NCBI RefSeq assembly: GCF_030169785.1 | Contig: NZ_CP125854.1 | Span: forward strand, 1,426,001-1,490,000 | Length of the DNA stretch: 64,000 nucleotides | Source: Bdellovibrio sp. 22V | Lineage (GTDB): Bacteria; Bdellovibrionota; Bdellovibrionia; Bdellovibrionales; Bdellovibrionaceae | Direction: 5' to 3' | In this document: positions 1-64,000 of the stretch, piece by piece | Layout: the number at the start of each line of letters is the position of its first letter | How positions within the stretch are numbered: position 1 is the first letter of the stretch | Notes under the pieces: model-generated | Seen by the model: only the letters and a program-made list of their open reading frames with translations | Databases searched by the model: none | Told to the model about the DNA's origin: nothing | Program-made: the position numbers and the translations under genes

Positions 1-57
1 TAAAATTCCGATGAAAATTCTTTGGAGTCTCACTCGCACCCTTTCTTAACTAAAAAA

Positions 58-567
58 TTACTGAGCAGGAACAAAGTTCGCACGGCGGTTTTTCGCCCAT
101 GCTGCTTCAGTGTCACCCATCTCGATAGGTTTTTCTTTACCGTAGCTGATCACGCTCAAACGCTCAGAAGGAATTCCAAGGCTGACCATGTAAGCTTTAA
201 CTGCATTAGCGCGTCTTTCACCCAATGCTACGTTGTACTCGATTGTACCACGAGAATCGCAGTGACCTTCAATTTGCACTCTAGCTGATGGATTTGCTTT
301 CATCCACTCAACGTTTGTCGCGATATCTTTTTTCGCGGAAGCATCAAGGCTCGATTTATCATAACCGAAGTGAACTGTCACAAGACCCGCAATTTTTCCA
401 GAGTCAGATCCCATTGGATCATAGCTCAATGGAGCAGAGTCGATAGCCGTAGACTGTTGTCCGCCTGCTGGCATTGTTTCGATGGATTGGTCAGATTGAG
501 TTTGTTTTCCTTTGCAACCGGCAACTAGGGCGCAAGCAACAAGACCAAGAGCTAATTTACGAAGCAT
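58..567 (-). CDS. pal: Pal, peptidoglycan-associated OmpA-family lipoprotein
   Basis: Outer-membrane lipoprotein of the Tol-Pal system, which ties the outer membrane to peptidoglycan and helps constriction. The 169-residue product has a signal peptide ending in a lipobox (LVAGC, lipidated Cys18), a short linker, and an OmpA-like peptidoglycan-binding domain from about residue 60 to the end (VHFGYDKSSLD, then IEGHCDSRG and GERRA). Length is normal for Pal. The start is fixed by AGGAGG six bases upstream. The rest of the tol operon is not visible. Family call is firm; OmpA-type lipoproteins are multicopy in predators, so orthology to pal is slightly less certain. Confidence 0.93.
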   Translation of the reverse strand: MLRKLALGLVACALVAGCKGKQTQSDQSIETMPAGGQQSTAIDSAPLSYDPMGSDSGKIAGLVTVHFGYDKSSLDASAKKDIATNVEWMKANPSARVQIEGHCDSRGTIEYNVALGERRANAVKAYMVSLGIPSERLSVISYGKEKPIEMGDTEAAWAKNRRANFVPAQ

Positions 568-690
568 GATGTCCTCCTATGAAGATCCTATAGTTATCAT
601 TTACAAATAAAAACTTTAATTTATAGCAGCTCATTGTCAAACTTTTGATTTCCGAATTGATGTTGCGTTGCTGTACGGCTTTGAGAATTT

Positions 691-1503
691 ATGCAAAAAC
701 ATCTGAGTCACAGCTTTCTATTTTTCTGTTCAATTCTCTTTTTTTCTCTCGTATCACGCGCGCAACTTGAAGTTCCTCCCGAGCTGGAATGGAAGACTCT
801 CAAGACGCCTCACTTCGAAATCATTTTTAATGCCAAGCAGCAGGACCTTGGTCTCCTTTACGCTGAAAAATTAGAGAAAGCCTACTCCGAGCTGCGAGCT
901 TACTTTCACTCACTTCCAGAAAAGACAGTCGTTATTATAAACGACAAAACCGACATCACAAACGGGTATGCCACACGAATCCCATATCCGCACATTATGG
1001 CTTACCCGGTTTTGCCGGGACCTGAAGAGAGTCTCGCAGATACAGGCGATTGGGCGTTTGAACTTCTAGCGCACGAATACACTCATATTCTCAATTTTGA
1101 ACCGGCGAACGGAGTGATGAAGCCTTTGCGTTCCATTTTTGGAAACATCATCGCACCGAATATTCTTTTGCCACAATGGTGGAAAGAAGGGCTTGCGGTC
1201 GAAATGGAGACGCGTCTGAGCCGGCATGGGCGGCTGCGCTCTTATTTTCAAGATGCGACGATTCGCGCGATGGTCGATGAACAAACCTTCCTTAGCTACG
1301 ACATCGCCCAAGCCAACGAAGTGATACCCACATGGCCTGAAGGAGCGCGCTCTTATCTTTTTGGTTCACTGATCTGGAGTCAGCTCCTCTCCGATAAAGG
1401 ACCTAAGCTTGTGGGAGATCTGAATGAACGCCAGGGCGGTCGTGGGTGCCAGGTCCTGTTTCTTGACGCGTTCGAACAAGAAACAGGACCTGGCACCTTT
1501 TAA
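691..1503 (+). CDS. Secreted HExxH metallopeptidase-like protein, 3'-truncated
   Basis: Signal peptide (about residues 1-24, ending SRA|QLEV) followed by a gluzincin-like region with the zinc motif HEYTH and, downstream, the WWKEGLAVEME segment that would supply the third ligand. Proteins with this N-terminus usually continue with several hundred residues of TolB-like beta-propeller (recalled, not searched). Here the frame stops at 270 residues, and the last 20 or so codons are read from a perfect inverted repeat. No remnant of the missing part lies downstream, because ppdK starts converging three bases later. I read this as a gene that lost its 3' end. The catalytic half is intact, so a short secreted enzyme cannot be excluded. 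Confidence 0.7.
   Translation: MQKHLSHSFLFFCSILFFSLVSRAQLEVPPELEWKTLKTPHFEIIFNAKQQDLGLLYAEKLEKAYSELRAYFHSLPEKTVVIINDKTDITNGYATRIPYPHIMAYPVLPGPEESLADTGDWAFELLAHEYTHILNFEPANGVMKPLRSIFGNIIAPNILLPQWWKEGLAVEMETRLSRHGRLRSYFQDATIRAMVDEQTFLSYDIAQANEVIPTWPEGARSYLFGSLIWSQLLSDKGPKLVGDLNERQGGRGCQVLFLDAFEQETGPGTF
1445..1497. repeat. Perfect 21-bp inverted repeat ending the truncated peptidase gene
   Basis: Arms at 1445-1465 and 1477-1497 are exact complements (left arm begins GGTGCCAGG, right arm ends CCTGGCACC). The 11-base loop ACGCGTTCGAA consists of two small overlapping palindromes. The right arm runs into TTTTAA, so the RNA form resembles a Rho-independent terminator. The arm is longer than an ordinary terminator stem and lies inside the reading frame. 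The outer bases resemble the palindrome at 4855-4877. Confidence 0.9.
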
Positions 1504-1506
1504 GAA

Positions 1507-4218
1507 CTAGTGAATTTTCTTGCCCATCAAAGCCGCGCGCGCTGCCGCCAATCTTGCAATTGGCACGCGGAATGGAGAACAAGAAACGTAATCCAAACCT
1601 ACGCGGTGGAAGAACTCAATTGAATCCGGATCACCACCATGTTCACCGCACACACCGACTTTCAAGTCAGGTTTTGTACGACGGCCAAGGTCTGTACCCG
1701 TTTTAACAAGAGAGCCCACGCCCACTTGATCAATCGACATAAACGGATCTTTCGGCAAAATGCCGGAAGACACGTATGAACCCAGGAAACGACCGGAATC
1801 ATCACGAGAAAGTCCCAGCGTTGTCTGAGTCAAATCGTTCGTTCCGAAGCTGAAGAAGTCCGCGTGCTCAGCAATAGCGTCTGCTGTGATCGCCGCACGA
1901 GGAAGCTCGATCATTGTACCGACAAGGTAGTCGAACTTTACGTTCTTCTCTGCCTGAACTTTTTTAACTTCATTGATCGCAAGATGGCGCAGGATATTCA
2001 ATTCCTTATCCGTCGCCACAAGCGGAATCATGATTTCCGGAGTTAGTTTTTTGCCTTCACCGATCAACATGCAAGCCGCTTCTGCAATCGCGCGCACTTG
2101 CATTTGATAGATCTCTGGATATGTGATCGCCAAACGGCAACCACGGTGACCTAGCATTGGATTGAACTCATGCAAAGACTTCACTTTAGAGCGAAGACGT
2201 TCATAATCCGTATCCAAACGTTTCGCCAACTCTTTGGTCTCTTCATCCGTGTGCGGAACGAACTCGTGAAGAGGAGGATCCAAAAGACGAATTGTTACTG
2301 GCAAACCGTCCATGATTTTGAAGAGTTGATAGAAGTCGTCTCTTTGCATTGGCAAAAGTTTAACCAACGCTTTTTCGCGCTCTGTTTTATTGTCAGCAAT
2401 GATCATTTCACGAACGGCATCGATACGATCCGCACCGAAGAACATGTGCTCTGTACGGCAAAGACCGATTCCTTCCGCCCCAAAGTTACGCGCTGTTTGC
2501 GCATCTTTCGGAGTATCCGCATTCGTGCGAACTTTTAATTTACGCACTTGATCCGCGTACTTCATGATACGTTCGAAGTTGCCGTCAAGTTTTGGTTCGA
2601 TGGTTTTAACTTCACCAAGGAACACCTCACCCGTTGAACCGTCCAAAGTGATCACATCGCCCTTCTTAAGAACGTAGCCTTTCACTTTCATCGTTTCGTT
2701 GCGATAATCGACTTCGACTTCGCCGCAACCAGCGACACAGCATTTACCCATACCGCGCGCGACCACCGCCGCATGCGACGTCATACCACCGCGAGTTGTG
2801 AAGATCCCCTGAGCTGCCACCATACCGGCAATGTCTTCAGGAGAAGTTTCAATACGCACAAGAATAACTTTCTTACCTTGCTCTTTCCACTCGACCGCTT
2901 CCTCAGATGTGAATACGATTTGACCGTTCACGCCGCCTGGAGACGCTGGCAGACCTTTCGCCAACAAAGTTTTTTGCGCTTTTGGATCCAAGGTCGGATG
3001 CAGAAGCTGGTCCAAAGCTTGTGGTTCAAGACGAAGCAATGCTTCTTCTTCTGTGATCAACTTTTCGTCGATCATGTCACAGGCAATTTTCAAAGCGGCA
3101 GCCGCTGTTCTTTTGCCGTTACGAGTTTGCAGCATCCACAAAACGCCACGCTCAATCGTAAATTCGATGTCTTGCATGTCGCGGTAGTGGGCTTCAAGTT
3201 TTTTGTAAATATCAACAAGTTGCGCGTAAGCTTGCGGTAAAGCTTCTTCCAAAGATGGCACTCCCGCTGCCGCCGCCGCGACTTTTGTAATCGGTTGCGG
3301 AGTACGAATACCCGCCACAACGTCTTCACCTTGAGCGTTGATCAAAAACTCACCGAAGAATGCTTTTTCACCAGTCGATGGATTGCGTGTAAACGCTACA
3401 CCCGTTGCAGAATCATCACCCATATTACCGAAGACCATTGATTGCACGTTCACAGCCGTTCCCCAGCTTGCTGGGATGTTGTGAAGTTCACGGTAAGTAA
3501 TCGCCCGAGGTGTGTTCCAAGAGTGGAATACAGCGGAAACCGCGCCCCACAATTGCTCCCAAGGATCTGTCGGGAATGATTGACCTGTCATTTGGTGAAC
3601 AAGGTCTTTGAACTTCTTCACAAGAAGTTTCAAATCGTCGACAGTCATGTCCGTATCAAGCTTGTAGTGTTTTTCTTCTTTAAGATCTTCCAGTGTCACT
3701 TCAAGAAGAGACGAGTTCATACCCATCACAACATCCGAATACATTTGGATGAAACGACGATAAGAGTCCCACGCAAAACGTGGATTGTTAGAAGACTTCG
3801 CAAGTCCTTCTACCGTTTGGTCGTTCAAACCCAAGTTGAGGATCGTGTCCATCATACCTGGCATTGAAGCACGGGCTCCTGAGCGAACTGAAACCAGAAG
3901 AGGGTTGCTCACGTCACCGAATTTTTTGCCGATCTTTGCTTCCACCTTTGCCATCGCCGCAGTCACTGCAGGACGAACCCATTCAGGAAGTTTGCCGCCG
4001 GCTTCATAGAAGTGCGTGCAGATTTCAGTTGAGATTGTAAAGCCTGGAGGTACCGGAATTCCAAGAGACGTCATCTCAGCGAGGTTCGCACCTTTACCGC
4101 CAAGAATGTTCTTCATTCCTGCATTGCCTTCAGATTCTCCCGCCGCAAAGAAGTACACGAACTTTTGCGGAATCGTGGAAGTTGATGATTGTTTTTCCGT
4201 GTTTACATTCTGGTGCAT
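1507..4218 (-). CDS. ppdK: Pyruvate, phosphate dikinase
   Basis: Reversible cytoplasmic conversion of pyruvate, ATP and Pi to phosphoenolpyruvate, AMP and PPi. The 903-residue length is typical. Visible signatures are the N-terminal ATP-grasp segment ([10 protein letters not shown], then [16 protein letters not shown]), the central swivelling phosphohistidine motif [16 protein letters not shown], and the C-terminal PEP/pyruvate barrel with GLCRTEHMF and the catalytic Cys region [11 protein letters not shown]. The start is supported by GGAGGGAG seven bases upstream. Transcribed alone. In a predator growing on amino acids it would let PEP be made from pyruvate (inference). Confidence 0.97.
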
Positions 4219-4300
4219 AAGTCTCCCTCCAGAAAAGTAAAATTGCTGTCCTAACTATCCCCTATAAAACATTGCTAAGTGCCTAATATCAATGAAATAT

Positions 4301-4343
4301 TTCGAGCAGCCTTCGCGATGAGTTATTAGAGTCTCTGCTCGAA
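4301..4343. repeat. 9-bp inverted repeat in the ppdK divergent intergenic region
   Basis: TTCGAGCAG (4301-4309) and CTGCTCGAA (4335-4343) are exact complements separated by 25 bases. They lie about 90 bases upstream of ppdK and 150 bases upstream of the small secreted protein gene. It could be a spaced operator or a hairpin; there is no T-run. The remaining intergenic sequence is AT-rich with nothing I can name. Confidence 0.4.
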
Positions 4344-4495
4344 CCAAACCTTGTCCACAAGCTCTGCAAAATCACTTTATTTATTCGACACTTAGGTAAG
4401 TTTTCCTCGCTTCCCCAATACTAACGGATTCTTAAAGAACTTCGCCGCCCGCCTGTGCTACAAGGAGCCATCTTTAAAAAAGAGGAGAAAAATCC

Positions 4496-4810
4496 ATGAA
4501 AAAGCTCGTGATTGCTATGGCTGTTTTGCTCTCAAATTCAGCAGTTTCTGCTTATGCTTGCACACAGTTGGAAGCGCAAATGATCGCAACGGCTGCGTCA
4601 GTTGAATCTCTTGAAAACGGTCAATGCCGTGTGAAACTGGCGTGGACAGGAGCATGGCAGCTCAACCCTTCTTATCAATGTCCTCTTGATATCGACGAGG
4701 TGAGTTCTTTCGGCGTGATCACTTCATGCAACGTGAAACCGGGAGACATGGTTACGGGAATCGTCTATCGTGACGTGAATGCGTCTCCCGAATTTATCTA
4801 TCTTTACTAG
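4496..4810 (+). CDS. Small secreted protein of unknown function
   Basis: 104 residues with a clear Sec signal peptide (MKKLVIAMAVLLSNSAVSAYA). The mature part is about 83 residues with four cysteines (ACTQ, QCRV, QCPL, SCNV), consistent with two disulfides in the periplasm or outside. I recognise no family. The start is supported by AAGAGGAG upstream. It stands alone, with its own terminator right after the stop. Confidence 0.75.
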   Translation: MKKLVIAMAVLLSNSAVSAYACTQLEAQMIATAASVESLENGQCRVKLAWTGAWQLNPSYQCPLDIDEVSSFGVITSCNVKPGDMVTGIVYRDVNASPEFIYLY

Positions 4811-4815
4811 GAAAT

Positions 4816-4846
4816 AAAAAAGGGCTTCGTAAGAAGCCCTTTTTTT
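4816..4846 (+). terminator. Rho-independent terminator of the small secreted protein gene
   Basis: AGGGCTTC / GAAGCCCT stem with GTAA loop followed by seven T, five bases after the stop codon. A-rich on the left side, so it could also act on minus-strand transcripts. Confidence 0.9.
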
Positions 4847-4854
4847 GCGTGGGA

Positions 4855-4877
4855 AAAAAGGCACCTGGTACCTTTTT
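4855..4877. terminator. Short palindrome at the end of the glt-like operon, likely bidirectional terminator
   Basis: AAAAAGGCACC-T-GGTACCTTTTT, an 11-bp stem with one mismatch. It begins one base past the stop of the VWA lipoprotein gene, so on the minus strand it forms a hairpin ending in a T-run at the end of the ten-gene operon. The GGYACC edges echo the larger hairpins at 1445 and 60841. Confidence 0.6.
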
Positions 4878-4878
4878 C

Positions 4879-5898
4879 TTAGTCTTTGACGTCGATCGCT
4901 TCAAAGTCGATAGCGAGTCCAACGTTTGGCCCCTGATCCACCCATTCAATGCCTTCAGAAAGAAGAATTGAGTTTGTTGAAGGTTGGTAGACCCACCCTT
5001 TCGTCAAACTGTTTGGAATCACCTGCGTGCCGTAAGAAACTTTGATCGTCTTTTCATTGGGAACGCGGTTCAACTTTACCGCGCCTGCCGTTCTGCGAAT
5101 AATGTCCTTCGCGAACTCCGCCAATTTCACGCCGTAGTCCGGAGTACAAAGACTCAGAATATTCTTTTGCATTTTGTCGCCGTTAACGACAGATGCCAGG
5201 AACTCTTCCAGTTTTGAATCCAAGTCTTCGGAAGAATCACAGATTTGTTCCTCTGCTAGAGTACGGATCACACCGTAACCCAAAACGCGATTTGGATCGG
5301 CTTTCTTCGTATTCAAGAAGTGCAGAAGATCTTGGGGAGAATAATTCGACTGATCTTTCGCATCCGTGATGAAGATCACAGCCAAGAACGCGTCTTGACG
5401 GTAGAAGCCTTTGTTGAAACTGTTCTCTAGCCCCGGAGACAAAGCTGCCACAACAGGTCCGAACATTTCTTCAGACGCGCTTCCGTTTGTGCCGACAAGC
5501 ATTTTACGGGAAAGAATACCGACCTTGTCCACTGTCGATTTTTCAACGTAAGTTGGATAACCCACCAAACGACCGCAATGGTCACGGCAGTCATCCATAT
5601 CCGTCGTCAACACACCAATATGGTAATCAAGGAAAGAAACCTTTGAGATCGCATCAGCAAACTGGAAAGCATTGCGGCTCAAATTTTGTTGCGCAAAATC
5701 CATACTGCCCGAGCTGTCGATCACAAACAAGATATCAACCTTCGGAGTGAATACCGTGAAGTCTTTTGGTTTTTCAGAGACTTCTTCTTTCGGGATAACG
5801 CCTTTTGGAGTCAGCATGTTTGTGGAGGACTCCGAAGAGCAACCTGCCACAACAGCGAGAGCGATCACGAAACTAAAAGCTTTTACTACTGCGTTCAT
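4879..5898 (-). CDS. VWA-domain lipoprotein, CglB-like adhesin candidate
   Basis: 339-residue lipoprotein: signal peptide with lipobox VVAGC (Cys20), then a von Willebrand A domain starting near residue 54. The metal-ion-dependent adhesion site DxSxS is intact (Asp61, Ser63, Ser65 in VIDSSGSMD), and ITDAKDQ supplies a later MIDAS-side loop. Several paired cysteines follow. In Myxococcus xanthus the VWA lipoprotein CglB is the outer-surface adhesin of the Agl-Glt gliding machine. Here the gene is the last of an operon encoding TolQ/TolR-like, AgmX-like, TPR and barrel proteins, so the same role is likely (inference). Two bases separate it from the preceding gene. Start supported by GAGGGAG. 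Confidence 0.85.
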   Translation of the reverse strand: MNAVVKAFSFVIALAVVAGCSSESSTNMLTPKGVIPKEEVSEKPKDFTVFTPKVDILFVIDSSGSMDFAQQNLSRNAFQFADAISKVSFLDYHIGVLTTDMDDCRDHCGRLVGYPTYVEKSTVDKVGILSRKMLVGTNGSASEEMFGPVVAALSPGLENSFNKGFYRQDAFLAVIFITDAKDQSNYSPQDLLHFLNTKKADPNRVLGYGVIRTLAEEQICDSSEDLDSKLEEFLASVVNGDKMQKNILSLCTPDYGVKLAEFAKDIIRRTAGAVKLNRVPNEKTIKVSYGTQVIPNSLTKGWVYQPSTNSILLSEGIEWVDQGPNVGLAIDFEAIDVKD

Positions 5899-5900
5899 GA

Positions 5901-7484
5901 CTACTCCCTCTTAGCGCAACCTTTGTTCACATCGACTTTGAAATTTGAAAGTTCGTCGAACCAAATTTCTTTGTCGTTGGCAAAGTTCATCGCAAATTTA
6001 TCTTTAGAACCTGTTGTGCCTTTTTTAGCTTCAGAAACACCGGCGTGCTTCAAGAATTTCGCTGCAGAGTCCACTTGTTGGATCATCTCAACTTCCACGA
6101 TGCGCAAACGCTGCATCACTTGTTTTGAGTCCTCAAGTTCCGCTTTCGCCAGATCCTGAACACGTTGATAGCCCGCACCTTGAGTCATCTGTGCGCGTGT
6201 CGCCACTTGGTTTTTCAAAGTCTCGAATTGACCTTGCAAGTTTCCGAACGTCAAAGATTTGGCAAAAAGCTGCTCCGCGATCTCGGATTCTTTCATCAAG
6301 TAACCGTGACGTTTCACAAGCAATGTCAAAACTTCGTCTTTCGACGCGACTGATGGCAACTGATGCGCTTCTTTACCCAACTTCGCTGTCGAAACAGCGC
6401 CTTCGTTCAAAGCTTTCATCAAGTTCGCTACAGCCGGTTGATGCGCGTCCACGCTCAATTTTTCCAGAGCGATCAAGTGCTCGCCGAATTGGCCTTTAAT
6501 AGACTTCATCGTGCTCAATACGCTTGGATAATCACACACTTTCAAACTGCTGAACGAGTTCAAAAGATAAGACTCAATACCCACCCAGCCTTTGAAGTGC
6601 GGGTAAGTCAGAGTTTTTGTGATTGCCAACGCGTTTTGCGGCTCACCTTTTCTCATGTAAGCCCAAGCCATCTCTTCTTGCGCTTGGAACCAGTAATCAG
6701 ACTTCTTAGAAATCTTTTCGTAATACTTCAAAGAAGCGTCCAAGAAACCGTTTTGGTAAAGCAAACGGCCCGCTGTCAAAGTCATAAGATCTTGATCAAT
6801 CGGGTTGTTCTTTACTTTCATCAAGTGCGCCAAAACTTGCGCGGCTTTCGCTGAGTCCCCGCGAATACCAAGGTTCAAAACCAATTGCCATTGCAAAATC
6901 GCGCGTTCTTTAGAATCGACCGGCGTTTTTTTAATAAGTTCTGTCAAAGCGGCAATATCTTCAGAGACATAGCTTTTTTGCAGAAGAACCGCCATCTCAG
7001 CGCCAACACCGAACACTTGTGTCCAGTAAGGATTCCAAGTGACTTGTGCCATACCCCATACAGGGTCTTTGTCGTTCAGATTCTCTTTCCACAAGCTGAT
7101 CACAGTGTTGTCGATCTTTTGCGGATTTTGAATCGCCAGAAGAGCTTCAACGCCTGTCAGCTTCAAACCGTTTTTGTAATTCAAGAAAGCTTCAAGAGCT
7201 TTGCCTGTTTCTGTCGTCTGAAACGCCGAACCGTTAAAAGCCGTGCTCCATTGAAACAAAGCTTTTTCGTAGTTCTTTTCAACGAGGAATTGGAAGAAAA
7301 TATTTTGTTCTGCTGAAGAAGGATTCACCGCTTTTTTAAGCTTTGCCACTTCTTCGCTTTCAACGAATTGTGCGGCTGCAGAGCTTGTTTTGCCCTCAAG
7401 GATGTTCATGAGGTCGTCTTCTGCAAACGCCCCTTGAGATCCCAAAAGCAATGAAGCTACAGCCAATGATTTAACGATCATCAT
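5901..7484 (-). CDS. Periplasmic TPR-like protein, GltC/GltE-like candidate
   Basis: About 527 residues, with a signal peptide (MMIVKSLAVASLLLGSQGAFA) and an all-helical mature region containing repeated 34-residue-like units around residues 200-330 (YYEKISKKSDYWFQAQEEMAWAY). The C-terminal third is coiled-coil-like. I set the start at the ATG overlapping the barrel gene's stop (ATGA) rather than an upstream TTG. Position between an outer-membrane barrel and a VWA lipoprotein matches the TPR scaffolds of the Glt complex. No specific family was recognised from sequence alone. Confidence 0.8.
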   Translation of the reverse strand: MMIVKSLAVASLLLGSQGAFAEDDLMNILEGKTSSAAAQFVESEEVAKLKKAVNPSSAEQNIFFQFLVEKNYEKALFQWSTAFNGSAFQTTETGKALEAFLNYKNGLKLTGVEALLAIQNPQKIDNTVISLWKENLNDKDPVWGMAQVTWNPYWTQVFGVGAEMAVLLQKSYVSEDIAALTELIKKTPVDSKERAILQWQLVLNLGIRGDSAKAAQVLAHLMKVKNNPIDQDLMTLTAGRLLYQNGFLDASLKYYEKISKKSDYWFQAQEEMAWAYMRKGEPQNALAITKTLTYPHFKGWVGIESYLLNSFSSLKVCDYPSVLSTMKSIKGQFGEHLIALEKLSVDAHQPAVANLMKALNEGAVSTAKLGKEAHQLPSVASKDEVLTLLVKRHGYLMKESEIAEQLFAKSLTFGNLQGQFETLKNQVATRAQMTQGAGYQRVQDLAKAELEDSKQVMQRLRIVEVEMIQQVDSAAKFLKHAGVSEAKKGTTGSKDKFAMNFANDKEIWFDELSNFKVDVNKGCAKRE

Positions 7485-8188
7485 AACATCCAACCTACTT
7501 GCACAGAGGCAACGCTTGTCATCAAGTTTTCAGTTTTTTGATAGTACTCTGCTGTGTACTGCTGAACGCGGTACTCAAGGCGTGTCGTCAAATTACGATT
7601 CACCCAGAAGCCCAAACCCAAACCCGCAGTTGCTGCCGGAGACGAACCATTAGAAAGTTCCATCTGACCGTAGCCTGCAGTTAAATAGGTATCGAAGTGA
7701 GCAACACCCCATTTGCCGAAGCTCAATTTACCCACAATCGGATACCAGTTCACAAGACCTAGCAACTCAGACTTTGGATAAACAACTTGCGGGAACAAGT
7801 AAGAAGGATCTTTCGGATTCGCCGCTGCCGCTTGGTTGGCTTTTTCAACCATCGACTTTCCTTCCGGAGTCAATTCGTTGAAAGAGTAGCTGTACTTCAC
7901 TCCCACACTCCAAGTCGGATTGATGTGGTAGTGAACGTTCACGCCCACGTTGTTTGTGTTGTTGTAAGAGTCGCCACCGAAAACACCGGCCATTTCTGGC
8001 GCGATTTCAAAACGGTTTGTCCGAGTCATAAAGCGGTTTTGCACCACTTCGTTTTCAACTTCCGGATTCAAAGCTTTCGCTTTTTCGTACAAAGCTTGGT
8101 TACCACCGAAAGAATCCAATTCTTGTTCTACCTGCGCAAAGGCAACAGAAGAAGCGAAGAGAGCAAAGATAAGACCTAAAGATTTCAT
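7481..8188 (-). CDS. Outer-membrane beta-barrel protein, GltA/GltB-like candidate
   Basis: 235 residues with signal peptide (MKSLGLIFALFASSVAFAQ). The mature chain alternates polar and apolar residues in strand-like stretches (NVGVNVHYHINPTWSVGVKYSYSF; ATAGLGLGFWVNRNLTTRLEYRVQ), typical of a small barrel with about eight strands. Conserved-looking GLGFWVNRNLTTRLEYR near the C-terminus resembles the outer-membrane beta-barrel domain family found in myxobacterial gliding clusters. Start overlaps the previous stop (ATGA), so translation is probably coupled. Confidence 0.82.
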   Translation of the reverse strand: MKSLGLIFALFASSVAFAQVEQELDSFGGNQALYEKAKALNPEVENEVVQNRFMTRTNRFEIAPEMAGVFGGDSYNNTNNVGVNVHYHINPTWSVGVKYSYSFNELTPEGKSMVEKANQAAAANPKDPSYLFPQVVYPKSELLGLVNWYPIVGKLSFGKWGVAHFDTYLTAGYGQMELSNGSSPAATAGLGLGFWVNRNLTTRLEYRVQQYTAEYYQKTENLMTSVASVQVGWML

Positions 8189-9348
8189 GGAGCCGCCTTT
8201 ACGTTCACGCGTAGAACGTGATCAGTCATTACTTTTTGAGTAGAGCGAGACGCTGTTGTTTCAGTCACGATGTTGAAAGTGTAAACCTTCTCAACAACGG
8301 ATGCGCCTGTTGTATCGATCAAACCTTGGCAGTTCAATTGGAAGCGAGAGCCCCAATCTGATTTACAAGCCAATGAGCTGCCTGGAAGTTGCGCCGCCAA
8401 ATCGTCCATAGACTTCAAGCTGACTTCAGCGTTGCCCGTTGGATCGAAGATGGAGAACGCGATACGCATTTTTTCACCTTTTACAAGAACCGGAGCCAAC
8501 TCCATGCTCAAGCGTGATTTTTTCAAAAGAGCGTCGATATAGAAGTCTCTTTTGTAAAGATCAGAAACAACACCGTGCTTAGAAACTGCCGCCAATGTAA
8601 AGCAGTAAGAACCGCTCACAAGAGTGCTGCTCAAAGCCGAGTTTTGCAGATCAAGGATCGCTTTACCTTCGTACTTATTTGGCGTTGTTGTCGCTTTGAT
8701 ATCCTTCACTTCCACCAAGTGACCGATGGAGTCGTTGTAAGATCCTGCGCAGTCACGAGCCATGACCGAAACATCTTGCACGCTCAAAGCGTCGATATCT
8801 TCCATTGTGAAATCGAACGTGTGTCTTTGACCACCAATCAAAGTGGAAGGACCTGTCACCGTGTTGATAATCGGCTTAGAGTAAGAATTCACGATCACTA
8901 AAGAGATCGTCTTTCTTTCGATAGAGATCGTGGGGCTTTTCGGAGTGATTTCTGTCGCCAAAGTGATGCGCAAAGAAAGCTCCATGCTTGGGAAGCTTCC
9001 TACGGCCGCTTTTGTCGGCGTCCATTTGAAATCACCCGTCGCAGCGTCATAAGTCGCGCCTGGGAAATCCGCCAAGTTGTCGATTGTGATTGTGAATGGT
9101 TGATCGTCACCCGTCATCACGCGGCCTGTGATTTTAAACTCAACAGGTTGACCGACACGGCCGTTTACCAAAAGTGGCGTATCGATTTGCAAAGCTTCTT
9201 TAGGAAGAGGCTTCGCCGCAACCGGTTTTCCAGTCGCTGGAGGAACACCTTGGCGAACTTGATCGCTGGCGCCTGTTAGCGGATCTTGCTGCAATTCACA
9301 TGCAGTTAAGAACATGATGCTGGCAAATAATACTAGCATTGATTTCAT
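8185..9348 (-). CDS. Lipoprotein with Ig/cadherin-like fold, in glt-like operon
   Basis: 387 residues with lipobox LTAC (Cys17). After a Pro-rich linker the chain is beta-rich, with a putative-Ig type signature: VNGRVGQPVEFKITG, then GATYDATTGDFKWTP-like phrasing (AATGDFKWTPTKAAVG), as in cadherin-like or He_PIG domains that follow the pattern GxPxFxxxTGxxxWxP. A second beta domain occupies the C-terminal half. Four cysteines could form disulfides. It lies three bases after the AgmX-like gene. Role as the lipoprotein partner in an outer-membrane gliding complex is inferred from position. Confidence 0.78.
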   Translation of the reverse strand: MKSMLVLFASIMFLTACELQQDPLTGASDQVRQGVPPATGKPVAAKPLPKEALQIDTPLLVNGRVGQPVEFKITGRVMTGDDQPFTITIDNLADFPGATYDAATGDFKWTPTKAAVGSFPSMELSLRITLATEITPKSPTISIERKTISLVIVNSYSKPIINTVTGPSTLIGGQRHTFDFTMEDIDALSVQDVSVMARDCAGSYNDSIGHLVEVKDIKATTTPNKYEGKAILDLQNSALSSTLVSGSYCFTLAAVSKHGVVSDLYKRDFYIDALLKKSRLSMELAPVLVKGEKMRIAFSIFDPTGNAEVSLKSMDDLAAQLPGSSLACKSDWGSRFQLNCQGLIDTTGASVVEKVYTFNIVTETTASRSTQKVMTDHVLRVNVKAAP

Positions 9349-9351
9349 TTT

Positions 9352-10485
9352 TTACCCCTGACCTTGACGACGTAATACAAACGGATAAGTCACTTTTACA
9401 TCCACGCCACCTTGTGGCAGTGGGAATTTCCAAGTTTTCAAACGCATTGTGATGCAGTCTTCAACGCCTTTGTTGGCCATTGAAGAACTCTCCACCGCTG
9501 CGGATTTAACAAGGCCGTTAGCACCGATAGTGAAACCCATCGCCACACGACCACTCAAACTTGGAGCTCCTTGCAAAGCTTGTTCGTAACAGAAACGAAC
9601 CTGACCAAGATTACGACGAATCACTTCGTCGATTTGCGCGCGATCCAAACCTTGTGCAATTTCCGCTTCCGCACCGAGTGGTACCGGAGCGCCGCCTGCA
9701 GAACCAACTAAGGAAAGACTTCCGTAACCAGCTTGGCCACCGCCTTTACCTTTAGTTCCGTAACCGCCGCCACCAGCGATGTTTGCACCAGGTCCTAAAG
9801 GAGCTGATGTGATGCCTTTACCGTACAAAGATGTTTGCACGCCACCGCTGCCGCCGGTGCCGCCAAGACCTACGCCCGCTGTTGTATTCACAGCACCAAG
9901 GTTCAAACCACCACGTTGTTTGCCTGAGCGCAGACTGCCCAAAGCCGCCAAAGCACCGGAACGTTTAACAAGTTCCGCTCTTTTTGTCGGCATCTTTGTC
10001 GCTGTTTGATCCGCCATCATGTTCGATGTCGGCGTCACCGTGCGCGCTTTCATTTCTTTGGTCTTTACGATTTTAACAACTTGTTGTTTCAACTCTTCAT
10101 TCATTTTCACGCTCTCACGAGGCGCCAATTGAATGATAGACACTAAAAGAATGAACAAAGCCACCGCCACAAGGATGGAAGCTTTGAGGTCTTTCTTTTG
10201 ATCTTCTTTAACGGAACCGTCTGTTGGAACCGCAGCCGTGATTTCTTTAACAAGACGAAGAGTTCCGAAGTTGCCCAAAGCGACTTTCTGATTCTTCATC
10301 TCGTCGAAATCAAGATCCGCAATTTTCGAAAACTTGATTTTCTCTTTTGTCAAAAGAGACGTGTCAGTCACGACTTCCAAACGTTTTGTATCAAAACGCT
10401 GAATCAACTGCGCCTTTTTTTCCGTGACCGGAATCTGACGAGTGATGTTCCCTGCATTGTCTTCTAATATAAGTCTTAGATTCAT
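9352..10485 (-). CDS. AgmX/PglI C-terminal (TonB-like) domain protein, GltG/GltJ-like
   Basis: 377 residues in three parts: a cytoplasmic N-terminal region (about 1-100), one membrane span (about 104-122, LVAVALFILLVSIIQL), and a periplasmic part with a Gly-rich linker ending in a TonB-like domain (residues 275-377: IDEVIRRNLGQVRFCYEQAL, then SGRVAMGFTIGANGLVKSA, WKFPLP). This tail is the AgmX/PglI C-terminal domain of myxobacterial gliding proteins GltG and GltJ, which link the inner-membrane motor to outer-membrane parts. The start overlaps the previous stop by four bases. Confidence 0.9.
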   Translation of the reverse strand: MNLRLILEDNAGNITRQIPVTEKKAQLIQRFDTKRLEVVTDTSLLTKEKIKFSKIADLDFDEMKNQKVALGNFGTLRLVKEITAAVPTDGSVKEDQKKDLKASILVAVALFILLVSIIQLAPRESVKMNEELKQQVVKIVKTKEMKARTVTPTSNMMADQTATKMPTKRAELVKRSGALAALGSLRSGKQRGGLNLGAVNTTAGVGLGGTGGSGGVQTSLYGKGITSAPLGPGANIAGGGGYGTKGKGGGQAGYGSLSLVGSAGGAPVPLGAEAEIAQGLDRAQIDEVIRRNLGQVRFCYEQALQGAPSLSGRVAMGFTIGANGLVKSAAVESSSMANKGVEDCITMRLKTWKFPLPQGGVDVKVTYPFVLRRQGQG

Positions 10486-10733
10486 TTGCCCTTCACCTCA
10501 CCCAAAGTCGCTGATTGCTTCATACGATCTTTGAAGTCTGTTCTTACACCGATCAAGCTGTTAAGGACTTTGTCCTCTTCGACTGTCGTCACAGCTTCGT
10601 CAGAGAAGTGATATTGACCGCTGACCAAAAGGTCTTCGAAGTTCATATCTTTCTGAGCATTTTTCTTTTCAGGAGCGGCGTGCGCTCCGGAAACTGCCAC
10701 CACAGATAAAATCATCAATAGGATGTATTTCAT
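10482..10733 (-). CDS. Small periplasmic protein in glt-like operon
   Basis: 83 residues with signal peptide (MKYILLMILSVVAVSGAHA). The mature part is charged, with MNFEDLLVSGQYHFSDEAVTTVEEDK and no cysteine. It is joined by four-base overlaps to both neighbours, so it is certainly translated with the operon. No family recognised. Confidence 0.8.
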   Translation of the reverse strand: MKYILLMILSVVAVSGAHAAPEKKNAQKDMNFEDLLVSGQYHFSDEAVTTVEEDKVLNSLIGVRTDFKDRMKQSATLGEVKGK

Positions 10734-13720
10734 TGTTGGTTTCCTTTCACTTCACTGTCTTTCTTTTCTAAAGACGCCAAACGAGACTCAAGATATTCCA
10801 CCATGCTCTTACGTTGCGCTTTTTTCTCAAGAGTCAAAGCCTCTTGAATCGCAGCCGCTGCAAATGGATTTTGTTTCAAATTCGTGCGCGCTTTTTCCAA
10901 CTCCGCCAAACTTGGCTTTTGTTGGCTCATTTCGCTGGCCTTGATATCCGCTGCCAAAGCTGTCCATGAAGCTTTTTGCGCTTCCGGAGCTACCGCCGCC
11001 ACAGCGTTCACTTCTTCAACGATATATTTCGCCCACTCGGAGTTTTGCGTAGAGAACGCTTTGTATGAATCCAAAGTGGATTTCTGTTCCCAGAACTCTT
11101 TCAACTTCGCATCGGCCATTGTCGCCGTGTTTTGGTTCGGAGCCACTTGTTGCGACAAGATCGTCAAGTATTCGCTTTCTTGTTCAGGCGTCAAACCTGC
11201 AGGCATCGGCAAAGACAACACTTCGTTATAGAAACGAGAGTTTTCTTTGCTGACCAATTGCAAAGCCAACAATTGAGAAGAGAAATCGCCGGAAGCGATC
11301 GCACGGTTTGCCAACGCATCGACTTTTTCAAGAAGCTTCACACGCGCTTTCAAGCTGGAGGCAATTGTGTTTTGGTTTTTCGTATCCAATTGATGAGCGG
11401 CCACTTGCGCTTCCAAAGCTTTCACATCGCCCAGGATCATGATCTTTTCGATCATTACAAAAGCGTCTTGCTTGTTCGAGCCTTTTTCTTTCAAAGCTTT
11501 CTCAAGAACTTTTTTATCGCCAGTCATGCCGTACACTTCCAAAGAAGCACGGGCAAAAAGACCTGCGTTGTCTTTGAAGTAAGGTTTGTACGTCTCAAGA
11601 TCTTTCACCGGAGATTTCGACAAACGAATCAACTGCGTCGCAATCAAGGCTTTCTTTTCAGCGTCCTTAGATTGCTTCAAGTATTGAGAGTAGTAATTTT
11701 TAGGATCTTTATCAGCAAGCTCCGAATAAAGTGCAAGCTTCAACACTTTTTCGTCTTGAGAAAGAGAGCCGAATTGCATTTGTTCCGCCGCTTTCAAAGC
11801 TGTTGCGAAATCAAGTTCCAATTCAGCAAACCACACTTTACGGCCCAACGCGAATTCGCGCTCTTCCGCCGTCAATGTCGTTTCCCGCAGAAGGTCTTCA
11901 ACCGCCACGCGAGCTTCTGTGATCTTGTTCAATTTTTCGTTGAGCAAGATTTTATTTTTCAAGTAGATTTTTCTGTCTTCCGCACTCGCCGCCGCCGGAG
12001 AGAAGCTAGCCAACGCCGCCAAAGCTTGGTCTGGTTGTGCCGCCGCCAATTTCGCGGATTGAGTCAGGATCGACTTCTGCTGAACGTGCTGGAATTCCGC
12101 TTTTTTATCAGCGAATTTTGTCGCGTAGTCAGAAGCCCATTGTTGGATGCGCGCGTCGTCTTTAAGAATTGCCAACGCATCCAAAGAAAGTTCCGCCGCC
12201 TGAATTTGAATTTGGCGAGGACCTTTGCCTTCAACAGCCAATTGTCTTAACTGCTCGGCCGCAACAGGATAGTTTCCTTTTTGGTAAACAGCGTAAGCCT
12301 TTTGATACTGAACATCGAAAGTCTTTTGTTTAAGAACGGACTTTTGCAAGTAGTCTTCTTGTGCAGAAGCCAAAAGCGCTTCGTCTTTGGACTTCTCGGC
12401 ATTTTCGATACCCAAAAGAAGATTTTTTTCCAACTTCTCAGCCAGCGCTTTTTGTTGAGCAGCGTCTTTTTCACCTTGGTATTTTGCCAAGATCACTTTA
12501 TTCGCCAACGCTGTCCAAGTCGCAGCCTGAGCATATTGATTCGCTTGTGCCGCTGCCTGCGCGCCCCAAACGTACATATCTTCATCATCAGAGAAAACTT
12601 TGAAATATTCGTCGTAAGCCGTCAAAAGCTCAGCACTTGGTTTCGCATTTTCGATACGGTTCCAACCGACAACGAATTGGCGCAAGCCTTTTGCCGATTC
12701 TTCGCAAGAAGAAAGCGTGCAGTCTGTCGCGCCCCAAAGAGAAAGACCCATTTGGTAAGCTTTTGCAGCCGCCGCCGTATTTTTAAGATCAAAGTGCAAT
12801 TGCGCCATACGCACTTGCGCTTCCAAACGGCCTTTAGCATCCGCTTGTTTTTGATAAACGAAGTCCCACACTTTCAATGTGGCTTCTTTTTGTCCCAAAC
12901 GCAGACCTTCACGCGCCAACAATGTCACTTGTTGAAGTTTGAACGCCTCTGGAGAAAGAGAATACAATTTTTCCGCATCACCGTCTTTGATTCCACGAGC
13001 CGCCATGAAAGTGGCCATATCACGGGAAACCTCCTCAAGGAATTGCGGGTCCGCAACACCACGGTCGGAAGCCATACGCGATTGAAGTTTTGGATTTTTC
13101 AAAATCTCTTCAAGTTGCACCAGTGAAGAATCCAAGTTGTTCATGCGGAAAGCACACCATGCTTTACGATAAGCCGCCAAACCTTGAGAGCTCGCACCCT
13201 CTGTCGCTAATACTTTTCCGTAAAGAGCTTCCGCTTTTGTAAAATCTGATTTTCTAAATGCCATCTCAGCCAAAGAAAGATTGGCTTCGGCCATCTCGAC
13301 AGGAGACGACGAAGAGCTGAGCATCGCAAGATAGCTTTTTTCCGCCAGGTCATTTTGACCTTGCAGTTCGTACAAGTGCCCCATTTGCAAGTGCACTTTT
13401 GCTGCTGAAGAAGCGGACACTTTTGTCAACGCTTCAGAATAATAAGACAAAGCTTTTTGACGGTCTTTTTCACCCGCCTTACAAACCACGCAACCGTCAG
13501 CCAGTTCCTTCATGGAAAGCTGACGCGCGCGTTCTGCATGCAGATCGGCCAAACGCAAAAGGACCGCGACGCGGGCAGGATCTGCCGGCGCCAAGCCTAC
13601 TTGCACTTGAGTCAATTTTTGAATTAGGAGATCTTGGGTTGTCCCCGCGGTTGCGACGTTCTGTGCATGCGCTGCCACACCCGCCGATAAAGATAAAACT
13701 AAAAGTCCTTTTTTCATCAT
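10730..13720 (-). CDS. Large periplasmic TPR protein, GltD/AgmU-like candidate
   Basis: 996 residues: signal peptide (MMKKGLLVLSLSAGVAAHA), then almost entirely helical tetratricopeptide-like repeats, clearest between residues 80 and 340 (KVHLQMGHLYELQGQNDLAEKSYLAML; AYRKAWCAFRMNNLDSSLVQLEEIL). A CVVC pair sits near residue 78. In M. xanthus the large TPR protein GltD/AgmU spans the periplasm of the gliding complex; size, location and operon context match, though sequence orthology would need a profile search. It overlaps the small downstream gene by four bases. Confidence 0.85.
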   Translation of the reverse strand: MMKKGLLVLSLSAGVAAHAQNVATAGTTQDLLIQKLTQVQVGLAPADPARVAVLLRLADLHAERARQLSMKELADGCVVCKAGEKDRQKALSYYSEALTKVSASSAAKVHLQMGHLYELQGQNDLAEKSYLAMLSSSSSPVEMAEANLSLAEMAFRKSDFTKAEALYGKVLATEGASSQGLAAYRKAWCAFRMNNLDSSLVQLEEILKNPKLQSRMASDRGVADPQFLEEVSRDMATFMAARGIKDGDAEKLYSLSPEAFKLQQVTLLAREGLRLGQKEATLKVWDFVYQKQADAKGRLEAQVRMAQLHFDLKNTAAAAKAYQMGLSLWGATDCTLSSCEESAKGLRQFVVGWNRIENAKPSAELLTAYDEYFKVFSDDEDMYVWGAQAAAQANQYAQAATWTALANKVILAKYQGEKDAAQQKALAEKLEKNLLLGIENAEKSKDEALLASAQEDYLQKSVLKQKTFDVQYQKAYAVYQKGNYPVAAEQLRQLAVEGKGPRQIQIQAAELSLDALAILKDDARIQQWASDYATKFADKKAEFQHVQQKSILTQSAKLAAAQPDQALAALASFSPAAASAEDRKIYLKNKILLNEKLNKITEARVAVEDLLRETTLTAEEREFALGRKVWFAELELDFATALKAAEQMQFGSLSQDEKVLKLALYSELADKDPKNYYSQYLKQSKDAEKKALIATQLIRLSKSPVKDLETYKPYFKDNAGLFARASLEVYGMTGDKKVLEKALKEKGSNKQDAFVMIEKIMILGDVKALEAQVAAHQLDTKNQNTIASSLKARVKLLEKVDALANRAIASGDFSSQLLALQLVSKENSRFYNEVLSLPMPAGLTPEQESEYLTILSQQVAPNQNTATMADAKLKEFWEQKSTLDSYKAFSTQNSEWAKYIVEEVNAVAAVAPEAQKASWTALAADIKASEMSQQKPSLAELEKARTNLKQNPFAAAAIQEALTLEKKAQRKSMVEYLESRLASLEKKDSEVKGNQQ

Positions 13721-13744
13721 CGAGACCCCCTCTGTCTCTTCTAA

Positions 13745-14242
13745 CTACTTAAGTACAACTGCAAATTTGATATCGCTGTAACCCGCCTGATTCATTCCCA
13801 GGATCACCTGGTTCAGGAACTCGTACTTCACCCGGCGATCGGCCTGGATGGTGGCGATACCAGGGAACGCTTCCCCTGGATGAAGTTCTTGATACTTCTT
13901 ACGAAGCTCGAGAAGCTCAGCCGTGATTGTGTTTGCAGTCACCAATTTATCTTCGACGTACAATTTGCCGTCGTCGATTTTGATCACAGGATTTCTTTCA
14001 AGAACGTCCGCCAAGTGCGCCTTTGGCAACTCTTGGTTTTTACCGATCATCAAAATTTCCCCGGTACTTGAGAAGTTCATCAAAAGAAAGATTACTAGAA
14101 TAGAGAAAGCATCAATCAACGCCGTCAAAAGTAGATCGGCGGCAATGTTTCTTTTCAATTTAGCGCCACGAGGACTGATGATCGAGTGCCCCTCGAGAGT
14201 CCCCATCAGCACTGAATTTTTTAAGATGCCATCAGAAATCAC
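13745..14242 (-). CDS. ExbD/TolR-family protein, second copy (AglS/AglQ-like)
   Basis: 165 residues: a basic N-terminus, one membrane helix with the proton-path aspartate (TALIDAFSILVIFLL), and a periplasmic domain ending in DRRVKYEFLNQVILGMNQAGYSDIKFAV, the usual ExbD/TolR tail. It works with the TolQ-like protein to turn proton flow into force on periplasmic partners. A GTG start with an upstream GGGGG is used; an ATG 12 codons later is an alternative. Ten bases follow the preceding exbD-like gene. Confidence 0.9.
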   Translation of the reverse strand: MISDGILKNSVLMGTLEGHSIISPRGAKLKRNIAADLLLTALIDAFSILVIFLLMNFSSTGEILMIGKNQELPKAHLADVLERNPVIKIDDGKLYVEDKLVTANTITAELLELRKKYQELHPGEAFPGIATIQADRRVKYEFLNQVILGMNQAGYSDIKFAVVLK

Positions 14243-14252
14243 AAAACCCCCA

Positions 14253-14708
14253 CTATAAAGGAGAAACTCCCAAATCCGTCATTCCGCTCTTTTTAAGCTT
14301 GTCCATCACGTCGATGATCTCTTCGTAAGATGTCGCAGCTGTGGGCTGAATCAATCCGGTATTCAAAGACGGCTCAACTTGTTTCAAGTTCGTCAAAGCC
14401 TTCTCCAAACCTTCGTAATTCACTTTTTTGTCCAGTTGAGAAACGCGAAACTTGCGCAAAGACGCCGGAACTAGAGAGCTCTGTTGAACTTCCAGATCCA
14501 AATCTCCCGCAGGCGTCATGCGAATCCACACAAGAGGACTCTTTTTAGTATCCTCTTGCGCTTGTCCGCCGACGGCTTGTTTCACGTTCATGGAACCGAC
14601 ATTGAGCCACACTGCTGTAATCAAAAGAAAGCAGATGGACACCGAGAGCAAGTCGATGAACGGAATCAAGTTCACTTCAAAGTCTAGATGCTTTTTAGAG
14701 TGCTTCAT
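14253..14708 (-). CDS. ExbD/TolR-family protein, first copy (AglQ/AglS-like)
   Basis: 151 residues with one membrane helix holding the conserved aspartate (LIPFIDLLSVSICFLLI) and a periplasmic TolR domain ending in SYEEIIDVMDKLKKSGMTDLGVSPL-type sequence. With the adjacent TolQ-like and second ExbD-like genes this is the one-TolQ, two-TolR arrangement of AglR-AglQ-AglS, the motor that drives gliding in M. xanthus. Eleven bases after the tolQ-like gene. Confidence 0.92.
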   Translation of the reverse strand: MKHSKKHLDFEVNLIPFIDLLSVSICFLLITAVWLNVGSMNVKQAVGGQAQEDTKKSPLVWIRMTPAGDLDLEVQQSSLVPASLRKFRVSQLDKKVNYEGLEKALTNLKQVEPSLNTGLIQPTAATSYEEIIDVMDKLKKSGMTDLGVSPL

Positions 14709-14718
14709 ATAGCCTCTA

Positions 14719-15423
14719 TTACGCGTTTACTTCAGCGTTGCGCTCAGACTTATTCGTTTTGATTTGGTATGAAGTGATCGGGTCGTAGGAGTAGCTCAAC
14801 CAGTTGTAAACTTTAAGTCCACCTTGGTTCAAATCTTCAGCCAAACGATTCGCTCTGTTTTGCAAGATTGCATAACCAACCAACGCAGGGATCGCTGCGA
14901 TCAAACCGTAAGCTGTCGCGTTCATCGCCTCAGAGATACCCGCAGAAAGCAAAGATGCTTTTTCAGCAGGATTCGCAAACGCCACCGCCGCGAAAGATTT
15001 GATCATACCAGTGATCGTTCCAAGAAGACCTGTCAACGTCGCAACGTTACCAAGCATTTGCAAGAACGCAGTACGGTGATCAAGGTGTGCGTTTTCTTCC
15101 AAAAGAACTTCATCCATTTTGCCTTGGATTTCTTCTTTACCACCCAAGTTACGAGCTGCCAAAGCACCTGCTGCGATCGCGCGAGCCACTGGGTTTTGCG
15201 CTGTTGCCGCTTGAGCTTTTGCAATCACATTGTCCATTTCACCGCGACGGATAGACTCTTCAAAACCAAGAGCGAATGCCGTTTGAGTCAGCTTACGACG
15301 TACGAACAACGCGTAAGTTCTTTCAATGATGATCGCGATAGCCACAAGCTGGATAAGCAAAATAGGCCACATCCAGAAGCCACCGTGTTCGAATGCCAAT
15401 GCAATTTTTGTTAGATTTTCCAT
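14719..15423 (-). CDS. MotA/TolQ/ExbB proton-channel protein, AglR-like
   Basis: About 234 residues with three membrane segments (WMWPILLIQLVAIAIII near residue 17; LGNVATLTGLLGTITGMIKSF; AMNATAYGLIAAIPALVGYAIL). The two last segments carry the TolQ/ExbB/MotA signature, including the conserved Thr/Ala positions of the proton path. I start at the ATG preceded by GGAGGGG at six bases rather than a TTG five codons earlier. First gene of the ten-gene operon, which runs to the VWA lipoprotein. Confidence 0.93.
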   Translation of the reverse strand: MENLTKIALAFEHGGFWMWPILLIQLVAIAIIIERTYALFVRRKLTQTAFALGFEESIRRGEMDNVIAKAQAATAQNPVARAIAAGALAARNLGGKEEIQGKMDEVLLEENAHLDHRTAFLQMLGNVATLTGLLGTITGMIKSFAAVAFANPAEKASLLSAGISEAMNATAYGLIAAIPALVGYAILQNRANRLAEDLNQGGLKVYNWLSYSYDPITSYQIKTNKSERNAEVNA

Positions 15424-15571
15424 GTAATACCCCTCCAATCATCGAAGATTACAGACCATGGTCTAGAGGTTTGCAAAGCGAAATGCACAATGACACGGAA
15501 CGAAAACATTAAAATCTTAATTATTTCTTGAAGCGTTCTGAACAATATGTTCGCGGAGAGGCGTGGAACGT

Positions 15572-15596
15572 CCTCCACAGAAATTCTCTGTGGAGG
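15572..15596. repeat. 10-bp inverted repeat between glyS and the glt-like operon
   Basis: CCTCCACAGA / TCTGTGGAGG with a five-base loop, in the gap after the glycyl-tRNA synthetase gene. No T-run follows on the minus strand (a short TTTT follows on plus), so it is a weak terminator or an mRNA 3'-end hairpin. Confidence 0.5.
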
Positions 15597-15617
15597 CGGT
15601 TTTGCAAGAACTAAGGA

Positions 15618-16952
15618 CTAAAAACTTTTGAGTTTTGCAGCGACGTAAGAATTCAACTGTGCCATAGGAATACGCTCTTGAACCATGCTGTCACGGTGAC
15701 GAACTGTCACCGCGTGGTCATTGATCGTATCGAAATCCACCGTCACACAGAATGGAGTTCCGATCTCATCCTGACGACGATAACGCTTACCGATAGAAGC
15801 CGTTTCATCATAAGTGCAATCGAAGTCTTCCGCTAACTGATCGCGTAATTTATCCGCAATCGATGTCAGCTCCTCTTTCTTAGAAAGTGGCAAGATAGCG
15901 ACTTTATAAGGAGCGATTTCCGGGTGCAGCCCCAGAACCACGCGTGTATCTTCCTGACCCTTGTCATCCGTCGTGATTTCTTCACGGTAAGCATCACATA
16001 AGAACGCCAGGAACAGGCGATCACAGCCGACGGCTGTTTCAATCACGTAAGGAATGTATTTTTCTTTGTTCGCTTCGTCGAAGTACTCCAAGTTTTTGCC
16101 AGAAAATTTCGAGTGCTGAGTCAAATCGAAGTCGGAACGATTGTGAATACCTTCAAGCTCCGAGAAGCCCATTGGAAACTTGTATTCCACGTCCACAGCC
16201 GCTCTCGCGTAGTGTGCAAGCTTATCGTGATCTTTAAAGCGCAAGTTTTCTTTCTTGATGCCGTACTTCAGATAGAAGTTCCAACGCATTTCTTTCCATT
16301 GCGCGAAGTACTTTTCGTCGGTGCCCGGCTTCACGAAATATTGCATCTCCATTTGTTCAAATTCACGTGTACGGAAAATGAAGTTGCCCGGAGTGATTTC
16401 GTTACGGAAAGACTTGCCGATCGCCGCGATACCGAACGGAATTTTGTAACGTGAAGATTGTTGGCAGTTTTGGAAATTCACGAAGTGACCTTGCGCTGTT
16501 TCCGGGCGGAGGTAAATCACGCTTGCAGAATCTTCCAAAGGTCCCATGTGCGTCTTGAACATCAAGTTGAAGTTTCTTTCTTCCGAAAGATTTTTGCTGC
16601 CGCAGTTCGGGCATTTCTTTTCATTGATGTAAGAGTCCGTGTTGTCAGCGCGAAAACGAGTTTTACAGTCTTTGCAATCCACCAAAGGATCGCTGAAGCC
16701 GTCGACGTGACCGGAAGCTTTCCACACCATCGGATGCATCAAGATCGCCGCATCAATACCAACGATGTCAGCTCTTCTTGTCATGGCATTCCACCACGCT
16801 CTTTTCACATTGAGTTTCATCAAGGAACCCAAAGGTCCATAGTCCCAACAACTTGCGAGACCACCATAGATCTCACTCGATTGAAATACAAAGCCGCGAC
16901 GTTTGCTGAGAGAAACGAGGGTATTTAGGTCCTCGCAGTGTTTAATTTTCAT
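15618..16952 (-). CDS. glyS: Glycyl-tRNA synthetase, dimeric eukaryote/archaeal type
   Basis: Cytoplasmic class II synthetase charging tRNA-Gly. The 444-residue protein starts [21 protein letters not shown], as do bacterial alpha2-type enzymes, and shows motif 1/2/3 features ([47 protein letters not shown]) plus a Cys4 zinc site (CKDC...CPNC). The C-terminal anticodon-binding domain ([32 protein letters not shown]) is complete. An upstream in-frame ATG 13 codons earlier lacks a ribosome site; the chosen ATG has TTGGAG. Confidence 0.97.
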
Positions 16953-17062
16953 GTTGAAACTCCAAGTGAAAGGGCATGTCAAAAAGTACACTTCAGTCTA
17001 GAAGCAGTCAAGGAACAGGGGTCACTCTTGATCTCGGGACAGGTCTTAGAGAAACTACCTTT

Positions 17063-17419
17063 ATGCAGCGCGCTTCAAAAACCTCCGCCCTTATTCTCTT
17101 CGCGATTTTCCTTTTATTACCGAAAGCTCATTCAGAGTCGGTCACTAAGTTTGTGACCAAAGAAGAGAACATCCGCGAACAAATGATCACAATCTCTCGC
17201 GAACTCGGCGTGACTTGCACCGAATGCCATAATGTCCAAAACTTCCGTGACAGCTCCAAAAAGTCCTTCAAAGTAGGCAAAGAGCATATGAAGCTCACTC
17301 AAATGCTGAAAGAAAACGGCTTTGACGGCAAAAAAGGTCCTATGTCGACCTGTTACATGTGCCATCGGGGAAAACTTATGCCCGATTATAAGGAGCCTGC
17401 GAACAATAAGCCTCACTAG
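17063..17419 (+). CDS. Small periplasmic dihaem cytochrome c, reaction-centre-subunit-like fold
   Basis: 118 residues: signal peptide (SALILFAIFLLLPKAHS), then two c-type haem sites, CTECH and CYMCH, about 49 residues apart, each followed by a helix with Met or Lys-rich sequence (HMKLTQMLKENG between them). The spacing and text resemble the photosynthetic-reaction-centre cytochrome subunit family domain, which occurs widely outside phototrophs. I start at the Met just before the signal peptide. It precedes an RND pump gene by 14 bases, so the two are probably co-transcribed, although no functional link is obvious. Confidence 0.85.
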   Translation: MQRASKTSALILFAIFLLLPKAHSESVTKFVTKEENIREQMITISRELGVTCTECHNVQNFRDSSKKSFKVGKEHMKLTQMLKENGFDGKKGPMSTCYMCHRGKLMPDYKEPANNKPH

Positions 17420-17433
17420 AGAGGAACACAGCT

Positions 17434-20400
17434 ATGAATTTGATCGATCTTTCGATCCGCCGGCCCGTATTCGCATGGGTCCTCATGTTTGCCTTGATTG
17501 TTTTCGGTGCGATTTGCATGAACCGTATGGGCATCAGTCAACTCCCCGACGTCGACTTTCCCGTCGTCAGTGTGTCCGTAACTTATGAAGGCGCTGCCCC
17601 TGAAGTTGTTGAAGCCGAATTGATCGATCCGATTGAAGAACGCCTGCTTGCCATCGAAGGCATCAAAGAAATGCGTTCGTCAGCCCGACAAGGGTCGGGC
17701 TCAGTGACTCTCGAGTTCGACATCAACCGCAACGTCGACGTGGTTTTGCAAGAGGTCCAAACAGCCTTGGGGCAAATGCGCATGCCCCCGAATGTGGATC
17801 CCCCGACCATCCGCAAACAAAATCCCGAAGAAGATCCCATCATCATTATCACCGTTTTCGGTGAAGCTCCTTTGCGAGAAATGCTCAACTGGACTGAAAA
17901 CTATCTGCTTGATCAGATCCGCTTTCTTCCCGGTGTCGGCGAAGTCAGCATCGGCGGATTCAGTCAGCGCAATCTGCGCATCTGGCTTGATACGAAAAAA
18001 CTCGAAGCGCTTTATCTGACAGTGAACGACGTTGTCGAAGCTTTGAGTCAGCAACATTTGGAAAGCGCCGCAGGTCAATTCACTGAGGGCCAAAGAGAGT
18101 TGCGCGTACGCTGGCTTGGTGAAGCGACCAACGTCGATCAAGTCGGCGGCATTCAGATTCTTCGTCGTGGCGGCCAGCGCATTCACGACCGGCAAATTTA
18201 TATCCGCGATGTTGCCATCGTTGAGGACGGCCTTTCCGACATCCGCCGGGTCGCGCGGGTTGACGGCAAACAAGCGGTGTCGATGATCATCCGTAAACAG
18301 CGGGGCACCAACGAAGTGACCGTTGCCAAGACCGTCCACGATCAGTTCGACAAAATCAAAGACCGCTTTCCGCCGGGATTTAACTATCGCGTGAATGTGG
18401 ACTACACGCGTTCGACCGAAGCCACTGTTCATCTCACCATTGAAAAACTTTGGGTTGCGGCTTTGATCACGATCCTGGTGTGCTTCCTTTTCCTGGGAAG
18501 TATTCAAGCGGCAGTGAATATTCTTTTTTCGATCCCGACCTCTATCGTCGGTACGTTTATCATTCTTTATTTTTCCGGATTCACTTTAAATCTTTTCACC
18601 CTGTTGGCTTTGACTCTTTCGATTTCCATTGTGGTCGACGATGCGATTATGTTGCTTGAAAATATCGTGCGTCACTATCGCATGGGTAAGGGCTCCGCCA
18701 AAGCGGCTTCGGATGGATCTAAAGAAGTCCTGCCCGCGGCGATCGCGGCGACCTTAGCGGTTGTGGCCGTGTTTCTGCCCGTCGTTTTCATGGATGGTGT
18801 GATCGGAAAATTCTTCTTCCAGTTCGGCGTCACAATGAGTGCGGCGGTTTTGATCTCACTTCTTGAAGCGGTCACGATCACTCCGATGCGCGCGGCGGCT
18901 CTTTTGCGCAACGAACCGAAGATCTCAAAGCTTGAACATTTCTTGGATGTTTTGTTCGAGAAGCTTTCGCATCAGTATCAAAAAGTTTTGCATGGAACAC
19001 TTCGCTGGAAATATCTGATCGTCATTTCTTCGGCGATTTTCTTTGTTGTCTCATTGTTCCTAGTCACCAAAGTCCGTCAAGAGTTCGTACCAGCGCAAGA
19101 TCAAGACATCATCATCGTCAATGCGCAAACGCCCCCGGGAACTTCGTTAGAAGCCACGAGCCGCAAAGCCGAGGAAGTTGAAGAAGTCCTCAAGAAGAAT
19201 GATAACATTCTGGGCTTCATGGTTTCCGTCGGCGGAGGCGGCGGCGGTTCCAACGTGAATCAAGTCTTTATGCCCGTCACCTTAAAACCACGTGCCGAGC
19301 GCGAGAAAAATCACACGCAAATCATGAATGACCTGCGCGAACAATTCCGCAAGATAAAAGGTGTTCGCGTGACCATGCGGGATATCTCTGCACGGAATCT
19401 TGCTTCGGGCCGACAAAATCCTTTGGCGATCAACTTGCGCGGTCCGGATTTGAAGATTCTTTTGCAAAAATCCGAAGAGCTGATGGACCGTTTAGAGAAA
19501 GAAAAATTGGCTGTCGACTTGGATACGGATTTCCGAACCGGTATTCCTGAATTGGTCTTAACGCCAAATCGCAAAGCCATGGCCGATCGCGGTGTTTCTG
19601 TTGAAGACGTGGGACAGGTTCTGGCTGCTGGTGTCGGCGGTTTGCGCCAAGGCCGCTACACAGCCGACGGTCGTCGTTACGACATCCGCTTTAAAATTCT
19701 TGAAGAGCAAATTCGCACGCCCGAAGATTTTAAAAAACTCTACGTGCGCAATAACTTCGGGAACTTGATTCCCATGTCGCAACTCGTGAACATCAAAGAA
19801 GATGCCGCGATTCAAGGGATCAGCCGCGTGAATCGCCAAAGAGCGATCTCGGTCTTTGGCAACTTGGCTCCGGGACAATCGCAGGCATCCGTATTGGATC
19901 GCGCCAGCGCCATTGCTAAAGAAATTCTTCCTGTAGGTTACTCTTTCGCTTTAGAAGGAGCTTCTGCAGGATTTACTGAATCATTTAAGAGCCTTTATTC
20001 CGCCTTGATGGTGGGGATCTTGGTCGCTTACTTGATTTTAGCTATTCAGTTCAACTCGTTCATCCACCCTATTTCCGTTTTGGTGGCATTGCCATTCAGC
20101 GTGACGGGAGCATTGATCGCGCTTTGGATGTTCGATATTTCCTTGAACCTGTTTAGCTTCATCGGTTTGATCGTGTTAATGGGGATCGCCAAAAAGAATT
20201 CGATCTTGCTTGTGGAATTTACGAACCAATTCCGTCATCGCGGAGAAAAAGACATCAGCAAAGCTTTGCTAGAAGCCTGCCCGGTTCGTCTGCGCCCGAT
20301 TCTTATGACGTCGGTTGCAACGATCGCCGCAGCCCTGCCATTGGTTGTCGGCGGAGGCATCGGTTCTGAAACGCGCATCCCGATGGGTTTATCGATCATC

Positions 20401-20502
20401 GGCGGAACGATTGTCTCGACTTTGCTGACTCTGTTTGTGGTTCCCGCATTGTATTTGTTGTTGTCGCCGCTTGAAAGTAAGAAGAAAGCCCCAGAGCTTT
20501 AA
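17434..20502 (+). CDS. RND-family (AcrB/MexF-like) efflux permease
   Basis: Inner-membrane trimeric proton-driven exporter of the HAE1 group. 1022 residues is standard. Visible: N-terminal IRRPVFAWVLMFALIVFG, the TM4 proton-relay pair in SIVVDDAIMLLENI, the paired TM10 lysine in GIAKKNSILLVEF, and the C-terminal VSTLLTLFVVPALYLLL. Neither a membrane-fusion protein nor an outer-membrane channel gene is adjacent, so the partner must be elsewhere. Substrate unknown. Confidence 0.95.
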   Translation: MNLIDLSIRRPVFAWVLMFALIVFGAICMNRMGISQLPDVDFPVVSVSVTYEGAAPEVVEAELIDPIEERLLAIEGIKEMRSSARQGSGSVTLEFDINRNVDVVLQEVQTALGQMRMPPNVDPPTIRKQNPEEDPIIIITVFGEAPLREMLNWTENYLLDQIRFLPGVGEVSIGGFSQRNLRIWLDTKKLEALYLTVNDVVEALSQQHLESAAGQFTEGQRELRVRWLGEATNVDQVGGIQILRRGGQRIHDRQIYIRDVAIVEDGLSDIRRVARVDGKQAVSMIIRKQRGTNEVTVAKTVHDQFDKIKDRFPPGFNYRVNVDYTRSTEATVHLTIEKLWVAALITILVCFLFLGSIQAAVNILFSIPTSIVGTFIILYFSGFTLNLFTLLALTLSISIVVDDAIMLLENIVRHYRMGKGSAKAASDGSKEVLPAAIAATLAVVAVFLPVVFMDGVIGKFFFQFGVTMSAAVLISLLEAVTITPMRAAALLRNEPKISKLEHFLDVLFEKLSHQYQKVLHGTLRWKYLIVISSAIFFVVSLFLVTKVRQEFVPAQDQDIIIVNAQTPPGTSLEATSRKAEEVEEVLKKNDNILGFMVSVGGGGGGSNVNQVFMPVTLKPRAEREKNHTQIMNDLREQFRKIKGVRVTMRDISARNLASGRQNPLAINLRGPDLKILLQKSEELMDRLEKEKLAVDLDTDFRTGIPELVLTPNRKAMADRGVSVEDVGQVLAAGVGGLRQGRYTADGRRYDIRFKILEEQIRTPEDFKKLYVRNNFGNLIPMSQLVNIKEDAAIQGISRVNRQRAISVFGNLAPGQSQASVLDRASAIAKEILPVGYSFALEGASAGFTESFKSLYSALMVGILVAYLILAIQFNSFIHPISVLVALPFSVTGALIALWMFDISLNLFSFIGLIVLMGIAKKNSILLVEFTNQFRHRGEKDISKALLEACPVRLRPILMTSVATIAAALPLVVGGGIGSETRIPMGLSIIGGTIVSTLLTLFVVPALYLLLSPLESKKKAPEL

Positions 20503-20565
20503 AGCTTATTTTAAGGGAGCTTATTCAGACTGTTTTTTGATGAAATAGTTGGCTAAAATAGCTTT

Positions 20566-20943
20566 ATGTTAAAAGCGACAGCAAGAACGGTTTATTTTGT
20601 ATTCGGTTGGATTTTCCTGCTCTTGGGAGTGATTGGAGTTTTCCTGCCTCTTTTACCAACGACACCGTTTTTGCTTCTGACCGCTTTTTGTTTCGCGCGC
20701 AGCTCAGAGCGCTGGCATCAGTGGCTGCTGCGCCAACGCCATTTAGGTCCGTTCATTCTGGACTGGCAACGCCACGGCGTCATCCGCACCCGCGCAAAAA
20801 TAATGGCGACGCTTCTTATCGCGGCCTCGGTCGCTGGAGTTTTCCTGAATGAACGAATCTCCTCCCTAGGAAAAATCTCCGTCGCCGTCATCTGCGGCAG
20901 CGTCCTTGTGTTTTTGTGGTCGCGCCCCTCTTCCCCGTCTTGA
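20566..20943 (+). CDS. DUF454 (YbaN-family) small inner-membrane protein
   Basis: 125 residues with three or four hydrophobic spans. N-terminal FGWIFLLLGVIGVFLPLLPTTPFLLL, followed by FCFARSSERWHQWLLRQRHLGPFILDW, is the diagnostic DUF454 signature. Function unknown. It stands between the RND gene and a converging HNH gene with no clear operon partner. Confidence 0.92.
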   Translation: MLKATARTVYFVFGWIFLLLGVIGVFLPLLPTTPFLLLTAFCFARSSERWHQWLLRQRHLGPFILDWQRHGVIRTRAKIMATLLIAASVAGVFLNERISSLGKISVAVICGSVLVFLWSRPSSPS

Positions 20944-20976
20944 TTTTTTTAATTGATTTCTTCACCACGGATTTCT

Positions 20977-22002
20977 TCAATATCTCGATAATCCCCACTG
21001 TTTGGCTGCGAGCAAATTATGTGTTCGGCATAAGACTCTGAGATTTTCTCTAGAGTTGCTTCCGCCTTTTGCCAGTGGAACTTTATGGTCAATCTGAAGT
21101 TGATATTTTCCATCGCACTTCTTTCCGGTTTTAGGTTCTATATATTCGCAGCAGTGATGTGCATTTATTAGGAGCTCTCTTTTCATCTTGAGCTGGATAT
21201 ACTTGCGCTTCTGTGGTGACGCTGGGTTTCTTGTTAGCGCGGTTTTGTTCGTGGTTTGAGCTGATTTGTCGCTTTGTTCAGCTGTGACAATGGCGCGGCC
21301 GTCCTCCATCCGTGGAGGGCCTTTCTGTCGCGCTTCCTGCGCGCCAGAGGAAAGCATTTTCGGAGATTTTTGATTTGGGTTGGATTTTCCCAATTCCTTT
21401 TGGATGTGTTTCTTTGCAAGATGAGTGAACAAGTCGGCCCAGTTTCCTTCTGGGAGGACGTGGGATAAAAGGCTTTTTGCTTTCTCCAGTATTTCCATTT
21501 GATCTTCGCTGAACGTAATTTCGAGTCTTACGCTGTTGTCTTGTTGTGGCTTTCTGATCTCGTGAGTTTGGATAGGTTGATCAAATTCTTGCGCCAAGTA
21601 TTTTAAAGTTTCAAAACTCGACTTGTTTTGGATGTCTTCCAGAATTTGCTCTGTCTTTGCTGCTTCAACTCGATTTCCTATTTTAATTTCTTGTTTTATG
21701 CATTTTTGAACTTGAGTCAGCTGCGTGAGATTCAAAGAACCTTCTTCGAGTTTTTCTGCGACTGCCGGAACTTGTTTTAAAAGTCTCGCAGCTTGAAGTC
21801 TTCGATAGGCGCTGTCTTCGCCGTAACCGAGATGCTTAGTTAAATATTTAAACATAGAATCAAATCCCAACTCAGCAAACAGTCTGCGCGATTCGACTTC
21901 ATTTATGTGCCACAAAATCAAATGCGTGATTTTTCTTTCTGTGCGAGCCAGCTTTTCTAAACGATTTACTAATTCGACATTAGAAATTTTTGAAAGATCC
22001 AT
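20977..22002 (-). CDS. HNH endonuclease domain protein
   Basis: 341 residues. The N-terminal 160 residues are helical and charged, of the type seen with DUF222-like/REP HNH families (LARTERKITHLILWHINEVESRRLFAELG; GYGEDSAYRRLQAARLL). The C-terminus has a complete HNH finger: paired Cys (HHCCEY, KKCDG), then LQIDHKVPLAKGGSN, ENLRVLCRTHN. Such proteins are multicopy in Bdellovibrio (recalled). Start supported by AAGGAGC. Base composition around and upstream is more AT-rich than its neighbours, compatible with a mobile-like cargo gene; no element ends were seen. Confidence 0.9.
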   Translation of the reverse strand: MDLSKISNVELVNRLEKLARTERKITHLILWHINEVESRRLFAELGFDSMFKYLTKHLGYGEDSAYRRLQAARLLKQVPAVAEKLEEGSLNLTQLTQVQKCIKQEIKIGNRVEAAKTEQILEDIQNKSSFETLKYLAQEFDQPIQTHEIRKPQQDNSVRLEITFSEDQMEILEKAKSLLSHVLPEGNWADLFTHLAKKHIQKELGKSNPNQKSPKMLSSGAQEARQKGPPRMEDGRAIVTAEQSDKSAQTTNKTALTRNPASPQKRKYIQLKMKRELLINAHHCCEYIEPKTGKKCDGKYQLQIDHKVPLAKGGSNSRENLRVLCRTHNLLAAKQWGLSRY

Positions 22003-22625
22003 GTTTTGCTCCTTCTTTATTGTTCAGAAGATTGCGCCTCATAATCTACGAAGCCACGAACGAGTTTTTCATTCGTAAGAACCTTGTATCACATGTTTTA
22101 TTTTTCAATTTTTGAGATTTTTAAAATTTTGAAACGTTTCGAGAGAATCCATTATTATACCTTTAGGTACGCTTGATTACCCTCTACGCGAGAGAATTTT
22201 TCATTCGAAGGGCCGGCTATCTCTTTGCAAAAATCAATGCGCTGAAGGATTCCTCGCGCGAAGAAAACCTCGTCAACAATTTTCTAAAAAATTCTTTTCT
22301 CTTTACAGGAATTGCCTTTGCTATGTTCCTATATTACGCCTGTGTTTTATTGCCATTTTCTAGAACATCAATGTTCTGTTCTTAGAGAGACCTTGCGAGA
22401 AAAAAACAATACGTTAATAAAATTAATCGGCAATAGAAACGCTTAAGGTCACAATCACAACCGCGCTACCAAGAAATGAAGCGTCGAGCGCGCAAGAAGA
22501 AGACAGGGAACGTCACTTTCCTCTAAGTTCAACATTTCACTTTGAGACTGCCCTCGCCTGCTGCAATTCATTGCGGCTGGCTTGTCATGAAGATTGCTTT
22601 GCTTTCCTCTGTAGGAGGCGACTTC
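22003..22625. other. AT-rich intergenic region without a supported gene
   Basis: About 620 bases between the HNH gene and a small secreted protein gene. A 70-codon frame (22173-22385) starts at TTG without a ribosome site, and I do not accept it. A 10-bp palindrome GAAACGTTTC lies near 22131, and an ACGAA/TTCGT hairpin lies near 22055, both upstream of the HNH gene. No RNA family recognised. Confidence 0.5.
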
Positions 22626-23120
22626 ATGCGCTTAAATTTCTCAGTTTCGATTCTCATTTTGGGATTCTTTGTTTTGGGTTTGTCGCTCGCGCCTTCGCCG
22701 ATGACCGTGGAAAGAACTCCGCAAAGTGTCGCCAAATCTCCAGCGGGGATTTATTATCTGGTGAATGGGACGGACGGTTGCCCTGCGCAAGTGGAATGGG
22801 TGACTGAGTGCCAAGGTTTTTCTTTGAATACGCTTAACAGTTCTGCTTCGGCTTCACTTCTGGAAAGCCAAAACTTTTGCGATATCAACCGTGGGCCGAA
22901 AGTTTCACGTGAACCGATGGAGAGCGGGTATAAGCGCATACTCTCTGACGTCTCGAGCAAAGAAAATGTGATCCGCAAAACCAACACGACCGTGCTTGTC
23001 GATAAGAAACACTCCATCAGTCTTTTCCAAGAAGACATGGTGATTTTTGACGACACGGGAAAATTTCTTTGGGAACACAGTCAGAATAACAAAGGCCTTA
23101 GCTGCCTCTACTCACGCTAA
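22626..23120 (+). CDS. Small secreted or membrane-anchored protein of unknown function
   Basis: 164 residues. The N-terminus (MRLNFSVSILILGFFVLGLSLA) is a signal peptide or anchor. Five cysteines occur in the mature part (DGCPAQ, TECQG, FCDI, SCLY). I chose the ATG with AGGAGG nine bases upstream over an earlier in-frame ATG. Its 3' end faces the J-like gene with only four bases between. No family recognised. Confidence 0.65.
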   Translation: MRLNFSVSILILGFFVLGLSLAPSPMTVERTPQSVAKSPAGIYYLVNGTDGCPAQVEWVTECQGFSLNTLNSSASASLLESQNFCDINRGPKVSREPMESGYKRILSDVSSKENVIRKTNTTVLVDKKHSISLFQEDMVIFDDTGKFLWEHSQNNKGLSCLYSR

Positions 23121-23124
23121 AGAA

Positions 23125-23529
23125 CTAAGCACCCTTGTTGTTATTGAGAATGGCGTTGTAAGCCGTTTCCAAGAACTCCACCGACTCTTTGTCGGATCGA
23201 CGCAAGGCCGTTTGATACGCCTCGGTAACAAGTTTGATCGACGCCCCGGCCGGCACGCCCAAAACTTCATAGGCATCCCAACAATGACCATTGTAATTAA
23301 ACATCACATTTAGGTTCTTAGAGGCTTTATTTTGCAAATCAGGATGACGATGCAGAGCCACAACCTGCTGAGTCTTCTCAGGTTCGGCGTCTATCAGTGG
23401 CGGCGCGCTATCTTTTGCATTTAAATTGAGCTGCGTGGGACGAGTGCTTCCTCCCCGCGAAAGTAAATACCAAAAGATGAAAGCTCCCGCTCCCACTAAA
23501 TTCAATGTCAAAAAGTCTTGGCTATTCAT
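23125..23529 (-). CDS. Membrane-anchored J-domain-like protein lacking HPD
   Basis: 134 residues: N-terminal membrane span (about residues 8-23, LVGAGAFIFWYLLS), a variable linker, and a C-terminal segment HCWDAYEVLGVPAGASIKLVTEAYQTALRR that reads like helices I-II of a DnaJ domain. The HPD loop needed to stimulate Hsp70 is missing, so it would be a degenerate J-like domain that binds but does not activate. It diverges from mrp with only 50 bases between starts. Confidence 0.6.
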   Translation of the reverse strand: MNSQDFLTLNLVGAGAFIFWYLLSRGGSTRPTQLNLNAKDSAPPLIDAEPEKTQQVVALHRHPDLQNKASKNLNVMFNYNGHCWDAYEVLGVPAGASIKLVTEAYQTALRRSDKESVEFLETAYNAILNNNKGA

Positions 23530-23579
23530 CCAACTTCTATTATTCGTTGGAAGCCAAAATTTTTCAAGGAGTCCCATGC

Positions 23580-24374
23580 ATGGCAGCACCAAATCCGTTC
23601 GATAAGCAAACTGCGATTCCCGGAGTGAAACACATTATTGCCGTCAGTTCCGGTAAAGGGGGCGTCGGTAAAAGTACGGTGGCTACGAATCTTGCCATGG
23701 CGTTAGGTCGTAAAGCCAAAGTGGGTCTTTTGGATGCCGACATTTATGGCCCTTCCATTCCGCGTATGTTGGGAACACTTGGGCAGAAGCCTCAGATCAA
23801 TCCTGAGACAAACCAACTGGAACCAATCGTTCGTTACGGTATTAAACTGATGAGCATCGGTTTCTTGGTCGAAGAGGGGGCCGCTGTCGTTTGGCGTGGA
23901 CCTATGCTCTTTAAAGCGATGGATCAATTCCTTCGCGATGTGAACTGGGGCGAGTTGGATTACCTTCTTGTCGATCTTCCTCCAGGCACGGGCGACATTC
24001 AATTGACGTTGTCACAAAAAGTTCCCGTTGCAGGGGCCGTGGTTGTTTCCACTCCGCAAAACGTAGCTTTGCTTGACGTGAAAAAAGCCGTCGATATGTT
24101 CCAACGCGTGAATGTGCCTTTGCTCGGTATGATCGAAAATATGGCTTACATGATAAACCCGGTAAACGGTGAAAAAATGCAGCTCTTCCCTAAGGGAGAG
24201 ATGGATTCTTACGCCGCTTCGAAAGGCATTGCGAAGCTCGGTGAAGTTCCGTTCAATCCATCCGTGGGTCTTGCTTGCGAAGCAGGCATTCCAATCGTTG
24301 AGGCGAACACTAACGGCGCTGAAGCACAAGCCTTCATGCAAATCGCCGATCGCATTCGCACTATTCTTCCGTAG
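23580..24374 (+). CDS. apbC: Mrp/ApbC/NBP35-family iron-sulfur carrier P-loop ATPase
   Basis: 264 residues, the short form without the N-terminal DUF59 domain. Deviant Walker A GKGGVGKST, then DADIYGPSIPRMLG, the switch-like LVDLPPGTGDIQLTL and STPQNVALLDVKKAVDMF. The protein binds and transfers [4Fe-4S] clusters in the cytoplasm. The usual C-terminal CxxC is replaced by MIENMAYMIN without cysteines, so cluster binding by this copy is uncertain. AAGGAG lies eight bases before the chosen ATG. Confidence 0.92.
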   Translation: MAAPNPFDKQTAIPGVKHIIAVSSGKGGVGKSTVATNLAMALGRKAKVGLLDADIYGPSIPRMLGTLGQKPQINPETNQLEPIVRYGIKLMSIGFLVEEGAAVVWRGPMLFKAMDQFLRDVNWGELDYLLVDLPPGTGDIQLTLSQKVPVAGAVVVSTPQNVALLDVKKAVDMFQRVNVPLLGMIENMAYMINPVNGEKMQLFPKGEMDSYAASKGIAKLGEVPFNPSVGLACEAGIPIVEANTNGAEAQAFMQIADRIRTILP

Positions 24375-24412
24375 TGCGACGGCGGGAGTTCATGACCCTC
24401 AATTTGTTTTTC

Positions 24413-24439
24413 AAAAAGGACTCTGCGGAGTCCTTTTTT
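24413..24439 (+). terminator. Rho-independent terminator of mrp
   Basis: GGACTC-TGCG-GAGTCC stem followed by six T, 38 bases after the mrp stop; A-run on the left. Confidence 0.92.
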
Positions 24440-24545
24440 ATTTCTCTGCTTTCCTATTTCTTGTTTCATCCTCAAACAAAATTGAGCGCCTTTTCTCAGA
24501 GTGATTCGCAAATATGACGTATTTTGAGAATCGAATGTGGGGCTA

Positions 24546-24580
24546 TTGAAAATAAAACTTTGGTCGAGATATCCTGAAAG
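24546..24580 (+). promoter_or_regulatory. Candidate sigma-70-type promoter for a non-coding transcript
   Basis: TTGAAA at 24546 and TATCCT at 24570 separated by 18 bases, within a long region with no accepted gene. Points into the structured sequence that precedes the riboswitch. Confidence 0.4.
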
Positions 24581-24581
24581 A

Positions 24582-24810
24582 GTTGAAACCACATGGCTCG
24601 GGAGACTTACCTCGGGTAAGTGAAAGCTTTTAGGGCCAAGCTAAGGGAGGACGCGGATGAAAAATCGAATTCACGATCATCATGATGAACCACCAAAGTG
24701 ACGTGCGAATCACCAGGATTGCTACCAAGAGGTTCACGGTTCAGGCCTCTCTAAAAGAATGATGAACAAGGTTGGATCTTGAAGAATAACTCAAAGGAGG
24801 TTCCTAGGGT
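24582..24810 (+). ncRNA. Possible structured RNA or leader with a 14-codon ORF
   Basis: The stretch after the candidate promoter forms two adjacent hairpins, ACTTAC/GTAAGT (24605-24621) and AGCTT/AAGCT (24625-24642). Then AAGGGAGG is followed six bases later by an ATG (24657) opening a 14-codon frame, MKNRIHDHHDEPPK, ending at 24701. A further hairpin AGAGG/CCTCT lies about 60 bases on. No known RNA family was recognised (tmRNA, RNase P, SRP and 6S were considered). It could be a separate RNA or the leader of a longer transcript that runs into the riboswitch. Low certainty. Confidence 0.35.
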
Positions 24811-24835
24811 TATACTCGTTAGGATTTAGATCCTT

Positions 24836-24922
24836 CCTTTGCCTCAAGGCAAACCATCGGAAACGGTGGGACGCAAAGCTAGAGGGGTGTCGGTGCAAGC
24901 CACGCCAGCCAGCTGCCAAAGG
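24836..24922 (+). ncRNA. Cyclic di-GMP-I (GEMM-I) riboswitch aptamer, merRNA type
   Basis: The aptamer is recognisable by its core: GGCAAACC (24848-24855), GAAA tetraloop (24860-24863), and GGGACGCAAAGC (24868-24879). It is closed by a P1 helix pairing CCTTTG (24836-24841) with CAAAGG (24917-24922); P3 is the GGTGT/ACGCC arm. GEMM-I RNAs bind c-di-GMP. No plus-strand protein gene follows; a terminator ends the RNA about 115 bases later. This matches the very abundant stand-alone riboswitch RNA (merRNA) described in attack-phase B. bacteriovorus. A TATACT at 24811 is a plausible -10. The likely transcript is about 24823-25036. Confidence 0.92.
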
Positions 24923-24952
24923 TGAGTCACCTGAGGAATCAGAGGTGTGCAT

Positions 24953-24997
24953 ATGGAAGGAACAAATACATACAAGGATTGGTTTCATTCCCCTTAG
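24953..24997 (+). CDS. Tiny ORF inside the riboswitch transcript (14 codons)
   Basis: ATG at 24953 preceded by AGAGG seven bases upstream opens MEGTNTYKDWFHSP, and the stop codon's last base is the first base of the terminator stem. It is the only start codon with a Shine-Dalgarno-like sequence between aptamer and terminator, so it is the only candidate for a gene controlled by the riboswitch in cis. Coding is unproven; such a short frame can arise by chance. Confidence 0.3.
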   Translation: MEGTNTYKDWFHSP

Positions 24998-25037
24998 CTT
25001 GCGAGTTATCACTGAAGATTCCTCGCAAGCACTTTTT
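24997..25037 (+). terminator. Terminator of the riboswitch RNA
   Basis: GCTTGCGAG (24997-25005) pairs exactly with CTCGCAAGC (25022-25030), with a 16-base loop, followed by ACTTTTT. It sets the 3' end of the merRNA-like transcript. Confidence 0.85.
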
Positions 25038-25052
25038 AAAAGCCTGCGAAAG

Positions 25053-25075
25053 AAATCCCGACATCGGGATTTTTC
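25053..25075. terminator. Bidirectional terminator between riboswitch RNA and converging gene
   Basis: AAATCCCGA-CA-TCGGGATTT followed by TT on plus. On the minus strand it lies 16 bases beyond the stop of the small secreted protein gene, so it probably serves that gene. Confidence 0.75.
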
Positions 25076-25090
25076 TGTTTTTAAAGCGTT

Positions 25091-25504
25091 CTACTTTTTA
25101 AAATCAAAATCCATCAAGCAAGATTCCGCTTTATCGCCGCTACCATCTTGGTCGTCTTGCCCAGACCAATAATCACTCACTTCACAGCGGCCATTCTTAA
25201 ATACCGCCGAAGCGCCATAACAAGCAGACCCATCACAGAAAGTGAGATCTTCATTTTCGGGAGCTTCTCTATGGCGACAACCGTCGACAAGACTTTCTTG
25301 AAGGAACTTTTTAAAGTTGGCAACTTCCTCTTTCGCTTCTGGATAAGCAGCCACTTCTTTCGTGAACTCTTGCACCATGTACTTGCGCATCGCGATTGTA
25401 CATTGATATACAACGCCGTCGATGACTTCCACGTTTGTTCTTGTTTTTGCTTGAGCTGCGAAAGCTGCAACCACTGTCAACATTGCTACGATTAACATTT
25501 TCAT
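25091..25504 (-). CDS. Small Cys-containing secreted protein of unknown function
   Basis: 137 residues with signal peptide (MLIVAMLTVVAAFAAQA). Mature chain is acidic at its C-terminus (SGQDDQDGSGDKAES) and contains seven cysteines (YQCT, GCRH, FCDG, ACYG, RCEV, SCLM), suggesting a disulfide-rich periplasmic or exported protein. No family recognised. It converges on the riboswitch RNA. Confidence 0.75.
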   Translation of the reverse strand: MKMLIVAMLTVVAAFAAQAKTRTNVEVIDGVVYQCTIAMRKYMVQEFTKEVAAYPEAKEEVANFKKFLQESLVDGCRHREAPENEDLTFCDGSACYGASAVFKNGRCEVSDYWSGQDDQDGSGDKAESCLMDFDFKK

Positions 25505-25732
25505 AAAAAGTTCCTTTACTCTTTCTCTTTAGAAGAGAAGTTTAATTGTTTTTTGAAGGTCCTCTTCTTACTCAAAGAATGAAATATAAGTAAAATTCAT
25601 GCCGAGAAGTTTATTATGCATATGAGGCAGAACCCGGATTTTGTCACTATGAAAGGTTCTTAGACGCTCCTCTTACGTTAAAAGCAATAGGGTGACTCAC
25701 GGAAGGCCGCGGAATTGCTACTTTCCCAGGGT

Positions 25733-26827
25733 ATGAAAACAGGCAAGCTTGTACTTCTTTCATTCGTATCCGTGATTGCGTTCTCTTCCATGGCGATGGC
25801 GGCGGAAAATTTCCGTGCCTACGTTCAACAGCGCAATGAAATCAACTCCCAAGACGACCTCTCGGTGATTCAGGCTTATCATCGCAAATTCACCCTCGCC
25901 CCCTACGTGGTGGTCGATAAAAAACAAAAGCTTGCGACCTATTTCGGTGAACAAGGACAAACTCTTGCTTCGGCGGATATCCGCACATACTCGGGCGATG
26001 AGCTTGAGCGCGGTGGCTCCGGTATTTATACTTACGCCGGCACTCGCAACTCTCTTCACTATTTGAAGGCGGAAAAAGACCAGAGTCTGCACACGGTCTT
26101 TCAAGGCTCTATGCAAATTCCTGCGGGCACTCGTGTGTACGTCCTGCCTGAAACGGACGCTCACCACTTCCGCATTCGTAATCACCAACTTACGTTCAAT
26201 GCCGCCAGAGTTTTGCGCAATCGTCCCGACTTTAACTACAGTCCGGCTAATTATGAAGTTCGCAAAAGCACTTTCCGCGTCGATTTCACGGATGCTTTTA
26301 CGAACAATTACGTTCTCACTTTGCAAAGAGAAAAGCCGACATTGATGAAACTTTTGAAACTTGAAAATGACGAATACAATATGCTGGCGGAGTTTGCGTT
26401 CGGTGTCTTAGCGCCTGAAACAGAATACGGGCAAAACTTTAAATACCGTTTGAAACAGACCGCTCCGGTTATCGTCTCTTTACTTAAAGGCAATGGCCTG
26501 GACACATCGGCGAACAGCCGTGGGCCTACGCAAATCAAGCGCATTCCTGACGTCGTGGTTGAGCACTACAAAATCGAGAAGCACCAGTTGAAACGCCCGC
26601 ATAACGCCGCGATCGCAACGCTGGCTTTCGCTGCGGAACAAATTAAAGAGCTGCGCAATCTGGCGCACTATCACGAGCCTATTTCTGAAGAGACTCTGCA
26701 GGACTATCTTTATTACCTCTACAACGGTCGTCGCGGTGAGATCCGTAAAGGCACGGCGACTCCTGATCGCAACATCGCGATTCGCAAAATTCGTGAGGCC
26801 ATCACACATTTGACGATCGAGGAATAA
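25733..26827 (+). CDS. Secreted protein with transglycosylase-like C-terminal region
   Basis: 364 residues with signal peptide (LVLLSFVSVIAFSSMAMA). Residues 50-190 are beta-rich, reminiscent of catalytic-murein-domain scaffolds (YVVVDKKQKLATYFGEQG; SGIYTYAGTRNSLHYL) but without the L,D-transpeptidase HxxxxxSxGC box. Residues 200-360 are helical and contain FGVLAPETEYGQ followed by NSRGPTQIKRIP, which resembles the Glu-then-SxGxxQ layout of lysozyme-like transglycosylases. I propose a wall-acting enzyme with low confidence. The start is taken at the Met six codons inside the longest frame because the signal peptide begins there. Confidence 0.6.
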   Translation: MKTGKLVLLSFVSVIAFSSMAMAAENFRAYVQQRNEINSQDDLSVIQAYHRKFTLAPYVVVDKKQKLATYFGEQGQTLASADIRTYSGDELERGGSGIYTYAGTRNSLHYLKAEKDQSLHTVFQGSMQIPAGTRVYVLPETDAHHFRIRNHQLTFNAARVLRNRPDFNYSPANYEVRKSTFRVDFTDAFTNNYVLTLQREKPTLMKLLKLENDEYNMLAEFAFGVLAPETEYGQNFKYRLKQTAPVIVSLLKGNGLDTSANSRGPTQIKRIPDVVVEHYKIEKHQLKRPHNAAIATLAFAAEQIKELRNLAHYHEPISEETLQDYLYYLYNGRRGEIRKGTATPDRNIAIRKIREAITHLTIEE

Positions 26828-26886
26828 TGTTCCGTCGGCTGGATATTACACTTTAGAAATCTTCACGATACTCCGAACAGTCCTGC

Positions 26887-29040
26887 ATGCGATCAATACT
26901 TCTTCGTACGTTTGTTGCGTCTCTTGCTTATTTATATCTATGCGGCTGCAGCCTGAGTGCAACAATGTTTGGTTCCCATGAGAATTCGGAATCGCCACCG
27001 CCAGTATCTTATAAAACCGAGTACTGTTTTGATGGTACGGTTCAAAGTGAGATCACTTTAGAAAACGGCCATAAAGTCGTTGGCGGAGATTTTGTAAGCG
27101 TCGGCAAGTGCAGCAATCCTACTTTGCGAGTCAACCTTTCTACAAATAAGATCGCAGACATCATCGCGGCTCCGCGTGCAATTCAAGGCTATGTCTATGC
27201 CATAGAACCAGACGGTCACGGTGGCTATTACCTGGGTGGAGGTTTTTTCGCTACGGCCGGAGAAGAAACTCTCGTAAGCCTTGTGCACATCAACGCCAAT
27301 GGCACGATTTCCGACTGGAATGCGAATCTGAAAGCAGACGGAGGACCGGCCGAGGTTAATACTTTAAAACTTCATAACGGCATTTTGTATGTCGGCGGGA
27401 ATTTTACATCTGCGGGCAGCGCGGATTCACCCCGTGTTGCACTCGCGGCTTTTGATACTGCCACGGGCTTATTGACAGCATGGGACCCCGGGGTCACTCC
27501 GGCATCGGGCTCGGGAGATGCTTTTGTGAATCACATCTCCATTCACGACAATCGACTTTATGTTGGCGGCGAATTTGACTCTGCCGGAAGAAATGGTGTG
27601 ACGAATCCTTTCTTGGCGGCATTGAATCTCAATAACAATGAGGCCCTTGCGACTTTCACTCCACAGCCAGATCGCAAGGTGTTTAAAGTGCTCGGGCATG
27701 GCAATTTGCTTTATGTCAGCGGTCCCTTTTCCACAATTGGCGGCGCCAATACTTCTTTTGCCGCTATCGATCCCACGACAGGCGCTGACAGCGGCTGGAA
27801 TTGGCAGAGTCACATGGACCCGGTGGGTTTTGCTTCCATAACAAGTTTTGATATCTCCGGCGACACTCTATGGGTCGGGGGTAATTTTTCCGGTTACGAC
27901 GCCCTAACCACGGTCGGTATCGCCTCCTTCGACATTAGCGGTGCTTTGCCAAGCATTCGCACCTGGAGCAACGTGGGCCACGAACCCGATGGCTTGGTGA
28001 TGAATATCTTCGCGAGCCAAGATCATCTATTGATCGTCGGTTCTTTCCGAAATATCGGCAGCATGCAAGCGAAAGGAAGCGCCATTCTCAAGACAACGGA
28101 TGGTTCGTTGGCGTACTCAGAACAACTTCCAGAGGACATTTACCACGCCTACTTTGAAAACGGTCAGCTTATCAGTGTGGGCTCTTTCGACAGGGTCTCG
28201 GTCAAGAGCAGAGAATATCTTGTGATGATTGATCCTGCAGGCGATATCACGTCGTGGAATCCCTCTCCCAACGGTCGTGTCATCACTCTTTTTGCAACCG
28301 GTACAACGATTTTTGCAGGAGGCACGTTTACTGAAATCGGAGCCACGCCAGTCCCCCGCGACTATGTTGCGGAAATTGATTTTTCAGGAGAAGCCACGCC
28401 GTGGGAGGCGCACGCGGATGGAGTTGTTTCGAGCGTGAAATTGCATCAAGGATTTTTGTGGATGTCGGGAAGTTTTTCTTCCGTCGGTTCTCCTGCGGTT
28501 GCGCGTAACTTTATTGCAAAACTCAACCCGACAACCGGTGCCGTGGAAAACTGGGATGCGCAGGTTACGGGAACACGGGTTCTTGATTTTGATTTCGTAG
28601 GAGACAAAATCGTAATTGGCGGCAATTTCTCGCAAGTTCAAGGAGACGCAACGGCAGCTCGCCTTGCAGCTTTGGATGTCGAGACGGCCGCTTTGTCAGC
28701 GTGGCGACCTCAGCCCGATTCCATTGTTGAGAAAGTTTTGACGGATGGAACTAACGTGATTATCGCTGGCCAGTTCGAACAAGTCGGTCCCTCTGCAACT
28801 CCCAGAAACACATTGGCTAAGTTATCTTTAACCAGCGATGAGCCTCTCGCTTGGGATCCAGGCATCGAAATCGGCGGCCTGTATGGAATGTCTTTGCGAA
28901 ATAAGGAATTAAACATCATTGGCTATATTCAAAACGTCCACGGCGCACCCTATGAGGGAGGCGCCCTCGTCGCGTGCGATTCGGACTCGGGAGAAATCAT
29001 AGAGTCATCACTTCCCTATGTCTCCGCTATCGCTATATAA
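26887..29040 (+). CDS. Large lipoprotein with repeated beta-propeller-like units
   Basis: 717 residues: lipobox LCGC (Cys21), then many repeats of roughly 50 residues with the pattern LYVGGxFxxxG, a short gap, LAAFDxxTGxxxxW (for example ILYVGGNFTSAG, LYVGGEFDSAG, LWVGGNFSG, IFAGGTFTEIG, IVIGGNFSQV). This is the delta-60/kelch-like repeat seen in surface beta-propellers, here at least nine units. Probably an outer-surface binding protein. Lone gene followed by a strong terminator. Confidence 0.85.
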   Translation: MRSILLRTFVASLAYLYLCGCSLSATMFGSHENSESPPPVSYKTEYCFDGTVQSEITLENGHKVVGGDFVSVGKCSNPTLRVNLSTNKIADIIAAPRAIQGYVYAIEPDGHGGYYLGGGFFATAGEETLVSLVHINANGTISDWNANLKADGGPAEVNTLKLHNGILYVGGNFTSAGSADSPRVALAAFDTATGLLTAWDPGVTPASGSGDAFVNHISIHDNRLYVGGEFDSAGRNGVTNPFLAALNLNNNEALATFTPQPDRKVFKVLGHGNLLYVSGPFSTIGGANTSFAAIDPTTGADSGWNWQSHMDPVGFASITSFDISGDTLWVGGNFSGYDALTTVGIASFDISGALPSIRTWSNVGHEPDGLVMNIFASQDHLLIVGSFRNIGSMQAKGSAILKTTDGSLAYSEQLPEDIYHAYFENGQLISVGSFDRVSVKSREYLVMIDPAGDITSWNPSPNGRVITLFATGTTIFAGGTFTEIGATPVPRDYVAEIDFSGEATPWEAHADGVVSSVKLHQGFLWMSGSFSSVGSPAVARNFIAKLNPTTGAVENWDAQVTGTRVLDFDFVGDKIVIGGNFSQVQGDATAARLAALDVETAALSAWRPQPDSIVEKVLTDGTNVIIAGQFEQVGPSATPRNTLAKLSLTSDEPLAWDPGIEIGGLYGMSLRNKELNIIGYIQNVHGAPYEGGALVACDSDSGEIIESSLPYVSAIAI

Positions 29041-29070
29041 ATTTGAGAATTTCATTTGATAAGCAATAAA

Positions 29071-29108
29071 AAACCCCGGGAGCTTTGGCTGACCGGGGTT
29101 CTTCTTTT
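29071..29108. terminator. Bidirectional terminator between the propeller lipoprotein and MltD-like genes
   Basis: AACCCCGG / CCGGGGTT stem with a 13-base loop, A-run on the left and CTTCTTTT on the right, placed between two converging genes. Confidence 0.88.
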
Positions 29109-29125
29109 CGCCTTCAGACAATTAT

Positions 29126-30685
29126 TTATTGGGCTGATTCTGCAGGAATAACGAGGCGTGCGCCGACGACCAAAGAGGCCGGGTTTCTGATGCGATTCTT
29201 TTGTTTAATATCGCTCATCGAAACATTATACTTCGCCGCGATGGCAGACAGGTTTTCACCTCTGCGAACCACGTGAACTTTGGCTTTCGCAATTTCACGC
29301 GCCGAAGAACTGTCTGGCGTTGGCACCAAAAGCTTCATGCCCACTTTCAAAGTACGACCTCGTTTGATGTTGTTCATACGTTGAAGCTGAGAAACGCTTG
29401 TAGAGTATTTTCTTGCAATCGTGAACAAAGAGTCGCCGGATTGAACGATGTAATAACGTCCATCGGAACTTACTGTCACAGTTTGTTTTTCAGAGGAAGA
29501 ATTCTTTGCGACCAATGTTTTCTTTGTCGATACACGGTCTTTCAAAGGCGTACGATCTGGAACTTGGATTCTCATCCCCACGCGCAAAGCTTTACGGCGA
29601 GGAAGATCGTTCAAATCACGCAGATATGCCACAGTCGTACGGTAACGACGAGCCACTGTGCTCAATGTGTCGCCACGACGGATACGATATGTTTGTGTGT
29701 CGCCTGTATCGGCAATGAATCTTACGTTATCAACGAAAGCTTCATTGGCTGCCACAAGAGCTGTTTCACTTGTTCCCGGAGGAATACGCAAAACCAGTTC
29801 GCTGCCTTTAAGAACGGCGACTTCCCCTTTGAACTTTGGATTCAAAGCTTTGAAGTCTTCGTAGTTCAAGTTCAACTTGTCAGCCATTGCACGAAGATTG
29901 ACAGGCTTGTTCACAGTGATGTGATCGAATTCGATCGGTGGAAGATAATCGATATCGTCAAAACCGTACTTCGCTGGATCTTTACCGATCATTTTTGCTG
30001 CGATGAACTTAGGAACGTAATTGATTGTTTCTTTAGGAAGTCTCTTCTTACGAGCGAGCTCCCAGAAATCACGGGTGTAGTGATTCATCACTTCACGCTT
30101 CACGCGGTTTTCACCCACGTTGTAAGAAGCCATCGCCAAGTACCAAGAACCGAAAACGCTGTAAAGACCTTTGAAGTATTCCGCCGCCGCTTGAGTTGCG
30201 AAAACAGGGTCACGTCTTTCATCCACGAACGCGTTGATATCCAAACCATACCGTTTACCCGTACCACGGATAAATTGCCAGTAACCCACAGCCGCGGCAT
30301 GCGACGTCGCTCTTGAACTGAAACCAGATTCGATCAATGCGATATAGAAAAGATCTTCAGGCAAACCATTGTCGCGCAAAACTTTTTTCATCAGTTTTTC
30401 GTAACGCGTGGAACGTGCTAAATATCTTTCCATGTGAGGACGGCCTCGTCCTTGGAAATAAGCAATCCATTTTTCAACAAGAGGATTCACTTCCGTAGGG
30501 ATGGACTCCAACTCTTGGTCGACCACCTTGGGTCCTTCTGGATCTGATAAGCGGAACGAACCGATATCTTTGATTTCCGCTTCACCATTGGCTCCTACTG
30601 AACCTTCGGTTTCCGTGCTCACGTTCTTATGAGCACACCCTGCCAAAAAGGCCAGGACCAAGCTCAATGTTAAAAGTCTCCTCAT
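29126..30685 (-). CDS. mltD: MltD-like lytic transglycosylase lipoprotein with three LysM domains
   Basis: Cleaves peptidoglycan glycan strands to 1,6-anhydro products. 519 residues with lipobox LAGC (Cys17). An SLT domain has the catalytic glutamate in ALIESGFSSRATS, followed by AAVGYWQFIRGTGKRYGL and MASYNVGENRV. Three C-terminal LysM repeats follow (YRIRRGDTLSTVARRY, YIVQSGDSLFTIARKY, HVVRRGENLSAIAAKY). The start was moved 17 codons in to the ATG with GGAGGG at five bases, which also gives the lipobox. It follows the Slt70-like gene by 64 bases on the same strand. Confidence 0.95.
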   Translation of the reverse strand: MRRLLTLSLVLAFLAGCAHKNVSTETEGSVGANGEAEIKDIGSFRLSDPEGPKVVDQELESIPTEVNPLVEKWIAYFQGRGRPHMERYLARSTRYEKLMKKVLRDNGLPEDLFYIALIESGFSSRATSHAAAVGYWQFIRGTGKRYGLDINAFVDERRDPVFATQAAAEYFKGLYSVFGSWYLAMASYNVGENRVKREVMNHYTRDFWELARKKRLPKETINYVPKFIAAKMIGKDPAKYGFDDIDYLPPIEFDHITVNKPVNLRAMADKLNLNYEDFKALNPKFKGEVAVLKGSELVLRIPPGTSETALVAANEAFVDNVRFIADTGDTQTYRIRRGDTLSTVARRYRTTVAYLRDLNDLPRRKALRVGMRIQVPDRTPLKDRVSTKKTLVAKNSSSEKQTVTVSSDGRYYIVQSGDSLFTIARKYSTSVSQLQRMNNIKRGRTLKVGMKLLVPTPDSSSAREIAKAKVHVVRRGENLSAIAAKYNVSMSDIKQKNRIRNPASLVVGARLVIPAESAQ

Positions 30686-30749
30686 GAGTCCCTCCGACAC
30701 AGCTTTCAGGCTACAAAACTCAAAAGCATTTTTCAATAAAACATCTCCC

Positions 30750-32975
30750 TTATTTTGCCTTTTTATTCAGCAAATCCACCCATAGGACAGGTTTCAAAGA
30801 GATCGTTCCTTCCTCAGCTAGTCTATAGAGCAAAACATTACGAAGGATCGCCTTCACATAGAAGCTCGTTTCCGTCCAAGGAAGCTCATCAAACCACAGC
30901 TCATCTCGAGGAGAACCACTCGCCTGCCCAACAAGTTCGCTCACCTCAGCTCTTCCTTCGAGCCACGTCTTCAATCTGTAGGGCCCCGCATTATATGCCG
31001 CCAAAGCGAAAGGCACGTTACCCTGGAACTGGTCCAACATCTGGGAAACATAGAACGAGCCCATCGGGATATTTATTTCCGGACGGAACATATCGTCTGG
31101 AATTTCCACTTTCATGCCTAACTTTTTTGCAACTTCTTGGGCTGTCGGCGGAATCATCTGCATCAGGCCCAGAGCATTCGAAGTCGAAACAGCTCGCAAG
31201 TTAAAAGCACTTTCTTGACGAGTCAAACTGCGCAACAGCACCACATCAATGCCGTAGCGTTCTGCTTCAGCCTGATACAACGAAGTGAAAATTTCTGGAT
31301 AACCGATTTTAATAAACTGCTCGCGACGCAAGCGAGGCTCGGCTTCCATGGCTTCATTGATAAGACGAATCGCCATCATGTATTGCTGACGAAGCGCCAA
31401 CGCCTCAGCCAAAGACACTTTCACCGTCGCATCTTTGATGAACGGAAGTCCGCTGAGTTCCGCTTGGGCTTCGCTCACCCAACCCGCCGTCGACAAGGAT
31501 TTGAATCGCTGCCAGGATTTCTTCTGTGCGCCTACAAGATAAATATCGTTTTGCAATTTCGGAGCTTTGTCTTTGATTTCCGGCCATGTGAGTTTTCCAC
31601 CCGCAGCCTCGGCGCTTAAACGCAAACCGTAATAAGAAAACGGATATTTTTCAATCAGCGCCGCTGCGGCCTGCTTTGCGCGCTCTGGATTTGATTCCTG
31701 CAGAGAGCGCACCAGCCAATACTGTGAATTCAAATCGTAGCGGTCGCGATTCTGCTGCAAAAGTCTTTCAAGCATTGCCGATGCCGTCGAAAAATCTTTT
31801 TTGCGATAATAAATCAAAGCCGAGCGAAACAACGCCTCCGCTGCTTCATCCGAACCATTGTGATAAGTCACAAGATTGTTATAAATATCCAGCGCACGAT
31901 CATACTGTCCTAAGAAATGCGCCGAGCGTCCCGCGATCCACAACGCGTTCGTCGTCTGCGGTGATTGAGAGTTTTTATTCGTCGCTTTTTGTGCAAGCGA
32001 AAGTGCTCCGGCGAAATCACCACGACGGTGCAGACTTTGCGCCCAGTCCAACAAACGCGATGGATCGGCCTCTTCCATCTCATTTAAAGCTTTTACTTTC
32101 GCAAGCTTTTCACTGAGGGCATTATAAATTTCTAAAGGCTTGTCCTTTAAACGCTTCGCCGAGCGGCTGCCTGGATATTTGTTTAAAATCTCCATGGTGT
32201 CTTTAAGCGCCGATACATCATCACCTTGTTTTAAAGACTGACGAAGACGCTCTTCGATCTTAATTTCCTCGCCCATTTCTGTCAGGGTGGACGCCGGTTG
32301 TTTTACGCTCTCTGTTTCCCCGCGAGTTTTTGCAAGAAAGTCCAACTTGTCCTGTAAGTAAGCGGAGTTTCGCTGATCTTGCGCTTCTTCGTAAAGAAAC
32401 TGAGCTTCAGCGTAATTCACTTTTTGCAAAGAGATGTCACCCAACAACTGATAGATCTTGGATTTTTGTTCTTTTGAAAGCACATGTTTTCCGTTAAGAA
32501 GCGTCTCCAATTCTTCCGCGACTTTGGTGTTCTTCTTAAGAACTTGCTCTTCAAGATGCGCCAGCTGCACACTCAGCCAAGCTTCGTGCAATGACGTCGA
32601 CCAGGGACCTTCGAAAAGAAGCTCTTGGTTTTTTGCCATTGTCGCAAGAAGTTTTGCTTCCGCACTGGCATCCTTTTTCTTAAGCTGCGCTTGCTCCAAA
32701 CAATGAAACCACGTCAAAGCCACCCACCCGCGAAGAGGTTTTTGGTTCGCAAAAACCTGCGGCGCCAAAGAAACACATTCATTCCATTTAAGATGGATTT
32801 CATAATCTTTGAGTTGAGAAAGAGATGTCAGCGGAACTTTCTTTTTACCGTTCGCTGTGTGGTAAAGATCCACAACTCCCGTTTTTGGAAGTTCCTTTTT
32901 CACGTCGACCTTGTGAACTTGCGCCGACACGGACGTTGCACACAGAAGTGAAACCGTTAAAGCCGTTTTCTTCAT
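30750..32975 (-). CDS. Slt70-like soluble lytic transglycosylase with helical repeats
   Basis: 741 residues: signal peptide (MKKTALTVSLLCATSVSA), a long alpha-superhelix of TPR-like hairpins (ALFRSALIYYRKKDFSTASAMLERLL), then an SLT catalytic domain with the glutamate in LTRQESAFNLRA, and SNALGLMQMIPPTAQEVA and FALAAYNAGPYRL. Acts on the wall in the periplasm or, in a predator, on prey wall. The start ATG overlaps the stop of the upstream glycosyltransferase (ATGA), so the two are translationally coupled. The longest frame extends further upstream but overlaps that gene without a signal peptide. Confidence 0.94.
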   Translation of the reverse strand: MKKTALTVSLLCATSVSAQVHKVDVKKELPKTGVVDLYHTANGKKKVPLTSLSQLKDYEIHLKWNECVSLAPQVFANQKPLRGWVALTWFHCLEQAQLKKKDASAEAKLLATMAKNQELLFEGPWSTSLHEAWLSVQLAHLEEQVLKKNTKVAEELETLLNGKHVLSKEQKSKIYQLLGDISLQKVNYAEAQFLYEEAQDQRNSAYLQDKLDFLAKTRGETESVKQPASTLTEMGEEIKIEERLRQSLKQGDDVSALKDTMEILNKYPGSRSAKRLKDKPLEIYNALSEKLAKVKALNEMEEADPSRLLDWAQSLHRRGDFAGALSLAQKATNKNSQSPQTTNALWIAGRSAHFLGQYDRALDIYNNLVTYHNGSDEAAEALFRSALIYYRKKDFSTASAMLERLLQQNRDRYDLNSQYWLVRSLQESNPERAKQAAAALIEKYPFSYYGLRLSAEAAGGKLTWPEIKDKAPKLQNDIYLVGAQKKSWQRFKSLSTAGWVSEAQAELSGLPFIKDATVKVSLAEALALRQQYMMAIRLINEAMEAEPRLRREQFIKIGYPEIFTSLYQAEAERYGIDVVLLRSLTRQESAFNLRAVSTSNALGLMQMIPPTAQEVAKKLGMKVEIPDDMFRPEINIPMGSFYVSQMLDQFQGNVPFALAAYNAGPYRLKTWLEGRAEVSELVGQASGSPRDELWFDELPWTETSFYVKAILRNVLLYRLAEEGTISLKPVLWVDLLNKKAK

Positions 32976-34483
32976 TTGATAAACTCCCCAACTCCGACGA
33001 CCTCCGCCTCTGGGAAAGCCTCTGCCGTGAAAATAGATTTCTTCAAATACACTACGGAAGGCTCTCGCGATTGGCGAAGAGTCACCTTGATTTTCCAATA
33101 AGGTTCCGACAGCAAATTATCCACCGCCAAAGATTCCGGCATCTCGCAGAAGTATGCTGCCGCTCCCTGGAACACCGTTTTTGCACAGAGATCATACCGC
33201 ACATGAGTAAACGAACGCAAAACCCAAGGCCATGGCCACTGCTCTTTCATGCCGACCTGAACAAGTTCTTGCAAAAGTTCGGGACGCTTTTGCGCCTCTT
33301 GCAGAAGTGTGTTTTGCACCAAGACAAGATCCTCGGTGGAGTTCACGTAGACGTAAGGATGTTCAAACCACAAAGGATGTTTATAAACAGAAAGATAAGC
33401 GCTGCGCACGCCCAAAGCGGCCAAGGCTCCTATCAATACCCAGGTCGCATATTTTGCAAAACGCGAACGAGCAAGCTCCACACAGCTATAAGCCAGAACA
33501 AAATAAAATCCCCACACCAAAGAAAGAATGCACCACACGGTCTTGTATGGAATCAGAGAGTACACAAGAAATTGCGTCAGGGAAAAAACACTCAACACAC
33601 GCAGCGCCTTGTCCTTGGCAAAAACACCTTTGACAGCAAAGAGAATTCCGAAAAGAACCAAAGGCTCCGCTTCCCACAGCACCTTGAGCCAGTACGCGAA
33701 TTCTTTATCATGGCCATTGCCGTGAACACCCGTTTTCATCCATGGCAAAAACGCTTTTACAAAATCCACTAATCCCGCGCCGTTTTTAAAAAAGCCGGTA
33801 AAGAGCTGTACAAAGAGCACAAGTAACAAGGCAAAAAGAATCGTCACACGCGACGTCCAGGCCTGTTTCCATTTTTCTTTGGCGAAAAACTCCCGAAGTC
33901 CGCGAGCTCCCAAACTTAACAGCGCAAGCGTCCATGCAAAAAGAAACACCGCGAAGGTTTCTTTCAGCGTCGTCATCCCCCACAGTCCGACAAGACCCAG
34001 CGCTATCGCCTTGCTGTCGGGTTTTTCAAACCAACGCAGAACTCCCAAAGAAAAGACGATTTGGAAAAAGACGAAAGGCATTTCATGAATGCCCGAGCGC
34101 CCGAAAAAAAGAAACGCGGGACTTAGAAAGAGAAAAAAGATCATCCAGCGTTGCACAGCTGACGACGATAGAATTCCAAAGGTAAAAATCATCACACACA
34201 AAACACTGAATACGGCGGGAACGGCGCGCAAAATCGTCAGGCTTGTGCCCCAAACATATTCAAATCCCTGCAAAAGATAAAAGTACAGCGGGCCGTGATA
34301 GTTGTTCGGATCGTACTTGTAATATCCCAGCTTTGCCATTTGCATGACAAACCAGCCGTTGATGCTTTCGTCGAAATGAATCGGCTTAAGCTCGATGTCA
34401 TAAAAACGCGTGAAAATCGTCGCCACTAAAAGCGCGATCCATAGAAATGGCACTGAGAAATGCGTGACCTTCACCGTTTTCAT
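32972..34483 (-). CDS. GT-C type membrane glycosyltransferase (TIGR03663/PMT-like)
   Basis: 503 residues with about ten membrane spans. An early luminal acidic motif (KPIHFDESINGWFVMQMAKLGYYKYDPNNYHGPLYFYL) is the pattern of polyprenyl-phosphate-sugar-dependent transferases, close to the archaeal Agl23-associated family. It would transfer a sugar on the periplasmic side. Coupled to the Slt gene and diverging from a GT2-like gene by 17 bases, suggesting these three act together on an envelope polymer (inference). Confidence 0.85.
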   Translation of the reverse strand: MKTVKVTHFSVPFLWIALLVATIFTRFYDIELKPIHFDESINGWFVMQMAKLGYYKYDPNNYHGPLYFYLLQGFEYVWGTSLTILRAVPAVFSVLCVMIFTFGILSSSAVQRWMIFFLFLSPAFLFFGRSGIHEMPFVFFQIVFSLGVLRWFEKPDSKAIALGLVGLWGMTTLKETFAVFLFAWTLALLSLGARGLREFFAKEKWKQAWTSRVTILFALLLVLFVQLFTGFFKNGAGLVDFVKAFLPWMKTGVHGNGHDKEFAYWLKVLWEAEPLVLFGILFAVKGVFAKDKALRVLSVFSLTQFLVYSLIPYKTVWCILSLVWGFYFVLAYSCVELARSRFAKYATWVLIGALAALGVRSAYLSVYKHPLWFEHPYVYVNSTEDLVLVQNTLLQEAQKRPELLQELVQVGMKEQWPWPWVLRSFTHVRYDLCAKTVFQGAAAYFCEMPESLAVDNLLSEPYWKIKVTLRQSREPSVVYLKKSIFTAEAFPEAEVVGVGEFIK

Positions 34484-34500
34484 TGTTACCTATCGTAAAG

Positions 34501-35232
34501 ATGGAATCTTCTGTGTCAACCCCGCATTGCTCTTTCGTTGTGTATTTAAACCGCGACTCCGCGCTCGTGCCGGATTTCCTGAAAGACGTGCGCAGTTTTT
34601 TTCAGAAGTTTCCTTTGTCTTACGAACTGATTTTCGCTGTCGAAAATAATGCTTCGGCCTGTTCCGAAATCCTTCAGCCCGAACTTAAAAATGCCGGGCC
34701 CAAAGAAACCTTGGTGCTTTTGCAGAACACAAAAACACGCGGTCGCGCGGAAAGCTTGCGCCACGCTTTACACAAAGCCCAAGCTCCGTTTGTTCTTGTC
34801 GCGACTGTGGAGATGGCAACTCCGTTAGGCGATTTATTTAAAATTTTGCAGCATCTGATGACCGAGCCCGATGTCGATATCTGTTGGGGAGATCGCACCA
34901 GCCGCAAGGACAGTCCTTTCCAATACAAACGCGAACCTCGGCATCGTATCGAACACACCTTTAACGCCATTACTCGAGAAAAAAACAGACAGCCCTTTAA
35001 AGATCCGTCGTGCGAAATTTGGGGAATTAAAAAAACAGCATGGTCAGACATCGGCAACTCCTCCCCTACGCACCCCTGGAGAGGCTGGTATACGGCCCCT
35101 TACGTACAAAATCTTTGCCGGAAATTAAATAAGAGCGTGGTGGAAGTACCCGTGTATGATTCCGGAGCGACGTCGCCTTCTTACTCGCTCTGGAAAGAGC
35201 GTCTGAATTTGTTAACGAAGGGTGTTTTCTAA
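34501..35232 (+). CDS. Glycosyltransferase family 2-like protein
   Basis: 243 residues: N-terminal Rossmann-like strand CSFVVYLNRDSALVPDFLKDVRSFF, then ELIFAVENNASACSEILQ and VLLQNTKTRGRAESLRHALHKA, reading like the first half of dolichol-phosphate-sugar synthases. The usual DxD is replaced (FVLVATVEMATPLGD), so activity is uncertain. It starts at an ATG six codons inside the longest frame, 17 bases from the divergent GT-C gene, which fits the usual pairing of a lipid-sugar synthase with a GT-C enzyme. Its end overlaps the converging hydrolase gene by 21 bases. Confidence 0.7.
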   Translation: MESSVSTPHCSFVVYLNRDSALVPDFLKDVRSFFQKFPLSYELIFAVENNASACSEILQPELKNAGPKETLVLLQNTKTRGRAESLRHALHKAQAPFVLVATVEMATPLGDLFKILQHLMTEPDVDICWGDRTSRKDSPFQYKREPRHRIEHTFNAITREKNRQPFKDPSCEIWGIKKTAWSDIGNSSPTHPWRGWYTAPYVQNLCRKLNKSVVEVPVYDSGATSPSYSLWKERLNLLTKGVF

Positions 35233-36123
35233 CCCTTTGAGCGCCTCACAAAGATAATAATCCAACCAACGAATACTTCCCAACGGTGTTGGTTTTCTTG
35301 CGATGTAACCTAAATGGCCGCCGCGTTTTTCAATATGCACACTGGTGAATTTTGAAAAAGGTGCTGAAAGATAATTGTGCACGGAAACAAACGGATCGTC
35401 TTCCGCCGTCAACGCATAAGTGGGCACATCAATTTGCGGCAAATAATGAATGGACGAGCAAGAAGCATAATAGTCTTCCCGGCTTTTGAAACCGCCAGCT
35501 GGTGCCGTGTAAATCTCGTCCATGTCCCACACCGTCGCCCAAGGCGGAACCTTGTAAGGCTCGTCGATCAAACCGAGTTTGTATTTCTCGTTGATATTCT
35601 TTCTAAGGCGCGTAACGAAGCGAATATCATAGATGCGATTAAATCCCGTTTTTAAAAGTTTCGATCCCGCTTTAAGACTAAGAGGAGCATTCACGGTGAT
35701 AGCGCCGTCTGGTTTGTGCTTCCCGCGAAAACCTCCCAAAAGGCACAACAAAATATTGCCGCTCATGGAGTAGCCGATAGAAATCTGTTTCTTCTGTGGA
35801 AACATCGCCCGCAAATGCGCAAGCACGACAGAGACATCTTCCGCTCGGCCCGAATGATAAGGGTGTTTCGCGTGATGCAGTAATGCGAATAATGCGAACA
35901 ACGGCAATAACGGAAATAACGGAAATAACGGCATTCGTGGAACTTCCACAACCGAAGCTCCGACTGTCACTGTAACTGTGACAACGACGGAAACTACGGC
36001 AGGCACGATCACAACGTCGACAACAGAACAGCCGACTGTAACTACGACAGAGACGACGGAAGGTTCCACGTCAGTGACAACTTCTACGTCTACGTCGACT
36101 TCAACAGCGACTGCGACTTCCAC
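35212..36123 (-). CDS. YheT-like alpha/beta hydrolase, 5'-truncated by a sequence junction
   Basis: The authentic part (to about 35880) matches the C-terminal two thirds of the YheT/COG0429 hydrolases: YHSGRAEDVSVVLAHLR, nucleophile GYSMSGN, acid TAEDDPFV, and histidine RGGHLGYIA. The first 100 or so residues of that family are absent. The frame continues upstream for about 80 codons of Val-rich text that is simply the antisense of a Thr-rich gene on the other strand. So the catalytic triad survives but the N-terminal fold and the promoter are gone. I treat it as a broken gene. Confidence 0.7.
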   Translation of the reverse strand: MEVAVAVEVDVDVEVVTDVEPSVVSVVVTVGCSVVDVVIVPAVVSVVVTVTVTVGASVVEVPRMPLFPLFPLLPLFALFALLHHAKHPYHSGRAEDVSVVLAHLRAMFPQKKQISIGYSMSGNILLCLLGGFRGKHKPDGAITVNAPLSLKAGSKLLKTGFNRIYDIRFVTRLRKNINEKYKLGLIDEPYKVPPWATVWDMDEIYTAPAGGFKSREDYYASCSSIHYLPQIDVPTYALTAEDDPFVSVHNYLSAPFSKFTSVHIEKRGGHLGYIARKPTPLGSIRWLDYYLCEALKGLENTLR

Positions 36124-37939
36124 TACGGGAGGCTTTGAAGAGGAAGAAGAAAACGAGTTGAAAGCGAAGTTAAAACCTCTGTTCCATCTCAGCTTCGACT
36201 ACGGTTCTTACATCGTGAACTTGACGCCTCACTTCAGAGACGTTCAGCCTAAGTCTAAATTCGTAAACTACGATTACAGACCTAGTTCAGACGCTTTGAT
36301 TTACGGCGACTATCGTGACGGTTTCCAAAAAACTGTTTACGGTTCAATCGAAGTAGGTATCGGTGCGCAAGTGAAATTCTGGTTCGATAACGCAACTGGA
36401 ATTCGTCAGAGCTTCTGGGGCTACGTCGGTGTATTGCCAATCGTAGGTAAAGACACAGAATCAGTTCGCTACGTAAGCACTTTGGAAAAAGCGCACGCTA
36501 TGGGCGGACGTTGGGAAGTTCCTAAAGACGCTTCAGACCTAGATCGTTGGGACGCTGGTGACAGCATCACTTATGTCGGTCACGGTGGTATCATCTTCTC
36601 TGCAGGTGCTGGTTTCGGTCCTGTTGGTGTTGGTGTTGCTAAACTTGCAAGCGGTACTTGGGAAACATACGTAGAGAAAGTGGATTCACAAACAGCGTAC
36701 GTGAAAATGTCACGCGGTAAGTTGAACAGCTTCTCAATGTTCACGAACGTTGCCATCCTTACTTTGAGTGTTAACGACTTCAAATATGCAGATGATGGAT
36801 TCTCGTTCTTGTTCGATCTATCGACAGAAGTAGGTCGTAAGGCTTACGAAGATATGATCCGCGGTAACGTTCTTGCTTCAGAAAATATTGCGGCACAGCC
36901 AACGAAAAATCTTGTTGAGCGCGCTCCTGTATTGAAAGTGGAAACATTCCGCTCTGTCTCTACAGGCCGTATTGTCAGCAAGTCTTTGGCGATCCCAATT
37001 ATCTGGGACAAAACATACAGCACAGGCAAAGTATATTCATTCACGACATCTGATATGCATATCGATCGCAACACGGCTCGTGTTCACTACGGTATCTACT
37101 CAGATTCTGAAGACTCTCGTTTCTGGACAAGACATAAAGAGAAAGACCTTATGTTCTATGGTGCGAAGTACTCCGTTGAAAACTGGGATACTCACTCGAC
37201 TATGGAAAGCATGTTCGGTACTTACTCCTATGCATTCAGACATGAGAAATCAAATGGTGCACGCCTTAAAAAAGGTATCATGGAGCTTGTTAGAAAAACG
37301 GGTATAGACTCTTTGATGATTGGCGTCCCTGATCGTGATCTTGGTTACACAGGTCTTGAATTCAACGTCAACTTCAGTGATGAAGGAACTATGAGATTGA
37401 TGAGTGCGGCACAAAGCATGAGTCAAGACGAGTTCATCGATAAAGCCGTGGATATGGTACAACCATACTTCAGCTCTAAAGGCGATCCGTACGACTATTG
37501 CGTCTTTGACGGTGGCGCTGGTGTCTCTGGCACTTGCGTAAACAGAACGATCAAAAATACATCCGCAGCAGCTAGCAAAATGTACTTCGCGTTGCGTTCT
37601 ATGTACAAGTACATGAATTCGAATCCGAAGGCATTCGCAGCAGCTTACGGTAAGTTCGGTGAAGGTATGGCAGAGAACCATTTCACATTCAAAGCAGCCG
37701 TGAAAATGGCGGGTCCTGGTACAACGATGGATTACCTTGTTGAAGGTACTCATACGAATATGTACTACCGTGAATGGACAGTGGGCGACAACGGACGTTG
37801 GGTGCCATCTCCAACGACGGGTCAAAAATACAAAGGTCTTCCGTTCAAACCGCAAACTCGTCACTCACGAGTACGTGGTATGATCATCGGAAACTCAGAT
37901 GCTGGCAAATTGCCGCATATGACTCCAGTGACATTCTAA
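35978..37939 (+). CDS. Large surface or exported protein with Thr-rich N-terminus, 5'-truncated
   Basis: At least 653 residues. The GTG shown is only the first possible start; the same frame is open from 35876 and reads Asn/Gly-rich repeats (NNGNNGNNG from an AATAACGGA 9-mer) and then a 70-residue Thr/Ser/Glu linker. Neither start shows a ribosome site or signal peptide, so the true 5' end is missing. The body is unrecognised: beta-rich, with acidic and aromatic residues and one Cys pair (YDYCVFDGGAG, SGTCVNRT). Codon choice (GGT, CGT, AAC, GTT) is that of a highly expressed gene, unlike its neighbours. Ends at a strong terminator. Confidence 0.7.
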   Translation: MTTTETTAGTITTSTTEQPTVTTTETTEGSTSVTTSTSTSTSTATATSTTGGFEEEEENELKAKLKPLFHLSFDYGSYIVNLTPHFRDVQPKSKFVNYDYRPSSDALIYGDYRDGFQKTVYGSIEVGIGAQVKFWFDNATGIRQSFWGYVGVLPIVGKDTESVRYVSTLEKAHAMGGRWEVPKDASDLDRWDAGDSITYVGHGGIIFSAGAGFGPVGVGVAKLASGTWETYVEKVDSQTAYVKMSRGKLNSFSMFTNVAILTLSVNDFKYADDGFSFLFDLSTEVGRKAYEDMIRGNVLASENIAAQPTKNLVERAPVLKVETFRSVSTGRIVSKSLAIPIIWDKTYSTGKVYSFTTSDMHIDRNTARVHYGIYSDSEDSRFWTRHKEKDLMFYGAKYSVENWDTHSTMESMFGTYSYAFRHEKSNGARLKKGIMELVRKTGIDSLMIGVPDRDLGYTGLEFNVNFSDEGTMRLMSAAQSMSQDEFIDKAVDMVQPYFSSKGDPYDYCVFDGGAGVSGTCVNRTIKNTSAAASKMYFALRSMYKYMNSNPKAFAAAYGKFGEGMAENHFTFKAAVKMAGPGTTMDYLVEGTHTNMYYREWTVGDNGRWVPSPTTGQKYKGLPFKPQTRHSRVRGMIIGNSDAGKLPHMTPVTF

Positions 37940-37970
37940 TAAGAGTGTTGGAAAAGACTCAGTTTACGAA

Positions 37971-38000
37971 GCCGTCGGGGGAAACCTCGGCGGCTTTTTT
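37971..38000 (+). terminator. Rho-independent terminator of the Thr-rich protein gene
   Basis: GCCGTCGGGG-GAAA-CCTCGGCGGC (10 pairs including two G-U) followed by six T. Its T-run overlaps the stop codon of the converging gene. Confidence 0.92.
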
Positions 38001-38769
38001 AATAGCCGGCGTCGATCATGTCGAGGCGCTCTTGTTCGCGCTCAAGCTGGAAAAGATATTCATCTTCGCCATTGGGATCTTTGCTATACTGTTTGAATTC
38101 TTGCAATGACTTGCGAATGCCGTCATTAAAGGACTTATCCGCAAAATTGATCTTGATATACCCTTGAGAATCATACTGTGTCGCCGGAGTGAATGTCAGG
38201 CGAGCGTCCATTTTCGGATCGTGCTTCGTCATATCCGCTTTCCACTGTGTCGATGGGACGGCCTGGCTTTCCATGGAAGGGTCGAGCGTATAGGGAATGA
38301 TCTTTCCGTTTTTTTCAACCAAGACCACCGGAGCCACATGATATTTCCATGTGATGATCTGACCCTTTTTCTTTGGATGCGGAATTTTAAGGCGCGGAGC
38401 TTTTTTCAAGTCCACCGTCGCAAAGCCTTTTAACGGAGTAATACCTTTAAGCAAAAGCAAGCGCGACATTTCATGAGCGCGCTGTTCGCAACCAGCCACG
38501 GAAAAATCGAAAGGGATTTCGTCGTTGCTTTGGAATTCCGCAAATAGTTTTTGCGCGTCTTCTTCGCTCATAACCGTGGCGCGTTTTCCCTCGAAAGTCA
38601 CCGTGCGCGCCGATGCCGGAGTCACCGATTCCGCATTACAGGGACGGCTTTCTGATTTATTCAAATGGCGAAGAGTTTTATCGAGTTGCTTCGCAAACGG
38701 CACGAGGTCATCGCCTTGCGCGAAAGAAGCGGAACTAAGAAATAAAAGAAAAACGAGCAGCCTCAGCAT
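37999..38769 (-). CDS. Secreted protein-glutaminase (glutamine deamidase)-like protein
   Basis: 256 residues with signal peptide (MLRLLVFLLFLSSASFA). The core follows the Cys-His-Asp layout of protein-glutaminase: Cys94 in AGCEQRAHEMSRLLLLKG, His144 in ITWKYHVAPVVLV, Asp163 in YTLDPSM. In the Chryseobacterium enzyme (as I recall it) the same three residues sit in very similar text and spacing. The family deamidates glutamine side chains in proteins. An N-terminal stretch of about 70 residues may be a propeptide. Single gene. Confidence 0.75.
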   Translation of the reverse strand: MLRLLVFLLFLSSASFAQGDDLVPFAKQLDKTLRHLNKSESRPCNAESVTPASARTVTFEGKRATVMSEEDAQKLFAEFQSNDEIPFDFSVAGCEQRAHEMSRLLLLKGITPLKGFATVDLKKAPRLKIPHPKKKGQIITWKYHVAPVVLVEKNGKIIPYTLDPSMESQAVPSTQWKADMTKHDPKMDARLTFTPATQYDSQGYIKINFADKSFNDGIRKSLQEFKQYSKDPNGEDEYLFQLEREQERLDMIDAGY

Positions 38770-38833
38770 TCTCTATCTTGTCGGTAAGCGAGCGCGGAAA
38801 GATTATAGAGAGGCCTGTCTCAAAAAGAGAAAA

Positions 38834-39667
38834 TCAGCCTCTTTTGCGAATTCGTTCGAGCTGCGCCAGTTTTTCGGAAAGATTATTCAGCAATTCCGCC
38901 TTTTGATTCGCATTCAAGCTCGTCAGAACTTGCACAACCAGCTTTTCCAAGCTTTGCTGGTATTGCTGATAAGCCTGCTTATACTCGGGCAGGGAATACT
39001 GTTCCGGATGGGCGGAGTAATTCTTTACAAAAAGAGCGATTTGTTCGGGCGAGCCACGCTCTTTCAAAAAAGTTTGAAAGACGTGTTCTTTGTTTTTAAG
39101 TTTTAATGCCGCAGGATAGGGTGTCTCGTTTAAATGTTTTTCGATCAGATTTTTTTGTTCGGCGGTTAAATCACCAAGAAACATCTCAAAATATTTATAG
39201 TATTTGTCGCGCAGGTTATTGCGATATTTTTGCGTATCACTTATTTTTTCGTGATCTTCTTTGGCTTTGTCCCGAAAAGCTTTGTTGAAGTGGTTCAGTT
39301 GATTGCTATCAACACTGGCCATGAAGCTGACTGCGGTCTCTGAAAAATGTCCTGTAAAGGAGGACACGTTTTTCATCACAGTATTAAAATACAACTCCAC
39401 ACGATTTTTTGTCAGAGATCCTTGCGCAACGTCGGATTTGAATTTGGAGATCTCGTCCATCCATTGCGGTAAAAGCTCATTCTTCAGGCGTTTGAAGTCC
39501 GCCTGGAGATATTTTTTAAGTTCCTTTTTTTGTTCTGATGAGATGTCGAAATAGTCGTCGACTTTTGCGGCGAGAAAAGTGTCCGCCCAATTCACCGCTA
39601 AGTCCAAGCGGGAACAAGCGGAAAAACAAAAGAGACTTGCGCAGATTAAAAAGATTGTTTTGATCAT
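38834..39667 (-). CDS. DUF6279-like lipoprotein
   Basis: 277 residues with lipobox FSAC (Cys18), otherwise entirely helical and Lys/Glu-rich. The opening LDLAVNWADTFLAAKVDDYFDISSEQKKELK is typical of the DUF6279 lipoproteins found in gamma- and delta-proteobacteria. Function unknown. Lies between two other small secreted protein genes on the same strand. Confidence 0.8.
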   Translation of the reverse strand: MIKTIFLICASLFCFSACSRLDLAVNWADTFLAAKVDDYFDISSEQKKELKKYLQADFKRLKNELLPQWMDEISKFKSDVAQGSLTKNRVELYFNTVMKNVSSFTGHFSETAVSFMASVDSNQLNHFNKAFRDKAKEDHEKISDTQKYRNNLRDKYYKYFEMFLGDLTAEQKNLIEKHLNETPYPAALKLKNKEHVFQTFLKERGSPEQIALFVKNYSAHPEQYSLPEYKQAYQQYQQSLEKLVVQVLTSLNANQKAELLNNLSEKLAQLERIRKRG

Positions 39668-39773
39668 CCGTGATTTTTTCCTTACAGTGAAGCCTACCTT
39701 TTTTCATTTTGGCGGCGGGAAAAATCACACTTTCTCAGGACGAGAGACGAGGCAGATGCGACAGGAGCTCAGC

Positions 39774-40163
39774 TTAGCGGCATTTCTCCTGATTCCATTT
39801 TTTAAGTTCAGCGGCAGAAGAGTCACTTGCATCGAACCATCGCGCTTCTTCGAATTGCCACACGAAATCCATCTTGTAAGTGTTGTAGCGATTCACATAG
39901 TGAAGTCCGTCGCAGATACCTTCAAGGCCCTTATCCGTTGTGTACCAATCTTCATGAGTTCCGGTCACTTGCGTGCGCTGTTGTTGAGCGTCTTGGCAAG
40001 TGTAAACGCAAGTCCATTTTCTCTTCGTGCCGTACCAGGTTTTTTTATAGTACTCGTATTTCTTTGAAAAAGGGTCGGCGATACAGCTGCACGCTTGAGC
40101 AGAAGTCGCGACAAATTGCAGAGCGAGAATTCCCGTGATCAAGAATAAAAATGATTTTTGCAT
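39774..40163 (-). CDS. Small secreted Cys-rich protein of unknown function
   Basis: 129 residues with signal peptide (FLFLITGILALQFVATSAQA). Mature part starts CSCIADPFSKKYEYYKK and has six cysteines plus many aromatics and Lys. No family recognised. Stand-alone. Confidence 0.7.
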   Translation of the reverse strand: MQKSFLFLITGILALQFVATSAQACSCIADPFSKKYEYYKKTWYGTKRKWTCVYTCQDAQQQRTQVTGTHEDWYTTDKGLEGICDGLHYVNRYNTYKMDFVWQFEEARWFDASDSSAAELKKWNQEKCR

Positions 40164-40307
40164 CGGCCTTGTATATCAGACGGGATCTGTTATTTCGATG
40201 GCGGAGAGATTATTCCCCATGAGGCAGGAACTATTTTCTTGAATGACTAATCTTTAAACAGCCGAAGTAAAAGGGGCCTCCATTCTAGAAACCCCTCATT
40301 AGTAAAA

Positions 40308-40814
40308 CTAAGGTTGTTTCGGCGGAAGTTTCGAACAGCGTTCGATGAGTCTTTCCATCATCTTTTGTCTTTTAATCTTCATCGTGCAGCGAAGAGCTGG
40401 CATTCTTTGTTCCGGTTTCAGAATATCGTAGAACACTTTTAATTCGAAATTCATCTTGGCAGTACCCGCTGTCATCGCCGTCGTTTTGAGATTGTTCGCA
40501 GCAGCCAGACCGATGTCTTTTGTCGATGTCGTATCAACCAAGGTGTGAACGTAGTCCATCCATGCGTTTTTCAAAGCCGCGTCTGTTGTGTTTTTTTGTT
40601 TTGCATAAGCGAACTTTGCCTCACGTAAAGCGGTTTTTTGTGCATCGTCAAGCTGCACTTGTTCGCACTCCTGAGGATGATGAGGTTTTTCCAGCGCCTC
40701 TACCAGAGTCATGGCAATTTCTTGATCTTCATCAAGGGCCAAAGCCGGGTTGGCGTTCGCAAAGGCTGGTAGGAACAAGCAAAGTCCAGCAGTGAAAGTC
40801 ATCAAGCGATTCAT
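40308..40814 (-). CDS. Small periplasmic helical protein, Spy/CpxP-like in outline
   Basis: 168 residues with signal peptide (MTFTAGLCLFLPAFANA). Mature chain is helical with LDDAQKTALREAKFAYAKQ and LKPEQRMPAL, the latter like the LTxxQ motifs of Spy/CpxP envelope chaperones. Two cysteines. The assignment is only by pattern. Start followed upstream by AGGAGG-type sequence (GGAGGCCCC). Confidence 0.55.
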   Translation of the reverse strand: MNRLMTFTAGLCLFLPAFANANPALALDEDQEIAMTLVEALEKPHHPQECEQVQLDDAQKTALREAKFAYAKQKNTTDAALKNAWMDYVHTLVDTTSTKDIGLAAANNLKTTAMTAGTAKMNFELKVFYDILKPEQRMPALRCTMKIKRQKMMERLIERCSKLPPKQP

Positions 40815-41014
40815 GGGGCCTCCTTATTGATATTTGAGAACTGAATTGAAACTAAACTTTTCCTGTTTGAGTAGAAGAATGGCCGGGAAATGTAGAGACT
40901 CAAGCGTTTCTGCAAAGACTTTGGTGGAACACATTCTAGGCTAGGAGGAATCCTCACTATTGCGTCCACTTTGTGATTCCCTACAGAATGAGAGAGAAAT
41001 CGACGGAGGAACGA

Positions 41015-41287
41015 GTGTTAACTCAGACAATTATTGAAGACAACGCGGTAAGAGACCGGTTGGCTAAAGTGCTTCAGAGTGTGATCGAAGAAATGACATC
41101 GAGCCAGGAAATCGTTGTCAGTTTCGCAACCGGGGATAAAACGACTGTGTATAAAGTGACATTGCCCCAGGAGTTCCGCGGGAAATTGATCGGATCTCAA
41201 GGTAAGAACATTACTTCGCTTCGAAATATTATTGGAGCTATGGCGGGCAACCATGGATTCCGCGCCATCATCGAGCTCGTCATCTAG
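41015..41287 (+). CDS. KH-domain RNA-binding protein, KhpA-like
   Basis: 90 residues from a GTG start with GGAGG at five bases. The core is a single type-II KH fold: residues ELVKxx are replaced here by SFATGDKTTVYKVTLPQEFRGKLIGSQGKNITSLRNIIGAMAG-type sequence, with the GxxG loop IGSQGKNI intact. Small KH proteins of this type bind RNA and affect translation or sRNA function. It is not next to rpsP or rimM. Converges with gltS with no gap. Confidence 0.85.
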   Translation: MLTQTIIEDNAVRDRLAKVLQSVIEEMTSSQEIVVSFATGDKTTVYKVTLPQEFRGKLIGSQGKNITSLRNIIGAMAGNHGFRAIIELVI

Positions 41288-42469
41288 TTATCTTAGATAA
41301 TTCAGACAAAAAGTAATCGCTGTTGCGTTGATAAAGTCAATGAAACAAGATCCGACCAAAGGAACAACTAAGAAAGCCTTTGGTGCAGGACCGTATTTTT
41401 GTGACAGGGATGACATATTGGCCATGGCATTGGCCGAAGTTCCCATCATAAATCCTACGTAACCGGAACTGATAATTGCGGCTTCATAATCCCTTCCGGT
41501 AAACCAAAAAGCAGGCCCCAAGGCAGTGATCGCGACAAGCAGCACTTGCACAATCAAGAAAACAAAAATCGGCAAAGCGGCGTTTTTAAGTTCGTCTAAA
41601 CGCAGAGACATAATTGCCATCGCGATAAAAAGAGTCAGAGCGACAGAACCAATCTCCTCAATCCAGTCGGCTTGAATTTGGAAAACAGGTTTTACGTCTT
41701 CAATATTGCGGACGACGGCCGCGATAATCATCGAGCCAATATAGATCGGCAAAGTGATTCCTTGTGCATTTATCCAAGAACTCAAAGCCGTGCCGAAACC
41801 CATAATCACTGCGAGTCCCAGAAAATGCATCAAAAGATCTTTGCCGGGAGTCGCCTTCAGCAGCAGAGGTGCTTCCTGTTGCGACACCGTTTTATGGTTG
41901 CCACTGACCAGATTTTTTTTATGCAAAAGATGAGTCGCAAGAGGCGTTCCGACCAGTCCGCCCAAAAGAATTCCACCCATCGCGGTCGTAAGACCGATGA
42001 CGGAAGCGCCGGTGACTCCAGCTTGTTCAAACAAAGGACCAAAAGCCAGAGCGGTGCCGGGACCTCCTGTCAACGACACCGCTCCAGTCAAAACACCCAT
42101 TAAAGGCGGCAAATCCATAAGTTTTGCCAAGCCGATGCCCGCGCCAATCTGCAGGAAAAGACCGACGATCGCGAGAGCCAAGAAAAACACAACGGTACGT
42201 CCGCCTTCTTTCAATAATTTGAGAGACGCCGAATAACCGATCGACGCAAAGAAGGCGATCATCAAACCTTCTTCGAGACCTTTGTTAAATTGAATCGAAA
42301 ATAAATCGTAACTTTTTAAAATCGAAAGAATGAACGCCACAATGAATCCGCCAATAACCGGGGAAGGCAGATTGTATTTATCGATAAAGTGAATCTTGCG
42401 TTTGAGGTAGCGACCAAAATAAACAACAAGAGCGGCTAAAGCGACAGTTTGCAAAGATGTGAGTGTCAT
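41288..42469 (-). CDS. gltS: Sodium/glutamate symporter GltS
   Basis: Inner-membrane Na+-coupled glutamate uptake. 393 residues, about ten spans, with the two inverted-repeat signature loops: GVLTGAVSLTGGPGTALAFGPLFE and GFMMGTSANAMANMSSL. N-terminal YFGRYLKRKIHFIDKYNLPSPVIGG is also typical. Useful to a cell that lives on prey amino acids. Same strand as the ZIP gene, 33 bases apart. Confidence 0.95.
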   Translation of the reverse strand: MTLTSLQTVALAALVVYFGRYLKRKIHFIDKYNLPSPVIGGFIVAFILSILKSYDLFSIQFNKGLEEGLMIAFFASIGYSASLKLLKEGGRTVVFFLALAIVGLFLQIGAGIGLAKLMDLPPLMGVLTGAVSLTGGPGTALAFGPLFEQAGVTGASVIGLTTAMGGILLGGLVGTPLATHLLHKKNLVSGNHKTVSQQEAPLLLKATPGKDLLMHFLGLAVIMGFGTALSSWINAQGITLPIYIGSMIIAAVVRNIEDVKPVFQIQADWIEEIGSVALTLFIAMAIMSLRLDELKNAALPIFVFLIVQVLLVAITALGPAFWFTGRDYEAAIISSGYVGFMMGTSANAMANMSSLSQKYGPAPKAFLVVPLVGSCFIDFINATAITFCLNYLR

Positions 42470-42502
42470 ACCTAAAGCCTAAACGGATTTTGGTAGTCCT
42501 GT

Positions 42503-43243
42503 CTAGGCGATAATCCAGTTCATCACCACAACGGAGAGAGCTCCCATGACAAATTCTTTTTGTAAGAGATAGCGCATTTGCGTTTCTTTGAGCTTCGCAA
42601 AAACTTCTTCTAAAGTAACGCTGATCATCGCGCCGCCGGCGAACGCAAGAATGTAAGGTAGAGATGCCGAAGTCACCGTCGCGAACAATCCACCTGCGGC
42701 ACCGCCCAAGATTTCCATGACACCTGTAAGGCACGCACCAAAGAAGGCCGTTTTGCGGGAAAGCCCAATAGAAAGAAAAGCAGCAGCCGTCGCTAAACCT
42801 TCAGGAAAGTTTTGAAAGACGATAGCGCCCACCACAGTCCAACCGTTGGCTTGAGAAATAGAGTCCGCACTTAATGCAGCTCCCGAAGCTAAACCCTCTG
42901 GGAGATTATGCAGCATCATCGCCGTGACAAAAAGCCAAGCACGACGATGCAATGACCAATCGGAAGGCGACACCTTGTGAATCAAATGACTGAGTCCGTA
43001 AATGGAAACCACGCCTAATACGAGCGCCAACGAAACTCCAGTCGCGCCATGGGCGCTTGAATAAGCGGGACCGATAAGATTAAAGGCAGCCGCGGCGAGC
43101 ATCATCCCGATAGCAAAATCGAGATTGAGGCTTCGCCAGGGATTCCACGTTTTCGTTTCCTGCTTTAGCACAGGCAGAGCACCGAGCATCGTTGAGAGCC
43201 CTGTAATACCACCTGCTAAAAGTCCCATCCACGCACTCATCAT
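42503..43243 (-). CDS. ZIP-family divalent metal transporter
   Basis: 246 residues with about eight spans. The metal path signature is present: MMLHNLPEGLASGAAL in one helix and IVFQNFPEGLATAAAFLS in the next, both His/Asn-Pro-Glu-Gly. Likely imports Zn2+ or Fe2+. It follows dps by 27 bases, so it may share the OxyR-controlled transcript; Dps stores iron, and a metal importer beside it fits. Confidence 0.93.
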   Translation of the reverse strand: MMSAWMGLLAGGITGLSTMLGALPVLKQETKTWNPWRSLNLDFAIGMMLAAAAFNLIGPAYSSAHGATGVSLALVLGVVSIYGLSHLIHKVSPSDWSLHRRAWLFVTAMMLHNLPEGLASGAALSADSISQANGWTVVGAIVFQNFPEGLATAAAFLSIGLSRKTAFFGACLTGVMEILGGAAGGLFATVTSASLPYILAFAGGAMISVTLEEVFAKLKETQMRYLLQKEFVMGALSVVVMNWIIA

Positions 43244-43270
43244 AAAGCAGTTTCCTTTCTAAAACGTCAG

Positions 43271-43774
43271 TTAAGATCTGTGGCTTCGAATCATCCAAGC
43301 TGCCTTTTCATGGAAAGTAATCAAATCTTCGTAAAGCACCACAGCACTTGTTTCTTCCGCTTCTTCCGCGGCTTCCAAACGGGATCGCAAAGCAATCGCG
43401 ATATTCGTATGATCTTGACTCAAAGTCTCGATCATCTGATTCGCGCTGAATTTTTCCGGAGCTTCCTGAATTGATGAAAGTTCTTTAAATTCTTTAAAAG
43501 ATCCCGGAGTTTTGGATTTCAAAGCCCTGACGACTTCCGCCGTTCTGTCGACAAACTCAAAAAGTTCTTTGTATTGTTCTTCAAAGAGTTTGTGCAAAGA
43601 GAAGAACAAGGGACCTTCCACGTTCCAGTGAAAGTTTTGAGTTTTTAATTGCAGAAGATATTCGTCGGCTAACGTGACTTTCAGGGTTTCGACAACATTA
43701 GCCATATCCGTTTCAGCTCGCGGCACGGATTGCAGATTGCGACTTTCTTTAGACGCATGTGTACTTTGTCTCAT
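43271..43774 (-). CDS. dps: Dps-family ferritin-like DNA-protection protein
   Basis: 167 residues forming the four-helix ferritin fold: LQLKTQNFHWNVEGPLFFSLHKLFEEQYKELFEFVDRTAEVVRALK carries the conserved dinuclear-iron ligands (His, Asp/Glu). It oxidises and stores Fe2+ with peroxide and shields DNA. A charged 20-residue tail precedes the fold. Start fixed by AGAGGAGG at five bases. An OxyR-type site lies 64-90 bases upstream. Confidence 0.95.
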   Translation of the reverse strand: MRQSTHASKESRNLQSVPRAETDMANVVETLKVTLADEYLLQLKTQNFHWNVEGPLFFSLHKLFEEQYKELFEFVDRTAEVVRALKSKTPGSFKEFKELSSIQEAPEKFSANQMIETLSQDHTNIAIALRSRLEAAEEAEETSAVVLYEDLITFHEKAAWMIRSHRS

Positions 43775-43837
43775 AAATGCCTCCTCTGACCTCTTTTAGG
43801 ATAGGGCAGGCTTTTCAGAGGGGAAAGTTCTCTTTTT

Positions 43838-43863
43838 CTATAGAAAGTATAGTGAAAATCTAT
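43838..43863 (-). promoter_or_regulatory. OxyR-type operator upstream of dps
   Basis: CTAT (43838), N7, ATAG (43849), N7, CTAT (43860): three tetranucleotide half-sites at the exact seven-base spacing of the OxyR consensus ATAG-N7-CTAT-N7-ATAG-N7-CTAT. The fourth (AGGC at 43871) does not match. It sits between oxyR and dps in the right place to activate dps. Confidence 0.8.
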
Positions 43864-43889
43864 AGATTAAAGGCGGGCATAGATGAAAA

Positions 43890-44846
43890 CTATTTGAGAG
43901 TTCCTAGCGGATTGTCTACTTTTAATTGGTTTTTAGCACGAGTCAAAGACAGCCCTTCAGGAAGATTTTTCTTTATGTTTTCAATAAGCGCTTTAAGCAG
44001 CGCTTTTCTTTGAAAATGTGGTCCATGAATGAGACTCACCTCTCGAGTAGGAATCGGCTCTGAGAACGGTCGTAAGCGCTTTTTATCTTGAACGTCCATG
44101 GCCGCCAGCCAAGGTAAAAGTGTAAAGTTCTCGCCCTGATCCACGAGTTTTTTCAAAGTTTCAAGACTGCCGCTTTCGAAGGTGAAACTTTTGTCGGAAG
44201 ACAGGACTTGTTTGCGATTACGACACAAGGACAGGCTTTGCTCGCGGAAGCAGTGGCCTTCGTTTAAAAGCAAAACCTCATCAATGGACAAGTCTTTTTC
44301 ATCCACACTTTTTTTATCTAAGAGCGCATGCCCTTTGGCGAAGTAAGCCCAGAAGGGCTCATAAAAAAGAACGTGATTGGCGATGTTCAAATCGTCAATG
44401 GGTGTGACAACGATACCTAGATCAAGGCTGTGCGTGCGGATTTTTTCCACCATTGTTTCCGTTTGCAGTTCTTCAAAGGTCAAATGCAGGTTTTTGTAAG
44501 CATCCTTCATTCTTTTCAGAAACAACGGCAATAAGTAAGGTGCCAAGGTGGGAATAATTCCGATACGCAGTTCGCCTTTTAAAGAACCTTTCGCATCATC
44601 GACGATTTCCCGAATATGTTGTGAACCGCGCACGACCAAGCGCGCTTGGTGCAGAATTTCTTCGCCGACCGAAGTCGCTTTGATAGGCTGTTTCGTGCGA
44701 TCGAATATGACGATCCCCAACTCTTCTTCCAGCTTTTGAATCTGCATGCTTAAAGTCGGTTGTGTAACGTGGCACTGGCGTGCGGCCTGGCTAAAGCTTC
44801 CGGTGTCGGCGACGGCAAGAATGTATTCGAGTTGCGTGAGTGTCAT
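43890..44846 (-). CDS. oxyR: OxyR, peroxide-sensing LysR-family regulator
   Basis: 318 residues: N-terminal winged helix-turn-helix (MTLTQLEYILAVADTGSFSQAARQCHVTQPTLSMQIQKLEEEL) and a substrate-binding-like sensor domain. The redox pair is Cys199 and Cys208 in EGHCFREQSLSLC, exactly the E. coli numbering. Peroxide joins them in a disulfide and the protein then activates targets; the operator in front of the next gene, dps, is an evident one. It diverges from pcm with 43 bases between starts. Confidence 0.96.
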   Translation of the reverse strand: MTLTQLEYILAVADTGSFSQAARQCHVTQPTLSMQIQKLEEELGIVIFDRTKQPIKATSVGEEILHQARLVVRGSQHIREIVDDAKGSLKGELRIGIIPTLAPYLLPLFLKRMKDAYKNLHLTFEELQTETMVEKIRTHSLDLGIVVTPIDDLNIANHVLFYEPFWAYFAKGHALLDKKSVDEKDLSIDEVLLLNEGHCFREQSLSLCRNRKQVLSSDKSFTFESGSLETLKKLVDQGENFTLLPWLAAMDVQDKKRLRPFSEPIPTREVSLIHGPHFQRKALLKALIENIKKNLPEGLSLTRAKNQLKVDNPLGTLK

Positions 44847-44850
44847 GATA

Positions 44851-44885
44851 CAAGCTTGCCGTTGCCTCTAAAAGCTTGCAAGCTT
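44851..44885. promoter_or_regulatory. Palindromes between oxyR and pcm
   Basis: An 8-bp palindrome CAAGCTTG (44851-44858) and a 14-bp palindrome AAGCTTGCAAGCTT (44872-44885), with their centres about 24 bases apart, fill most of the 43-base divergent gap. They share the word AAGCTTG. They look like operator half-sites, but not the OxyR pattern. Confidence 0.4.
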
Positions 44886-44889
44886 AATC

Positions 44890-45564
44890 ATGGCTTCACA
44901 AATCGAACTCTATCAGGAAAACGTGATAAAAAAAGCGTTGCCTCTGTCTGAGAAGGTGGTCGAGGCTTTTTATCATCATCCTCGTCATCTTTTTGTACCG
45001 GAATATTCAATAGCCGAAGCGTACTCAGATCATCCGCTTCTTTTATTTGAGCGATCTCCGCTTTTGTCGACGATTTCGCAACCCAGCTTTGTTTTGAAAA
45101 TTCTGGATATGTTGCAACTTGAATCCGGTCATAAGGTTTTTGAACTCGGAACGGGAAGCGGGTGGAACACCGCCTTGATGGCGCATATTGTGGGTGACAC
45201 TGGGAAAGTGATTTCCGTCGAAGTGATTCCGGAAATGGCAAAAAGAGCGACCGATATGTTAAAACAATTTCACGTGAAAAACGCCGTGGTCCTGGAAGGC
45301 GACGGGTTTGAAGGCTATCAGATAGAGTCCCCTTACGATCGCGCGATATTTACAGCAGGCTCCAGAGAATTTCCTGAAAAACTTTTCGAGCAACTGAAAG
45401 AGGGCGGACGGATGGTTTTTGTGCGGGAAACGCATTTAGGTTATGACTCGTTGGAACTCATTGAAAAGAAAAATGGAGTGGTTGACGTGATCTCGGCGGT
45501 GCCATGTTCGTTTGTTTCGGTGATCAGAAAGAAAGAGTCCCGCCTGCAAGACGGGACTCCCTGA
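44890..45564 (+). CDS. pcm: Protein-L-isoaspartate O-methyltransferase
   Basis: Repairs isoaspartyl residues in aged proteins using S-adenosylmethionine. 224 residues: HPRHLFVPEYSIAEAYSDHPLLL, substrate loop LLSTISQPSFV, SAM motif I VFELGTGSGWNTALMAHIVG, then VISVEVIPEMAKRA and PYDRAIFTAGSREFP. All PCMT family blocks are present. The last ten codons form a hairpin that works as terminator for the converging strand. Confidence 0.94.
   Translation: MASQIELYQENVIKKALPLSEKVVEAFYHHPRHLFVPEYSIAEAYSDHPLLLFERSPLLSTISQPSFVLKILDMLQLESGHKVFELGTGSGWNTALMAHIVGDTGKVISVEVIPEMAKRATDMLKQFHVKNAVVLEGDGFEGYQIESPYDRAIFTAGSREFPEKLFEQLKEGGRMVFVRETHLGYDSLELIEKKNGVVDVISAVPCSFVSVIRKKESRLQDGTP
45522..45559 (-). terminator. 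Terminator of the csbD-like gene, inside the 3' end of pcm
   Basis: GAGTCCCG (45535-45542) and CGGGACTC (45552-45559) are exact complements. Read on the minus strand the stem is followed by TTTCTTTC, 12 bases beyond the csbD-like stop. The hairpin lies within pcm codons. Confidence 0.75.
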
Positions 45565-45570
45565 GGTGAG

Positions 45571-45882
45571 TTAGGCCTTTGGATTCACATCGCGGCGAGC
45601 CGGCTTTTTGGGTTTAAGTTCCATCACTCGTTCCTTTTTCTCCTGAGAAACCTTTGCAGGTTTTTCTTCAGGTTCATCATAAAGATGGTAATGGGAAGCA
45701 ATTTCCGCAACCTTTTCGCTGGCCTCTTCAATGGCCAAACCCACCTTCCGTTCTAAGAGATCCGCAATAGATTCGGAGCGACCTTTGGTTTGTTCCAGGT
45801 CATTTTCAGTGAGCTCATGCCATTTTTGCATAAGATCTTTTTTTAGTTCCGTCCATTTCGGTCCCGAAAGGTGTGTTGCCAT
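45571..45882 (-). CDS. CsbD-like stress protein
   Basis: 103 residues. N-terminal KWTELKKDLMQKWHELTENDLEQTKGRSESIADLLERK is the CsbD-like stress-response fold (a small helical domain). The C-terminus is Lys/Pro-rich (EEKPAKVSQEKKE, KPKKPARRD) and could bind nucleic acid. Start has AGGAGGTG at four bases. Ten bases separate it from the OmpA lipoprotein gene, so one operon is likely. Confidence 0.85.
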   Translation of the reverse strand: MATHLSGPKWTELKKDLMQKWHELTENDLEQTKGRSESIADLLERKVGLAIEEASEKVAEIASHYHLYDEPEEKPAKVSQEKKERVMELKPKKPARRDVNPKA

Positions 45883-45892
45883 AAGGCACCTC

Positions 45893-47224
45893 CTATTCGG
45901 TTTCAATAAGCAGATCGATACGTCTATTTTGCGCCCGACCTTGTGCCGTTGAGTTGTCGCTTACGGGTTTTTCAGGTCCCATACCGACGGCTTCAACTTG
46001 CCCTTCTGAAACCACGCCTTGTGATACAAGGAATTTTTCAACCGCTTCAGCTCTTTGTGCTGAAAGCTCTTTATTCTTTTCATAACTGCCTGTCGAATCC
46101 GTGTGGCCTTCCACTGTAATCTTAGAAGGTTTTACTTCGGCTAAAGCAGTATCCACTTTGCGTAAAGCCGCTTGGCTCTTAGGGCCCAAGGTGGCTTTGG
46201 CTGAGGGGAACTGCACGTTCTTCAAACGCAACATCACTTTATTGTTTTCAACGTAAACTTCCGCTTCGTTGGGTTTAAACTGAGTGCGCAATTTTGAAGC
46301 CGCTGCGTTCAAGTCAGCTTGTTTTTGCAGCTCCATCTTTTCGGCTTCCGTCGCGCTCAATTGGCTTTGTGATTGTTCCAATTGTTGTTCTGTTGACGAA
46401 TAGTCTTTTCTAAGACTGGAGATGGTGCGCTGTTGTTTTTCCGCCGTCAAAACAAGATCCTCGGTATTCCCTTCGTTCACTTTTTTAGTGACATCAGTAA
46501 GATGAACGGACTCTCTTGTCGCGTCTTCAGAGGCGCGGCGAATCGCTTCATTGTTGCGAGGATCCGATTCGATGAGTTTAGAGGCGTTGTCGAATTTCAT
46601 TTCCGCGATGCTCAAAGTTTTCGGAGCTTTTTTCAAGGCTCCTTCTTTTTTGGCAGCGTCGATATTTTCTTGGGCTGTTGAAAGATTGGCTTTTTTGACA
46701 GAGTCAACTTCAAGCTCGCGATAACGAGTTGTCAGATCGTTGCCTTTTTTCTCTGCCGGCCCCAGATTGCCTTTTTCGATGGAGGCAGTGATGTCTTCAA
46801 GATTGTTTTCAGCTTTCTTCCATTCTTTTTCGAAAAGTGTCGGAGCCCCCGCGCGTAATGCGCCGGCACGTGCATCCGTGATTTCTTTCATGGAAGTGCG
46901 GGAAATCTCGGCTTTCGAGTTGGCTTCCTGCAGCCAGCCGCGAGACTTCGCTACGTGTTCAAGAATGTCTTCATTCGACTTTCCTTTTTCGCGTTTTTCT
47001 TTGGCTTTCTCAAGCTCTTTAGAGGCGTCCGTGAAATTTTCAGGAGATAGAACATCCACTTGTTGATCACGCGCTTCTTTTAACATTTCCTCCGTGCGCT
47101 CAATTTCGGTTGCTGGGTTCGCACTGGACGAGATCTCCTGCATTGTCGGCGGAGTGCTCGCGCAACCAGCCACTGCAATCGCAAAGGCGGTAGAGGCCAA
47201 GAGTTGGTTCGCTCGGGAAATCAT
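45893..47224 (-). CDS. OmpA-family lipoprotein with long coiled-coil region
   Basis: 443 residues: lipobox VAGC (Cys21), a DUF4398-like helical region (ERTEEMLKEARDQQVDVLSPENFTDASKELEKAKEKREKG), coiled coil to about 310, and a C-terminal OmpA domain (FPSAKATLGPKSQAALRKVD, VEGHTDSTGSYEKN, LSAQRAEAVEKFL, RAQNRRIDLLIE). It probably spans from outer membrane to peptidoglycan. It may be stress-linked through its operon with csbD (inference). Confidence 0.92.
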   Translation of the reverse strand: MISRANQLLASTAFAIAVAGCASTPPTMQEISSSANPATEIERTEEMLKEARDQQVDVLSPENFTDASKELEKAKEKREKGKSNEDILEHVAKSRGWLQEANSKAEISRTSMKEITDARAGALRAGAPTLFEKEWKKAENNLEDITASIEKGNLGPAEKKGNDLTTRYRELEVDSVKKANLSTAQENIDAAKKEGALKKAPKTLSIAEMKFDNASKLIESDPRNNEAIRRASEDATRESVHLTDVTKKVNEGNTEDLVLTAEKQQRTISSLRKDYSSTEQQLEQSQSQLSATEAEKMELQKQADLNAAASKLRTQFKPNEAEVYVENNKVMLRLKNVQFPSAKATLGPKSQAALRKVDTALAEVKPSKITVEGHTDSTGSYEKNKELSAQRAEAVEKFLVSQGVVSEGQVEAVGMGPEKPVSDNSTAQGRAQNRRIDLLIETE

Positions 47225-47386
47225 AAACGTCTCCTTATATGGATATGGTTATTGTCTCTTAAAAATAGGCTAATCCCCGCTATTCAGCGCACACAAGCAA
47301 AACAAAAAAAGGCGAACTTTGTCGTGATTCCCAACAGAGTCTTTCGCCAAGTTGCTTGCGATATTGAAATGATGATGTGTTAATTG

Positions 47387-48019
47387 TCAGTGCAGAAACA
47401 TGAAGCTGCCGAGGGAATACAAACCAGAAATAACTAATATAATTCCGGCCCATTTTTGTTGTTTTAAACCAGCGCTTTGGACAGTCCTGCGAACCATAAA
47501 AGGGATGGCTGACAAAGCGGGAAGACCACCGAGCCAAAATAAAAACAAAGTCAGCGTTCCTGCCCAAGGACTCTTCGTTGTGATTGCTGCCGCCACGTAA
47601 GTGTAAAGCCAACCGCAAGGCAAAAAGGCCGTGAAAAGTCCCACAATGAATCCCGAGCGCTGCACGTGAAAAGCTTGGAGCCTGCGCAGTAATGCCAGGG
47701 GAGCATGAGTCCATGCCGGAGTTCTTTGCAAACGGGGAGCGAGCATAACAATGCCATAAAAACATAATAGCAGTGCTAACACGCCCGCTGAGATCCAGCG
47801 CAAAATCACAAAGTCACTGTTCAAAAAAAACTCGCCAAGACTTCCGGCAAGAAATCCCAAAAGTAAGTAAGAAGACAGCCGACCCAAATGATATTGCAAA
47901 AGATGATTTCGGGATTTCATCAAAGTCGCAATCGGGCCGCACATGGCAGCGCAGTGCCAGCTGCCGAAGAAACTTGAAGAGATAATCCCCAGAACTAAAA
48001 GGCCCGTTGCGGTTGTCAT
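47387..48019 (-). CDS. SafE/TauE-like (DsbD_2) membrane protein of the cbb3 operon
   Basis: 210 residues, six or so spans, with two Cys-Pro or Cys motifs in the membrane (GSWHCAAMCGP and TAFLPCGWLYTY). This UreH/SafE-type protein is commonly the last gene of cbb3 clusters and is thought to help copper or thiol handling. Start overlaps the ccoG stop (ATGA). Confidence 0.88.
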   Translation of the reverse strand: MTTATGLLVLGIISSSFFGSWHCAAMCGPIATLMKSRNHLLQYHLGRLSSYLLLGFLAGSLGEFFLNSDFVILRWISAGVLALLLCFYGIVMLAPRLQRTPAWTHAPLALLRRLQAFHVQRSGFIVGLFTAFLPCGWLYTYVAAAITTKSPWAGTLTLFLFWLGGLPALSAIPFMVRRTVQSAGLKQQKWAGIILVISGLYSLGSFMFLH

Positions 48020-49404
48020 TGGCGTGGTCCCACTAAAATCAATTCACGCTCTGTCGTGAAGGACGACTTTAGATCGCGCAACAAAAGTTCGGTTTTGATT
48101 TGATTCTGTGAGTGAAACGCCTGCGGGGAAACGCGGGTAAAGAAATACCATTCTCTACTTTCCCCTGGTGCCAAATGAACAGGATTTTCAGCGACGGTGA
48201 TTTCAATAGCGAGTTTGTTTTCTTTTAAAGACAGTTCATAGAGGGCAGGAAGCTTGCCTTGATTTTGGATGTGGACTTTGAACTGATTGAGGATCAACGT
48301 TTCGCCCTTTTGACCTTGGACGGATGAATAAGGAAGGCCGGCTCCGCGCAAAACGGTAAAGTGCACAGGTTGGCGGCTGCCTAAAGAGTAAACGAGACCG
48401 GCAGTGAGCAAAGTCAACGCAAGGATATAGAAGATGCTGCGCGATTTTTTCAGACTGATGGCGCTGCCATCCAAAGTGCGATAGCTGATCAGACCCTTTG
48501 GTTTTTTAACTTTTTCCATGATGTCATCGCACGCATCGATACACGCTGTGCAAGCGATGCATTCCATTTGTAAACCGTTACGGATGTCAATCCCCGTAGG
48601 GCAGACCTGCACACAGCGATTGCAAGAGACACAGTCGCCCGTTTTTTTGTCGGTCTTCACTCCCTTGCGAGGTTCGCCGCGCTCTACGTCGTAAACGACC
48701 GCCATGGACTTCGGATCCAGTAAAACAGATTGCAGCCGACCGTAAGGACACATGATCACGCAGAACTGCTCCCGGAACCAACCGAAGTCGAACAAAATCA
48801 AACCCGTAAAGACGAAGACCAAAACAAAGTAAGTCAGGTTTTCAGAGGGCGCTTTTTGCATCATCGCAATCAAGTCTTTGGCGCCGACGAAGTACGCCAT
48901 AAAACTATGAGCGATAAGAGCGGAAACAACAAAAAACAAAAACCAGGTTGTGGCTTTTTTGCGAGCCTTCGCAGAAGTCATCGGACCGTCACGAAGCTGA
49001 CGGCGCTGAATATAATTTCCTTCCACCCACTGTTCTATTCGGCGAAACACGCCGTCGATAAAAACTGTTTGTGGGCACGCCCAGCCACACCACACGCGGC
49101 CCCAGATGGAAGTAACAAAGGCCAGACCCAAAGCCGCTAATGCAAGAATAAAAAACAAAAGAGGAGCATCATGGGCTCGGAAAAGAATTCCAAATAAAGC
49201 AAACTCGCGGGCCGGGACGTTCAGCAAAATCGTTTGATGTCCCTGCATCTCCGTCCACGGCAGAGCGAGGAAAATAATCAGCAAAATCGCCTGAGTCCAG
49301 TTGCGATGGCGACGGAAGAAACCCCGCACTTCCGCCGGAATAATATCGACTCGGTCGCCATGCTGATCAACGCTAGTTAGTTTATTCGGATCTAAGGAAC
49401 TCAT
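48016..49404 (-). CDS. ccoG: CcoG/FixG/RdxA, cbb3 oxidase accessory ferredoxin-like protein
   Basis: 462 residues: membrane spans in the first half (including GWACPQTVFIDGVFRRIEQW), two 4Fe-4S sites (CVSCNRCVQVCPTGI and CIACTACIDACDDIM), and a C-terminal Ig-like periplasmic domain. CcoG is a cupric reductase needed for cbb3 copper insertion. Overlaps both neighbours by four bases. No separate ccoH gene follows. Confidence 0.96.
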   Translation of the reverse strand: MSSLDPNKLTSVDQHGDRVDIIPAEVRGFFRRHRNWTQAILLIIFLALPWTEMQGHQTILLNVPAREFALFGILFRAHDAPLLFFILALAALGLAFVTSIWGRVWCGWACPQTVFIDGVFRRIEQWVEGNYIQRRQLRDGPMTSAKARKKATTWFLFFVVSALIAHSFMAYFVGAKDLIAMMQKAPSENLTYFVLVFVFTGLILFDFGWFREQFCVIMCPYGRLQSVLLDPKSMAVVYDVERGEPRKGVKTDKKTGDCVSCNRCVQVCPTGIDIRNGLQMECIACTACIDACDDIMEKVKKPKGLISYRTLDGSAISLKKSRSIFYILALTLLTAGLVYSLGSRQPVHFTVLRGAGLPYSSVQGQKGETLILNQFKVHIQNQGKLPALYELSLKENKLAIEITVAENPVHLAPGESREWYFFTRVSPQAFHSQNQIKTELLLRDLKSSFTTERELILVGPRQ

Positions 49405-49958
49405 TCAACTTTTTCTCCTTGCGGTTCTTTTCCGCCGGAAGACATCGTGCCTTTCTTCGCAAGAATGAAAGCCGCTACAGCGTAAATTTCATCTTTCTTC
49501 ATAACCGGGCCCCATGGCGGCATGCCTTTTTCAGGAACGCCTTCGCGAATCACTTTAACAACGTCAAGGCGCTGACCTTTTCCGTGCAGCCAATAGCTGT
49601 CAGTTAGATTAGGACCGATAAGTCCTTCAAGTTTTTGCCCGTGGCAGGAAGCACATTTCGCCGCGAATTGAGATTCTCCCAGTGAAAGGACACCCTCCTT
49701 CGCGAAAAGAGCTTGTAATGACTCTTCCGTTTCCATCACCGAAGTGACTGCGGATTGGGCGCGTGATTTTTCCAGCTCTTCCATCGCGACTTTAAGTTCG
49801 TCATTCAGTGTCGGGCCGCCACCTAATTCATAATGAAGGTAATAGAGGAACGAGAAAATAATGGTAAGAAAAAATCCCCACAACCACCACGTAGGCAGAG
49901 GATTGTCATGCTCTACGATGCCGTCATAGACATGGAATTTTTCGTTGTCCTGGCTCAT
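49401..49958 (-). CDS. ccoP: CcoP, cbb3 oxidase subunit III, single-haem form
   Basis: 185 residues: the FixP N-terminal segment (YDGIVEHDNPLPTWWLWGFFLTIIFSFLYYLHYELGGG, one span) and one cytochrome c domain, CASCHGQ with axial Met in GMPPWGP. Most CcoP proteins have two haems and about 300 residues, so this one lacks a cytochrome domain. It sits one base after ccoQ. Confidence 0.94.
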   Translation of the reverse strand: MSQDNEKFHVYDGIVEHDNPLPTWWLWGFFLTIIFSFLYYLHYELGGGPTLNDELKVAMEELEKSRAQSAVTSVMETEESLQALFAKEGVLSLGESQFAAKCASCHGQKLEGLIGPNLTDSYWLHGKGQRLDVVKVIREGVPEKGMPPWGPVMKKDEIYAVAAFILAKKGTMSSGGKEPQGEKVE

Positions 49959-49959
49959 T

Positions 49960-50121
49960 TTACTCTCCCTTTAGTGGAATCTGCTCAAGATGTTGATAAA
50001 GTTCTTTACTGTGCTTTCGGTAAACCCAAATCAAAACGCCGACGAAAAACACGAAGAAAATCAGAAGTCCCAGCGCGGTAAGATGAGTGTCGGTAAAGTA
50101 GCGGAGTCCTTCTTGTTTCAT
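49960..50121 (-). CDS. ccoQ: CcoQ, small cbb3 oxidase subunit
   Basis: 53 codons (MKQEGLRYFTDTHLTALGLL then a hydrophobic span IFFVFFVGVLIWVY and a basic tail RKHSKELYQ). This is the usual CcoQ layout of one membrane helix and short charged tail. The start overlaps the ccoNO stop (ATGA), and it lies between ccoNO and ccoP as in other operons. Confidence 0.92.
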   Translation of the reverse strand: MKQEGLRYFTDTHLTALGLLIFFVFFVGVLIWVYRKHSKELYQHLEQIPLKGE

Positions 50122-52241
50122 TGCGCTTTTCCTTTCTGTCCTAATGACTGGAGATAAGCGATCAGAGCGACAATTTCTTTTTTCGCGAGACCTTTCGGAG
50201 CGCCATTGGACTCCAGGTCGGCGGCGATTTCTAGCGCTTGTTTCTGCGCGTGGATGTCGGCGTTAGCGACCACGTCTTCCGCATAAGGAACACCCAATTG
50301 CGACATCACGGAAAGTTTTTTGCGCAGAACCAGGAAGTCTGTGTTTTTTTCCGCAAGCCAAGGGTAGTTGGGCATAATACTTTTCGGAGTTACGGCGCGA
50401 GGATCCATCATATGGCTATAATGCCAAAGATGCGGATACTTTTTCCCAAGGCGTGACAAGTCCGGTCCCGTACGTTTCGAGCCCCATTGGAAGGGACGGT
50501 CGTACATGGACTCTTCTACCGTTGAAGCTTTTCCGTAACGCAGAACTTCGGAAGCGATAGGGCGAATCTGTTGCGAATGACAAACGTAACAGCCTTCTTT
50601 GATATAGATATCACGACCGGCGAGCTCCAGCGGAGTATATGGATCCACGATATTGTTAGGATTCACGTACTTGTGCAAAGAAAGCGTCGGATAAATTTCA
50701 ATCACGGATCCGACAGCAATCGCCAAGAAAGCGAGGATCGAGAAAACCAAGCCCATGCCTTCAAGTTTGCGATGAGTTTCTTTCGTTTTTTCGTCGAAGC
50801 CGGTTCTTTCAACCAAAACAGCTTCCTCGGGGGCATTCTTCGGAGCTAGCTGAATTGTTTTAAAGATGTTGTAGGCCATCAGGAAAAAGCCCACGATAAA
50901 AAGAAATCCTCCCAAGGCACGAACCCAGTAAAGCGGAACGATACGCACGACTGTTTCGATAAAGTCAGGATAGACAAGATTTCCTTCCGCATCGACAGCT
51001 CTCCACATAAGGCCTTGAGTAATACCCGCAACCACCAGGGAGATGTAATAAAGAGTCACCCCTGTCAGGCCGATCCAAAAATGGTTCTCAAGAAGTTTAT
51101 TCGAGTAGAGTTTCGTTTTCCAAAGACGCGGCACCAGGAAGTAGATCATTCCGAAAGAAAGAAATCCGTTCCAACCTAAAGCGCCGGAGTGAACGTGACC
51201 TACGATCCAGTCCGTATAGTGTCCCAATGCAGAAATGGATTTGATCGAAAGCAGAGGGCCTTCAAAAGTCGACATTCCATAGAAAGTCAAAGCGGCAACA
51301 AAGAATTTAATAAGCGGCTCTGTGCGCAGAAGATGCCATGAACCTTTGAGTGTCAAAAGACCGTTAATCATACCACCCCAAGAAGGTGCCCAAAGCATGA
51401 TCGAGAAAATCATTCCCAACGTCTGCGCCCATTCAGGCAGAGACGTATAAAGCAAGTGATGCGGGCCGGCCCAGATGTAAATGAAAACAAGCGCCCAAAA
51501 GTGAATAATGGAAAGTCTGTACGAATAAATCGGGCGGTTGGCCGCCTTAGGGACGTAATAGTACATGAGTCCCAAAAACGGAGTCGTCAAGAAAAACGCC
51601 ACCGCATTATGCCCATACCACCATTGCACCAAAGCGTCCTGAATTCCCGCATAGACCGGATAAGAGTGAAGAAATGTCACGGGCACTTCGATGGAGTTTA
51701 CGATATGCAAAACCGCAACTGTAATAATCGTCGCGATATAGAACCAGATTGCCACATACATATGTTTTTCGCGGCGCTGGCGCAAAGTCATAAAGAAGTT
51801 GATCGCGAAAATCACCCAGACAAGAGTGATGGCGATATCAATGGGCCATTCAAGTTCTGCGTACTCTTTTGACTGCGAATAACCCAAAGGCAGAGTGATT
51901 GCCGCCGCAAGAATGATGAGCTGCCAACCCCAGAAGTGCATTCTTGAAAGCAGATCCGAGAACATGCGAGTTTTAAGAAGTCTTTGCGTTGAGTGATAAA
52001 TCCCCGCAAAGATCGCATTCCCGGCAAAAGCAAAAATCGCTGCATTCGTATGCAAAGGACGAAGGCGGCCGAATGTGATCCACTCTAAGTTGGCATTCAA
52101 CGGCCAATACGCCAATTGCAAAGCGGCGAGCAAGCCAAACAGAAAGGCCGCACCCGCCCAAATAAGTGTGGCAAGCACAAACTTTTTAACGATGTCATCG
52201 TCATAAAATATTTTTTCAAATTGAGATCCCGCTGTGTTCAC
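50118..52241 (-). CDS. ccoNO: CcoNO, fused cbb3 oxidase subunits I and II
   Basis: 707 residues. Residues 1-475 are CcoN, with the haem/CuB region WWYGHNAVAFFLTTPFLG, WAGPHHLLYTSLP and VGHVHSGALGWNG. The rest is CcoO, beginning after a short linker and carrying the haem c site EGCYVCHSQQIRP and RTGPDLSRLGKKYPHLWHYSHMMDPR. This pumps protons and reduces O2 with high affinity. A GTG start overlaps the ccoS stop. Fusion is present elsewhere in bacteria but less common than separate genes. Confidence 0.96.
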   Translation of the reverse strand: MNTAGSQFEKIFYDDDIVKKFVLATLIWAGAAFLFGLLAALQLAYWPLNANLEWITFGRLRPLHTNAAIFAFAGNAIFAGIYHSTQRLLKTRMFSDLLSRMHFWGWQLIILAAAITLPLGYSQSKEYAELEWPIDIAITLVWVIFAINFFMTLRQRREKHMYVAIWFYIATIITVAVLHIVNSIEVPVTFLHSYPVYAGIQDALVQWWYGHNAVAFFLTTPFLGLMYYYVPKAANRPIYSYRLSIIHFWALVFIYIWAGPHHLLYTSLPEWAQTLGMIFSIMLWAPSWGGMINGLLTLKGSWHLLRTEPLIKFFVAALTFYGMSTFEGPLLSIKSISALGHYTDWIVGHVHSGALGWNGFLSFGMIYFLVPRLWKTKLYSNKLLENHFWIGLTGVTLYYISLVVAGITQGLMWRAVDAEGNLVYPDFIETVVRIVPLYWVRALGGFLFIVGFFLMAYNIFKTIQLAPKNAPEEAVLVERTGFDEKTKETHRKLEGMGLVFSILAFLAIAVGSVIEIYPTLSLHKYVNPNNIVDPYTPLELAGRDIYIKEGCYVCHSQQIRPIASEVLRYGKASTVEESMYDRPFQWGSKRTGPDLSRLGKKYPHLWHYSHMMDPRAVTPKSIMPNYPWLAEKNTDFLVLRKKLSVMSQLGVPYAEDVVANADIHAQKQALEIAADLESNGAPKGLAKKEIVALIAYLQSLGQKGKAQ

Positions 52242-52393
52242 AAGAGTTTCCTTTCGCTATCTTTTTCTAAAATTCGGTGTGCAGGGGTTTCAAGGTCATC
52301 AAATTGCCCCTTGGACGTCGCCCATAAAAAGGCGCTCACAAAACCCACTCCAAGAAGAATTGCCATGGGAATCATTAAGACAAGAATGTTCAT
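52238..52393 (-). CDS. ccoS: CcoS, cbb3 oxidase assembly protein
   Basis: 51 codons: MNILVLMIPMAILLGVGFVS, then AFLWATSKGQFDDLETPAHRIL, which is the CcoS signature (one span, then GQFDDLExPAxRIL). It overlaps ccoI (ATGA) upstream and ccoNO (GTGA) downstream. CcoS is required for haem b/Cu insertion. Confidence 0.95.
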   Translation of the reverse strand: MNILVLMIPMAILLGVGFVSAFLWATSKGQFDDLETPAHRILEKDSERKLL

Positions 52394-54654
52394 CGAAACC
52401 CCCACAGCGATGACAAAATGATGGCGATAGAGCTGAGAGGCATTAAAATCGCCGCCATCATCGGATTGATAAAGCCAGCCAAAGCGAGCACGCCGCCGAC
52501 ACTGTTATAAACTAAAGACAAAGCAAGATTGCGATACAGAACGTGGCGAGTTCTTTCCGCCAATGAAAGCAAATCGCGCAGTGGTGAAAGGCCTCCGCGG
52601 GTGAAGTAAATATCCGCGCTTTGCAGGCTGAGGTCGACGCTGCCTTTCACGGCGATTCCCACATCAGCCGCCTGCAATGACAAAGAATCGTTCGCGCCGT
52701 CACCGATCATGCAAGTGTCAGAATACTGTTTAAGAAGGGCCCGCTTGTCTTCAGGGAATAACTCGCCGTAAGAGTTTTCTTTAGCGATGTCACAGCTTGC
52801 CGCCATTCGTGCAACGCGGGATTTTTTATCGCCAGACAGGAGAAAACACTGCAGACCCCGCGCTTGCAGGCTTTGCACAACGGTCTTGGAATCAGAACGA
52901 AGACGGTCCGTGAAATAAAGCCGGCACACGCTTTCAGAATCACGGATAAGTTCGATGCCGTTTTCACTTTCGTGAAGGCTTTCGGAAAGGGTGCGCACCT
53001 CGTACACGTGACCATTGATTCTGCCTCGGACGCCGCGCCCTAAAGTTTCTTCGTGCTCTTCGACTTTAAAGTCCGGCGACGTTAAGTTCCACGCTTTGCG
53101 AAGGGCGAAAGCGACAGGGTGGTAAGACAAAGTTTCTAAACTTAAGATGATTCTTTTTGTTTCCTCGGAAAGAACCGCCGGTTCCGTATAGGAAAGGTCT
53201 AAAGCCCCCTCTGTCAAAGTTCCGGTTTTGTCGAAGAAAACATTTTTAATTTTTAGAATGCGCTCGAGGCTGCCGGCGTCTTTTAAAAGAATTCCCTTTT
53301 TTTGCGCCTTCTTTAAAGCCATCCCAAAAGTTAGAGGAGAGCCGAACGCCAAAGCACACGGGCACGCCAGAACAATCAGGGCTAGTGCCCTGTTAAAGGC
53401 TTCGTTGAAATCGACGTTCATGTAAATCAGAAAGAAAATCAGCGCGACGGAAAAAACTGTAAAAATAAGCTTTTGTGCAAGACGATCGGTCAACGCGACA
53501 AAGTCATTCTTTTTAAGCGCATTTTCATCGAGATCTTTCAATAACAAACCGAGGCGGCTGAAAGTAAACGGTTTTTGCACACGCAATTCGACTTCCTGAT
53601 CTAAAAGTTTGGTGCCTGCAAAAAGAGTCATGCCTTTGGAAAAGGTTTTTGGCAGCGATTCGCCGCTGAATAAAGACATGTCAATCAAAGCCGAAGACGA
53701 AAGAAGCTCTCCGTCCACGGGTAAAGTTTGACTGCGGCGAACGAGTAAAGTTTGACCCGCCTCGATTTTGGACCACGGAAGCACTTTTTTGCGACCTTCA
53801 ATCGAAACGGTATACTCTTCCGACTTAAAGAAAGATTTGATCGCTGAAGGTGACAGATAGTTTTGTTGAACTCGTTTTAAAAGATAACGGGCTGAGAGGA
53901 TTAAGAATAAGAAGCTCGCAGTGCTATCGTAATAAATTGCGCCATCGCCGCGAATCAGATTGTAAGTCGAAAGCACAAAACCGGAAAGCATCGCCACGGC
54001 AATCGGTAAGTCGACGTTAATGACTTTATACTTAAGAGAATTTAGTGCGCCTCTGTAAAAGGGGATCGCACTATAAAATAAAATAGGCAAAAACAGAATG
54101 AAGCTGATCCAGTTAAATAGGACGGCACTAAGACCCGTAAGTCCTGCATAAACAGGCACCACGAAAAGCATGATGTTGCCCGCACAAAAACCTGCAACAG
54201 CGATGCGTTTTAAGAACTCGCGGTTTTCATTTTTATAGCGGTCACTGAAATGATCTTGTGGGGACAGCAAAGTCGGCTGGTAACCCAGCTCGCGAATACT
54301 GAAAGCCACTTGCGCCAAAGAGGCCCCCTCGCGAAGTTTCACCGCCGCTGTGGATTGGGCGTAGTTTACGCGAGCAGTAAGAACGTCTTCGCAAAATTGC
54401 GGAAGCTTTTCCAAGAGGTGCACGCAGGAAGAGCAATGCATGCCTTCGGCGTAAAAAAGAAAATCGAAATCTTTTTTCTCGTGACGATAGGGTGCTTGAA
54501 ATTCCGCAGTGTCTAAGTGAGAGAAAGGGTTGTCATCCGTTTTTGCGAAAGCGTGGACATGCGAATCCAGCAATTCACAAGCGCGACAACAGTAAGCTTG
54601 CTCGCCGCTTGTGATCGTTCCGCAGTACTGACAGCTCATGGAGCTTGCTTGCAT
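52390..54654 (-). CDS. ccoI: CcoI/FixI, copper-translocating P1B-type ATPase
   Basis: 754 residues: an N-terminal Cys-rich segment (CQYCG, YCCRACELL), one HMA domain with GMHCSSCVHLLEKLP, eight membrane helices with the CPC motif ALIVLACPCALAFG, phosphorylation site DKTGTLTEG, and hinge MIGDGANDSLSLQAADVGIAV. Exports copper for cbb3 assembly. First gene of the cco operon, 158 bases after fnr; start supported by GGGAGAG. Confidence 0.97.
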   Translation of the reverse strand: MQASSMSCQYCGTITSGEQAYCCRACELLDSHVHAFAKTDDNPFSHLDTAEFQAPYRHEKKDFDFLFYAEGMHCSSCVHLLEKLPQFCEDVLTARVNYAQSTAAVKLREGASLAQVAFSIRELGYQPTLLSPQDHFSDRYKNENREFLKRIAVAGFCAGNIMLFVVPVYAGLTGLSAVLFNWISFILFLPILFYSAIPFYRGALNSLKYKVINVDLPIAVAMLSGFVLSTYNLIRGDGAIYYDSTASFLFLILSARYLLKRVQQNYLSPSAIKSFFKSEEYTVSIEGRKKVLPWSKIEAGQTLLVRRSQTLPVDGELLSSSALIDMSLFSGESLPKTFSKGMTLFAGTKLLDQEVELRVQKPFTFSRLGLLLKDLDENALKKNDFVALTDRLAQKLIFTVFSVALIFFLIYMNVDFNEAFNRALALIVLACPCALAFGSPLTFGMALKKAQKKGILLKDAGSLERILKIKNVFFDKTGTLTEGALDLSYTEPAVLSEETKRIILSLETLSYHPVAFALRKAWNLTSPDFKVEEHEETLGRGVRGRINGHVYEVRTLSESLHESENGIELIRDSESVCRLYFTDRLRSDSKTVVQSLQARGLQCFLLSGDKKSRVARMAASCDIAKENSYGELFPEDKRALLKQYSDTCMIGDGANDSLSLQAADVGIAVKGSVDLSLQSADIYFTRGGLSPLRDLLSLAERTRHVLYRNLALSLVYNSVGGVLALAGFINPMMAAILMPLSSIAIILSSLWGFR

Positions 54655-54720
54655 AGACTCTCCCTTTCGGGATTACTATGCGGTCATTCGTGGTTCGAAC
54701 AATATGATGGCGGTCATACA

Positions 54721-54762
54721 ACCCCGGCTTATGAGGCCCATTTATATAAATTAAGCCGGGGA
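54721..54762. repeat. 9-bp GC-rich inverted repeat in the ccoI leader
   Basis: CCCCGGCTT at the left and AAGCCGGGG at the right pair exactly across about 22 bases that include an AT palindrome TTTATATAAA. It lies between fnr and ccoI. On the minus strand it is not followed by a T-run, so it may be a processing hairpin or attenuator. Confidence 0.6.
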
Positions 54763-54777
54763 GGTGGAGTGGATGCG

Positions 54778-54794
54778 CGCAACAAATTGTTGCG
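54778..54794 (-). promoter_or_regulatory. Palindrome upstream of ccoI, possible operator
   Basis: CGCAACA-AAT-TGTTGCG, a perfect 7-bp inverted repeat, 19 bases past the fnr stop. Geometry fits a dimeric regulator but the sequence is not the classical FNR box (TTGAT-N4-ATCAA). Confidence 0.4.
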
Positions 54795-54812
54795 AGAAAA
54801 TTCAATAGTGGA

Positions 54813-55508
54813 CTATCTCAAATCGGCGCGTTCGCGAAGTTTCTCTTTGGAAAGAATGCGAATGGACCGGCCATCTGTCTGGTCGATCAAGCCGTCTTTT
54901 TCAAATTGCGCCAAAGTGCGGATCACGGTCTCTGGCGTTGTTCCTGCCCATTGGGCGATTTCACGGCGAGTCCAGTTCTCGTGCGAGAAGTGATCTTGAA
55001 GAAACAAAAGAGCTTCGGCAATTCTTTCGGAAGCGCCTTTATCCATTTGTCCCATCCACTTTTCTTCGGCTAAGCGAAGATCTTTGGAGATATGCGAAAG
55101 CAATCGCATCGCTAAATCAGGATGGGTTTTAAAAAGCGCCATAATTTCAGTTTTAGGAATAAAACAAAGTTCGCAGTCTTCGACGGCAACGGCGGAGGCA
55201 TGATAGGGTTCCATCGCAAAAAGCGAGCGATAGCCTAAAGCGCCTCCCGGTCCGACCAAACGAAGCGTGTGCGCAGCTCCCGTGCTTGAAGTGACTTCCA
55301 ATTTTACAAGTCCCGATTGAATGGTGAAAATTCCGAGAGGGTCATTTCCTGAATAGAAAATTATTTGGCCCGCTTTAAAGCGGCAGGTCACTTTGGCTTT
55401 TTCAACAACGGAAAGAACGTCGGGAGAAGCACAAATCAGACTATCAAAACGCATTCCGCAGGTTTGACAGGAGTTTCCGGGTAGAGGGTCGCACTTTTTG
55501 TTTGTCAT
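54813..55508 (-). CDS. fnr: FNR-type CRP-family regulator
   Basis: 231 residues. N-terminal cysteines Cys6, Cys14, Cys17 and Cys26 (CDPLPGNSCQTCG ... LICA) and a central one in EDCELCFIPK match the oxygen-labile 4Fe-4S ligands of FNR. Middle: cyclic-nucleotide-like barrel (RFKAGQIIFYSGNDPLGIF). C-terminal HTH: TRREIAQWAGTTPETVIRTLAQFEKDGLI with the FNR-type Glu and Arg recognition residues. Directly upstream of the cbb3 operon, which FNR-type proteins commonly control. Confidence 0.93.
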   Translation of the reverse strand: MTNKKCDPLPGNSCQTCGMRFDSLICASPDVLSVVEKAKVTCRFKAGQIIFYSGNDPLGIFTIQSGLVKLEVTSSTGAAHTLRLVGPGGALGYRSLFAMEPYHASAVAVEDCELCFIPKTEIMALFKTHPDLAMRLLSHISKDLRLAEEKWMGQMDKGASERIAEALLFLQDHFSHENWTRREIAQWAGTTPETVIRTLAQFEKDGLIDQTDGRSIRILSKEKLRERADLR

Positions 55509-55553
55509 CGAGAGCTATCTTAACAAAAAAACGTTGTTTCGTCATAAAAGAGT

Positions 55554-56537
55554 TTAGGAAAGAGCCAGGTGCAACAATTCGCTGTCTTCGCGACCTTGGT
55601 AGCGGGACGTATTGAGACGGTAAGCCACTAAAAGTGCCTCTGGAGGCAGTTTCCACGGTTCCAGGACTTTTGCGAAAAGGCCCAGAAATTCCTGTTCACT
55701 ATCATAGGAAAGGGCGCTGGCCATGCCCAGACCTTCCCGGCGTTTGTAAAATCCCAGAAGAATGGCTTTCAATGTTTTGAGTAGATGCAGGGGCACTGAG
55801 TTCATGTCGGACATGAGATAATCAAACTCGCCGGAAAAAGACGGATCTTGTGCCAGCATTTTTTGGATTTCCGCCATCTCTAAGACTTGGGCGATTTTCT
55901 GACTGAAGCGAATCTGGGCGCGAGCTTTTTCAGGCTCCGCAAAAAAGTGATCGGCATGAATAAGATCATGCACAATAAATCCCAAAACATCGCGGCCCGC
56001 TTCGACAAGATTTTCCATTTGCTCTTTTGCAAGCAACATACTGAGGCAGCGCTCGCCCTGTGTCTGCATTCTGAGAACGTCTGCCGGTGTCGGTACGTAC
56101 GTGAGCAGGCGCAAAGGATACCGTCCTGAATTCCACGCCGTCAGAGACTTTGCGACGGAAAGGGGAATAGAGCGCCAACTCATGCTGCAAAAGTGTTCCA
56201 CGAATGGCTTTTCCGAATCCAAGCGAGACAGAGACTTTGCCATTCGTAAATTGTCAGGAAGCCGCTCCCGCAAAACTTGCAAAACATCTTTGGCAGAAAT
56301 GTTTTTGCCGGCGGTCACAGTGTCGAGAGTTTCATTATGAGGTCCGCCTAAAAAATCCTGAGGGCGGCGCAGGAAGCTGAAGACAAGGATATAGATAGTT
56401 GCGATTTCGACGTCAGAAATTTCTTTTTTACGCCATAGATTCACAAACTCTGTCAGGCATTCAAAAGCCAGTGAACTTTGGTTTTTTAGAAATGAATCGT
56501 CAAGCAGACGATGTCGAAAGCGGCCAGCACGTAACAT
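55554..56537 (-). CDS. Protein of unknown function with HDxxHxxHF motif
   Basis: 327 residues from the first ATG (a TTG ten codons earlier extends the frame). Helical, no signal peptide, so probably cytoplasmic. A striking block near residue 200, FIVHDLIHADHFFAEP, could be a metal site (His-Asp, three His), and HxxxHxxHF recalls diiron or COQ4-like proteins, but I recognise no family. Diverges from the secreted nuclease gene. Confidence 0.75.
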   Translation of the reverse strand: MLRAGRFRHRLLDDSFLKNQSSLAFECLTEFVNLWRKKEISDVEIATIYILVFSFLRRPQDFLGGPHNETLDTVTAGKNISAKDVLQVLRERLPDNLRMAKSLSRLDSEKPFVEHFCSMSWRSIPLSVAKSLTAWNSGRYPLRLLTYVPTPADVLRMQTQGERCLSMLLAKEQMENLVEAGRDVLGFIVHDLIHADHFFAEPEKARAQIRFSQKIAQVLEMAEIQKMLAQDPSFSGEFDYLMSDMNSVPLHLLKTLKAILLGFYKRREGLGMASALSYDSEQEFLGLFAKVLEPWKLPPEALLVAYRLNTSRYQGREDSELLHLALS

Positions 56538-56654
56538 AATCTTTGTTTTATGAAATTTATTAACCAAAGTCTAACAAATAACTCGTTGCCATCAGCAGCA
56601 AGGCCGAATCTAATTGAAGAGGACAACAACTCTCTAAACGGATTTGGAGAATTC

Positions 56655-57497
56655 ATGAAGAACGCACTTCTTGTGATACTGTTGCTGGCAGCTTCGTCTT
56701 TCAACGCTTCTGCGATGGAGACCAAAGGCAATCCTCGCTTTGACGAATTTTATACCGTCAAAGAAAAATCCGTCTCTTTCAGCGATCATGTGTCCTTAAA
56801 TCCTCTCGATACCGCGCAAAAATGGTGGAGTGAAAGCGATGAATTTGCTGAGCTTCGCGCGACGGTTTTTAATCTTTTAGATTTCGAGCATCACGCAGAA
56901 AAATACGGTGACGTGAATGAACCCTACAATCGCCAAAAACATTTTGGTGGTTGGATTAATGATCGCCGCGACGACACCTGCTTAAATACGCGCGGTAAAG
57001 TTCTTGTGCGCGATTCCAGTGTCGACGTGACGATGAATACCAACGGCTGTTCGGTGCGTGCGGGACGTTGGGACGATCCTTATAGCGGTCGCGAGTACAC
57101 GCAGGCCGCGGATATTCAAATTGACCACTATGTGGCTTTGAAAAATGCCTATATCAGCGGAGCTTACAAGTGGGATCGCGCGAAGCGCTGTCTTTATGCG
57201 AACTACTTGGGAAATAATTTTCATCTTCTTGCGGTTTACGGGAAAGAAAACAACTCGAAGAGTGATAAAACGCCGGAAGGCTGGATGCCAAGCAACAAAA
57301 GTTATCACTGCCAGTACTTGGCGCAATGGCTGAAAGTAAAAATGATTTGGTCTTTGGGGCTTACGCCGCCGGAAAAAGACGCCGTGGTCGAATTGGTTCA
57401 GCAAAATCACTGTGACCTTTCACAAATGAAGTACTCCGCGCAAGAATTGGACGAGCAAAGACGTTTTATTGCTGACAACAAAGACCTCTGCCAGTAA
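56655..57497 (+). CDS. Secreted DUF1524/GmrSD-type HNH nuclease
   Basis: 280 residues with signal peptide (MKNALLVILLLAASSFNASA). The nuclease core shows ADIQIDHYVALKNAYISGAYKW, then LYANYLGNNFHLLAVYGKENNSKSDKTPEGWMPSN and CQYLAQWLKVKMIWSL, all hallmark blocks of secreted DUF1524 nucleases that cut DNA. In a predator it could degrade prey DNA (inference). GGAG lies before the chosen ATG; the longer frame lacks a signal peptide. Followed nine bases on by an ADP-ribosylglycohydrolase gene. Confidence 0.92.
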   Translation: MKNALLVILLLAASSFNASAMETKGNPRFDEFYTVKEKSVSFSDHVSLNPLDTAQKWWSESDEFAELRATVFNLLDFEHHAEKYGDVNEPYNRQKHFGGWINDRRDDTCLNTRGKVLVRDSSVDVTMNTNGCSVRAGRWDDPYSGREYTQAADIQIDHYVALKNAYISGAYKWDRAKRCLYANYLGNNFHLLAVYGKENNSKSDKTPEGWMPSNKSYHCQYLAQWLKVKMIWSLGLTPPEKDAVVELVQQNHCDLSQMKYSAQELDEQRRFIADNKDLCQ

Positions 57498-57506
57498 TCC
57501 AGAGGA

Positions 57507-58457
57507 ATGATCTTCGCACACGATAAAGTTTTAGGAATGTTGTTGGGGCTGCATGCCGGGGACTCTCTCGGGGCTCCATGGGAGTTTCTTCCTCCTTCGC
57601 CGGTTTGGAATAAACACACGGAAATTGTCGGCGGCGGAAAATTCAAATGGAAGGTCGGGGAAGCGACGGATGACACGGATCTTATGCTGTGTGTTTTGCG
57701 CGCAATTGAAAATCCGCACCTTCTTTCTTTCGACGTACTCAAAAAAGAAATGCTGAAATGGTACGACAGTCATCCTCCTGACATCGGCACCACCACGATT
57801 CGAGGTTTGCGCAATCTGAAGGCGGGCTTGCCGCTAAAAAGCTGCGGTTATGTCGATAATAAGTTTCAGGGCAACGGGTCGATTATGCGGGTTGCTCCAT
57901 TGAGCCTTCTTGCTGAAGATGCCAATGGCACTTACCAAGGCTCGCAGATTTTAACTTTAGATGAAGTGATCGAAACGCAAACGAAGATGACTCATGGTCA
58001 TTCTTTGTGTGTGGAAAGCGATCGTGTTTTTATCGCGGCCTTGCGCGCAGCTCTTCGCGGTGGCACGAAGTCGGGCATTTATCATGCCGCCATCAAAGAA
58101 GCGGGCCGCGTGTCTGAGACGATTTTAAAACGCTTGCAGCAAGTTATTACCTTGCCTTGGGAGCAACTGCCAACCTCGGGTTTTTGCGTCGATACTTTGT
58201 GCGCGGGAATGTGGGCGCTTTTACGGCATGATAATTTTGAAAGCGCGCTGGTGGCGGTCGTGAATAGGGGCGATGATTCGGACTCGTGTGGCGCTGTGGC
58301 TGGGGCTCTTTGTGGCGCCTACTATGGTCTCTCCGCGATCCCGCAGCGTTGGCTGAAGGTGCTCGAGTTTCATGATGAGATTGTTGAAATATTAAGGAAT
58401 AAAAATCTTTTAGATGACAGTCTGGATGATCTCAATCCCGCTGGGACAGAGGTCTAG
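57507..58457 (+). CDS. ADP-ribosylglycohydrolase family protein
   Basis: 316 residues. Mg2+-binding aspartates are visible: LGLHAGDSLGAPWEF, ATDDTDLML, GNGSIMRVAPLSLL, and NRGDDSDSCGAVAGALCGAYYG. The family removes ADP-ribose from proteins or nucleic acids. No signal peptide. Nine bases after the nuclease gene. Whether the target is its own ADP-ribosylated proteins or prey signals is unknown. Confidence 0.93.
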   Translation: MIFAHDKVLGMLLGLHAGDSLGAPWEFLPPSPVWNKHTEIVGGGKFKWKVGEATDDTDLMLCVLRAIENPHLLSFDVLKKEMLKWYDSHPPDIGTTTIRGLRNLKAGLPLKSCGYVDNKFQGNGSIMRVAPLSLLAEDANGTYQGSQILTLDEVIETQTKMTHGHSLCVESDRVFIAALRAALRGGTKSGIYHAAIKEAGRVSETILKRLQQVITLPWEQLPTSGFCVDTLCAGMWALLRHDNFESALVAVVNRGDDSDSCGAVAGALCGAYYGLSAIPQRWLKVLEFHDEIVEILRNKNLLDDSLDDLNPAGTEV

Positions 58458-58498
58458 AAGAAGTAAACTAATTCGCTTGTGCCTCCGATAAGAGGAAC

Positions 58499-59230
58499 AT
58501 GAGAATTCTTATTTATCTTTCAATCTTTATGATCAGCCAGTTCTCATACGGACAGCAGAAGTGCGGTTCGTCCGAGAGCTCTTTAAAAAACATCGAAAAA
58601 CTTTGCGGTGAATTGAATAAGAAAAATGAATCGCATTGCCAAAGCAACGTCAAAGCGCAGAAGCAAAATCTTCCGGCGGTTTCATACGGTTTGCTGGGGG
58701 CTTCAGGTAAAATGAAGTCGTTGTTCCAGCAGCTGGAATCTTTGCAAAAAGATTTTTTGGCGGATTCTTCCGGTTGTCCTGGCGGCTGTTCTAAGGTGTC
58801 AGCGCCTGTCGTGGAGATTCAAACGAAGCCTACAGGAACCATTCCGGATCCGCAGTGTCCTGCGGCTTATTCAGAAATGAAACTCAGCGGGGCGGAGCTG
58901 GCCAAGTTCGCCGTCTTGCAAGCAGGACCGACGTTCAAGAAAAGTTTTCGCTTGAATGGCGATGCGAAAGAGTGTCAAGAGCAAGCCACGAAATTTGCGC
59001 AAGAGACTTTGATGGGCGACAACGATCTGGGAGAATTCCTTGAAGAAAAAAAATGTCAAAGCCCGTGTTCTTATTCGTCAGTGATTCGTCTTAAAACAAA
59101 GACCGACGTGAAATCAGGTTGTGGCGTGGAGCTTGAGCTGGCCGTGCTTTGCGGGCCTCCGAAGAAAGAGCGCGAATGGGTGACTCACGCGTCTTTGACG
59201 AAAACTTTCCGTTGCGAGGTGGCGAAATGA
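58499..59230 (+). CDS. Cys-rich secreted protein of unknown function
   Basis: 243 residues with signal peptide (MRILIYLSIFMISQFSYG). At least a dozen cysteines (for example GCPGGCSK-like SSGCPGGCSKV, CQSPCSY, VLCGPP, FRCEVAK). Likely disulfide-rich. No family recognised. Its stop overlaps the next start. Confidence 0.78.
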   Translation: MRILIYLSIFMISQFSYGQQKCGSSESSLKNIEKLCGELNKKNESHCQSNVKAQKQNLPAVSYGLLGASGKMKSLFQQLESLQKDFLADSSGCPGGCSKVSAPVVEIQTKPTGTIPDPQCPAAYSEMKLSGAELAKFAVLQAGPTFKKSFRLNGDAKECQEQATKFAQETLMGDNDLGEFLEEKKCQSPCSYSSVIRLKTKTDVKSGCGVELELAVLCGPPKKEREWVTHASLTKTFRCEVAK

Positions 59231-59520
59231 TCAAAACATTTTTGCTGATAACTCTTTTCAGTCTTCCGACTCTGGCTGACACTTGCTTGGACTCAGATAA
59301 GGGCCTGCTGCCAGAGCAAGCCGGCAAGGTTGTCTATTCTCTTGGTGGAGAAAACTGCTTGGGAGAAGCGTGTTACTCGCAAATGGTGAAAGAATTTGAT
59401 CGCTGTTTGGATTCACAGCGCGTGTTGGAATTTGCCTGTGAAAACGGCACGGTGCTTGAGAAAGAAATCACTTGCTCAGGGGAGCAAACATGTCGCAAAG
59501 GAACTTGCGTCAAAAAATAA
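59227..59520 (+). CDS. Small secreted Cys-rich protein
   Basis: 97 residues with signal peptide (MIKTFLLITLFSLPTLA). The mature pattern CLDSDKG, then GRxx-like EFDRCLDSQRVLEFACENGTVLEKEITC and CRKGTCVKK follows the CxDSD...DxC...LxExxC...C...GxC pattern seen in small repeats of archaeal and bacterial surface proteins. Start overlaps the previous stop (ATGA), so the two are co-translated. Confidence 0.78.
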   Translation: MIKTFLLITLFSLPTLADTCLDSDKGLLPEQAGKVVYSLGGENCLGEACYSQMVKEFDRCLDSQRVLEFACENGTVLEKEITCSGEQTCRKGTCVKK

Positions 59521-59538
59521 ACCGTTTAGTATGTTGTT

Positions 59539-60828
59539 ATGACATACACAACGATAGAGCTTCTCGGCACGATTTTCTTTGGTCTCGCAGTCATGCATAC
59601 ATTCATGGTGGGGCGTATTCTTCAATGGTCCCATCATTTTCCTAAAGATTCATTGTGGAGCAATATTCTTCATCTTCTTGGAGAGATTGAAGCGGTCTTT
59701 GCCATTTGGGCTTCCATATTCATGGTGGTCTTTATCGCTTTGAACGGTTGGACGGCCGCCATTCAATATCAAACTTCTTTGAACTTTGTAGAGCCGTTCT
59801 TTATTTTTGCCATCATGGTGGTATGTTCCACTCGGCCCATTCTGGCAGCCGCTCGTCAAGGAATCATGACGGTGAGCACGGGTTTGCAAAAAGTTTTTAG
59901 AACTCCGCCGGTTTTAACGGATCTTTTTGTTGTTTTGATTATTGGCCCCTTGAGTGGAAGTTTCATCACGGAACCGGCGGCTATGACGGTGACGGCTTTC
60001 ATGCTGAACTCGATGCTACATAAAGAAACGAGCAAATTAATCTATGCATTGATTGCGGTGTTGTTTGTGAATGTTTCTATTGGAGGAGCCCTTACGCCTT
60101 TCGCCGCTCCGCCAATTCTAATGGTCGCCAGCAAATGGAATTGGGATTTTACTTTTATCATAACGAACTTTGGCTGGAAGAGCGCCCTGGCCGTGTTTGT
60201 GAATACATCCTTGCTGCTTGCGATTTTCCGTCGCGAATTAAAAGAAAGCTGCATTACTTTGAAGGATGTTGAAAAACGTCTGGCTGGCGGCCAAGCGCAA
60301 ATTCCTGTCGGTGTCACAGTGGTGCACTTGCTTTTCCTTGCGGGCATCGTGGTGACGGGACACTACCAAAATGCCTTTCTTGGAATTTTCTTGCTCTTTT
60401 TGGGCGTGGCTTCCGTGACGCAAAGATATCAGGATTCATTGCGCTTGAAAGAAAGTCTTTTGGTTTCCATGTTTCTTGGCGGGATCATTCAGTTTGGTGC
60501 GTTTCAAAAATGGTGGCTGGCGCCTCTCTTGGCGGGTATGAGTGATCTTCTCTTGTTTAAAGGAGCCGTGGGTTTAACTGCGATTACTGATAACGCCGCG
60601 CTGACTTATCTAGGTTCCCAAGTCGAAAGCCTGTCAGACTCGAGCAAATACGCTCTGGTGGCGGGAGCAATTGCCGGTGGCGGTTTGACGATCATCGCCA
60701 ATGCGCCCAATGCAGCAGGTTATTCGATTCTGAGTCATAAATTCTCCGGAGGAATTAAGCCCTTGAATCTATTGATTGCTGCTCTGGTACCGACGGCGGT
60801 CGCAATTTTCTTCTTGTGGGTGTTCTAA
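59539..60828 (+). CDS. Putative Na+/H+ antiporter (PF07399-like)
   Basis: 429 residues with about eleven spans. Opening VMHTFMVGRILQWSHHFPKDSLWSNILHLLGEIEAVFAIWA and the helix SFITEPAAMTVTAFML (conserved Glu-Pro-Ala) are typical of the putative Na+/H+ antiporter family. C-terminal IIANAPNAAGYSIL is also conserved. 18 bases after the previous gene; likely the end of that operon. Confidence 0.88.
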   Translation: MTYTTIELLGTIFFGLAVMHTFMVGRILQWSHHFPKDSLWSNILHLLGEIEAVFAIWASIFMVVFIALNGWTAAIQYQTSLNFVEPFFIFAIMVVCSTRPILAAARQGIMTVSTGLQKVFRTPPVLTDLFVVLIIGPLSGSFITEPAAMTVTAFMLNSMLHKETSKLIYALIAVLFVNVSIGGALTPFAAPPILMVASKWNWDFTFIITNFGWKSALAVFVNTSLLLAIFRRELKESCITLKDVEKRLAGGQAQIPVGVTVVHLLFLAGIVVTGHYQNAFLGIFLLFLGVASVTQRYQDSLRLKESLLVSMFLGGIIQFGAFQKWWLAPLLAGMSDLLLFKGAVGLTAITDNAALTYLGSQVESLSDSSKYALVAGAIAGGGLTIIANAPNAAGYSILSHKFSGGIKPLNLLIAALVPTAVAIFFLWVF

Positions 60829-60840
60829 GGTCTCTTGAAA

Positions 60841-60896
60841 AGGTACGGCCTTACTTTTGGTTGCGCAGGCGCACAACCAAAAGTAAGGCCGTACCT
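60841..60896. repeat. Perfect 23-bp inverted repeat
   Basis: Arms 60841-60863 and 60874-60896 are exact complements (left begins AGGTACGGCC, right ends GGCCGTACCT) with a ten-base loop CGCAGGCGCA. It lies 12 bases after the antiporter stop and is followed by AATAAATT. Long enough to act as a strong hairpin at an mRNA 3' end. Outer bases GGTACS resemble the palindromes at 1445 and 4855. Confidence 0.9.
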
Positions 60897-60965
60897 AATA
60901 AATTATGGACAAGCCCCCTTTTTTTCAGTTACGCTTTATCTATCTCACGGGGAGAGGAGGACATC

Positions 60966-61019
60966 ATGATGAAATTTTCTTTTGTATCAATGATGGATCT
61001 TCTTCTTCTGCAAAAATAA
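60966..61019 (+). CDS. 17-codon ORF with a strong ribosome site, possible leader peptide
   Basis: GAGGAGG five bases before ATG ATG opens MMKFSFVSMMDLLLLQK then TAA. Immediately after is AAAGATC with GATCTTT, a terminator-like hairpin ending in five T (about 61016-61055). It sits 86 bases before the ABC transporter start. Could be an attenuation leader or an isolated micro-peptide. Coding unproven. Confidence 0.4.
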   Translation: MMKFSFVSMMDLLLLQK

Positions 61020-61105
61020 AGATCCACGTTTAGCGACGCTTATAGATCTTTTTCCCAACACAATTTGTTTTTTAAAAAGCCCATGACGGGCAGTTACGGA
61101 TTCGT

Positions 61106-64000
61106 ATGAATTTCTTTAGACGTATGTTGTTCTCTGAGGTCACTCCTCTGGTGAGGTTGGCTAAAACCAAGCACATTGAGGAAGCGGATCTGCTCCCTTT
61201 GCCGGACAGTCTTCATCCTGAACTTCAAAAAGTCGATGACTCTGAAATAAATTGGAGCACGCCGCGAAAGTTTTTATTCTCTTTAGTGCGCGCGCTTCGT
61301 GGGTGCACACGCCCGGCATATATTTGGTACATCGCAAGTTCTTTACTGGCTTTGGCTTCACCGGTGTTAGTGAATCGGTTTGTCGGTTTAATTTCTCAAG
61401 GTGTAAGCAAAGAAAATCTGCCTTGGGCGCTGGGGTATGGTGTTTTGTTGGGCCTGTGCGGTTTTCTTTCGGGCCTTTGCATGCAGCACTATTTTTACAA
61501 TACGTTGCGCGCGTATCAGCTGGCGACAAATCTTTTAAATGAAAAGATCTTTCGCCACAGCTTAAAGCTCAGTCAGCAGGCTCGTCAGAAAAATCAAATC
61601 GGCGATGTCGTGAACCATATGAGTTCCGACTCTGATGCCGTGTCTGATTTTCCTTTGGTCTTGGGGGATTTGTTTTCAGCAAGTTTCCTGATCGTCGGCG
61701 TGGTCGGCATGCTGTTCTATTATATCGGCTGGTCGGCGCTGGCGGCCTTGGCGGTTTTGTTTACTCTTGCACCTTTGACAAACTATGTGGCGAAAAGATT
61801 CACACGCCTTGATGAAGAGATGATGGCGCACCGGGATCGTCGCGTCACTTTAATGACCCAAGCGTTAAATGCAATCCGCGTGGTTAAATATTTCGCTTGG
61901 GAAAAAAGTGTTTCTAAAGAAGTGACCGAAGTGCGCGAGAAAGAACTTTTAAGCCGCCGCCGTTTGGCGAAAGCGGAAGTGATTTCAAGCCTCGGTTATT
62001 TGGGTGTTTCCACTTTGGTTCTTTTCGTCGCTTTGGCGGTTCACGCCGCTCGCGGGGAAAAACTGGATGCTGCGATTATCTTTACGTGTGTCTCGTTGTT
62101 TGGTTTATTGGAAGGTCCTTTCGGCGATTTGTCGCGTTTGATTTCACGTTTTACAACGGCGACTGTCGGTGCGGGCCGCATTTTGAATTTTCTTAAGCAA
62201 GATCAGGTTGAGATTTCAACCCAAGAAAGCGCGCGCATTGGTGAAGCTGTCGGTGTTGAACTTCGCGATTTGTCTGTGCGTTATCCCGAAGCTCATGACG
62301 ATGTCGTAAAAAACATCCAAATCACAATTCCGCCGGGAACGTCTTTGGCGATTGTCGGTCCTGTAGGTTCCGGAAAAAGTTCTTTGTTGTATGCGTTGTT
62401 AGGTGAGATTCCTTGTAAAGAAAACGGCATTCACTATTTTCCAATCGAGAAAGGTGAACGTCCGCGCATGGCCTATGTGCCGCAAGAGGCATATATCGTA
62501 AACAGCAGCCTTTTGGAAAATCTGCAATTCGGAGAAGACGTGAGCAAAGAAGAATTGCGCCGCGCACTTCATAACAGCTGTTTAAGCCGCGACTTGAAAG
62601 AGTGGAGCGGAGGCTTGCGCACGGAGATCGGCGAAAAAGGGGTGAATCTTTCCGGCGGACAAAAACAACGCGTCGCTTTGGCACGTGCTTATTTACGTCG
62701 TCCACAGATCGTATTGCTGGATGATCCCCTTTCTGCTGTCGATGCTGAAACGGAAAATCTTCTTTGTGACCGTTTGCTTTTTGGCGCGTGGAAGGACATC
62801 ACACGCATTGTCGTCACGCACCGCTTGGAGCACCTCGCGCGCTTCGATCAAATGATTTACATCGAAGATGGAGAAGTAAAAGGCCAAGGGCCTTATTCGG
62901 AGCTCCAGAAAAACTGCCCGGCCTTTATGGAATTCTATAAAGAACATGCGGTGACGCAAGGGGATTCTTCCACGCAGGCTTCCGCTGAAATCGCGACGGC
63001 GGATGCCGCTGCCGCTCAAGACAGCGTTTACGATGATAAAAAATCGCGCGTTACCGAAGATGAAGAGCGGGAAGTCGGCGCGGTGAAGAGCTCTGTGTAT
63101 TGGGATTACATTAGCTCTTTAGGTGGCGACGGCAAGTACACAAAGAAGCTTATTCTGACGTGTTTGCTGCTTGGCGCGGTCTTGGTGACGATGCTGCCGC
63201 TGGCGCAAAAAGCCTGGCTGTCTTATTACTCTGGCCATCAGAGTGAGTGGCTGGCGTTATCCGCTGTCGGTATTTATGGATTGATTGGTTTAGCTGTTTT
63301 AGTGGGTTCTCTTTTAAATCATTTGTTTTGGCTGGATCGTGGAATTCGTGCGGGTAAGAACATGCACGATAAAATGCTGAAAAGTGTTTTGTCGTCGCCG
63401 GTGCGTTTCTTTGATTCCACACCGGTGGGGCGAATCATTCAAAGATTTTCGCGCGATATCGAATCGGTGGACGTGTATCTGCAGTGGAGTTTTGACTCTG
63501 CCGTTCACTGTGCTTTGCAGGTGATCGTGTCGATCGTTTTGATTTTGGGATTGATGCCGCTGATGATTTTTGTCATCGGACCGGTGATGGCTTTGTACTA
63601 TGTTGTGCAAAGAGATTATCGCCGTCCGGCTCGTGAAGTGAAACGTTTTGACAGTGTCGCGCGTTCACCGCGCTATGCGCACTTTAAAGAAAGTTTGCAG
63701 GGATTGATTGTTATCCGCGGTTTCAATAAATCGAATTGGTTTATGCGTAACTTCTATGACAAGCTCGCGCACAGTCAGCGTATGTTTTACTCGCATTACA
63801 TGATCAACCGCTGGTTTTCGTCGCGCATTCCCCTGATTGGCGGTGTGATCTCGATGGCCACGGCGATCGGCGTGTCTTTGTCAGCTTACTATGGCGTGAT
63901 GGATGCGGGGACAGCGGGTCTGGTGACCCTGTATTCGCTTTCTTTCTGGGGCTTCCTCAACTGGGGCGTGCGCATCTTCGCGGATATCGAATCACGTATG
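61106..64000 (+). CDS. ABCC/MRP-type ABC transporter, runs off the window
   Basis: Open from ATG through 965 codons to the edge. First half: membrane helices (about residues 75-300), then an ATPase with Walker A GPVGSGKSSLLYAL near residue 417, signature LSGGQKQRVALARAYL and Walker B IVLLDDPLSAVDAE. The frame then passes through a second membrane domain (LTCLLLGAVLVTMLPLA onwards). Only the start of the second half is inside the window, so this is a tandem-type exporter in which both halves are in one chain. Substrate unknown. It would be expected to end with a second ATPase. Confidence 0.9.
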   Translation, partial: MNFFRRMLFSEVTPLVRLAKTKHIEEADLLPLPDSLHPELQKVDDSEINWSTPRKFLFSLVRALRGCTRPAYIWYIASSLLALASPVLVNRFVGLISQGVSKENLPWALGYGVLLGLCGFLSGLCMQHYFYNTLRAYQLATNLLNEKIFRHSLKLSQQARQKNQIGDVVNHMSSDSDAVSDFPLVLGDLFSASFLIVGVVGMLFYYIGWSALAALAVLFTLAPLTNYVAKRFTRLDEEMMAHRDRRVTLMTQALNAIRVVKYFAWEKSVSKEVTEVREKELLSRRRLAKAEVISSLGYLGVSTLVLFVALAVHAARGEKLDAAIIFTCVSLFGLLEGPFGDLSRLISRFTTATVGAGRILNFLKQDQVEISTQESARIGEAVGVELRDLSVRYPEAHDDVVKNIQITIPPGTSLAIVGPVGSGKSSLLYALLGEIPCKENGIHYFPIEKGERPRMAYVPQEAYIVNSSLLENLQFGEDVSKEELRRALHNSCLSRDLKEWSGGLRTEIGEKGVNLSGGQKQRVALARAYLRRPQIVLLDDPLSAVDAETENLLCDRLLFGAWKDITRIVVTHRLEHLARFDQMIYIEDGEVKGQGPYSELQKNCPAFMEFYKEHAVTQGDSSTQASAEIATADAAAAQDSVYDDKKSRVTEDEEREVGAVKSSVYWDYISSLGGDGKYTKKLILTCLLLGAVLVTMLPLAQKAWLSYYSGHQSEWLALSAVGIYGLIGLAVLVGSLLNHLFWLDRGIRAGKNMHDKMLKSVLSSPVRFFDSTPVGRIIQRFSRDIESVDVYLQWSFDSAVHCALQVIVSIVLILGLMPLMIFVIGPVMALYYVVQRDYRRPAREVKRFDSVARSPRYAHFKESLQGLIVIRGFNKSNWFMRNFYDKLAHSQRMFYSHYMINRWFSSRIPLIGGVISMATAIGVSLSAYYGVMDAGTAGLVTLYSLSFWGFLNWGVRIFADIESRM

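Follow-up and report, generated by a model that had tools for sequence, protein, structure and literature searches.

The locus raises the question of what a c-di-GMP-I riboswitch may act on when its RNA stands alone, ends at a terminator of its own and precedes no conserved sense gene. An RNA of this kind, merRNA, is known from Bdellovibrio bacteriovorus HD100; Karunker et al. (2013, PMC3627812), in the passages dealing with it, described it as a non-coding RNA that has no conserved ORF downstream and is conserved only within the Bdellovibrio lineage. According to these passages, it reached >2,000,000 RPKM in the attack phase (about 5000-fold over the growth phase), an amount comparable to that of the entire attack-phase mRNA, and no RNA of hunting Bdellovibrio cells is known to be more abundant; messenger binding instead of gene control was proposed as a hypothesis. 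Excerpts of a 2024 study (PMC11323537) report lowered merRNA in stator mutants turning into facultative predators, which fits a role at the switch between attack and growth. No ORF was named in the passages on merRNA covered by the literature search, subscription papers lying mostly outside it. The analysis described here suggests another reading, to which we give an even chance: merRNA would be a c-di-GMP-gated micro-mRNA with two tiny cistrons (sORF1 and sORF2) around one aptamer, rather than a non-coding RNA. Feature coordinates refer to the window, i.e., the whole 64-kb stretch of DNA analyzed (Table 1).

Table 1. Observed and predicted features of the merRNA locus, in window coordinates.
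Feature	Position	Strand	Evidence
Probable sigma-70-type promoter, TTGAAA-18-TATCCT	24546..24575	+	Promoter scan; genus alignment
Predicted merRNA transcript, ~446 nt	24592..25037	+	HD100 RNA-seq ends via alignment
5' hairpin, ACTTACC-tcg-GGTAAGT	24605..24621	+	Sequence; genus alignment
Shine-Dalgarno GGGAGG of sORF1	24645..24650	+	SD-like block kept in genus alignment
sORF1, 14 codons + TGA, MKNRIHDHHDEPPK	24657..24701	+	Synonymous bias; 6-nt in-frame indel; C-terminal motif
SD-like CAAAGGAGG, without start codon	24792..24800	+	AGGAGG conservation; pairing
Helix B 5' strand, ATCCTTCC	24830..24837	+	Covariation with 3' strand
c-di-GMP-I aptamer including P1	24836..24922	+	cmscan (core 24838-24920); P1 covariation
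Hairpin, CACCTGA-GGAA-TCAgaGGTG	24928..24947	+	Read from sequence and genus alignment
sORF2, 14 codons + TAG, MEGTNTYKDWFHSP	24953..24997	+	Frame and stop conservation; 52 family loci
Intrinsic terminator, 9-bp stem + T-run	24997..25037	+	Stem comparison across loci

The aptamer was identified by cmscan as c-di-GMP-I (RF01051; 60.3 bits, with 35 bits as the gathering score; E 2.6e-9), in line with the GEMM-I core proposed in the earlier note, and represents the sole Rfam match within the window as well as the only c-di-GMP-I copy detected by covariance-model search in the 3,601,631-bp genome. Its core is present in the sequence (GGCAAACC, GAAA tetraloop, GGGACGCAAAGC), and the P1 helix, which had been proposed to close at 24836/24922, pairs exactly outside the Rfam core (CCTTTG, 24836-24841, with CAAAGG, 24917-24922) and, across the order, scores higher for covariation than slid and shuffled controls. 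The c-di-GMP-I feature is genuine and far beyond chance; by covariance score and P1 the RNA is assigned to RF01051, and binding of c-di-GMP is predicted.

As judged by alignment, the window RNA is the orthologue of the HD100 merRNA, as had been suspected. In the genome taken as HD100, the single c-di-GMP-I match (1,073,868-1,073,951, minus strand) lies inside the merRNA interval given, on the basis of RNA-seq ends, in the part of PMC3627812 concerned (1,073,741-1,074,185, minus strand, 445 nt), and the HD100 ends map to about 24592 and 25037 of the window locus, enclosing a predicted transcript of ~446 nt that consists of a 5' part of ~240 nt, the aptamer and a 3' part of ~115 nt. The earlier note had let the element start at 24811, with a length of 227 nt; this start is wrong and, since the HD100 start is equivalent to about 24592, approximately 220 nt of conserved 5' sequence had been missed. 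Orthologous locus, one c-di-GMP-I element per genome, own terminator and a length of ~445 nt all agree with merRNA on the sequence comparisons made here, and the two RNAs also share the aptamer, the ends and an upstream Mrp-type ATPase gene. In contrast to merRNA as published, the element described here is order-wide and contains two micro-ORFs, the first clearly conserved and the second probable. Within the genus alignment, the TAT(C/T)CT block of the probable promoter is kept, and both stem sides of the 5' hairpin vary between species. This probable sigma-70-type promoter is not a FliA promoter; the HD100 table of PMC3627812 likewise leaves merRNA unmarked for FliA dependence.

Exactly one c-di-GMP-I element was found in 21 out of 24 genus genomes, the three genomes lacking it being fragmented assemblies (230-550 contigs), and exactly one match was obtained in 89 out of 141 genomes of the order. 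A Mrp/NUBPL-type ATPase gene upstream in sense and an SLT/LysM transglycosylase gene downstream in antisense were each present within ~1.5 kb in about 40 order loci, indicating that the locus is old; in the window, the ATPase gene is located at 23505-24374 and the SLT/LysM gene (29126-30736, minus strand) 4 kb downstream. The merRNA element is order-wide and not private to Bdellovibrio, which is new here; the narrower published range is explained by the genomes available in 2013. At the phylum level, c-di-GMP-I was detected in 137 of 369 genomes, and the more distant loci inspected (L092-L109) look unlike the order loci. In several of these, originating from another phylum family (f26; L092, L097, and L102 among them), the element is followed, in sense orientation, by a QueE-like radical-SAM gene and is perhaps an ordinary cis riboswitch.

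The terminator stem is exact (GCTTGCGAG, 24997-25005, with CTCGCAAGC, 25022-25030; T-run 25033-25037), as had been claimed, and stems of most related loci differ in sequence yet remain complementary. No long sense ORF was found for ~680 nt 3' of the RNA in the window, and the search for a conserved downstream sense gene across the order loci yielded sense-gene clusters in at most four genomes. A downstream sense gene was accordingly rejected as a general target, and the element is unlikely to exert classical control over one, which accords with the merRNA passages of PMC3627812. The earlier statement that no sense protein gene follows thus holds for conventional genes conserved across species; it does not extend to a coding-like sORF1 upstream and a probable sORF2 downstream of the aptamer.

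sORF1 bears the signature of a protein-coding sequence. In the alignment of 21 species, differences at codon positions 1/2/3 amounted to 374/354/905, 44% of the codon differences were synonymous (20% expected under column permutation, p 0.0018), the BLOSUM score reached a column-permutation p of 0.0002, and the 11 best by this score of 521 39-nt windows were all located in the sORF1 frame. In HD100 and two closely related species, 6 nt are deleted from sORF1 with the frame preserved (MRTHEHHDDELK, MRAHDHHDDELK), and the HD100 sORF1 lies within the mapped transcript (nt 65-103). Outside the genus, 38 out of the 68 order loci possess, 5' of the aptamer, an SD-led short ORF with a P[K/E]-stop end; dinucleotide-shuffled sequences gave a mean of 0.00, and the reverse complement gave none. 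Outside the family, sORF1 ends in LDPPPK/DPPPE written in many different codons (68% synonymous vs. 20%, p ~3e-4), and TGA, TAG and TAA all occur as stops across the order. On this comparative evidence, sORF1 is conserved at the protein level order-wide and is very probably translated in cells. The published description of merRNA as non-coding, itself an assumption, does not appear to hold, given these coding signatures; as HD100 shares them, it is the merRNA description that is corrected, membership of the window RNA being unaffected.

The P[K/E]-stop end is widespread, DPPP being found in other families; it was lost in the HD100 clade, where the HD100 sORF1 ends in DDELK. Polyproline (PPP) stalls ribosomes (PMC4176338), and the polyproline ends in other families suggest possible ribosome pausing. 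At locus L036, the mini-ORF upstream of the aptamer (MAKVKIFRLDPPPE) is succeeded by another that has its own SD (MKLHSKQWNLFPPPI), as if duplicated. sORF1 was sought and not found in L023, L025, and L028; L025 and L028 harbor small hairpins, for example GACAGGATGTC and CTTAC..AGGAG.GTAAG, resembling CsrA sites.

sORF2 is located between aptamer and terminator, and its SD-like AGAGGTG is contained in the hairpin at 24928-24947. Among the 28 family loci outside the genus that possess ATGGAA, 26 keep the frame into an FHSP-type end over nine different spacings (9-54 nt), and the frame exception L057 nevertheless translates to an HSP-stop end. In L037, L086, L088, and L089, other start codons follow GGAAGGA and still reach FHSP-stop or FFP-stop. 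The stop overlaps or touches the first terminator base pairs in 44 of the 47 loci with a scorable hairpin, which represent 30 distinct terminator stems. Frame or stop was lost in L017 and L055, sORF2 of L008, L009, L013, and L018 continues into the terminator, and no FHSP-type sORF2 was found outside the family. In L034, L045, L062, L063 and other family loci, belonging to several genera, an internal ATGGATTGGTTTCATTCCCCT represents an in-frame 7-codon ORF (MDWFHSP) inside sORF2.

Translation of sORF2 in cells is, on these patterns, fairly probable. The opposing view, that sORF2 is untranslated, ATGGAAGG and CATTCCCCTTA(G/A) being structural RNA blocks and sORF1 the sole gene, is doubtful. In its favor, no synonymous bias was found in sORF2, either in the 21-species alignment or in the family loci, its last codons are near-invariant with third positions included, and helix B uses the ATG region. 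Near-invariance in combination with the missing synonymous bias indicates that RNA-level constraint could account for much of the conservation. Structural blocks do not, however, explain why all but two loci stay in frame over nine spacings, nor why the alternative starts named above still lead into the same ends.

A physical connection between aptamer and sORF2 is provided by helix B, in which ATCCTTCC, just 5' of P1, pairs with GGAAGGA of the sORF2 start region (24955-24961); one pair covaries: most loci have CG, one genus has AU, and UA occurs elsewhere. Further upstream, AGGAGG was kept in 73 of 89 order loci, 28-67 nt before the aptamer and mostly with no start codon behind it, and the window version, CAAAGGAGG, is close to a full complement of the 16S anti-SD. 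It is able to pair with CTTCCTTTG (24833-24841) in competition with P1. This pairing fits most loci and is broken in L079/L080, for which reason the anti-P1 role was retained only as a possibility; ribosome standby is the other function that CAAAGGAGG may have. On folding energies, a bound-OFF and a free-ON state of sORF2 could not be told apart (alternatives within ~10 kcal/mol), and the SD-AUG region of sORF2 was about half unpaired across the modelled states, accessibility showing no clear difference. By analogy to c-di-GMP-I riboswitches and to the B12 riboswitch/uORF pairs of Mycobacterium tuberculosis, ligand-stabilised closure of the sORF2 start would be the likely mechanism.

Taken as a micro-mRNA, merRNA would be read at sORF1 near its 5' end, while the aptamer, via P1 and the adjoining helix B, would occupy the initiation region of sORF2, so that c-di-GMP would alter sORF2 translation, which is most likely OFF when the ligand is bound. 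Since the sORF2 stop is built into the terminator base, a finishing ribosome would cover the 5' arm and could feed back on formation of the RNA end or on RNA stability. This reading is based on the aptamer, orthology, distribution, the terminator, the sORF1 coding signature, frame and stop of sORF2, and the covariation of P1 and helix B; translation, ligand binding, switch direction and peptide function are predicted from them. The tmRNA-like abundance of merRNA counts against it, exceeding the needs of a leader. More tentatively, and with some doubt on our part, the dominant attack-phase RNA may as a c-di-GMP-gated bicistronic micro-mRNA help to choose between hunting and growth through its peptides or through held ribosomes. 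It is equally a tentative proposal that the only output of the riboswitch in this bicistronic form is a 14-codon ORF built into the terminator of the same RNA, and that this arrangement has been retained by many order members.

The pure reservoir of Karunker et al. (PMC3627812, merRNA passages), in which a non-coding buffer holds c-di-GMP during the attack phase and releases it at prey entry, is considered unlikely as the whole explanation. In its favor, it was argued there that the amount of merRNA approaches that of the total mRNA and that the class has an affinity of ~1 nM, and the intact aptamer and the missing downstream gene agree with it; for a buffer, however, the aptamer alone would suffice, and neither the order-wide protein-level conservation of sORF1 nor the kept frame of sORF2, with its stop at the terminator base, is explained. 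A sponge for CsrA (RsmA) tuned by c-di-GMP, in which GGA-bearing merRNA loops titrate the protein, appears improbable. Each of the 24 genus genomes encodes one csrA, GGA occurs in predicted hairpin loops 1.76 times per RNA (0.89 in shuffles), and ANGGA is more frequent than expected (4.73 vs. 2.80), a surplus partly due to Shine-Dalgarno blocks; GGA as such is hardly more frequent than expected (10.7 vs. 9.5), the enrichment is weak, and the terminator loop in this genus carries no GGA. A transcription attenuator, in which sORF2 translation blocks the terminator and polymerase enters downstream DNA, would suit the stop position and the f26 element before its sense gene and is nevertheless very improbable, because the downstream neighbor in the order is often antisense and convergent, with no conserved sense gene, and because the HD100 RNA stops at the terminator (PMC3627812, merRNA data).

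Compared to known systems, the window RNA shares aptamer sequence, structure and covarying P1 with the c-di-GMP-I (GEMM-I) riboswitches of RF01051, which are usually leaders of full-length genes, whereas here the RNA ends at most ~120 nt past the aptamer and the sole sense candidate downstream is a 14-codon ORF. Leader peptides of the TnaC type arrest ribosomes; sORF1 and sORF2 resemble them in a conserved C-terminus at the stop, PPP or SP-stop ends and a variable N-terminus, and differ in that polyproline is absent from much of the family, including HD100. The CsrB/RsmZ-type sponges are likewise abundant stand-alone RNAs in genomes with csrA, but merRNA is weakly GGA-enriched and contains an aptamer and ORFs. 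The M. tuberculosis B12 riboswitches (PMC11260477) similarly combine a riboswitch with short translated ORFs, as proposed here, and their uORFs control a real downstream gene, whereas none is conserved at this locus.

The published view of a Bdellovibrio-only RNA with no conserved ORF, as given in PMC3627812, appears to need revision. By the comparisons above, the order-wide range, the coding micro-ORF and the covariation of the joining helix are new, and so, probably, is a second micro-ORF wired between aptamer and terminator. The role of merRNA has so far been confined to that of a c-di-GMP store; if the micro-mRNA reading is true, merRNA may act via translation, beyond soaking up the messenger, its micropeptides would be separable from the aptamer by start-codon changes, and it would represent a rare riboswitch having a micro-ORF in a free-standing RNA as its only target.

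Beyond the 3' end of the RNA, a second terminator-like hairpin is located at 25051-25074 (AGAAATCCCGACATCGGGATTTTT), probably serving the convergent gene at 25091-25504 (minus strand), which encodes a 137-aa protein without a Pfam match and with a signal-like N-terminus.
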